A stretch of DNA of 34,141 nucleotides from positions 1-34,141 of the forward strand of contig QHQO01000043.1 of NCBI GenBank assembly GCA_003221195.1, given 5' to 3'. Source of the DNA: Verrucomicrobiota bacterium. GTDB taxonomy: Bacteria > Verrucomicrobiota > Verrucomicrobiia > Chthoniobacterales > UBA10450. Under the pieces are notes generated by a model that was given only the letters and a program-made list of their open reading frames with translations, made no database searches and was not told the origin of the DNA. Of this stretch, positions 1 to 34,141 are shown piece after piece (position 1 is the first letter of the stretch; each line of letters opens with the position of its first letter). The position numbers and the translations under genes were made by a program.

Positions 1-191
1 AAAGAGGCGCCAGCTGTTAGTCCTAAACCATAGGTGAATAGACCGCGCGGAGGGATGATGTCGTTATCGTCCCAAAAATGATGTGAGATTTGAACTCGGT
101 CGTCTCCCGACTCTCTCGCTGCTACCTCGCGGCTGAACCGTCCATGTCGCTCGCCCCCGTTGCCCCATTCTCCACTCGCTCGGAATGGCAA
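1..191 (-). CDS. possible gene 5' part, running off the left edge
   Basis: On the minus strand one frame stays open from about position 253 to the window edge. The only plausible start I see is a TTG at 191. The predicted end of the visible piece reads like real protein, with an acidic FWDDND segment followed by a small hydrophobic, glycine-rich stretch that could begin a membrane segment. I do not recognise the family. An open frame of about 84 codons can occur by chance at this GC content, so this is a weak call. If real, it is divergent from the methyltransferase at 260. Nothing else is seen in bases 1-259. Confidence 0.22.
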   Translation of the reverse strand, partial: MPFRASGEWGNGGERHGRFSREVAARESGDDRVQISHHFWDDNDIIPPRGLFTYGLGLTAGAS

Positions 192-259
192 GGGGCCGAT
201 GACGGCGCGGATGAGAGGAAACGGATCACAAGGCGTGCGGCCGCAAAGCGGAGGCTAGT

Positions 260-1024
260 ATGAGTTTCAAAGATCATTTTTCGAGACAAGCGGCCGATTA
301 CGCAATATTTCGACCAGGCTATCCTCGGGAGCTATTCGATTATCTGGGGAGCATCGCGCCAGGTCGCCAGCTCGCATGGGATTGCGGTACGGGAAACGGA
401 CAAGCGGCAGTCGGATTGGCATCAGTTTTCGATCGCGTGATCGCGACCGATGCGAGCGAGAACCAGATCGCGAACGCGGAGCAGCACGTGCGCGTCGAGT
501 ACCATGTCGCGCCGGCGGAAAACAGCGGCATCGAATCGGAGACAATTGATATGATCATGGTCGCGCAAGCATTACACTGGTTCGATCTGGACCGTTTTTA
601 CGCGGAAGCGCAGCGAGTATTAAAGCCTAACGCCGTCCTCGCTGCTTCGGCTTACAACTTGTTACAGATCGAGCCGGCGATCGATGAGGTTGTCAATCGA
701 TACTATTACGAGGTGGTCGAATCTTTTTGGCCGCCGGAACGCAAGCTCGTTGAAGGGTTCGCTGATCTCCCCTTTTCGTTTCACGAGCTCGATCCGCCAA
801 AATTCGAAATGAGAGCGTCGTGGAATCTCGATCATTTAGCGGGCTACCTTCGAACGTGGTCATCGACTCAGCGGTTCATCGCTGCGACAGGCAGGGATCC
901 ATTGAAAGAAATAATGGACGAGCTTCGCGTTGCATGGGGAGCTCCGGAGCAGACGCGAAAGGTGATTTGGCCAGTAGTCTTGCGCGTTGGGTTAAAGGGG
1001 ATGCCGAAGCCGCCGATGGAGTGA
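260..1024 (+). CDS. class I SAM-dependent methyltransferase
   Basis: This 254-residue protein has the Rossmann methyltransferase layout. The glycine-rich SAM-binding motif I (DCGTGNGQ) lies near residues 41-48, an acidic residue at the end of strand 2 follows (ATDASENQ), and a motif near residue 98-106 (VAQALHWFD) is typical of the family of trans-aconitate/ubiquinone-type methyltransferases. The substrate cannot be read from sequence. The start is supported by GCGGAGG about six bases upstream of the ATG. It is probably cytoplasmic and monocistronic; a 231-base gap with a heptamer repeat follows before the next gene. The family call is safe, the specific role unknown. Confidence 0.85.
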   Translation: MSFKDHFSRQAADYAIFRPGYPRELFDYLGSIAPGRQLAWDCGTGNGQAAVGLASVFDRVIATDASENQIANAEQHVRVEYHVAPAENSGIESETIDMIMVAQALHWFDLDRFYAEAQRVLKPNAVLAASAYNLLQIEPAIDEVVNRYYYEVVESFWPPERKLVEGFADLPFSFHELDPPKFEMRASWNLDHLAGYLRTWSSTQRFIAATGRDPLKEIMDELRVAWGAPEQTRKVIWPVVLRVGLKGMPKPPME

Positions 1025-1033
1025 CAGATCAAA

Positions 1034-1068
1034 CGTCCAACGCTCAACGCCGAACGTCCGACGCCCAA
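1034..1068. repeat. degenerate heptamer tandem array (5 units)
   Basis: Five consecutive seven-base units run without a break: CGTCCAA, CGCTCAA and three more with consensus CGYCSAA. The array starts ten bases after the methyltransferase stop. The rest of the 1025-1255 gap shows no gene. Confidence 0.7.
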
Positions 1069-1255
1069 TGCAGAAAAAGAGCAAGAGATGTCTCGACGCT
1101 GCTCGATATGACAACAGCGGGTAACGATCTATCGCAAGTTGATCGCAAAGAAAAAAACCAAGGAGCGGCGGTCTCCAGTCCGCCGTGAACAAAGGGATGA
1201 CCGTCGCCCGAAAACGCTTGAATAGAACAGCCTCAGAGCGGTCTAATCGGTCATT

Positions 1256-1570
1256 ATGAATATGAAAGCAGCATTTAGTTTATTGGCAGCAGCGAGTCTC
1301 GCGCTCAGCAGCGCAGCTTTTGCCGCAGGCGCGAAGACTTACGAGGTGACCGGTCCCGTTCTGGAAGTGACAGACACGATAATTACGGTCCAGAAAGGGA
1401 AGGACCGCTGGGAAATCAATCGTGACGCGAACACCAAGGTGACGGGCGACCTCAAGGTCGGCGAAAAGGTAAAAATCACTTACACGATGTCGGCCACAGA
1501 AGTGGAAGTGAAGGCAGGTAAGGGCAAAAAGAAAGAGGCTACGAGTCCGGCCGGTGCACCGACGCCATAA
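1256..1570 (+). CDS. small secreted protein of unknown function
   Basis: The 104-residue product begins with a clear Sec signal peptide (two Lys/Met-rich residues, a hydrophobic Leu/Ala core and an AFA-A cleavage site around residue 23). The mature part is a short beta-rich domain (EVTGPVLEVTDTIITVQKG, then VGEKVKITY) resembling small OB-like DUF5666-type modules, followed by a Lys/Ala/Pro-rich low-complexity tail. No catalytic residues stand out. A second in-frame ATG two codons downstream is equally possible. It is likely periplasmic. A strong intrinsic terminator follows 14 bases after the stop, so it is probably transcribed alone. Confidence 0.75.
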   Translation: MNMKAAFSLLAAASLALSSAAFAAGAKTYEVTGPVLEVTDTIITVQKGKDRWEINRDANTKVTGDLKVGEKVKITYTMSATEVEVKAGKGKKKEATSPAGAPTP

Positions 1571-1584
1571 ACGGACAAACACTC

Positions 1585-1620
1585 AAATCGCCGGATGCAC
1601 AAAAATGTATCCGGCGATTT
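1585..1620 (+). terminator. intrinsic terminator, probably bidirectional
   Basis: A 15-base-pair stem (1585-1599 with 1606-1620, one G-U pair) closes a six-base loop (CAAAAA), and the stem ends in AAA/TTT on both sides. It lies between the convergent small secreted gene and the HerA-type gene, so it can serve both. Confidence 0.8.
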
Positions 1621-1664
1621 TGTCGTTGTGGAGACGCTTGTACCAAGCGCCTGCTCCGAGCTTC

Positions 1665-1686
1665 GGTGCTGGCCGCGGCCAGCACC
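1665..1686. repeat. perfect 22-base palindrome downstream of the HerA gene
   Basis: Bases 1665-1686 equal their own reverse complement (arms GGTGCTGGCC and its complement around a central GC). It sits eight bases past the stop of the minus-strand ATPase gene. It has no U tract, so it may be an mRNA 3'-end hairpin or a protein-binding site. Confidence 0.55.
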
Positions 1687-1693
1687 GCTACAA

Positions 1694-3073
1694 CTATCTT
1701 CGTCGGCCGCTGCCGCCAAGAATCCCTCCGAGGATTCCGCGAGCGATTTGCCGGCCTATTGAGTTGCTGGCGGCGCGCATTGCACTTTTTACCATTGAAG
1801 TCGCCAATGAATCGTAACGTCCGCCGCGCGGTCCGATTGTGGGCTGGAATGCAGCTGTGGCGGTGCCGAGAGCTTCAGCCAATAACGAAGGCTTCTCTCC
1901 CTCGGGCGCTGCGGGGCTGGCAGCCACAGGTGGTGCACCGACGGCTTGCGCTTTCTCCCCAGTTCTGGCCTGTAGTATTTCGTAAGCCGATTCCCGATCG
2001 ATCGCCTTTTCGTAATGGCCGGCGATAATAGATGAAGCGATTATCTCTTTGCGCTGGTCGGCTGTGATGGCGCCCACCTGGCTACGTGGCGGAACAATCT
2101 TCGCCCGCTCGACAATTTGGGGGCTGCCGCTTTCGTCCAGCATCGAGACCAGCGCCTCGCCAACCGCGAGCTGGGTGAGTACCGTCTCGACTTTTAGTTT
2201 GGGATTTTGACGGAAAGTTTCCGCAGCGGCTTTCACCGCTTTCTGATCACGCGGGGTAAATGCGCGCAACGCATGCTGCACCCGATTCCCAAGCTGCCCT
2301 AGCACTACGTCTGGAATATCGAGCGGATTTTGGCTGACGAAATAAACCCCAACGCCTTTGGAGCGGATTAGTCGTACCATTTGCTCGATCTTTTGCCCGA
2401 CTGCTGGCGCGATGCCGGCGAAGAGCAGGTGCGCTTCATCAAAAAAGAAAACCAGCTTGAGATTGAGTGCGGGTTCGCCGAAAAATTTGTCCGCGCCTTG
2501 CGATTCGAGTGCGAGCAGATTGCGCTGGATCGCTCCGGCGCTGGCGGCCGAAATGTTCCCGTAGTGAGTTTTAAACTTGTCGGCGTTGTCCGCGATGTAC
2601 TGCAACATCGAACGCAGGTCCTTGAGGTCCAGCAGAAGCAATCCATTTTCGTCGGCGATTTTGAAAACGATGTTGAGCACGCCTTCCTGGGTGTCGTTCA
2701 ACTCAAGCAAGCGCCCAAGCAGCAGTGGGCCCATTTCCGAAATGGTCGCGCGCACTGGGTGGCCTTGCTCGCCGAACACGTCCCAAAACACCACCGGAGA
2801 GGCTTCGCCAGTGAAATTGTCGATCTTAAGCTCCTTCGCGCGCTCGAGGATTTTGGGATTGTTTCCGCCCGGCTGACTGAGGCCCGCGAGGTCGGCTTTC
2901 ACGTCCGCCATGAAGACCGGCACGCCGCGGGCGCTGAAATTCTCAGCGAGTGTCTGCAGTGTGACCGTTTTCCCCGTGCCGGTGGCGCCGGCGATCAATC
3001 CGTGGCGGTTCGCCATTTTGGGGAGCAAAAAGATTTGTTCCTTCGATTCGGCAACGAGGATGGGATCGGACAT
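1694..3073 (-). CDS. HerA/FtsK-like ATPase, DUF853 (YjgR) family
   Basis: About 459 residues from the ATG at 3073. An upstream start at 3142 would add 23 residues that do not look like the family. Walker A (GATGTGKT) is at residues 29-36, and Walker B with DEAH is at about 212-215, preceded by a hydrophobic strand. Conserved stretches such as MADVKADLAGLSQPGG and FVSQNPLDIPDVVLGQLGNR match the YjgR/DUF853 group of helicase HerA-like nucleotidases. The C-terminus is Ala/Gly-rich and ends in GRRR, as in that group. The biological role is not established for this family; DNA- or peptide-related work is inferred only from the fold. It is the last gene of an rplS-rnhB-yraN-herA-like minus-strand run. 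Confidence 0.85.
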   Translation of the reverse strand: MSDPILVAESKEQIFLLPKMANRHGLIAGATGTGKTVTLQTLAENFSARGVPVFMADVKADLAGLSQPGGNNPKILERAKELKIDNFTGEASPVVFWDVFGEQGHPVRATISEMGPLLLGRLLELNDTQEGVLNIVFKIADENGLLLLDLKDLRSMLQYIADNADKFKTHYGNISAASAGAIQRNLLALESQGADKFFGEPALNLKLVFFFDEAHLLFAGIAPAVGQKIEQMVRLIRSKGVGVYFVSQNPLDIPDVVLGQLGNRVQHALRAFTPRDQKAVKAAAETFRQNPKLKVETVLTQLAVGEALVSMLDESGSPQIVERAKIVPPRSQVGAITADQRKEIIASSIIAGHYEKAIDRESAYEILQARTGEKAQAVGAPPVAASPAAPEGEKPSLLAEALGTATAAFQPTIGPRGGRYDSLATSMVKSAMRAASNSIGRQIARGILGGILGGSGRRR

Positions 3074-3166
3074 GATTGGACAGTAAGATTTTGCTAACGA
3101 CGGCGCGATTGTCCAGCGCTGAGCGCATGAATAGGTCTCCATCGAGGACGCGATTGCAAGCGTAAC

Positions 3167-3631
3167 TCAGTAAAGATACGGTTTGGAGAGAGGAAATGCG
3201 TTTTTGATTAGTTCGACACGCGCTTTCCCGTCGTCCGCGATGATCACTTCAACAACGTCGAATCGGAAGAGAATATCGGGATTATCCAGCATTCGCAGCC
3301 AGGCCAGAGCCCCACGAGAAATGCGCTTTCGTTTTTCTCGATCAACTGCTTCGAAAGGCCGCCCAAAATCTTCGCGGCCGCGAGTCTTTACTTCAACAAA
3401 CACCAGTGTGTCATTGTCACGACACACAACATCGATCTCACCGCCGCTGCGACCGCGGAAATTGCAGAAGAGGATTTTGTATCCGTTACGCTTGAGATAG
3501 CGACACGCCAACTTCTCGCCGAGAACGCCTCGCCGAAGATGACCGGACTTGGACGACTTCCTCCAATGCGAGAAGCGGTTGTGCCACCGGCTCGAAAGAT
3601 CGGCGATGGATTGGGCAAGGGCCGAATTCAT
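3167..3631 (-). CDS. yraN: UPF0102 protein YraN, predicted endonuclease-like
   Basis: The 154-residue protein matches the YraN/UPF0102 family: GxxGExLACRYLKRNGY, then the core GEIDVVCRDNDTLVFVEVKTR (D, E and K of a PD-(D/E)XK-like site) at about residues 68-88. The family fold is nuclease-like but its function is unresolved. The only good start (ATG 3631) puts its first 48 codons inside the rnhB 3' end in another frame, a 146-base overlap. I found no suitable later start before the conserved core. It is cytoplasmic and next to rnhB, as in many bacteria. Confidence 0.9.
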   Translation of the reverse strand: MNSALAQSIADLSSRWHNRFSHWRKSSKSGHLRRGVLGEKLACRYLKRNGYKILFCNFRGRSGGEIDVVCRDNDTLVFVEVKTRGREDFGRPFEAVDREKRKRISRGALAWLRMLDNPDILFRFDVVEVIIADDGKARVELIKNAFPLSKPYLY

Positions 3632-4184
3632 GGAGTTTCAGCAGATGCAGTTCGGTTCCGTAGCCTTTGTGTTGGTGAAAGCAATACTGCGGGAACTGGG
3701 CGCAAAAGTCACGCATCATTCGGTCCCGCGTTACCTTGGCGATCACGCTCGCTGCAGCGATGCTCAGACTGATGCAGTCGCCGTCAATAATCGCAGTCTG
3801 CGGAAGCGGGAAAGGAATGACTGGCAGTCCATCGATCAAAACATGATCGGGCGGGTCGATCAGTGCTGTGATTGCCATGCGCATCGCTCGATGGCTCGCG
3901 CGCAGAATATTGATGCGATCAATCTCAACGGAATCGACAGCGCCAACCGTCCATCTGACTTCGGGATTAGACACCAGATCCGAATGGATCTCCTCGCGCA
4001 ATTCCGGTGCAAGCTGCTTGGAATCGTTTAGACGACGGTGACGAAATTTTTCAGGAAGAACTACTGCAGCGGCCACAACCGGGCCAGCCAACGCCCCCCG
4101 GCCAGCTTCATCAATCCCGGCAATACGCGCGACACCGGTGCCGCGCAGTTTTTTCTCGTAACGAAATCCGCATCGCCGATACAT
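3486..4184 (-). CDS. rnhB: ribonuclease HII
   Basis: RNase HII removes ribonucleotides and RNA primers from RNA-DNA hybrids. The sequence carries the family signature GIDEAGRGALAGP, with the Asp-Glu pair at residues 25-26. The second acidic site (VLIDG) and the IAAASVIAKVTRDR block also follow. The usual end of the family is around HRRSFEPV; here about 28 more residues follow, rich in Ser/Arg, and this extension is what overlaps yraN. It seems the native stop was lost or moved. The 232-residue length is slightly long for the family. It is cotranscribed with rplS upstream. Confidence 0.93.
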   Translation of the reverse strand: MYRRCGFRYEKKLRGTGVARIAGIDEAGRGALAGPVVAAAVVLPEKFRHRRLNDSKQLAPELREEIHSDLVSNPEVRWTVGAVDSVEIDRINILRASHRAMRMAITALIDPPDHVLIDGLPVIPFPLPQTAIIDGDCISLSIAAASVIAKVTRDRMMRDFCAQFPQYCFHQHKGYGTELHLLKLHEFGPCPIHRRSFEPVAQPLLALEEVVQVRSSSARRSRREVGVSLSQA

Positions 4185-4212
4185 CTGCGCAAATCATTGG
4201 CAGATTTGCGCG

Positions 4213-4280
4213 AGTGACAAGTGACATCTGATATGTGACGAGAAAAAGATCAGAGCCGCGAAGCTTTTCACACTTCACAC
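4213..4280. repeat. inverted heptamer arrays between rplS and rnhB
   Basis: Left arm: AGTGACA twice, then TCTGATA and TGTGACG, in seven-base phase (4213-4240). Right arm: TTCACAC twice (4267-4280), which read on the other strand are GTGTGAA units. A GATCAG/CTGATC inverted pair (4248-4253, 4282-4287) lies across the right half. It fills most of the 101-base rplS-rnhB gap. Confidence 0.55.
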
Positions 4281-4285
4281 GCTGA

Positions 4286-4627
4286 TCATTCTCTTACCGC
4301 CGTCGCTTCCTTACCTTTGCGAGTGCGAAGATAATTTAATCTGGCGCGACGTGCGCGACCTTTTTGCTCCACCTCTACTTTTGCGATGCGGGGCGAGTGC
4401 AGCGGAAATACACGCTCCACGCCTTCGCCGTAGGAGATTCGCCGCACGGTGAATGTTTCGTTGAGTCCCCGGCCCTTACGGCCAATGACAATGCCAGCGA
4501 ATATCTGGACTCGTTCCTTGTCGCCTTCCACCACACGGGTATGAACGCGCACGCTATCCCCGACAGAAAACTGCGTTACTTCGCCTTTATGCTGTTCTTT
4601 CTCAATAGCATCGATGATCTGATTCAT
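4286..4627 (-). CDS. rplS: 50S ribosomal protein L19
   Basis: L19 sits at the 30S-50S interface. All hallmarks are present in a normal 113-residue length: [53 protein letters not shown] and the basic RRARLNYLR end. It heads the minus-strand run rplS-rnhB-yraN-HerA-like. trmD, its usual upstream partner, is absent here; instead there are 173 bases of untranslated DNA and then a tRNA gene on the other strand, so its promoter must lie in 4628-4800. Confidence 0.97.
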
Positions 4628-4800
4628 GAAAATTCCCCTTTCCCGTCCGGGCGGGCGAACAGTTTCCAGCAGGATGGGAAAAATTGCAACCGTTCACAGG
4701 GTCATTTACCAATTTCACAAGTTGGAGGTTCGCCGACTGGGTAACCGCAAAATCCTTGAATCGCTAACTCATCAAATTGCGTTATGTTCGGGATCCATTC

Positions 4801-4877
4801 GCGCCCGTAGCTCAACTGGATAGAGCGACGGCCTCCGGAGCCGTAGGTTGCGCGTTCGAGCCGCGCCGGGCGCACCA
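4801..4877 (+). tRNA. tRNA-Arg (anticodon CCG)
   Basis: A full cloverleaf of 77 bases is visible. The acceptor GCGCCCG pairs with CGGGCGC. The D arm is GCTC/GAGC, the anticodon stem ACGGC/GCCGT with loop CTCCGGA, and the T stem GCGCG/CGCGC with loop TTCGAGC. The discriminator A is followed by an encoded CCA. The CCG anticodon reads CGG arginine codons. Confidence 0.97.
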
Positions 4878-4892
4878 CCTCTGAAAAGGTGG
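4875..4892 (+). terminator. hairpin at the tRNA-Arg 3' end
   Basis: CCACCT (4875-4880) pairs with AGGTGG (4887-4892) around CTGAAA, followed by CTTTCCC. The stem uses the encoded CCA, so it would form only in the precursor. The U tract is weak. Confidence 0.4.
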
Positions 4893-4947
4893 CTTTCCCA
4901 GGTAAAATTGCGGATTTTTGACCATTTTCCGATCATACTCATTCGAA

Positions 4948-5244
4948 CATATAAAGACCATTCTGGCGATGATTGAAGGGCGGAAACCTCAGCGGTTCCA
5001 TTAGTGGGACAAGGGAAGCATCGCGACAATTGGGCGGAACAAAGCGGTCGCGGATTTAAAATTCATGCACTTGAGCGGTCTTCTCGCGTGGGTGGCGTGG
5101 TTGTTCGTGCATATCGTCTTCCTGGTCGGTTTTCGAAACCGCTTGCTTGTCCTTTTTCAATGGGCGTGGGCGTATTTTACCTTCAACAAAGGCGCGCGCT
5201 TGATTACGCGAAATTTCCAGTCAGAAACGCGCCCGCCGGCGTGA
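4948..5244 (+). pseudogene. ndh: 3' remnant of a type II NADH:quinone oxidoreductase gene
   Basis: One frame reads as the C-terminal quarter of NDH-2: LAMIEGRKPQRFH, then WDKGSIATIGRNKAVADLK, then the membrane-anchoring end with LFVHIVFLVGFRNRLL, QWAWAYFTFNKGARLI and a natural stop at 5242-5244. It lacks roughly the first three quarters of the enzyme, including both nucleotide-binding domains. It also has an in-frame TAG at 5002-5004 exactly where the family has Tyr (FH-Y-WDKG), a one-base change from TAT/TAC. A 59-residue piece could still start at the ATG at 5065, but it could not be an oxidoreductase. The truncation point is about 70 bases past tRNA-Arg. The rest of 5245-5419 holds no gene. 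Confidence 0.85.
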
Positions 5245-5330
5245 ACGAGATTAAGGGATTAGCGAATCAGAAAATCAGCGATCCAAGCAATGCGGAGGAT
5301 CTAGCGCTTGCGATCCAAATCGTTCTTCAC

Positions 5331-5364
5331 GGAAAAGAGAGAGGCCGCCTTGCGACGGCCTCTT
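5331..5364 (-). terminator. intrinsic terminator of the secreted-protein gene
   Basis: On the minus strand, AGAGGCCG and CGGCCTCT (5340-5347 with 5356-5363) form an eight-pair stem with an eight-base loop, followed by CTCTTTTCC. It lies about 57 bases past the stop at 5420. Confidence 0.75.
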
Positions 5365-5419
5365 CCGGTTATCTTTCTTATTGTTATTTGGCTTCTGCCA
5401 ATGCCCAGAGGCCTTGGAG

Positions 5420-6937
5420 TTAGAAGCCTACCTGCATGATTTGACTGCCCCAGAGGCTGGTCGTGTTGATCTTCTCGTTCACCAGCCATGCTTTGGATAT
5501 GGCGCTCGGGTCGATGGTGACGGCTGAATAATCGCCCCAACGCTCTGTAGTATCTGCGCTAGGATTGTAGAACGTCGGGCTGGTAACTCCGACTATGCCG
5601 GCCGGGATCCCAGGATCGCCGTTCAGCTTACCGGAGAAGACGACCTGTGCATTCACACCAACATTTGCGTCGGTCGAACTCCACGTTACGAACGTGTTAT
5701 TCGATGTGTTTGTAGTGATGGAGGCATTCCAGTCGTCCGAAGTGCCAGTCTGGAAGAAGAACCCGCTCTGCGCGACCGTATTGCTCGAGGTATTTATCCG
5801 GTAGAACTTTGGAGCTGGAAAACTACCAAGCGCAATCGTGTGCGTCTGCCACAGATCATCGCCATTTTGTGTGCTGGCGTTAACAAATCGGCTGTCCGAT
5901 GTGTCGAGCAAATTGGTTGTCCCGGACTGATGCGCATCCGGGGGCACGGAGTAAGAAGGAACGGTGGCGGCCGATGACACCAAAGCGGTACCGTTGGGAC
6001 GGCTCGAGTTGGTCAGCGTGTACTTCGTAAACGTGGTGCCTGACGGAGGAGCCGCGAGCAGGAAGCTGTTTGCATTCTGATCCAGCACGATGGGAGGCGC
6101 CAGAGTTCCAGCCAGTCCGGTAAAGACAGGAACACTGAAACCAAGCCCGTTATACAATCGCGCCTTGGCGATTGAGAACTCGTCAGCTCCCACGAACCCG
6201 CCGTGGAAAATATTCGCCGTGAATATGACTGCATCCTGATCGAAACCCAACTGCGGGAAGTCAAAGAAGTCACCGGAGAAAAAGGTGACATTTACACTGT
6301 AGATGAAGAAGGCCCCTGCCGGATTCGCCGTCTTCGATATGCCGATAAAAAATCTCTGGACAGTGTTGCTCTCCTGAAAAGCCTCTGCGGTCACAATCCA
6401 GCGATTCCAAACCGAATCGTAAACCACACGCGGATCAAAAATGACCTCCGTGGTATAGCCAAAGAAGGTTGCAAGACTGACGTTTTTAACGAGCGCTGGC
6501 GGAGTGGCCTTATTGTACATCCTGATATGACTATTCGTTACCTCAACAAAATGCGTTTTGCCGACAGCACCGTGGGTATCGGGCGGCCGCAATCCATCGA
6601 CGTCACTAGCGGCGTCGAAGTTTTTAAACACCCTCGTGGGCGGCCCGGCTGGCACTGCGCTAAGCGCACCTGGTTTTACTGCCTGGGGCGAGTAATTCGC
6701 AGCCGCCGCCTGTTTTGCCGCCGCGTAAGCGTTGGCATCTATGGTTGGCCGGAATGGTATGGCATAGGCAGCCGCCGGCTGCTGCATGACAAAGTTCTCC
6801 TCAGCCTGTATTTCGGCAGCCGGCCCCGAATCAAGGGTAAACTGGGGGGCAAGAGACTGCGCTACAGCTTGGCCGCACCACATGATAGGTGCAAGGGCAA
6901 CTACCGCGGCAAGTATTGGTTTGTTTAGTATTTTCAT
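5420..6937 (-). CDS. large secreted protein of unknown function
   Basis: The 505-residue product starts with a signal peptide (MKILNKP, a hydrophobic Ala/Val/Leu core, cleavage near AVAQ-S around residue 27). A low-complexity Ala/Gln/Pro region runs to about residue 100. The main domain follows with PPDTHGAVGKTHFVEVTN, DPRVVYDSVWNRWIVTAEA and, near the end, RWGDYSAVTIDP. These look like repeated beta strands of a propeller-like extracellular domain. I do not recognise an enzyme site. The start is backed by AAAGGA nine bases upstream. It lies 134 bases downstream of the AraC-type regulator gene with a terminator between, so it probably has its own promoter. Confidence 0.8.
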   Translation of the reverse strand: MKILNKPILAAVVALAPIMWCGQAVAQSLAPQFTLDSGPAAEIQAEENFVMQQPAAAYAIPFRPTIDANAYAAAKQAAAANYSPQAVKPGALSAVPAGPPTRVFKNFDAASDVDGLRPPDTHGAVGKTHFVEVTNSHIRMYNKATPPALVKNVSLATFFGYTTEVIFDPRVVYDSVWNRWIVTAEAFQESNTVQRFFIGISKTANPAGAFFIYSVNVTFFSGDFFDFPQLGFDQDAVIFTANIFHGGFVGADEFSIAKARLYNGLGFSVPVFTGLAGTLAPPIVLDQNANSFLLAAPPSGTTFTKYTLTNSSRPNGTALVSSAATVPSYSVPPDAHQSGTTNLLDTSDSRFVNASTQNGDDLWQTHTIALGSFPAPKFYRINTSSNTVAQSGFFFQTGTSDDWNASITTNTSNNTFVTWSSTDANVGVNAQVVFSGKLNGDPGIPAGIVGVTSPTFYNPSADTTERWGDYSAVTIDPSAISKAWLVNEKINTTSLWGSQIMQVGF

Positions 6938-7047
6938 TATAGATGGTCCTTTCGTTTTGATTTGGTTTTCTTAGGAACGCAAAAATAATGTCACAACAAT
7001 GCAGAATCGGTCTACTCATCTGGCGACATTCTTTCCGCATTAACCGA

Positions 7048-7066
7048 GAAAAGCTGTAAAACAGCT
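7048..7066 (-). terminator. intrinsic terminator of the AraC-type gene
   Basis: On the minus strand AGCTG (7066-7062), loop TTTTA and CAGCT (7056-7052) are followed by TTTCTC, a few bases after the regulator stop codon. Confidence 0.55.
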
Positions 7067-7071
7067 CAAAC

Positions 7072-8037
7072 CTAATGTTGGCCCGCCAGGAGGGACACGC
7101 GGTACTGGCTCGGAGACAGACCGGCATATTTTTTAAAATCCCGGTTGAACTGGGCCAGCGAATGGAAACCCGCCGCGAAAGCCACTTCCCCAATACGGAA
7201 CGAACGCTCGGGGAGGCGGTCTTTTACCTTCTCGACCCGTACCCTCGCCGTGTATTCTGTGAGCGTCATTCCGGTGGCGTTTCTAAATATCTTGCCGAAA
7301 TAATCGGGGTGCAGTGACACGCAGCGAGCGACCTGGGCCACCGTGAGCCGCTCTTCACATTTCTCTAGGATAAACTTCTTCGCAAACGTCACGCATACAG
7401 GTTCGGCGTCCGCGGTTGAGATCAATAAGCGCCCGGCGGATTCGGACAGGTGCTCTGAAAACATCGATAGCAGACTGATCACTCCCTTCAGCCTGCCGTG
7501 GGAAACCATCGGTATTCCAAAATAAGCATTTCTCGCATCGCGCATGGACGGATCCGCGTTTGAGAGACGATGCAATACTCGCATCCAATCCTTAGGCGCT
7601 GGAGTTCGATAAAAGACCGGTCCCGCCAGCAGGGTCCCCACGGTTGACCCGCGAGCTCGGAGGGTGACTCCAAAATAACTAAAGCCACAGATCGAAGCGG
7701 ATTTTTCGGGGATGCCGCTTCCGGTTACTCTGGCAAGCAAGTCTCTCAAGCGCTCTATGCAACGCAGCCGCTCCTGCTCTGTATTCACCAGCGCGGCGCA
7801 AAATGCGTGTCGGCGCAACGCCTGCAATAGCTCTCTCTGGCCGCTTCCCACATGCAGAAAACGCAGAACGATTCCAGTCGTGGACGAAAATGCAGCCAGA
7901 AACTGTTTCAGGGGCGGAGACACCAGCAACGCTTGATGAAGGGTTTTGATGCATCTCGACTCGTCTCTATTGCGCTTACTTGCCAGCTGCAACGGCTGAG
8001 CCAGCTCCGCGCCACTACCGGTTATTACGCTTCTCAT
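7072..8037 (-). CDS. AraC-family regulator with PocR-like sensor domain
   Basis: The last 100 or so of 321 residues form the double helix-turn-helix of the AraC/XylS family: LTVAQVARCVSLHPDYFGKIFRNATGMTLTEY, then IGEVAFAAGFHSLAQFNRDFKKYAGLSPSQYR. The N-terminal half resembles the PocR ligand-binding domain, with spaced cysteines (FCAALVNTEQERLRC, then SICGFSYFGVTL) and a G-x-VGTLLAGPVF strand. The ligand is unknown. The gene is alone; the secreted-protein gene downstream is the nearest possible target, by position only. A CGTACA/TGTACG inverted pair lies upstream at 8183-8206. Confidence 0.88.
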   Translation of the reverse strand: MRSVITGSGAELAQPLQLASKRNRDESRCIKTLHQALLVSPPLKQFLAAFSSTTGIVLRFLHVGSGQRELLQALRRHAFCAALVNTEQERLRCIERLRDLLARVTGSGIPEKSASICGFSYFGVTLRARGSTVGTLLAGPVFYRTPAPKDWMRVLHRLSNADPSMRDARNAYFGIPMVSHGRLKGVISLLSMFSEHLSESAGRLLISTADAEPVCVTFAKKFILEKCEERLTVAQVARCVSLHPDYFGKIFRNATGMTLTEYTARVRVEKVKDRLPERSFRIGEVAFAAGFHSLAQFNRDFKKYAGLSPSQYRVSLLAGQH

Positions 8038-8182
8038 AGTAGGTCTCCACTTCCGAAAGAAAAGGGAGCTATCAGGAGGGGGAACACCCCCTTGCCAATC
8101 GAATCTCGCCGAGAATACTTCTTTAAGGGGGGGGTTCGCGATATTAAACCTTAGTTTACGTTCAAATAAACATCATTGCGCA

Positions 8183-8206
8183 CGTACAAAATCGCAGTGG
8201 TGTACG
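8183..8206. promoter_or_regulatory. inverted repeat, possible operator upstream of the AraC-type gene
   Basis: CGTACA (8183-8188) and TGTACG (8201-8206) are perfect inverted half-sites with a 12-base spacer. They lie in the 343-base gap 8038-8380, which contains no recognisable gene. The gap also has a hairpin of G5/C5 arms at 8078-8091 and a G8 run at about 8127-8134. Confidence 0.3.
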
Positions 8207-8354
8207 ATTCGCAACACGGTTTTTAGTTGGACGCGGACCGATTGCCTCTGCACATTCAATCCACAAGAAAACTCATTCCCTGTGAAATCGCATAGGGCGC
8301 CGCACCAGGCTTTGTTTTCCAGACCTTCGGGTGCGCAGAACTACGGGATAAGGC

Positions 8355-8375
8355 TTCCTTACCGGCGCGAAGGAA
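8355..8375 (-). terminator. hairpin after aceK
   Basis: TTCCTT and AAGGAA form a six-pair stem around a nine-base GC-rich loop, starting six bases past the aceK stop codon. There is no long U tract, so it may act as an mRNA end-protecting hairpin. Confidence 0.4.
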
Positions 8376-8380
8376 AATGC

Positions 8381-10150
8381 CTAATTATTCGCCAGCCGTC
8401 GCTCGGCTCCGTAAGGGAATACTTCTGGAATCTCGCCTGCTCGGATTTGGTGCTGGATGGAGCGCCAGAAGTCGGCCCTAAATATCTCGCGATGATGCTC
8501 CAGCAGCGCGGCCAGGGCCGGCTTTGGGAAAGCCAGGAATTGCAAAAATTCCTCGGGGAAAATGTCGTTCTCACGCACGGAGAACCACGGCTCGGCGGCG
8601 ACTTCTTCCTCCGGAGTGCGCGCTTCGGGCAGTTTGCGAAAATTGCAGTCCGTAAGAAAACAAAGCTCATCGTAATCGTAAAAGACCACGCGGCCGTGCC
8701 GGGTCACGCCAAAATTTTTCGTGAGCAAGTCGCCGGGAAAGATATTGGAGGCAGCAAGGTCTTTGATCGATTGCCCGTAATCGCGCCCGGCAGCCGCGAT
8801 TGCCTCCGCCTGGTTTTCTCGGAAAAAAAGGTTGAGCGGGCGAAGACGACGCTCGACATAGGCGTGCGCGATGATGGCGTCGCCGCCTTCCATCTTCACA
8901 ATGGAAGCGGCATCGCGCAAAAGTTCGGCCAGCAGCTCGGAGTCGAAGCGGTCTGCCGGGATGCGCAGATGCTCGAACTCGTGCGCTTCGACCAATCGTC
9001 CCGCGCGGTCATGTTCGAAAACTAATCGGTACCGCCGCCGCACATCCTCGCGAGTGCTGTCTTTCGGCAAATCAAATCGATCTTTGATCAGTTTAAAAAC
9101 GACGTCGTAGCTCGGCAGCGTGAAAACGCTCATCACCATTCCGCGAGCTCCTTCGGCCACGACGAAACGATCGCTCGACCTGCGAAGGTGGGCGATGAAA
9201 TCGCGGTAGAATTCCGTTTTACCGTGCCGATGAAAACCGATGGCGTTGTAAAGATCGATCAAACGTTTGCGCGGCATCAACTGCTGAAGATAACGCACCA
9301 GCCGATAGGGACATTCAACCGCAACCCGAAAATAAGAGCGGGTAAACGAAAACAAAATCGCGAGATCGACATCTCCATGGAGCAGCGCATCGAGGCTGAT
9401 GCCGCGCTCATTTTCGTGACGAAGGCAAAGCGCGATGGGCAAGGGCAACTGTCCTTCGCACACGACGCGTCCCACCAAATAGGCGCCGCGTCCGCGATAA
9501 AAGACACTCGAGACAATCTCCAGTTCGGGCTGCGAATGTTTCGCCTCGCGCACGGCTTCAATTCGCGCCGAAGCCAGCTTCGCTGTCTCCTGCAGATCGG
9601 CCCAGCAGGTTTCCTCAAAAGCATCTGTCAACGCCGAACACAGCAGTTCGGGCAGGTTTTGGCCGCGATAAGTTTTCGTGATATTGATCAGGGCGCTCGG
9701 CGGCGGCGCGTCGAAATCGGTATCGACAAACTCGATTGCCTGGTCCACGCCGGCGGTGGCAAAAACGCGGCGCGTTAACGAATTGAAAAATGTTTCGGCG
9801 ATTTCCCACGCCGGCGAGCGCGCAATGAGCGATGAGTACACAGCTTTGATGCCCGTCCAGATGCTGTGTTCCGGCAAACGCGTGCCCATCAATTTGCGGA
9901 TCCGATTTGTCAGGCCGTCGAGAACTTCATTGTAGAAATGCAGACGCTCGGCAGCGTCATCGAAACTGCCGGCCCAATCGCGCGCCAAAAAACGCTCACG
10001 CGCACGCCGGGTGATGGCGTTGAAACATTTTTCGTAGTCGAAAAAAGCTTCGAGCGCGCTTTCGGCGCAATACGCGGCGAGACGACTGTTGGTCAGCGCG
10101 GAAGAGTCTTGCGCAACATTTTCGTTGGCAGTCGTCGATGTTGCAGTCAA
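8381..10150 (-). CDS. aceK: isocitrate dehydrogenase kinase/phosphatase
   Basis: AceK phosphorylates and dephosphorylates isocitrate dehydrogenase, sending isocitrate to the glyoxylate shunt when cells grow on acetate or fatty acids. The 589 residues match the family length and layout: an N-terminal regulatory helical domain ([19 protein letters not shown]), then the kinase-like domain with [17 protein letters not shown], a central [13 protein letters not shown] and the characteristic [23 protein letters not shown] block. It ends with [24 protein letters not shown]. Its ATG overlaps the aceA stop by four bases, so translation is coupled. It is the last gene of aceBAK. Confidence 0.95.
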
Positions 10151-11397
10151 CGGAACTGCTCCGCTTCGGTCGAGCCGTCCAAGGCCGCGGTCGAGCTTTT
10201 ACCGTCAGCGATGATTTGCGCGACGAGATCAAAGTAACCTGTGCCGACTTCGCGCTGATGTTTCGTCGCCGAATATCCATCGCGTTCGGCCACGGATTCC
10301 GCCTCCTGCAATACCGCGTACGCCGCCATGCCGTGGTCGCGATAATCGCGCGCCAGATTGAACATGCTAGCATTAAGCGCATGAAATCCAGCAAGCGTGA
10401 CGAATTGAAATTTGTAACCCATCGCGCCGAGCTCGCGCTGAAATTTCGCGATACTGGCGCTGTCGAGTTGCCTTTTCCAGTTGAACGACGGCGAACAATT
10501 GTAAGCCAGTAACTTGTCAGGGAATTTTGCGTGGAGGCTCTCGGCGAATCGTTTTGCTTCCACCAAATTCGGTTCGCTGGTTTCGCACCAGATCAGCTCG
10601 GCAAACGGCGCATAACTTTGCGCACGCGCGATCGCCTGATCCAGTCCGGCGCGCACCCGAAAGAAACCTTCCGGCGTCCGTTCGCCTGTGAGAAATTCGC
10701 GATCGCGCTCATCCACGTCGTTTGTAAGGAGGGCGGCGGCGTTTGCATCCGTTCGCGCGATCAGAATCATCGGCACGTCGCAAACATCCGCTGCCAAACG
10801 CGCCGCGATGAGATGCTTGATGGCAGTGAGCGTCGGCACCAACACCTTCCCGCCCATGTGTCCGCATTTTTTCTCGCTCGCGAGTTGATCCTCGAAGTGT
10901 ACGCCGGCCGCGCCGGCTTCGAGCATTGCCTTGGTTAGTTCGAAAACATTAAGCGGTCCACCGAAACCGGCCTCGCCATCGGCCACTATGGGCGCGAACC
11001 AGTCGATATCGGCGTTACCTTCGGCGTGGTAAATCTGATCGGAGCGCTGTAAGGCTTGATTGATTCGCCTAACGAGTGCCGGCACGCTGTTTGCGGGATA
11101 CAAACTTTGATCGGGATACATTTGGCCGGCGAGATTTGCGTCTGCCGCCACCTGCCACCCGCTCACGTAAATTGCTTTCAAGCCCGCTTTGACCTGTTGC
11201 ATCGCTTGATTGCCGGTCAGCGCGCCGAGAGCGGCGACGTAATCCTCGTTTAGCAATAGTTGCCAAAGTTTTTCTGCTCCGCGCCGAGCGAGCGTATGCT
11301 CGATATGCAGGCTGCCACGCACGCGCTCCACGTCTGTCGAGGAATATGGTCTTGTTATGCCGCGCCAGCGCACATCGGCTTCATTCGAGTTTGTCAT
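10147..11397 (-). CDS. aceA: isocitrate lyase
   Basis: It cleaves isocitrate to glyoxylate and succinate. The catalytic loop [10 protein letters not shown] with the active-site Cys is present, as are the metal-binding region [14 protein letters not shown] and the later ARTDANAA and [10 protein letters not shown] blocks. At 416 residues it is the short bacterial form, as in Escherichia coli. It overlaps aceB by 17 bases upstream and aceK by four downstream. Full-length and intact. Confidence 0.97.
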
Positions 11398-12991
11398 AAC
11401 CGGGCAACGTTAAAAATTCGGCGAACTCATCGTCAGTGGTCATCTTGTCGAACAAATCGCGGGCAATTTCGAATTTCCCGCTGGCGAAACGATCGACACC
11501 GATCGCTTGTTTGATTTTCGTTAGTTCTTCCGTCAGCACTTCGCGAAATAGTTCTTTCGTCACTTTGCGGCCATCGCTCAGTTTTCCATCGGGATGCCGA
11601 ATCCATTGCCAGACTTGGGCGCGCGAGATTTCCGCCGTGGCGGCGTCTTCCATCAAATTGAAAATCGGGACTGCGCCGCTGCCGCGCAGCCACGCCTCGA
11701 GATATTGCACGCCCACGCTCACGTTCGTGCGCAAACCTTGTTCGGTGATCGGGCCGCGCGGACCGAAATCGAGCAGGTCTTTCGCGCAAAGATCGACATC
11801 GTCACGCTGGCGCGTGATTTGGTTATGCTGCGGCATCAGGCGATGGAATGCTTCGGTCGCGAGCTGGACCATTCCGGGATGGGCCACCCACGTTCCATCG
11901 TGACCATCGCCGGCTTCGCGTTCCTTGTCGCTCCGCACTTTGGCAAACGCTTCTTCGTTCGCGCGCGGATTGTTCTTCACCGGAATCTGAGCTGCCATTC
12001 CGCCCATCGCGAAAGTTTTCCGACGATGACAGGTCTGGATGCAGAGCAATGAATATGAATGCATGAAATGCGTCGTCATCGTAATGACCGCGCGATCGGC
12101 CAGAAGGAAATCCCGTTTGTGGCGAAATTTTTTAATGCAGGAAAAAATATAATCCCAGCGGCCGCAGTTGAGCCCGGCAGAATGCTCGCGCAGCTCGTAA
12201 AGAATCTCGTCCATCTCGAATGCGGCCGGAATGGTCTCGATTAGAACCGTCGCACGAACCGTGCCTTGTTGAATGCCAAGCTCATCCTGAGCCAGCTTGA
12301 AAGCATCGTTCCAAATGCGCGCTTCGAGGTGGCTCTCCATTTTCGGCAGGTAAAAATATGAGCCGCTCCCGCGCGCGATCAGTTCCTTGGCGTTGTGAAA
12401 AAAGAAGAGACCGAAATCAAAGAACGCGCCGGCGACCGGCTCGCCATCAACGAGCAGATGTTTCTCGACGAGATGCCAACCACGTGGCCTAACGAATAGG
12501 ACGGCGGTGCGCTCGTTGAGCCGATATTCTTTTCCCTCCGGACTGGTGAACGTGATCGTGCGTCTGATGGCGTCGCGCAAATTGATTTGACCTTCCACCA
12601 TGTTGGCCCAGGTCGGCGCGTTGGCGTCCTCGAAATCGGCCATGAAAACTTTCGCGCCGGAATTGAGCGCGTTGATCATCATTTTGCGGTCCGTCGGTCC
12701 GGTGATTTCTACTCGACGGTCCTGCAAATCGCGCGGAATCGGCGCGCAGCTCCAATCACCTTCGCGAATGTGTTTAGTTTCCGTAAGGAAATCCAGCGAC
12801 TCGCCACGGTCGAATGCTTCTTGTCGATCTTGTCGGCGTTGGAGACATTCACGGCGGCGCGGTTCAAACGCGCGATGCAATTTCGCGATAAACGACAAAG
12901 CGTCCGGCGTGAGAATTTCCTCGTACCCCGTTGCAATCGCGCCCGTGATTTCCACTCCCTGAGGAAGCCTGCGGACCGATGATTGCAGCAT
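11381..12991 (-). CDS. aceB: malate synthase A
   Basis: It condenses glyoxylate with acetyl-CoA to make malate. The TIM-barrel signatures of the A form are present: [54 protein letters not shown] and [23 protein letters not shown], followed by [12 protein letters not shown]. About 536 residues result from the ATG at 12991. The longer frame to 13060 adds 23 residues that do not fit the family. It is the first gene of aceBAK, read from a 230-base upstream gap with an inverted heptamer structure (13081-13155). Confidence 0.96.
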
Positions 12992-13080
12992 AATAAATCG
13001 AGAGTTTAGAGCTGTGTAATGAGGCTTACAATCTCGCTTTAGAATTGAAAATTCGACCACGCCCCAGGCATCTTACGAGA

Positions 13081-13155
13081 AAGTGAGGCGTGGATAATGT
13101 TTGGTGAGCTCCGGTCGGAGCAAACCTCTCACCAATCACATCTCACTTCTCAGAG
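13081..13155. repeat. inverted heptamer arrays upstream of aceB
   Basis: Left arm, in seven-base phase: AAGTGAG, GCGTGGA, TAATGTT and TGGTGAG (13081-13108). Right arm (13128-13155), read on the other strand: CTCTGAG, AAGTGAG, ATGTGAT and TGGTGAG. The arms meet over a GCTCCG/CGGAGC centre (13108-13121), and the innermost TTGGTGAG/CTCACCAA match perfectly. It lies between the sigma-like gene and aceB, so it could be a terminator for the first, an operator for the second, or a mobile repeat. Confidence 0.6.
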
Positions 13156-13221
13156 GAAACTTTCGCGCGGCGCAATCTCCTATCTCACCGCCTCGATTCG
13201 GTTCAACAGTAAGCCTGGCTT

Positions 13222-13443
13222 TTATGGGGTCGTAAGGCCTGCGCGAATAACAGCGGATATAAGGATTGACGCAAGAGCGGACTCGTCGCGACGGTTCCGG
13301 AGTTGTTTTTGTATGCTCTTGAAGGCGTCATGCGTTAACACCACTGCTTCCCGAGGGTCATCGGTAAGTCGAGAAGCGAAGTTATAAACAGCGGGGTAAT
13401 AACGAGCGACCAAACTATCAAAACGTGAGCTTTTCACTTTCAT
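13222..13443 (-). CDS. small protein resembling sigma-70 region 2 only
   Basis: From the ATG at 13443, with AAAGGAAA upstream, the product has 73 residues: FDSLVARYYPAVYNFASRLTDDPREA, then VLTHDAFKSIQKQL. This resembles region 2.1-2.2 of ECF sigma factors (the core-RNA-polymerase binding helices). The -10-reading part and region 4 are absent, and no matching continuation is visible in other frames downstream. It may be a decayed sigma gene or a small core-binding protein. A longer in-frame start at 13539 adds a basic stretch that I consider unlikely. Confidence 0.5.
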   Translation of the reverse strand: MKVKSSRFDSLVARYYPAVYNFASRLTDDPREAVVLTHDAFKSIQKQLRNRRDESALASILISAVIRAGLTTP

Positions 13444-13669
13444 TGGCGGTTTCCTTTTTCGATTGGTCGCGATCCAATTGAGTTTCCTTACATGTCTTGC
13501 CAGCAGTGGCGTGCGATCAACGCGTATATTCATTCTCACCTCGTTCTACGGTAACGATCGAGTAAAGTTCTCGAAATCCTTGTAAACGCGGGCCAGCACA
13601 GCGAGTATAAGGGACATTTTGCAGCGCACCTATGCTGCCAGCCACGAACCTAATCTTGGAGGAATATCC

Positions 13670-14755
13670 ATGTTGAAACGATCATTGACTGCTATCTTCA
13701 TTCCGGCGCTCGCCTGCGCAACTGTCATCGCGCAGGCGCTGTCGCCAACGCATCTTCATCAACCCACGCTGACGCCCCAAAACAGCGGCACCACTAATGG
13801 CCTGATCGCGGTGTGGCCGGTGAATCCGCAGGTGGTCTGGGCATCCGGTCGCGCCGGTACATTTACCGTCACCACTGATGGCGGACAAACGTGGAATGCC
13901 GGTGTAGTTCCAGGCGCCGAAGCACTGCAATTCCGCGATGTACAAGCTTTCAGCGCGAGTGTTGCTTATTTGATGTCCATTGGAGCGAATCCCACAGATT
14001 TTCGCGTCTACAAAACACTGGACGGTGGGGCGACCTGGACAATTCAGTTCGAGAATCAAAATCCGCTTGCCTTCTATGACGCTTTCGCGTTCTGGACGCC
14101 TCATCGGGGCATTCTGCACAGCGACTCGGTGAATGGAGTATTCCCAGATTTTCGCACGACTAATGGGATGACTTGGCAGGATATCAGTAACAATATGCCG
14201 CCGGCGCTGCCGGGCGAATTCTCCTTCGCGTCGAGTGGCACGTGCGTCACAACCCAAGGTGGGCGGAACGCCTGGATTTGCACGGGTGGATCGGATATTG
14301 CAAGGATCCTCGCCACCAGAGACGGAGGCGACACTTGGAATGCGTATAACACTCCCCTGGTGAGCTCGCCTAGCGCGGGCGCCTTCACGGTCGATTTTCG
14401 CGATCCCCATAACGGTATCGTGGGTGGCGGTGATTTGGACCCGGGCGATCCCAATAACGCACGCACTGCGATTTCGAACGATGGCGGTCAAACCTGGACT
14501 CTTACCAACCCGCCGCCAGTCACGGGCGCCATCTTCGGTTTGAGCTACGTAGGTCACTCTGGTGGCGGTGTCGGAGACAACGGCCGAGCAGTGGTGATTA
14601 CGGCCAACGACGGCGGCGCGGCATGGACGCCTGATGAGGGAAACACGTGGTTCGCGTTGCCCGGCGTGAGCGGCTTTTGGGCCGTAGCTTTTGCAACTCC
14701 CAAAGCCGGATGGCTCGTGGGCACGGATGGTCGAATCTTAAAGATCAGCTTCTGA
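13670..14755 (+). CDS. secreted BNR/Ycf48-like beta-propeller protein
   Basis: The start ATG at 13670 has GGAGGA seven bases upstream; an in-frame codon at 13619 is less likely. The 361 residues begin with a signal peptide (MLKRSLTAIFIPALACATVIAQA). Repeated propeller blades follow with Asp-box-like motifs: TTDGGQTWNAG, TLDGGATWTIQ, TRDGGDTWNAY, SNDGGQTWTLT and a degenerate DEGNTWFAL. This is the pattern of BNR-repeat and Ycf48-type proteins, exported to the periplasm or surface. The function is unknown. It is convergent with trxA. Confidence 0.85.
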   Translation: MLKRSLTAIFIPALACATVIAQALSPTHLHQPTLTPQNSGTTNGLIAVWPVNPQVVWASGRAGTFTVTTDGGQTWNAGVVPGAEALQFRDVQAFSASVAYLMSIGANPTDFRVYKTLDGGATWTIQFENQNPLAFYDAFAFWTPHRGILHSDSVNGVFPDFRTTNGMTWQDISNNMPPALPGEFSFASSGTCVTTQGGRNAWICTGGSDIARILATRDGGDTWNAYNTPLVSSPSAGAFTVDFRDPHNGIVGGGDLDPGDPNNARTAISNDGGQTWTLTNPPPVTGAIFGLSYVGHSGGGVGDNGRAVVITANDGGAAWTPDEGNTWFALPGVSGFWAVAFATPKAGWLVGTDGRILKISF

Positions 14756-14802
14756 CAGCCGCATCACGCGCGGTGACACTCCCCACGCCATGGTGACAGC
14801 CG

Positions 14803-14824
14803 CGAAAACTTGCGGCACTGCCGC
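14803..14824 (-). terminator. hairpin downstream of trxA
   Basis: GCGGC and GCCGC (14812-14816 with 14820-14824) form a short stem with a three-base loop, followed on the minus strand by AAGTTTTCGC. It lies about 30 bases past the trxA stop. Confidence 0.4.
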
Positions 14825-14853
14825 GATTTGCTTGGAAATTTTTCAATAATTCC

Positions 14854-15183
14854 TCAGGCCAGCGCGTCGACTCGATTCAACAAGTCTTTCTTGCTGGTGA
14901 CTCCCGTGACTTGATCACGCAGTTGGCCGTTCTTGAAAAAGAGTAAAGCTGGAATGGCCCGAATATTGTACTTGAGCGAAAGGCTCTGATTCTCGTCTAC
15001 GTTAACTTTTGCTACTTTCACCGAGCCTGATTTTTCGCGAGCAATCTCATCCAGTAACGGTGCGATCATCTTGCAGGGACCACACCATTCCGCCCAAAAA
15101 TCGACGATCACAGGCTTATCGTCCTGCTTCAGTTCACGGTCAAAATTGGATTCATCTAGCTTAATAACAGAGGAATTATCCAT
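14854..15183 (-). CDS. trxA: thioredoxin
   Basis: A standard 109-residue cytosolic thioredoxin. The redox motif WCGPC is at residues 33-37, followed by the IAPLLDEIA helix, the cis-proline region IRAIPALLFFKNG and a final DLLNRVDAL helix. It reduces protein disulfides using thioredoxin reductase, which is not in this window. It starts four bases after the stop of the proline-rich tail-anchored gene, so it is cotranscribed with it. Confidence 0.97.
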   Translation of the reverse strand: MDNSSVIKLDESNFDRELKQDDKPVIVDFWAEWCGPCKMIAPLLDEIAREKSGSVKVAKVNVDENQSLSLKYNIRAIPALLFFKNGQLRDQVTGVTSKKDLLNRVDALA

Positions 15184-15187
15184 AGCT

Positions 15188-15655
15188 TTAAGAAAGATAA
15201 GTCCAAATCTGAATAATCAAAATCACCGCGGAAACGCCAAGCACCAGCCACAACAGCGGCATCGAATTTTTCTCAACTGGCGCCACAGCGACTGAAGGAG
15301 CCTGCGGTGCTACCTCAGGCATGGCGACCAGGGGTTGAGTTTTTTTCGTCTGTACAGTGCTAAGAGGAATGCGCACCGTTTCTTTTATCGGCCCCGATGA
15401 AGGCAGATCTGGTGCAGGCATGACCGAGGCGCTTACCGGCACCGGTGGAGGTTGTGGCGGCTGGAAGAACTTCGGCGGAGCTTCCGGAACAGCAGGCTGC
15501 TGTTCGGGTAAAACGTGAACAGGCGGCTCACGAACCGGCAACTGGATTCGAACTGTGTCGCGCGATTTCGTCGTTGGGTCTGGCGGTTTTTCCGCGGCCG
15601 CAGGAGCGAAGGGAATGCGAGTCGTCTCTTTTTTCGGTTCGTTTGATTCGGTCAT
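15188..15655 (-). CDS. proline-rich tail-anchored membrane protein with KETVRI repeats
   Basis: The 155 residues are mostly disordered Pro/Ala/Val sequence, with a single hydrophobic segment at about residues 132-153 at the very C-terminus and no signal peptide. The topology is therefore tail-anchored, with the long N-terminal part in the cytoplasm. A short motif recurs three times: KETTRI (9-14), RDTVRI (32-37) and KETVRI (91-96), each followed by a Pro/Gln and hydrophobic pair. I do not recognise the family. The threonines could be phosphorylation or FHA-binding sites, but that is speculation. It sits between rimO and trxA in the same run. Confidence 0.7.
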   Translation of the reverse strand: MTESNEPKKETTRIPFAPAAAEKPPDPTTKSRDTVRIQLPVREPPVHVLPEQQPAVPEAPPKFFQPPQPPPVPVSASVMPAPDLPSSGPIKETVRIPLSTVQTKKTQPLVAMPEVAPQAPSVAVAPVEKNSMPLLWLVLGVSAVILIIQIWTYLS

Positions 15656-15750
15656 CGAGCTAAATAACTACCAGAAATTTGCTCAGAAAAAGGACGGCTG
15701 TCACGTGTTAAGTAGGCTCTGCTAAAAAATTTACTTTGTAATCGATCGAC

Positions 15751-17259
15751 TCAGGCCAGCAAATCGTAGCCACGGCTTCCGACGATCGGTCGCCAAACGA
15801 AGTCTCCGACTGGGGCTTCTTTCGACAAAATGACATGCGCATCGACATCTGGAGCATCGGCTTCGCTCCGCGCGACATGGGGTTGATCTACTAATAATTT
15901 CAATTCTCTTCCGATCTTTTCACGCTCTGTTTCATGCGCGATTTCTCGCTGAATTGACATCGCCATCCGATAGCGCGCATTTTTAGTTTTTACGGGGACG
16001 TGGCCTGGCATTTTCGCAGCGCGCGAGCCTTCTTCCTGCGAATATTTGAATATTCCGAGGCGCTCAAATCGAGTGCGCTGGATGAAATCTAGAAGACTGG
16101 CGAATTGCTCTTCCGTTTCCCCGGGAAATCCGACGATGAAAGTGGTACGCAACGTCACCCCTGGAATTCCGGAGCGCAGCTTGTAGATCAAATTTTCGAT
16201 GTGCTGCCGCGACGTTTCTCGGCGCATGCGTTGCAACATCGCCTCATGGATATGTTGCAGAGGAATATCTACGTAGCGGGCGACCTTGTCGCACTGTGCG
16301 ATGGTGTCGATAAGTTCATCACTCCAATGGGCTGGGTGCGTATAAAGCAAGCGCACCCAGAATTCCCCATCGATTTCTTGAATTTCGCGAAGAAGGGCGG
16401 CAAGCGTCGGGCCACGCGTTGAGTCCACTGGTTGACGGGGTCCGGCCTTCGCTGTCCAAAGATCCATCCCGTAATACGTCGTGTCCTGGCTGATTAAATT
16501 AATCTCGCGAACTCCTTCGCTGACGAGCCTTCGAATTTCCGCCAGCACCGACCGTGGCGTGCGGCTGCGGTGTTTCCCTCGCATCTGCGGAATCACACAA
16601 AAACTGCACGGGTGATTGCAACCCTCGGCAATCTTTACGTAGGCGGAATGTGCGGGCGTAAGTCTGAAGCGCGGCGTGTCATAATCGGGGATGTAAGTAG
16701 GGCGCCTGTCAGCAAAAGCGAGATCGGCATCAACGTTGTCAGAATCAACATCCAAGATTGAATTGCCTGCGTTGAGCGTGCCGTGTTTTTTTAGAATCTC
16801 CTCCACAATTTCCCCAAGCTGACCGACTTGATCCAGTCCAAGGAACGCCTCGACTTCCGGCATTTCTTTTCGCAGCTCGCGTGCAAACCGTTGCGACATG
16901 CAGCCGCTGACGATGAGTTTTTGACCGGACTTTTTACCGCGTTGCTGGTGCGCCTCCAAAATCGCTCCGATAGATTCTTCCTTGGCTGAATCAATGAACG
17001 CACATGTGTTAACAACGAGAACGTCGGCATCCTCCGCCCGCGAAGTGATTTCCATGCCGCGCTGCAACACGCTCCCGAGCATAATTTCGGCATCGACCAG
17101 GTTCTTTGCGCAGCCAAGGCTGATCATGCCGACTTTAGTGCGTGGTCGGGGCAGCCGTGTCTGCCGCAGCGGGGCTTCGGGAAGGCGTGTCACCTGCTCC
17201 TCAACTTGCACACAGGAACTTGTAGTCGACACGGCTGCCCTTCCAATTGGCGAATTCAT
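15751..17259 (-). CDS. rimO: ribosomal protein S12 methylthiotransferase
   Basis: RimO is a radical-SAM enzyme that methylthiolates an aspartate of ribosomal protein S12. The N-terminal MTTase domain starts at VGMISLGCAKNLVDAE with its first cluster Cys near residue 50; VVNTCAF and SGCMSQR provide the other two. The radical-SAM triad CNHPCSFC is at about 213-220, and a TRAM-like end follows (LKLLVDQPH to VGDFVWRPIVGSRGYDL). The length of 502 is long for the family because of about 42 extra N-terminal residues and a short insert near WTAKAGPRQP. It begins nine bases after the RodZ-like gene. Confidence 0.94.
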   Translation of the reverse strand: MNSPIGRAAVSTTSSCVQVEEQVTRLPEAPLRQTRLPRPRTKVGMISLGCAKNLVDAEIMLGSVLQRGMEITSRAEDADVLVVNTCAFIDSAKEESIGAILEAHQQRGKKSGQKLIVSGCMSQRFARELRKEMPEVEAFLGLDQVGQLGEIVEEILKKHGTLNAGNSILDVDSDNVDADLAFADRRPTYIPDYDTPRFRLTPAHSAYVKIAEGCNHPCSFCVIPQMRGKHRSRTPRSVLAEIRRLVSEGVREINLISQDTTYYGMDLWTAKAGPRQPVDSTRGPTLAALLREIQEIDGEFWVRLLYTHPAHWSDELIDTIAQCDKVARYVDIPLQHIHEAMLQRMRRETSRQHIENLIYKLRSGIPGVTLRTTFIVGFPGETEEQFASLLDFIQRTRFERLGIFKYSQEEGSRAAKMPGHVPVKTKNARYRMAMSIQREIAHETEREKIGRELKLLVDQPHVARSEADAPDVDAHVILSKEAPVGDFVWRPIVGSRGYDLLA

Positions 17260-17268
17260 GACCCGGTC

Positions 17269-18240
17269 TCAGTTAACCGTCACGTCTTCGTCATCGTCCT
17301 CCAACGCTTTTCCATTCTTTGTAATCTGGACGGCATCCGGATCGAGAACGCGAATCGAGACGTGTTTGCCGCGGAATTCTACAGGCCCATCTGTTGGAGA
17401 GACCCAGCGTTCGAAGGCGGGACTTCCGCCTTTGTCGCCGACCGTCACTTTTACATAGGTTCTCTTAAGTGGCCGAATAGCGACGCGATTCTGTTCGCTT
17501 GATTCCGCAGGCGACGAATTCGTTGTCTCTTGCGCTTTCCCCAGATCTTCGTGAGTCACCGGCTTCGCCCGACGCACCTCCGGTTCGCTTGGCCCCGCAG
17601 AAGCGGCCAAAGCTTTTCGGGTTTCTGGCGGCCCGGCTGTCGCAACAGGGGAGGTGGCAGCTTCTGGCGGGGCTGAAGGCGCGACGGTAGAAGCAGACGC
17701 CACAGTGCCTGGCGATGCTTCCGCCGTCCTTGGTTGCCCAGCCTTAAGGCTCGGAACCGGCGACGCACTCGGTGAGATCTGTGCTGTGGACGCCGACTTT
17801 CCGGGTGCAAGCCGCTGCACATTGAGGATCAACTTCATCACGGAAAAACCAACCACCAACACCAGCACGCCGAAAATGAGCGGCATTGGTGAGATGCGGT
17901 CGGGACCAGCAGTAGGAGCGGGACGGCGCCGTCGAACCACCGGCGCACTGACTGGTTTCTGAGGTCGATTTTCCTGGAGGTATGAGTAGCCATCGACCGT
18001 CATGCGTTCGGAATCTTCAAACGCATCCAGATACGGCGTGACATCGACGTCTAAAAATTTGCCGTAGATAAGAAGAAAACCTTTTGCGTATGCGAGGCTG
18101 GGGAATTGGGAAAAATCATCCGCCTCAATCTCTGCCAGCCGCGCGGGACGAATCTTTGTCATCCGGGCCGCTTCGTCGAGCGTAAGATTCCTCGCGAGCC
18201 TCGCTTCCTGAAATTTTTTACCAAGCCCTTCTATCGTCAT
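17269..18240 (-). CDS. RodZ-like membrane protein with N-terminal HTH
   Basis: Residues 1-75 form the HTH_25 domain of the RodZ family (GKKFQEARLARNLTLDEAARMTKI, YAKGFLLIYGKFLDVD). A basic stretch (RRRRPAP) and one membrane segment at about 119-140 follow. Next comes a long Pro/Ala/Ser-rich periplasmic linker, then a small DUF4115-like C-terminal domain (TYVKVTVGDKGG to GPVEFRGKHVSIRVLDPDAVQITKNG). RodZ links MreB filaments to the cell envelope. The layout fits, though low-complexity length makes the exact orthology uncertain. It lies between ftsK and rimO. Confidence 0.82.
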   Translation of the reverse strand: MTIEGLGKKFQEARLARNLTLDEAARMTKIRPARLAEIEADDFSQFPSLAYAKGFLLIYGKFLDVDVTPYLDAFEDSERMTVDGYSYLQENRPQKPVSAPVVRRRRPAPTAGPDRISPMPLIFGVLVLVVGFSVMKLILNVQRLAPGKSASTAQISPSASPVPSLKAGQPRTAEASPGTVASASTVAPSAPPEAATSPVATAGPPETRKALAASAGPSEPEVRRAKPVTHEDLGKAQETTNSSPAESSEQNRVAIRPLKRTYVKVTVGDKGGSPAFERWVSPTDGPVEFRGKHVSIRVLDPDAVQITKNGKALEDDDEDVTVN

Positions 18241-18257
18241 TGCGGAGGAAATAGCGG

Positions 18258-20741
18258 CTAAACGGCAGCATCGAGATCGACCAGAATCTCGCGTGGTTTG
18301 GCGCCTTCGCCGGGACCTAAAATACCGCGCTGCTCCAGAATATCAACGATCCGCGCGGCGCGCGTGTAGCCTAGTCGCAGGCGGCGCTGAAGCAGCGAAG
18401 TGGAGGCGCGTTTCTCTTGTCGAATGATTTCCAGACATTTTTCAACCAGCTCTTCGTCTTCGTCTGTGACATCCTCCTCCGTCGTTACGGCCGATTGGAG
18501 TTTCTCGTGCATCGCAGTATCAAAAGCCGGCGGGCTTTGCTTGGAAACAAATTCCACCACCCGATGAATCTCATCATCCGTAACGAGCACGCCTTGTGCT
18601 CGAATGAGACGCGAAGCGCTCGGCGGCAGATAAAGCATATCCCCCTGCCCGAGCAGGCGATCGGCTCCGTTTTCATCCAGAATCACGCGGCTGTCGATCT
18701 TGGAAGCGACCTGAAATGCGATCCGGCTTGGAATATTAGCCTTGATCACGCCGGTGATAACGTCTGCGCGGGGAGTTTGCGTTGCCACGATAATGTGAAT
18801 GCCGGCAGCGCGCGCCATTTGCGTGATGCGCGCGATGCCGGATTCGACGTCCGCGGGCGCGGTTTGCATTAGATCGGCTAACTCGTCGATAATTACGACG
18901 ACATAGGGCATCTTGTCTGGAACTTGCAGCTCATCTTCACGCGGAACCTTGATCTCGCTGGAGGAGCGAGCTCCCGCTGGCCCGGCGTCGTTAGAGTTTC
19001 CCCCTCCATCCGAATCCTCTTCCGCATCCGAAGCTTTCTTCTTCGCCGGTCGCGCGTTGAAACCCACGATGTTGCGCACGCCAACACGGGCAAAAATCCT
19101 GTACCGACGTTCCATCTCGTCGATCAGCCACCGCAAGGCAAGCATCACTTTTTTTGGATCGACAACAATCGGGAACGCAAGATGGGGCAGTGAACTATAC
19201 GCCTGAAGTTCAACCATCTTCGGATCAATGATCACCAGACGCAGCTCTTCCGGCGTGAAACGAAAGAGCATGCTGGCGATCAGCGCATTAATACAAACGC
19301 TCTTTCCGCTACCGGTGGTACCGGCGACTAGCAGATGCGGCATTTGCGCGAGATCGGCAATGATCGTTTTGCCGTAAACGTCTTTGCCCAGCGCGAGCGG
19401 AATTTTTGCGTGTCCCTTTGCTTCTTCCCAATCGGATGATTGCAAGAGTTCACGCAGTTTTACTGTCACTTTTCGGCTGTTTGCCAGTTCGATGCCCACG
19501 GTGTCTTTTCCGGGAATCGGCGCGAGAATATTAATTCGCTCGGCGCGCGTGGCTCGAGCGAGGTCGCGCTCCAGGCTTACAATCTTGTCCACACGCACGC
19601 CTTTGGCCGGATAGACTTCGTAGCGAGTGATGGTTGGCCCCTTTGTGATGTCACCTGGCGCCACCGCAATCCCGAATTGCCCCAAGGTTTCAATTAGAAC
19701 TTGCTGGACATCCTCGAGCTCTGAAGGATCGGCGGTGCCGCGTCCCTCCAGGCTATGCTCGTCCAGTAAATCCATCCCGGGCAGGAGATAATTTTCCGAC
19801 GTCCAAGCCGGAGTGACCACGCTTGAAGCCGACTTTCCTTTCTGTTCGCTCGCACGCAGTTCGGCGAGAGACGGTTTTCTGCGAGTCTGCTGCTCGCTCG
19901 GCAACGCGGTTGTATCGACAACTTTTGGTTTTGGCCGATTGGCCAGTTCCTCCGGCGAAATCATGGGCCTAATCAACTCCCCTGCAGGCATGCCTTTCTT
20001 CTTTAATTGTTTTTCGAGCAATCGCCGCTGCTTGGCGAGCTGCTGCTCACTGATCTCCAGTTTTCCTTTGAGATCCGATTTGTGCAGCCTGCGGCGCAAT
20101 CGCCACGCTTGTAATGTTACACTCATGCGTCGCATAGCGGCGACGGTCTCGCGAACAAGGTGAATCGGGCGCAGTCCTGTGACCAAAATTAGTGTGGTCA
20201 CATAAATTCCGATTAGCAGGAGAAGTGTACCGAGTGGACCCAGAGCGTTGCGGAGTAACCCGCGGTGTTCATCGGCGAAAGCGTATCCGATCCATCCGCC
20301 CGGCCCCTGGATGTTGAAGGCGGCGTGCCAACCCCGCAAATGATACGGCTGCACATGCAGCAAACAGGCACCCGATATAATAAATAGACCGATCCAAGCC
20401 AACCGCGGCATGACCCGCAACCCGGGATAAAACAGTTTTGCCGCTCCGAAACCGAGCAGAATCGCCGTTAAAAGGTACGCTGCCGCTCCAATGGATTGAT
20501 AGCAAATTCCCGCGATAATTGCGCCCACTGGCCCAATGAAGTTCTGCGCAGGATGGTTCGCCGGCGAAATATTACTGAACCAAATCCAGGAAGGTACATC
20601 CTTCGGCGTATAGGAAATCAGCGCAAAAAACAGCAGGGTCCCCGAGAACAGTAGAATCAGTGCGAATACTTCGTTCCAAGCGCCGTGTCTGTCTGTGCGA
20701 GCCACCGCGTCTGATAGTAATCCCGCAGCAGCGTCTTTCAA
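18258..20741 (-). CDS. ftsK: DNA translocase FtsK
   Basis: FtsK pumps chromosomal DNA through the closing septum and helps resolve dimers at dif. The 827 residues show an N-terminal membrane domain with about four hydrophobic segments (residues 20-185) and a short basic coiled linker (QQLAKQRRLLEKQLKKKG). The alpha/beta motor has Walker A (TTGSGKS, about 474-480) and Walker B (VVIIDELADLM). The C-terminal gamma winged helix (SLLQRRLRLGYTRAARIVDILEQRGILGP) reads KOPS sites. An acidic Gly/Ser/Asn insert lies in the motor before SSEIKVPRED. The start codon is TTG; an in-frame stop lies directly upstream, so no earlier start is possible. Confidence 0.96.
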   Translation of the reverse strand: MKDAAAGLLSDAVARTDRHGAWNEVFALILLFSGTLLFFALISYTPKDVPSWIWFSNISPANHPAQNFIGPVGAIIAGICYQSIGAAAYLLTAILLGFGAAKLFYPGLRVMPRLAWIGLFIISGACLLHVQPYHLRGWHAAFNIQGPGGWIGYAFADEHRGLLRNALGPLGTLLLLIGIYVTTLILVTGLRPIHLVRETVAAMRRMSVTLQAWRLRRRLHKSDLKGKLEISEQQLAKQRRLLEKQLKKKGMPAGELIRPMISPEELANRPKPKVVDTTALPSEQQTRRKPSLAELRASEQKGKSASSVVTPAWTSENYLLPGMDLLDEHSLEGRGTADPSELEDVQQVLIETLGQFGIAVAPGDITKGPTITRYEVYPAKGVRVDKIVSLERDLARATRAERINILAPIPGKDTVGIELANSRKVTVKLRELLQSSDWEEAKGHAKIPLALGKDVYGKTIIADLAQMPHLLVAGTTGSGKSVCINALIASMLFRFTPEELRLVIIDPKMVELQAYSSLPHLAFPIVVDPKKVMLALRWLIDEMERRYRIFARVGVRNIVGFNARPAKKKASDAEEDSDGGGNSNDAGPAGARSSSEIKVPREDELQVPDKMPYVVVIIDELADLMQTAPADVESGIARITQMARAAGIHIIVATQTPRADVITGVIKANIPSRIAFQVASKIDSRVILDENGADRLLGQGDMLYLPPSASRLIRAQGVLVTDDEIHRVVEFVSKQSPPAFDTAMHEKLQSAVTTEEDVTDEDEELVEKCLEIIRQEKRASTSLLQRRLRLGYTRAARIVDILEQRGILGPGEGAKPREILVDLDAAV

Positions 20742-20870
20742 TCACTTACTCTTGCTCGTGCTTCTGCCCATAATCGTGATCGAATCACTGAACGGCGTGC
20801 CCGGGCCGCCCTACCGTTGCGGTTTAATCTTGCGCGCCCATGCAGAGGCTGATAACTGTGCCAGCGCATT

Positions 20871-21089
20871 ATGGCTCCTTTCCTCCGCTATGGCATTACT
20901 GCCGTTGCGCTCTGCATGATGCTCTTCTGCATCTCGTGCGAAAAACATCCGATCGGCCAAATGCCGGAAGTTCAGCGGGAGCAGCCCGATCCGGCAACGA
21001 GAGTCTGGTCCGAAGAAAGCAAAATCGAGTCTGAAAAATCGGCATCCTCGCCGGGCCCGGCAGAAGCTGTTCCGCACGAAGATCGTTAG
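20871..21089 (+). CDS. small putative lipoprotein
   Basis: The 72-residue product begins with a short hydrophobic leader (YGITAVALCMMLFCISC) ending in a possible lipobox cysteine at about residue 23; the -3 position is Cys rather than Leu, so processing is uncertain. The rest is polar, Glu/Pro-rich and without a fold I recognise. It ends 14 bases before the transporter gene and is divergent from ftsK. The position suggests it is the first gene of the lipoprotein-transporter-peptidase run. Confidence 0.55.
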   Translation: MAPFLRYGITAVALCMMLFCISCEKHPIGQMPEVQREQPDPATRVWSEESKIESEKSASSPGPAEAVPHEDR

Positions 21090-21103
21090 GCAAAGGAGAT
21101 CAT

Positions 21104-22585
21104 ATGGCCAAACACAAATACGCAACCTCGCCCCCAAACTTAACGGGCATGCCGCCGGGCGTGCCGTACATCATCGGCAACGAAGCTGCCGAGCGTTTCT
21201 CCTATTACGGCATGAAGTCGGTCCTGACCGTTTTCATGGCGCATTACATTTTGAACCAGTCTGGTGTGCTCGCGCCGATGAGTTCGAACGAGGCGTACAT
21301 GTACACGCATTACTTCGTTTTCGGCGTTTACTTTCTCCCGATCCTCGGCGCCGTCATCGCCGACGGCTGGCTGGGCAAATATTGGACCATCCTCTCGCTC
21401 TCGATCGTCTACTGCCTGGGCAATCTCACGCTCGCGTGCATGGCCACTTCCTGGGGGATCGCAATTGGCCAGCGAGCAATGCTGGCGATCGGACTGTTCC
21501 TGATTTGTCTGGGTGCAGGCGGCATTAAACCGTGCGTGTCGGCGAACGTTGGCGATCAATTTGGCGAAACGAATAAGCATTTGTTGTCGAAAATGTTTGG
21601 CTGGTTCTATTTCTCGATTAACGCTGGCTCTTTCATTTCTTCCCTTCTTTGTCCCTGGCTTCTCGGCAATCCGAAATATGGACCGGGATGGGCATTTGGA
21701 ATCCCCGGGATCGCGATGTTGATCGCGACTTTGTTTTTCTGGGGCGGTCGCAAGAAAATGGTTCACGTGCCCCCGGCTGGACTTGGTTATCTGCGCGAAA
21801 CATTCAGCAAAGAAGGGCTCATCACGCTTGCGCGGATCGCGATGGTTTACGTTTTCATTTTGGTTTTTTGGGCGCTATGGGGAATGAGCAACGGCGCCGA
21901 ATGGACGTTGCAAGCTGAGAAAATGGATCTCCATGTGTCCTGGCTGCCGTGGATCAACCTTAGCTTTTCGCCGGTTCACATTTCAGCGGGATGGGGTTTG
22001 GATTTGCTGGCCGCACAGGTGCAAACCGCCAACCCCGTTTTGATCCTGATTTTCATCCCCCTGGTAAATTATGTGATCTACCCGCTGATTAACTCTGTCT
22101 TTCCGCTTACGCCGTTACGAAAAATCGGAATAGGCCTCTTCATTACCGCCCTTTCGTTTGTTGTTATCGTTTGGATTCAAGGATGGATCGACGCGGGGTT
22201 AAGACCGCATATCAATTGGCAATTCCTAGCCTACATTATTCTCACGCTCGGTGAAGCGATGGTATCGATCACTGGTTTGGAATTTTCCTACACTCAGGCA
22301 CCGAACACGATGAAGAGCTCTGTAATGGCGCTGTGGCTTCTCACTGTCGCGTCAGGTGAACTCTTCGTCGGTCTGGTCAATAAATGGATCTTGGGCGCAG
22401 GTCCCGCCCATAAGCTTAGCGACTATCAGTACTTTACCTTCTTCACCTGGTTGATGTTTGGGGCCGCTGTCGTTTTCGTTGTCGTCGCCTGCTTCTATAA
22501 AGGCCGCACCTACCTTCAAACACAGCAACCCACGCTGGATGAAATCGCAACGGAGCCAATTCTCCACGGCGGCACACCGAGCTGA
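21104..22585 (+). CDS. POT/PTR family proton-dependent oligopeptide transporter
   Basis: The 493-residue inner-membrane protein has the POT signature ERFSYYG at residues 30-36 for proton coupling, followed by MKSVL. A second PTR2 region (FGWFYFSINAGSFISSLLCPWL) and about 12-14 hydrophobic segments fit the major-facilitator fold of di/tripeptide importers. A late block (SYTQAPNTMKSSVMALWLLTVASGE) is also characteristic. The start has GGAG seven bases upstream of the ATG. The DUF885 protein gene begins five bases after it, so peptide uptake and peptide cleavage may be linked. Confidence 0.92.
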   Translation: MAKHKYATSPPNLTGMPPGVPYIIGNEAAERFSYYGMKSVLTVFMAHYILNQSGVLAPMSSNEAYMYTHYFVFGVYFLPILGAVIADGWLGKYWTILSLSIVYCLGNLTLACMATSWGIAIGQRAMLAIGLFLICLGAGGIKPCVSANVGDQFGETNKHLLSKMFGWFYFSINAGSFISSLLCPWLLGNPKYGPGWAFGIPGIAMLIATLFFWGGRKKMVHVPPAGLGYLRETFSKEGLITLARIAMVYVFILVFWALWGMSNGAEWTLQAEKMDLHVSWLPWINLSFSPVHISAGWGLDLLAAQVQTANPVLILIFIPLVNYVIYPLINSVFPLTPLRKIGIGLFITALSFVVIVWIQGWIDAGLRPHINWQFLAYIILTLGEAMVSITGLEFSYTQAPNTMKSSVMALWLLTVASGELFVGLVNKWILGAGPAHKLSDYQYFTFFTWLMFGAAVVFVVVACFYKGRTYLQTQQPTLDEIATEPILHGGTPS

Positions 22586-22590
22586 ATTCG

Positions 22591-24318
22591 ATGAAAAGGA
22601 TCATCGCAGCCGCATCCGTGTTGTCGTTGTCGATGCTCAACGCGTTCGCCACTTCGCAGGACGACGCGTTTCAAAAAATCGCACACGAGTACATCGAGCA
22701 GTATTTGCGGACGAATCCGGAGGATGCGACGGAGCTCGGTGACCATCGGTTTGACGGTCAGCTCACCGATTATTCGCCCGAAGCACCGGCCAAAGAACTG
22801 GCAACCCAAAAAGAGTTTCGCGATAAGCTGAGCGCCCTCGACGGCTCACAGCTTACGGGTGCGAACAATGTCGATTTTCGGATCCTCAAAGAGAACATCG
22901 ATTACCAAATCTTCAAGGCTGAAGAGCTAAAGGAATCTGAGTGGAATCCCCTTGTTTACATGCAGAGCCTGGCCAACAGCCTTTATCTGTTAGTCGCGCG
23001 CGATTTTGCGTCGCCGGAACAAAGGACGCCAAATTTGCGCCAGCGCATGGAAGGAATTCCCCGCGTGATCGCGCAGGCAAAGGCTAACTTGCAACACTCG
23101 CCGCGCGTTTACACAGAAACAGCGGTTGAGCAGACACAAGGCGCAATCAATCTCGTGCGTGAAGAACTCGCCCCGCTTCTCGATCGCGTGCCGCAGATGA
23201 AAAAGGAACTGGCGCCTTTACAGCAAAAAACTGCCGCTGCTCTGGAGGACTACAAAAACTGGCTTCAAAACGATCTGTTGCCACGCTCCGATGGCAACTT
23301 CCGCCTCGGCGCGGAAAAGTTTCGAAAGAAACTGCGCTTCGCGCTCGCCTCGGACTTGTCGATGGAAGAAATCCTGAAGCGCGCGCAGGCGGACTTGAAA
23401 CAGACGCAAACCGCCATCTACGAAACTGCGGTGCCGCTCTACAAAAAATATTTTCCCAACGCGGACTCGGCAACGCTCTCGGACAAACATAAGGTAACAG
23501 CAGCGGTCCTCGATAAACTTGCCGAACAACATCCAGACGACGCCACAGTTGTCGGTTACGCAAAAGAAGTTGTTGGCGAGGCCACCAATTTCGTCAGGTC
23601 GCATAATCTCGTGACCATTCCAGATACACCGCTGGACGTAATCGCAATGCCTGAATTCAAACGCGGCGTGGCTATTGCATATTGCGATTCTCCTGGCCCA
23701 CTCGACAAAACCGGCAAAACATTCTTTGCCGTTGCGCCGACGCCGAAGGATTGGTCCAAGGAACGGAAAGAATCGTTCTTTCGTGAATATAACAACTACA
23801 TGATTCGCGATTTGACCGTGCACGAAGCGATGCCGGGCCATTATTTGCAGCTCGCTCGCGCAAACGAATTCAGCGCCCCCACCTTGGTCCGGGCGATCTT
23901 TCGTAGTGGCACATTCATTGAAGGCTGGGCGGTTTATTGCGAACAGATGATGGCGGAACAGGGCTACGGCGGCTCGGAAGTGAAGATGCAGCAGTTGAAG
24001 ATGCGATTGCGCGCGATCGGCAACGCCATTCTCGATCAAAGCATTCACGCCGGAAACATGACCGAGAAAGAAGCGATGGATTTGATGATGAAAGAGACTT
24101 TCCAACAGGAAGGAGAAGCCGTGGCTAAATGGAAACGCGCACGACTCACCTCAGCTCAGCTCTCCACTTATTTTGTTGGCGCTACTGAGCATCTCGATCT
24201 ACGCGCAGCGGAGCAAAAGAAACTAGGTAAGGATTTCGAGCTCAGAAAATACAACGACCAGGTTATTTCATACGGCAGTCCACCGGTGAAATACGTTCGC
24301 GAGTTAATGGGGCTATAG
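22591..24318 (+). CDS. DUF885 family metallopeptidase-like protein, exported
   Basis: The 575-residue protein has a signal peptide (MKRIIAAASVLSLSMLNAFA) and the DUF885 domain. A zinc-binding HEAMPGH sits at residues 411-417 and the downstream glutamate of EGWAVYCE begins at 444, as in gluzincin-type peptidases. Family members are thought to be carboxypeptidase-like, but substrates are mostly unknown. It follows the peptide transporter by five bases in the same direction, suggesting periplasmic trimming of peptides for import. It is convergent with the amidoligase-like gene, 31 bases away. Confidence 0.88.
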   Translation: MKRIIAAASVLSLSMLNAFATSQDDAFQKIAHEYIEQYLRTNPEDATELGDHRFDGQLTDYSPEAPAKELATQKEFRDKLSALDGSQLTGANNVDFRILKENIDYQIFKAEELKESEWNPLVYMQSLANSLYLLVARDFASPEQRTPNLRQRMEGIPRVIAQAKANLQHSPRVYTETAVEQTQGAINLVREELAPLLDRVPQMKKELAPLQQKTAAALEDYKNWLQNDLLPRSDGNFRLGAEKFRKKLRFALASDLSMEEILKRAQADLKQTQTAIYETAVPLYKKYFPNADSATLSDKHKVTAAVLDKLAEQHPDDATVVGYAKEVVGEATNFVRSHNLVTIPDTPLDVIAMPEFKRGVAIAYCDSPGPLDKTGKTFFAVAPTPKDWSKERKESFFREYNNYMIRDLTVHEAMPGHYLQLARANEFSAPTLVRAIFRSGTFIEGWAVYCEQMMAEQGYGGSEVKMQQLKMRLRAIGNAILDQSIHAGNMTEKEAMDLMMKETFQQEGEAVAKWKRARLTSAQLSTYFVGATEHLDLRAAEQKKLGKDFELRKYNDQVISYGSPPVKYVRELMGL

Positions 24319-24349
24319 CTGCAGCGCTTTGTCCCCAACGTGTCGAGAA

Positions 24350-25621
24350 TTATCTGGCGTGATGCTTTTTGCCAGGCTTGCGTCTACGCGGTGCAGCGCG
24401 AGCTGTCTTTTTCGCGGCCGACAACCGTACCAGTTCGTCAAGATTAAATGTCCTACGTCGATTCGTTCCGATTTCTCGAAAATCGACCTGATACCACCCG
24501 TTCATTCGGATCACTCGATAGCGTTTTTGCCCGATGCGCATAGGTTCGCGCGCGATCACCCGGTGGATAATTTTCTCGTATTTGGAGCGTGACCAGCGTC
24601 GATTCCGGCGCCGTCCCCAATCGATCCCCTTCCCCACGTCGTCGTAAGTTTCAGGGCGCTTCTCAAAATCGAGAAGCGAGCGCGCGTCTCCAACGAAAAC
24701 TGCGGCAATGTGCTCCGCCGTGCTCGAATCACTAATCTGTCGAATGCGTCGCCGAAAAGGGATCAAAGTTTCCGCTGCGATTGCACGCAAGCCAAGTAGT
24801 CGACAATCGCGCAACTTCCAAAGCGGGGCGCTGATGTCCGCGGCGAACGGATTTCGGCCGAACGAGTGGGCTGTGACTCGCCAGCCGCCCCGCGAAGAAT
24901 GCTTTCGTAAACGAAACGGCGTTATCCGAGGAATTCCGTTACGGTCCAATTGCCTTAGTCCAAAATCCTCCCAACGGAGGACAGTTTCCACAGCGCCCGC
25001 GATGAAAGCGCACGTCGCCAGCATTAACGCGGGATCCGGCGTAAAATCAGCTGTTACCTCAAGCCGGGTCCTGCGTGGACGAACGCCGACCGCACTGCTC
25101 TGTCGATTCGTCGCCAGTAAAATCACGGGTACTGGCAAAATGTGCGCTAGCAGATAGGCAAGCTTGGTGTCGTTGCGAAATTTTGATCTCTGCCCATTGG
25201 GAAATGAAAAATTATAATGTGTGCTAAAACCCTGCAGACGGCACTCGCAGCCGTTGCGTTTCGCCCAGTGATCGAGCTCCACTCGTAAATACCGGATTTG
25301 CTCCCAAAGCAGGCGCGTCGCGCGATAACAACAGCCGGGTTCCAGTTCAACGATCGGCGTCGCGACTTCGATTACTCCGGTGTCGAAATAAATCGCACCC
25401 CCAGCGGGAGACTGAAACGATTTGCCGGTCCGCGGAATCATTCGGCGTCGCACTAGCCGGCTAGGATCACCAAAGACCTTTTCGGGGCGCCGCCGCCGTC
25501 CATTTACCAAAAGATTAAACTCCGCTTCCAAGCCAATAACGCAGCGCGGCGGGGTTGCGCGAGCCGCGTGCTCACGAAAAAGCCGGCCGCTCCGTGCTGT
25601 TTCGGGATCCTTCATATCCAA
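24350..25621 (-). CDS. amidoligase of the glutamine synthetase/GCS fold
   Basis: The 423 residues start with VIGLEAEFNLLV (30-35 GLEAEF), then GGAIYFDTGVIEVATPI at about 74-90 and a later FSTHYNFSFP. These are the acidic metal- and ATP-binding strands of the glutamine-synthetase/glutamate-cysteine-ligase superfamily, which also includes the Pup ligase PafA. I cannot assign a substrate. The C-terminal 25 residues are a Lys/Arg/Ala tail. The frame begins with TTG at 25621; an ATG two codons later at 25615 is equally possible, and no good ribosome-binding site is seen. It is the last gene of a three-gene run with the M15-like and beta-lactamase-like genes. No signal peptide is present, so it is cytosolic. 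Confidence 0.68.
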   Translation of the reverse strand: MDMKDPETARSGRLFREHAARATPPRCVIGLEAEFNLLVNGRRRRPEKVFGDPSRLVRRRMIPRTGKSFQSPAGGAIYFDTGVIEVATPIVELEPGCCYRATRLLWEQIRYLRVELDHWAKRNGCECRLQGFSTHYNFSFPNGQRSKFRNDTKLAYLLAHILPVPVILLATNRQSSAVGVRPRRTRLEVTADFTPDPALMLATCAFIAGAVETVLRWEDFGLRQLDRNGIPRITPFRLRKHSSRGGWRVTAHSFGRNPFAADISAPLWKLRDCRLLGLRAIAAETLIPFRRRIRQISDSSTAEHIAAVFVGDARSLLDFEKRPETYDDVGKGIDWGRRRNRRWSRSKYEKIIHRVIAREPMRIGQKRYRVIRMNGWYQVDFREIGTNRRRTFNLDELVRLSAAKKTARAAPRRRKPGKKHHAR

Positions 25622-25628
25622 TAGGAGA

Positions 25629-26225
25629 TCAATCCGCCTCGCTACATCCGCGCGGAGTCAGCGTCGCAAATCCTAAATCGATGTGAAGATGGTCGTTGGT
25701 TTCACCCTGTTTCGAACCGAATGGGCGAACAAAGACCGCTAAACCAAGCGACGCCGCGACAGTCCCATATTTCTCAATCGACTTCGCATCGGAGAGAAAA
25801 GTGTCTCCGATCCGGTATATGTTCGCAGCCGTTCCCCAGGGATGAATGCTTTTTGCGCCGCCAATCTGATGTGCCGGCGACCTGTAGCCGCCATTTGCAC
25901 TGATGAAAACCGGCGCATCGACTTCGCGGCGAAAATTCTCCAACCATGTCGCAAGCAACGCGATTGCGCACGGAACATAATGGGGAAACTGGCCCAGAAG
26001 CAGTCTCGCCTCACGACAATCCACGAGCATTAATTCCGAGAGCCTGAAGTGCCGTGCCAGCCGAATTTCGTGTGCTTCCTGCCAGCTGGTGATTTCGTAA
26101 AAAAATCGTGGCAGATGATGGATATTGCCGTGCGAGTCCGTTTCCGCTTCGCCAGGCCCCAGTAATACCCGATACTCTTCAGGCAAATTGAAACCATCAA
26201 CCACGCGCAACCCCTCAATGGTCAT
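25629..26225 (-). CDS. M15-like D-Ala-D-Ala carboxypeptidase-fold protein
   Basis: The C-terminal half of this 198-residue protein follows the M15 pattern: NGGYRSPAHQ (111-120), HPWGTAAN (H128 to N135) and NDHLHIDLG (177-185). In active M15 enzymes the second element is HxxGxAxD, where Asp binds zinc; here that position is Asn (135). His128 and His179/181 are kept. The protein may be a weak or inactive metallopeptidase, or a binding domain. It has no signal peptide, unusual for a cell-wall carboxypeptidase. Its ATG overlaps the beta-lactamase-like stop (ATGA), and the amidoligase starts seven bases after its end. Confidence 0.75.
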   Translation of the reverse strand: MTIEGLRVVDGFNLPEEYRVLLGPGEAETDSHGNIHHLPRFFYEITSWQEAHEIRLARHFRLSELMLVDCREARLLLGQFPHYVPCAIALLATWLENFRREVDAPVFISANGGYRSPAHQIGGAKSIHPWGTAANIYRIGDTFLSDAKSIEKYGTVAASLGLAVFVRPFGSKQGETNDHLHIDLGFATLTPRGCSEAD

Positions 26226-27076
26226 TTGATCTCGTCTTCCACTCCCATGACCGAGTGATAAATCGCTTCGGAAATAGCTGCGACGGTCTCGCGACGCCCT
26301 TCCTTCTCGGAATCAAATTCGGTCAAAATGACTGCGATGTACGGTTCGCGTTCAGGCAAGTAGATAATTCCCATGTCGTGGCAGGCGGTCGAGATCTCGC
26401 CTGTCTTGTGCGCCACTGCCGCGTGCGGCGGCAGGCCGGCAGGAATCATCGAGTTGAATCGTTGTTCCAGCAAAATACGGATCGCTTGTTCTTTGCTCTC
26501 GCTGCGAAGAAAATCACCACGCAGGGCGGACAACAACGTCACCAAACCGTCGGCAGTCGCTTCGTTGTTTATGCCTTTTTCATGTGCCGCATGGTCCTCA
26601 ACACCTCGCCGCAGTTCCACTCCTTGAACTTGCGCATCGCGCAGAACATTTCGTGCATATGCCACGCCCAGAAAATCGAGAAGCAGATTGGTCGCAAGAT
26701 TGCTGCTCGCAGTAATCATTCCTGCTGCAAGCGCAGAAATCTTCGCTGTTCGCCCGATGGCTTGATATAGCTCAGGCATTGCATCGGAGTCGCGGTTGAG
26801 CTGAAACGGAGAGCCGTTTGCTGCGCTGAAAAAGCGGTTTCGCACGTGTAGCGAGTCATCCAGCCGAACTCGCCCCTCGTCCACGGCGCGGAAAAGGGCG
26901 AGAAGCACTGCAACCTTGATTGTGCTTGCAGCATGAAACCAGCGATCACCCCGCAGGGAAAAGCGCAAGCCACTCTCGAGATCGTGAAGCGATACGGCAG
27001 TCGCTCGAGCCTTGCTTTCGGCCGTCAATCGTTCCACTTGCTCAGTTAAGATGCTGGACACATCCGAGCGTAACAC
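26222..27076 (-). CDS. class A beta-lactamase-like serine hydrolase
   Basis: The 284-residue protein has all three penicillin-recognising motifs: STIK (Ser51-Lys54), SSN in place of SDN (124-126) and KTG (224-226). A segment around GVEDHAAHEKGINNEATADGL is like the omega-loop region of class A enzymes. There is no signal peptide or lipobox, so it should stay in the cytoplasm, which argues against a drug-resistance role. It is the first gene of the operon with the M15-like protein and the amidoligase; the hydrolase gene at 27120 is divergent, 43 bases away. Confidence 0.85.
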   Translation of the reverse strand: MLRSDVSSILTEQVERLTAESKARATAVSLHDLESGLRFSLRGDRWFHAASTIKVAVLLALFRAVDEGRVRLDDSLHVRNRFFSAANGSPFQLNRDSDAMPELYQAIGRTAKISALAAGMITASSNLATNLLLDFLGVAYARNVLRDAQVQGVELRRGVEDHAAHEKGINNEATADGLVTLLSALRGDFLRSESKEQAIRILLEQRFNSMIPAGLPPHAAVAHKTGEISTACHDMGIIYLPEREPYIAVILTEFDSEKEGRRETVAAISEAIYHSVMGVEDEIK

Positions 27077-27119
27077 GGAGTGCTCTTTACATACCCATTA
27101 GCAAGTCGCAAATTCGATA

Positions 27120-27782
27120 ATGCCAAGTCTCGCCGTCTGGATGCGTCCGAAGGATGAAAAATGGTTTCAGCCATTTTTTGCGAAGCATCCTGACATTCGT
27201 GTTTTTGATGCACGCAAACGCGATGTTGCCATGGAGGAGATGGACGGGCTGCTCCTGACCGGCGGCTCTGACATTGCGCCTGAATTTCTGCGCCAGGAAG
27301 ATGTCGATCCAAAATTGCTCCAGGATGATCTTGAGCCGGAGCGGGACCGCTGGGAATTCGAGGCGATTTCAAAAGCGCTCGCGCGTGGACTGCCGATTCT
27401 TGGTATTTGCAGAGGGATCCAGGTCTTAAACGTCGCGCTGGGAGGCACCCTCAAGCTCGACATTCCCGGTCATGGACACCCGGAACAAAAAGACCGGGAC
27501 ATCCAGCCGTTGCGTCACGATGGTAACGCGAAGCATCGGTACGAAAACGTAAATAGTTCACATCACCAGACGATCGATCGCGCCGCAGACGGGTTCGAAG
27601 TCGAAGCGTGGTGCACCGATGACGACATCATCGAGCAAGTGCGCCTGCGCAATTATCCATTCGCTCTGGCGGTCCAATATCATCCCGAGCGTGGAAAGAT
27701 TTACGACGCGCTCTTCGAAGATTTCTTCCACAAGGTCAAGTCATTCCGAGCGGAGTCGAGGAATCCCGTGAAGCGGCCTTGA
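27120..27782 (+). CDS. C26 gamma-glutamyl hydrolase (class I glutamine amidotransferase fold)
   Basis: The 220-residue protein shows LLLTGGSDIAPEF (45-57), the nucleophile elbow GICRGIQVLN with Cys97, SSHHQ (146-150) and VQYHPE with His188 and Glu190, a complete Cys-His-Glu triad. This is the PuuD-like peptidase C26 family that cleaves gamma-glutamyl amide bonds. No signal peptide is present. The last 13 residues (SFRAESRN onward) are encoded by a copy of a dispersed repeat at 27741-27767, so the tail was probably acquired. It is divergent from the beta-lactamase-like gene; the shared 43-base gap must hold both promoters. Confidence 0.9.
   Translation: MPSLAVWMRPKDEKWFQPFFAKHPDIRVFDARKRDVAMEEMDGLLLTGGSDIAPEFLRQEDVDPKLLQDDLEPERDRWEFEAISKALARGLPILGICRGIQVLNVALGGTLKLDIPGHGHPEQKDRDIQPLRHDGNAKHRYENVNSSHHQTIDRAADGFEVEAWCTDDDIIEQVRLRNYPFALAVQYHPERGKIYDALFEDFFHKVKSFRAESRNPVKRP
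27741..27767. repeat. copy of a dispersed GAG-rich repeat inside a gene end
   Basis: The stretch TCATTCCGAGCGGAGTCGAG and the next few bases resemble the left arm of the 30412-30525 element (TCATCCCGAACGAAG). It encodes the tail of the C26 hydrolase. Confidence 0.6.
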
Positions 27783-27990
27783 GGTTACGCCACAAACGCT
27801 GTCGAAAACTGCCAACGTATTGTCGCCCAGCGCAAGCAAGCGATCGACACCGGCACCGTCCCCGCGCGAAAATATTAATTGTCACCACACGTTGCGGTCT
27901 CGAGCCTGCTCGCAATCACAAACTAATTGGCGCAATCCTGGATGTTGCGTTAATCATCAAAGGATCAACGCACTTACTGCTGCACAGTCC

Positions 27991-29217
27991 GTGAGACGCA
28001 CCCACACCGATGCGTATCGTGCGGACCGTCTTGAAGCCTTGAAGCAAATAGCCGCCAGGTACGGCGGCGCGTGTTTATCGACGCTTTACCTCAAGAGCAC
28101 GGCAAAACTCCGCTGGCATTGCGCCAGAGGCCACGAGTGGGAAGTAATTCCCGGCAATATTGCGCGCGGTCATTGGAGCATGATCTGTGGAAGAGGCAAG
28201 CGGAAAGGTAGTTGGTGTCCAATCTGTGTCGGCAAACTCCCGCGAAAGCTCGCTTGTCAAAAATTGAAGGATCTTGCCAGTGCTCGTGGCGGAGAATTAC
28301 TCTCAAGGTGTTATCATGACGCAAGAACGCCGCTCCGATGGAGATGCGCGAAGGGTCACGAGTGGGAGGCAGTCCCCGACGCGGTCAAGCACGGCACTTG
28401 GTGTCCTGTCTGCGGCGGCTCTTACCCGTTGAGCTTGGCCATGATGCGAGAATGCGCCGGCAAGTACGCAGGCGCATGTCTTTCGACAAATTACGTCAAC
28501 AGCAAGACCCATCTTCGTTGGAAGTGCGCCGAGGGGCACGAATGGACTTCCAAGCCCGATCATGTTCTAAGAGGGCATTGGTGTCCAATTTGTTCAGCGG
28601 GCGTATCTGAACGAATTTGCCGCGCACTACTTGAGCGAATGACTGGCGTTTGCTTTCCGAAGGCACGACCTCCGTGGCTTAGAAGCAAACGTGGCGGACA
28701 AATGGAGTTCGATGGTTATGCCCCATCACTAGGTCTGGCGTTTGAATATCACGGAGAGCAGCACTATGCACGCAGTCCATTCTTTCACAGGGGTCCGCGG
28801 GCGTTTAAACAGCGCCAGCAGGATGACGAGCAAAAACGGCGCCTTTGTCGACGTCGGAAGGTGACCTTACTCGAAGTTCCATATCGGATACCTCATCACC
28901 AAGTCCAGGTGTACCTTGGGAGCTTGCTTGATTACGCAAACTTGGGTGTGATCTGTGATAGAACACCCATAAAAATCTCCGAACTTAATATCTGGCGTCG
29001 GAAAGACTGTAATGACATGCGCGCGCTCGCCGTTTCGCGAGGCGGTAGGCTCGTTTCCGACTATTACATAAGCAACAGCGAGAAGCTGCGTTGGCGCTGC
29101 ACAGAGGGGCATGAATGGGAAGCGGTTCCTAGCTCGGTTAGGCGCGGCGCTTGGTGCCCAATCTGCGGGTCATCATTGGGGGACACTGGTGTCCAAAATG
29201 CGAGCAGTTCAGACTAG
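27991..29217 (+). CDS. zinc-ribbon repeat protein with embedded nuclease-like domain (3' end frameshifted)
   Basis: Tandem units of about 65 residues carry the pattern W-x-C-A-x-GH-x-W followed by WCPxC, a likely treble-clef or zinc-ribbon module. Three lie before and one after a central domain (about 28600-28900) with MEFDGY, AFEYHGEQHY, QQDDEQKRRLC and VTLLEVPYRI. That centre resembles a Vsr/PD-(D/E)XK-like endonuclease, though I cannot name it precisely. GTG at 27991 is the start I favour (408 residues); the frame is open to 27820 with little protein character. The fifth repeat is out of frame after a G5 run at 29178-29182, so this frame ends at 29217. Likely an accessory, defence-type or phage-derived gene, now damaged. 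Confidence 0.6.
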   Translation: MRRTHTDAYRADRLEALKQIAARYGGACLSTLYLKSTAKLRWHCARGHEWEVIPGNIARGHWSMICGRGKRKGSWCPICVGKLPRKLACQKLKDLASARGGELLSRCYHDARTPLRWRCAKGHEWEAVPDAVKHGTWCPVCGGSYPLSLAMMRECAGKYAGACLSTNYVNSKTHLRWKCAEGHEWTSKPDHVLRGHWCPICSAGVSERICRALLERMTGVCFPKARPPWLRSKRGGQMEFDGYAPSLGLAFEYHGEQHYARSPFFHRGPRAFKQRQQDDEQKRRLCRRRKVTLLEVPYRIPHHQVQVYLGSLLDYANLGVICDRTPIKISELNIWRRKDCNDMRALAVSRGGRLVSDYYISNSEKLRWRCTEGHEWEAVPSSVRRGAWCPICGSSLGDTGVQNASSSD

Positions 29218-29441
29218 GTCGAAAGTACGCACTATCGCTGGAAGAAATTCAAAAGACTGCGAAGGGACGAGGTGGCGAGTGTTTGGCGGACAACTACCTA
29301 AATACTCGCGAAAAGCTGATATGGCGTTGCGCGAAAGGCCATCTGTGGCGGGCGAACACGAATAGCATTCGACGAGGTTCATGGTGCCCGATTTGCGCGA
29401 AAACGTTCCGAACAAACAGGCGCAGATGTTATGGCCGATAG
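29151..29441 (+). pseudogene. out-of-frame 3' part of the zinc-ribbon repeat gene
   Basis: In the -1 frame the repeat array continues: GGHWCPKCEQFRLG, then LSLEEIQKTAKGRGGECLADNY, RCAKGHLW and RRGSWCPIC, ending at 29441. One extra G in the run at 29178-29182 would join it to the upstream frame (SSLGGHWCPKC). The first in-frame codon available, TTG at 29151, lies inside the coding sequence of the upstream frame, so independent translation is unlikely. Confidence 0.65.
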
Positions 29442-29449
29442 AACAAAAG

Positions 29450-29611
29450 TTAGTCGTTCGCGTCGCGACGCTTCTGTATCTGCCACTGTCGACGCCACTC
29501 AGAACGAGGGATTGTCCCGTTCCCCTCGAGCGCATCGTAAACGTGTGCCTTTATAGCAGTCACTTCCGCCTTACCGGTGATGCTTTCTGTCGAGAGCATT
29601 TTGAAGATCAT
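29450..29611 (-). CDS. 53-codon ORF overlapping the HEPN-like gene
   Basis: An ATG at 29611 overlaps the TGA of the HEPN-like frame (ATGA). The product includes LSTESITGKAEVTAIKAHV and ends in a basic QKRRDAND tail. It stops nine bases from the convergent zinc-ribbon gene. The codon pattern looks protein-like, but I do not recognise it; it may instead be the frameshifted remainder of the gene upstream. Confidence 0.35.
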   Translation of the reverse strand: MIFKMLSTESITGKAEVTAIKAHVYDALEGNGTIPRSEWRRQWQIQKRRDAND

Positions 29612-29931
29612 TGTGGTTTGCTCGAACTCCTAGCGTGTGGAATTGCACCTCCTAGCGTCCACACAGAGAGATTCGGTTGACGGCGTGTATCTTTGTCCGT
29701 CAAACGGGCGATCGAAAGAAACATTGTATCCTCTAAACTCACCTGGAATACGCGCAGCAGTGGTCCAAGCCGCTCGCTCATTAGTTCGGTAAGACTCTCA
29801 TCGTGCATAAAGAGTCGATGGTAAATCAGCCACGATTCTCGAAGCGCGCAGGTTTCGCCAGCGACGTGTGCAAATGCGTCTCTGATGATTGCGGGGTATT
29901 TCGAATAGTCGCCGTCGAGCGTAGTTGCCAT
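29608..29931 (-). CDS. truncated HEPN/AbiU2-like protein
   Basis: From ATG 29931 (107 residues; TTG at 29994 would give 128). The region AFAHVAGETCALRESWLIYHRLF, then LLRVFQVSLEDTMFLSIARLTD and PNLSVWTL, resembles the N-terminal helices of AbiU2-type HEPN proteins. Family members usually have about 200 or more residues and an R-x4-6-H catalytic motif in the C-terminal half; here the frame ends before it. I see no matching continuation in the other frames. It is probably a remnant of a defence or toxin gene, next to the broken zinc-ribbon gene. Confidence 0.45.
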   Translation of the reverse strand: MATTLDGDYSKYPAIIRDAFAHVAGETCALRESWLIYHRLFMHDESLTELMSERLGPLLRVFQVSLEDTMFLSIARLTDKDTRRQPNLSVWTLGGAIPHARSSSKPQ

Positions 29932-30012
29932 TGCAGAGAAAGAGGAAGGAACTAGGCAAATCTGAACGTTTGATACTTTACAATCACCCTCCAATGAGAT
30001 GCCGCGATTTAA

Positions 30013-30375
30013 CTACTTCCCACGATAAACGCAGCGTGCTGTCGGGGTTTCGTGCACGACAATCTCGCAGAGGCCGGGACATTGCGATTCTAATTTCTTC
30101 CAGAACCATTCTGCCATTTTCTCGATTGTTGGATTCTCCAAGCCTTCGATATTGTTCAGATAAGCGTGGTCCAACATTTTCAGAAGCGGTTTCATTGCAT
30201 CGCTGATTCGTGCGTGATCGTAAACCCACCCGGGTTTTGGATCGACATCGCCTTCCACTGAAACCTCCACTTTAAAGCTGTGCCCATGCAGTCCACGGCA
30301 TTTGTGGCCCTCGGGAGCATTCGGCAAGGTTTGCGCTGCTTCAAAAGTGAAATCTTTGGTTAAGCGGGCGCGCAT
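30013..30375 (-). CDS. queD: 6-carboxytetrahydropterin synthase
   Basis: QueD makes 6-carboxy-tetrahydropterin in queuosine synthesis. From ATG 30375 the protein has 120 residues with FTFEAAQTLPN, EGHKCRGLHGHSF (Cys26; His30 and His32), LLKMLDHAYLN and VHETPTARCVYRG. In the characterised Escherichia coli enzyme the zinc ligands are three His, the first in an AAH motif. Here the matching residue is Gln15 (codon CAA is clear in the DNA). The enzyme could use another ligand or differ in activity; I cannot tell. queE follows upstream on the same strand, separated by a repeat element. Confidence 0.9.
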   Translation of the reverse strand: MRARLTKDFTFEAAQTLPNAPEGHKCRGLHGHSFKVEVSVEGDVDPKPGWVYDHARISDAMKPLLKMLDHAYLNNIEGLENPTIEKMAEWFWKKLESQCPGLCEIVVHETPTARCVYRGK

Positions 30376-30411
30376 ACACGTGAGTGAAAGATGCACCGCG
30401 CCCCACGCGTT

Positions 30412-30525
30412 GTCATCCCGAACGAAGTGAGGGACCTCTCACAGACGCGGAAGGTCGCACGAGCTACTATGTGTGGCTCGTCACCCAGCGCGAGATCCTT
30501 CGCCGTCTTTGCGATTCGGGATGAC
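30412..30525. repeat. 114-base inverted-repeat element between queD and queE
   Basis: The ends are perfect 11-base inverted repeats: GTCATCCCGAA (30412-30422) and TTCGGGATGAC (30515-30525). Inside lie a GAAGTGAGGGACCTC run on the left and a GAGATCCTTCGC run on the right that also complement each other partly. It resembles palindromic dispersed repeats of the CGAAG-GAGGGATCTC type. There is no coding capacity. Confidence 0.75.
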
Positions 30526-30540
30526 TGCTTGCGCGTTCGC

Positions 30541-31200
30541 TCAAACTCCTCGCTGCGTTGGGGTCCAGATGAATTTGTGCATCTGAAGTTGAAAACGAAC
30601 ATTTAATTTGTCCGCTAAAATCCATTCAACGATCTTCCGTGGATCGATCCTCCCGAAGATCGGCGAGAACAGCACGGCGTGACAACGAGAAGGAAGATCG
30701 TAGCGCTGCACCTTGTCGTGCGACCATTCGTAATCTTCGCGCGATCCCATCACAAATTTCACTTCATCCCCTGGGGTGAGATGGTCAATGTTCGACCAAA
30801 GATTCTTATCCACTTCACCGCTGCCCGGCGTTTTCAAATCCATGATCCGATGGACGCGCGGATCGACCTTCGAGATATCATGCGCACCGCTCGTTTCGAG
30901 TAGAACAGTATAACCGGCGTCGCACAACATCGACATCAACGGCAACACGTTCTTCTGGAGCAACGGCTCGCCTCCGGTGATCTCGACCAAAGGACAATCA
31001 AATGCTGCGATCGTATCTACAATCTCGTTCAGAGCTTGTTTCTTCCCCTCGTAAAAGGCGTACTCAGTGTCACAATAGTTGCAGCGCAGATTGCAGAATG
31101 TCAGACGCACAAACACGCAGGGTTGCCCTGCCCACGTGCTTTCACCCTGAATTGAGTGATAAATTTCGTTAATTGTCAGCGTCTTTTCGCGCTCTTCCAT
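30541..31200 (-). CDS. queE: 7-carboxy-7-deazaguanine synthase
   Basis: QueE is a radical-SAM enzyme that forms 7-carboxy-7-deazaguanine from the QueD product. The 219 residues show NEIYHSIQGEST, the radical-SAM triad CNLRCNYC at residues 36-43, EITGGEPLLQ, and a typical end LQMHKFIWTP. The length is normal. It is oriented with queD and is cytosolic; queC is not in this window. Confidence 0.94.
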   Translation of the reverse strand: MEEREKTLTINEIYHSIQGESTWAGQPCVFVRLTFCNLRCNYCDTEYAFYEGKKQALNEIVDTIAAFDCPLVEITGGEPLLQKNVLPLMSMLCDAGYTVLLETSGAHDISKVDPRVHRIMDLKTPGSGEVDKNLWSNIDHLTPGDEVKFVMGSREDYEWSHDKVQRYDLPSRCHAVLFSPIFGRIDPRKIVEWILADKLNVRFQLQMHKFIWTPTQRGV

Positions 31201-31387
31201 GACGTTAGAAACGTCTTATGCGACGAATCCCAAAGCAAGTAAGCGTGAGGCGCGCCGCAGGGCTACAATCGCTGTAGCTTGACGCTCCAACCGGCGTCCA
31301 TAATCTGAAATTCGGCGGCAAGCCGCATTTGATCCGGCAACGCGTTGAGAACAACGCGCTCCGCTGTCCCTGTAACATGTTTGTAGT

Positions 31388-32083
31388 GTGAATGTTTTAG
31401 CAGCTTTTTATCGCTCGTCGGTCGGGAAGAAAATGATCGTCGCCGTCACCGGCATCATTCTGATCCTTTTCGTGATCGGACATTTGCTCGGGAATTTGCA
31501 AATTTTCATCGGCCCGGATTGGATCAACGGTTACTCGCAACATCTGCGTGATCTCGGGCCACTGCTTTGGTTAGTTCGAATTTTTCTGCTCGCCACTGTC
31601 ATTATTCACATCTACGTGACCATCCAATTGGCAATTGAAAACAGGCGTGCCCGTCCTGAGCCATACATCGACAAGAGTTACGTCAAAGCAACGTTTGCGT
31701 CGCGTCACATGGTGATGAGCGGACTCATCGTGCTGGCATTCATCGTTTATCATCTCGCGCATTTCACGGTGCGCGTTACGGATCCCAGGTTTGGCTTACT
31801 TAAAGCTGATCCGCTCGGGCACTACGACGTTTACTCGATGATGGTGTACGGATTCCAGAATTATTATGTGTCGGGTTTTTACATCCTCGGATTGTTTTTG
31901 CTCGCGCTTCATTTAAGCCATGGATCTTCCAGCTTTTTCCAGTCTCTTGGATTAAATGATAAGAAACTGACGCCACGTCTCGCGTTTGGCGGTCGGATCT
32001 TCGCATGGCTCATATTTATCGGTTACACCTCGATCCCGGTGGCGATTCTCTTCGGTTTGGTTAAACCAGCGCAACAGCTATGA
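31388..32083 (+). CDS. sdhC: succinate dehydrogenase cytochrome b subunit
   Basis: The 231-residue membrane anchor of complex II follows the b558 type of SdhC (about five hydrophobic segments) found in Bacteroidetes and Verrucomicrobia. VGKKMIVAVTGIILILFVIGH opens the first helix; His residues in GHLLGNLQ, ASRHMVMSG, YHLAHFTVR and LHLSHGSSSFFQSLG are candidate haem ligands. It starts with GTG. The 187 bases upstream (31201-31387) show no gene and must contain the promoter. The stop is six bases before the IVS-like element that separates it from sdhA. Confidence 0.93.
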   Translation: MNVLAAFYRSSVGKKMIVAVTGIILILFVIGHLLGNLQIFIGPDWINGYSQHLRDLGPLLWLVRIFLLATVIIHIYVTIQLAIENRRARPEPYIDKSYVKATFASRHMVMSGLIVLAFIVYHLAHFTVRVTDPRFGLLKADPLGHYDVYSMMVYGFQNYYVSGFYILGLFLLALHLSHGSSSFFQSLGLNDKKLTPRLAFGGRIFAWLIFIGYTSIPVAILFGLVKPAQQL

Positions 32084-32089
32084 GGGGCG

Positions 32090-32570
32090 AAAATTCGAAA
32101 TCCGAATATCGAACCCCGAAACAAATTCGAATCTCGAAACCTTGAATGCTGATCCCGAAAATGCAAAACCCTATGACCTAGAGGAGCGGACTGTTGTGTT
32201 TGCTGAACTCAGCCGGGCGTTTGTCAAAAGATTGCCGCGAACGATCAGCAATATCAAGGATGCAAGACAATTTATTCGGGCGTCGGGGTCTGTAGGCGCA
32301 AATTACATTGAAGCAAATGAAGCAATCGGAAAGAAAGATTTTGTGATGAAGATCAAGATTTGTCGCAGAGAAGCCAAGGAAAGTCGGTACTGGCTGCGGT
32401 TGCTTGATGTCGATGGCCAACTCGAGGAAGAACGCCAGCAACTCTCATCTGAGGCAACAGAACTGATGAATATTTTCGGCGCCATTCTCCGCAAATGCGA
32501 GTAACAGGTTGGAGAATTTCAGAATTTTCTAATGTTTGTTTCGGATTTCGACATTCGAATTTCGAATTTT
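32090..32570 (+). mobile_element. IVS-like element with terminal inverted repeats, inserted between sdhC and sdhA
   Basis: The ends are 36-base imperfect inverted repeats: 32090-32125 and the complement of 32535-32570 agree at 32 of 36 positions. Each end is built of CGAANNN units in seven-base phase after AAAATT. Inside is a single gene for a four-helix-bundle protein of the family found in 23S rRNA intervening sequences. The element fills almost the whole gap: six bases after the sdhC stop and ten before the sdhA start. No target duplication is visible. In RNA the ends would fold into a long stem, as in rRNA intervening sequences cut by RNase III. That function here is inference. Confidence 0.75.
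32142..32504 (+). CDS. four-helix bundle protein of the 23S rRNA IVS (S23) family
   Basis: The product (about 120 residues from TTG 32142, the only likely in-frame start) has the family core: KPYDLEERTVVFAELSRAFVKRLPRTI, then RASGSVGANYIEANEAIG, FVMKIKICRREAKESRYWLRLLD and an EATELMNIFGAIL end helix. These are the small basic four-helix proteins encoded by 23S rRNA intervening sequences, related in fold to the Avd accessory proteins of diversity-generating retroelements. The biochemical role is unknown; RNA binding is likely from the family. No Shine-Dalgarno is seen. The frame runs open back into sdhC, but that part is a shadow. Confidence 0.85.
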   Translation: MNADPENAKPYDLEERTVVFAELSRAFVKRLPRTISNIKDARQFIRASGSVGANYIEANEAIGKKDFVMKIKICRREAKESRYWLRLLDVDGQLEEERQQLSSEATELMNIFGAILRKCE

Positions 32571-32580
32571 GTTAACATCT

Positions 32581-34141
32581 ATGATTGGAAGGTTCGACGC
32601 CAAGGTTCCACCCGGTCCGCTCGCCCAGAAATGGCGAAACCATCGCGACCATTCACGATTAGTTAGCCCCAACAATCGGCGAAAGTTCGAGATCATCGTT
32701 GTGGGAAGCGGTCTGGCCGGGGGGTCGGCTGCCGCCACGCTGGGAGAATTGGACTATCGAGTAAAATGTTTTTGCTTTCAAGATTCGGCGCGACGCGCGC
32801 ATTCGATTGCCGCCCAGGGCGGGATCAACGCAGCGAAAAATTATCAAAACGACGGCGACAGCGTTTACCGATTATTTCACGACACGATCAAGGGCGGCGA
32901 TTTTCGGTCTCGTGAAGCCAACGTGTATCGCCTCGCTGAAATCAGCAACAACATCATCGACCAATGCGTTGCACAAGGCGTGCCGTTTGCCCGCGAATAT
33001 GGCGGGCTACTGGCCAATCGTTCCTTCGGCGGCGCCCAGGTGTCGCGTACGTTCTACGCACGCGGACAGACCGGTCAGCAGCTTCTGCTCGGCTGTTATC
33101 AAGCGCTTTGCCGACAAATCGCGGCCGGCACGGTCGAAATGTTTCCGCAAACGGAGATGCTCGATCTAGTAATTGTCGAGGGACATGCGAAAGGAATTGT
33201 TACTCGTAGCTTGTGTTCAGGAAAAATTGAGAGACACGCTGCGGATGCTGTCGTGCTCGCCACCGGCGGATATGGAAACGTGTTTTATCTCTCGACCAAC
33301 GCACGCGGGTGCAATGTCACGGCGACCTATCGCGCTTTCAAAAGAGGCGCGCTCTTTGCGAATCCGGCCTTCACGCAGATTCATCCCACCTGCATCCCGG
33401 TCGGTGGCGAATATCAATCAAAGCTCACGCTCATGTCCGAATCGCTCCGGAATGATGGACGCGTGTGGGTTCCGAAACGTAAGGAAGATCGCAGCAAGGC
33501 GCCCGGTGAAGTTCCCGAGACGGATCGTGATTACTATCTCGAGCGAAAATATCCGAGCTACGGGAATCTTTCGCCGCGCGATATCTCCTCCCGCGCAGCA
33601 AAAGAAGTTTGCGACGAAGGCCGCGGTATCGGTCCGGGCGGGCGCGGCGTTTATCTCGACTTTGCCGACGCCATTAAGCGCCTGGGTGAACATACGATTC
33701 GCGAGCGCTATGGAAATTTGTTCGAGGTTTATGAAAAGATCACCGGCGAAGACGCCTACAAAGTGCCGATGCGGATTTACCCGGCTGTTCACTACACGAT
33801 GGGCGGTCTCTGGGTGGATTATGACCTAATGAGCAATGTGCCCGGATTGTTTGTGATCGGCGAAGCGAATTTTTCCGATCACGGCGCAAACCGGCTTGGC
33901 GCGAGCGCCCTTATGCAGGGCTTGGCTGATGGATATTTTGTTTTGCCCAACACGCTGCCGAATTATCTCGCGGGGCAGATGGGAAAGCGGCCGTCGCCAG
34001 ATTCTCCGGAGTTCCGAGAAAGTGAAAAAGATGTTCGTGCCAGAATCGAGAAACTGCTCAACATCAAGGGCACTCGTTCGGTCGATTCGTTCCATCGGGA
34101 GCTTGGCCTGCTTCTCTGGGACAAATGCGGAATGTCGCGTC
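32581..34141 (+). CDS. sdhA: succinate dehydrogenase flavoprotein subunit, 3' end outside the window
   Basis: 520 codons are visible without a stop. The FAD-binding [18 protein letters not shown] (39-56), the covalent-flavin segment [17 protein letters not shown] (His74), [17 protein letters not shown] and the active-site [26 protein letters not shown] region are all present. The form is the long SdhA of Bacteroidetes/Verrucomicrobia, usually about 640 residues, so roughly 120 are missing at the right edge. Start ATG 32581 is ten bases after the right end of the inserted element, and I see no ribosome-binding site in those bases. sdhB is expected next but lies outside. Confidence 0.96.

Follow-up and report, generated by a model that had tools for sequence, protein, structure and literature searches.

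A heptamer-armed cassette encoding an rRNA-intervening-sequence family protein at the sdhC–sdhA junction of a Verrucomicrobiota bacterium, and its counterparts at other gene junctions

The cassette between sdhC and sdhA

The window (the whole stretch of DNA analysed, 34,141 nt of contig QHQO01000043.1 from a Verrucomicrobiota bacterium) ends within an sdh operon, in which sdhC and sdhA are separated by a short cassette. This cassette carries one gene of the 23S rRNA-intervening-sequence (IVS) protein family, termed IVP here, between two complementary arms. The features are as follows.

31388–32083, + strand: sdhC, cytochrome b558 subunit (TIGR02046, 199.8 bits, cut-off 96), with the stop codon TGA at 32081–32083
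32080–32083, + strand: left ATGA copy, single in relatives with an empty junction
32084–32580, + strand: entire insert, 497 nt, with ATGA taken as the duplicated target; absent from 19 of 26 junctions
32090–32125, + strand: 5′ arm, an array of ~7-nt units; like units continue to about 32139
32142–32504, + strand: IVP gene, from the four-helix-bundle family of 23S rRNA-intervening-sequence proteins, with a putative TTG start
32535–32570, + strand: 3′ arm, complement of the 5′ arm; from TTG 32536 the open sdhA frame crosses it
32581–32584, + strand: right ATGA copy, containing the sdhA start codon
32581–34141, + strand: sdhA, flavoprotein subunit (PRK07573, 975.1 bits, cut-off 866), cut by the window end

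The original prediction, made from the letters alone, had placed an IVS-family gene within 36-base inverted repeats matching at 32 of 36 bases. Both arms were found at exactly the positions given there; 32/36 positions pair (89% complementary). The IVP product matches TIGR02436 with 65.7 bits (cut-off 24) over profile positions 3–107 of 109, and PF05635 with 46.3 bits (cut-off 33.8) over positions 19–103 of 106. Its reading frame is open across 31986–32504, and the TTG at 32142 was chosen as the start by eye. It is the only frame of at least 100 aa in the cassette, which at that length encodes no transposase, recombinase or reverse transcriptase; an 87-aa minus-strand frame overlaps it.

An IVS-type element had been proposed to lie outside rRNA, inside the sdh operon, and the profile matches to sdhC and sdhA on either side agree. 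At Rfam gathering scores nothing was detected in the cassette, the only match in the window being a tRNA at 4801–4874, so that by Rfam and profile matches the host is the sdhC–sdhA junction and not an rRNA gene. No Shine–Dalgarno sequence is visible by eye ahead of sdhA, as had been said. The observation was confirmed and proved larger than first noted; the 7-nt repeats of the arms, the copy-specific repeat unit, the ATGA on both sides and the generality of the design had all been missed.

Occupied and empty junctions in relatives

A search with the SdhA N-terminal segment gave matches in 77 of the 83 genomes of the window's family (own genome included). Thirty sdh loci were examined, and 26 of them, window included, had a readable sdhC–sdhA joint; in L030 the contig begins inside sdhA, and in L032–L034 no sdhC was found upstream. 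The cassette is present at three of the 26 junctions (window, L029 and L036), short arm-like remnants at two (L015 and L022) and other inserts at two (L013 and L020). The remaining 19 are empty, with a clean ATGA overlap of the sdhC stop and the sdhA start. The IVPs of the three occupied sites are 85–88% identical.

The original prediction saw no target duplication. Nevertheless, ATGA occurs at both 32080–32083 and 32581–32584, where relatives without the element have one ATGA overlap. In both the window and L036, an ATGA bounds the cassette at either end and thereby preserves the stop of sdhC as well as the start of sdhA; L029 has ATAA on the left and ATGA on the right. The doubling is partly forced, as stop and start must be kept, and to that extent it counts against reading the cassette as mobile. 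A candidate 11-nt duplication in the window (AACAGCTATGA / AACATCTATGA) is suggestive, yet at that position L029 shows similar sequence as an apparent part of the element, which makes the duplication doubtful.

In a tree built from the sdhC and sdhA flanks and drawn without support values, the carriers are scattered. L029 stands by the empty L028 and L036 by the empty L038, while the window adjoins L013, which holds a different insert, and then the empty L012 and L014. The flanks of the near-sisters L036 and L038 are 97.0% identical across 1493 nt, and those of the window and L013 are 95.3% identical over the same length. The suggestion that the element may be mobile fits this pattern of three occupied and 19 empty junctions with one empty near-sister, in which the cassette behaves as an insertion; from this occupancy we infer that it has moved. 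The case that would have spoken against the suggestion, an identically placed copy of the gene in every relative with no repeats elsewhere, is excluded by the 3/26 occupancy, the 10 IVP genes of the own genome and the recurrence of arms.

Transfer or recombination of operon segments might instead have spread one old insertion, or many losses might have followed it, with no element-specific movement. That the three sdhC–sdhA copies are related yet scattered would suit such a history, as would the resemblance of L015 and L022 to decayed arms. However, the tree was made from the flanks themselves and still separates the carriers, two of them beside empty sisters, so the flanks did not travel along. 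The 19 empty sites are clean overlaps, and IVPs at least 65% identical at different junctions have more similar arms (median 0.47, vs 0.17 for IVPs below 40%, see below). This explanation is judged very unlikely.

The inserts of L013 and L020 are short, lack an IVP, occupy the same ATGA site and share CGGCGCGCCC. Direct repeats lie alongside them (AGCTATGA; ~29 nt, imperfect). The shared sequence and the direct repeats suggest that another small element also uses the sdhC–sdhA joint.

A second junction, cysD–cysN, was identified by matches to PRK05253 for cysD (353.5 bits, cut-off 195) and to apsK for a CysN/adenylyl-sulfate kinase fusion (262.9 bits, cut-off 138.7); the match of CysN to TIGR02034, at 302.7 bits, is below the cut-off of 336.1, and the frame starts late. 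Thirty loci were examined (83 genomes matched), 14 of which have an IVP by profile. Type A, with GATACTG-like arms, is found in G000 (L303), G064 (L307) and G070 (L306, short frame). The remaining 11 are type B of G071 (L304) and copies 52–78% identical to L304. The type A and L304 IVPs share 26% identity in a match over only 68 residues. The CysN segments of G000 and G071 are 97% identical, yet their IVPs are distant and their arms different. Sorted by eye, further loci are empty (L316, L320, L326 (ATGA), L327 (GTGA)), hold arrays without an IVP (L309, L310, L313, L314, L324) or are other or unreadable (L305, L311, L312, L321, L329, L330, L331).

No target-site duplication was apparent in the cysD–cysN loci compared. 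In the occupied loci compared, the CysN frame passes through the 3′ arm, which is now the CysN N-terminus; in L304, L308, L309, L317 and L318 the translation upstream of GHVDH runs through the 3′ arm, or through a lone array, and gives CysN an N-terminal extension. This conversion of an arm into protein is a warning for annotation.

Arms as paired arrays of seven-nucleotide units

Among the 10 IVP genes of the own genome, inverted arms were listed for the window copy and eight of the nine others, L006 and L008 having messy ones; the arms of L001 were seen in the comparison of own with swapped flanks. The repeat unit is different at nearly each copy (L006 and L008 are alike), and the two arms of one cassette match. 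Pairing was then scored in a family set of 120 copies, a non-random set taken from the listed best matches (128 minus four with short flanks and four duplicates), an arm pair being a score of at least 28 between own 5′ and own 3′ flank. The window copy scored 52. The own-flank median was 34, against 18 for swapped flanks (95th percentile 27, 99th percentile 41); 33/120 copies exceeded the swapped 99th percentile, and 33 were the best in their row, with orthologues competing.

The design was also sought in named genomes with a pattern made from an alignment of three rows. At least 593 stretches matched and at least 567 encode a relative; the best 80 were taken, of which 75 had enough flank. By title, these best 80 come from acidobacteria, Bacteroidota, Clostridia, cyanobacteria, Planctomycetota, candidate phyla, proteobacteria, Methanophagales archaea and others. 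Paired arms were found in 91/120 family copies, in 58/75 named-genome copies (from the best 80 of at least 567) and in 24/30 viral-contig copies. Own-arm scores were above the swapped 99th percentile in 46 of the 75 named-genome copies, and in an Rfam scan of 40 named loci from the best 80 none overlapped rRNA. The window cassette is a visible case of a widespread architecture that is undescribed in the literature searched.

The period of the arms is seven. In the 5′ arm, bases seven apart agree at 0.64 (family), 0.70 (named, best 80) and 0.72 (viral), against 0.31, 0.31 and 0.27 after shuffling, and seven is the best lag in 74/91, 51/58 and 23/24 arms, respectively. G exceeds C in the 5′ arm of 82/91 family, 52/58 named-genome (best 80) and 22/24 viral copies. 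The median arm length is 30–32 nt, and the commonest number of units is four, then five. Ninety distinct consensus units were counted in 99 arms. A universal AG in each 7-nt unit, suggested by a pooled motif, was rejected, being enriched in the named set (41/48, z 4.1) and not in the family (19/31, z −1.5). Very long arms were seen in L179 (Planctomycetota), where more than 200 nt of GGACGGT-like units lie on either side of the IVP.

Strand and distance were called with a simple codon-score script or a longest-frame rule in place of a gene finder, and unclear cases were excluded. Among the named genomes (best 80), 56 loci combined paired arms with sufficient upstream sequence. These gave 45 clear calls, 43 of them with a same-strand upstream gene, whose stop is no more than 40 nt from the start of the 5′ arm in 38/43; the downstream gene shares the strand in 35/40. 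Family copies were counted where the arms pair and a neighbour could be called; in these, 79/82 upstream genes and 66/79 downstream genes share the strand of the cassette. The distance from stop to arm has a median of 4 nt (70/79 between −15 and +25), and that from arm to next start a median of 9.5 nt (42/66 within 30).

One such joint is sdhA–sdhB, where a cassette with GTTGAGA-like arms accounts for 13/120 family copies in four genera (L041, L046, L048, L053, L054, L055, L057, L061, L068, L069, L071, L072 and L073). Their IVPs are 65–92% identical and orthologous. The cassette lies ~2 kb behind the sdhA start, the joint being named from L053; the window stops short of it. In L063/L080 and in L095, two neighbouring IVP cassettes are separated by ~1.1 and 1.5 kb, respectively; their IVPs are 93% and 78% identical, and they look like local duplications.

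Whether the two arms of a cassette change together was assessed by exchanging 3′ arms among copies of the same junction (13 junctions, 68 copies, 5000 permutations). The summed self score was 2568, against a permuted mean of 2225 (sd 66), and none of the 5000 permutations reached it; self-pairing beat the median swap in 50/68 copies. In the window's group, whose three arms are alike, self and swapped scores were 44.0 and 46.7. The signal was driven by groups such as group 3, situated behind a second flavoprotein gene of the succinate dehydrogenase/fumarate reductase type (PRK07803, 798 bits against a cut-off of 819, the gene being cut); this match overruled weak matches that had suggested nadB. 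The IVPs of group 3 are 64–74% identical between arm types, and the units are AAAAGTT-, GAATCGT- or GATGAAGC-like. By this permutation test, the arms of a cassette change together across the set as a whole. Between different junctions, the median arm likeness is 0.47 for IVPs at least 65% identical (116 pairs) and 0.17 for those below 40% (3360 pairs), which suggests that gene and arms moved together.

Some arrays have no accompanying IVP gene. A scan of 560,300 bases of the own genome found 20 period-7 arrays above the threshold, compared with one after shuffling in blocks of three; the same scan gave 12 at lag 6, then 8, 3, 2, 1, 9 and 2 at lags 8 to 13, and 17 at lag 14. Four of the 20 lie in IVP cassettes and 16 elsewhere, under a threshold so strict that most arms of the seven cassettes in the scanned part were missed. 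Four IVP-less arrays have an inverted partner scoring at least 28 (L266:15601–15668, L269:6327–6505, L293:10561–10778 and L296:2867–2989); these are the cassette in miniature.

Heptamer repeats are common in bacterial spacers, and slippage has been proposed for them (PMC4679880, PMC4692102). Ordinary polymerase slippage could therefore have gathered repeats at gene ends, their association with IVP being incidental, and the 16/20 arrays outside IVP cassettes would be in line with this. Nevertheless, by an identical test paired flanks occur at 91/120 IVP copies, whereas only 22 of 3000 equally spaced random positions in the own genome reached a score of 28. Moreover, the two sides co-vary, and a matching inverted partner 400 nt away is not made by slippage. 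This explanation can be given next to no credence.

The arms might alternatively matter as DNA, as transposon ends or cruciforms for a transposase acting in trans, RNA pairing being irrelevant. The inverted ends with a short duplicated flank have that character, and the four IVP-less inverted pairs in 560 kb are MITE-like. Ninety distinct units in 99 arms are, however, unlike the ends of a sequence-specific transposase, and the transcript is implicated both by the strand asymmetry of the arms (G over C) and by how the cassette is oriented relative to the upstream gene. On this evidence the DNA-level account is unlikely. REP/REPIN and MITE elements are likewise short, dwell in spacers, have inverted repeats and look non-autonomous. 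Unlike them, the cassette has its own conserved gene, and the sequence of its arms is unconserved between copies.

The protein, the predicted RNA and known systems

A profile built from 22 relatives matched the structures 2gsc (XCC0516; E = 1.6e-31) and 2rld (E = 3.4e-28), each with five chains; the S23p of Xanthomonas campestris is described as a toroidal homopentamer (PMC4990558). The median dN/dS of IVP was 0.09 over the 68 of 209 within-junction pairs that were usable (dS between 0.05 and 3, many near saturation), and no pair exceeded 1; the sdhC–sdhA trio gave 0.08 (dS 0.97). By these comparisons IVP is under purifying selection. Median IVP identity is 0.74 within and 0.27 between junctions. 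Same-junction IVPs are thus mostly orthologous across genera, so movement would be rare and many copies inherited, a point against the mobile reading.

A present need for a resident reverse transcriptase was rejected, as RVT_1 was matched in 16/83 genomes against 80/83 for IVP (own genome included in both); 67/83 have no RVT_1 match, among them G007 with 19 IVPs. The own genome has two reverse transcriptases (L151 and L152), group II intron-like by eye.

Folding of the RNA of 32090–32570 had been suggested as a check. The predicted fold, run on 32072–32592, pairs both arms at −149.9 kcal/mol, and 2/100 shuffles were as good.

It is fairly probable, in our judgement, that the cassette is a mobile, IVS-like element acting as an RNA hairpin at operon junctions. 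That it matters as RNA is consistent with its orientation, its position just after a stop codon, the strand bias seen in the arms and the way the two arms co-vary. The IVS-like and the mobile parts of this interpretation are well supported; an RNA function is a plausible proposal. The interpretation given in the original prediction is, as a whole, partly supported; cutting of the RNA, by which sdhC and sdhA would be separated, and control of the subunit ratio, both raised there, are candidate functions.

Several further results count against the mobile-hairpin interpretation. Paired arms fell below the threshold in 29/120 family copies and in 17/75 named-genome copies (best 80). In 3/13 junction groups, swapped arms pair equally well or better. 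The whole-element fold is only moderately better than its shuffles (z −1.93). Viral copies differ in their seat, the upstream gene being on the same strand in only 5/16 clear calls.

In the operon transcript, the two arms would base-pair as a long hairpin whose loop carries the IVP gene. As modelled, and by analogy with IVS stems in 23S rRNA, the sdhC stop and the sdhA start would meet at the foot of one stem. The repeat arrays may serve as a binding platform for IVP, which in a solved relative is a ring-shaped pentamer; such binding is suggested by the ring shape, by the regular spacing of the units and by the fate that gene and arms have in common. The resulting ribonucleoprotein might tolerate or control processing of the junction, either as cleavage of the RNase III type or as a bridge that keeps translation coupled. 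With processing controlled or tolerated, the cassette could live between core genes.

Whatever its origin, the cassette could instead be a domesticated cis regulator, retained for the control that IVP and its arrays exert on operon expression, for example on the subunit ratio through binding of IVP to its own mRNA, mobility being mere history. Purifying selection on IVP, the orthologous sdhA–sdhB IVPs with like arms in four genera (13/120 copies) and the same-strand seat adjoining a stop are all in its favour. However, 19/26 sdhC–sdhA junctions do without the cassette, and at cysD–cysN distant IVPs swap and some lines have arrays only, which is odd for a gene-specific regulator. Domestication is accordingly regarded as rather unlikely.

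The nearest known system is the 23S rRNA IVS, for example that of Coxiella, which has a 28-bp stem, a length of 428 nt, cutting by RNase III and tandem GACAGAT heptamers before the gene (PMC4990558). Their copy number varies between strains, and S23p is argued not to be made in vivo (PMC4990558). Both elements hold one IVP gene in a stem loop of terminal repeats, with 36-nt arms and 497 nt here, the stem of the window cassette being a predicted one. They differ in that the host is 23S helix 45 there and a protein operon junction here; IVP is under purifying selection here, whereas S23p is argued to be unmade there; and the heptamer arrays stand on both sides here and vary between copies (PMC4990558). 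Insertions in CPR 16S and 23S rRNA encode the same protein family at scattered sites, with rRNA as their host, and the term "inverted repeat" is absent from the main text of that report (PMC11270868). PF05635 resembles Avd of diversity-generating retroelements (PMC10053308); unlike these, the cassette contains no reverse transcriptase.

Known spacer heptamers include GGGAATC in Xanthomonas and GGGGA(C/T)T in Nostoc (PMC4692102), and TAACTGA in Beggiatoaceae (PMC4679880). Like the cassette arms, they have a 7-nt unit in a few copies and are mostly intergenic (PMC4692102, PMC4679880); those of Xanthomonas lie on average 28 nt behind the 5′ gene, often as inverted pairs (PMC4692102). They have been described as arrays and not as arms of a gene cassette. 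In the available text of these two papers "S23" occurs in neither, and "four helix" is absent from that of PMC4679880. Among the listings from searches of an open-licence library that lacks most subscription papers, none was recognised as a description of heptamer-armed IVP cassettes as a class.

A wider reading is possible, although we hold it to be doubtful. IVP cassettes would form a separate mobile class in bacteria and some archaea, with complementary 7-nt arrays of free sequence, specialised for co-transcribed joints. Shed arms would be a main source of the heptamer excess long noticed in bacterial spacers, the arrays would exist because the IVP ring reads one 7-nt step per subunit, and the rRNA IVS would be the best-known member. 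With four units the commonest count and five the next, the arms do not follow a strict five-unit rule.

A protein family known mainly from rRNA gains a wider home in ordinary operon joints, including those of core respiration and sulfate assimilation. The cassettes offer a testable cause of spacer heptamer repeats, for which slippage was the prior explanation (PMC4679880, PMC4692102). They also form a natural series in which arm sequence varies and pairing is kept, so that the RNA-hairpin idea is directly testable.

Viral-classed contigs carry IVP cassettes with heptamer arms (L233–L262), several of them sharing TCGGC-rich arms, and such contigs are possible carriers of cassettes between hosts. 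IVP has also been noted in cas loci, once between cmr3 and cmr2, which fits the operon-junction habit (PMC3936711). It appears as well in a CRISPR-linked list (PMC10910872) and among the unique genes of an Arthrospira (PMC8700078).
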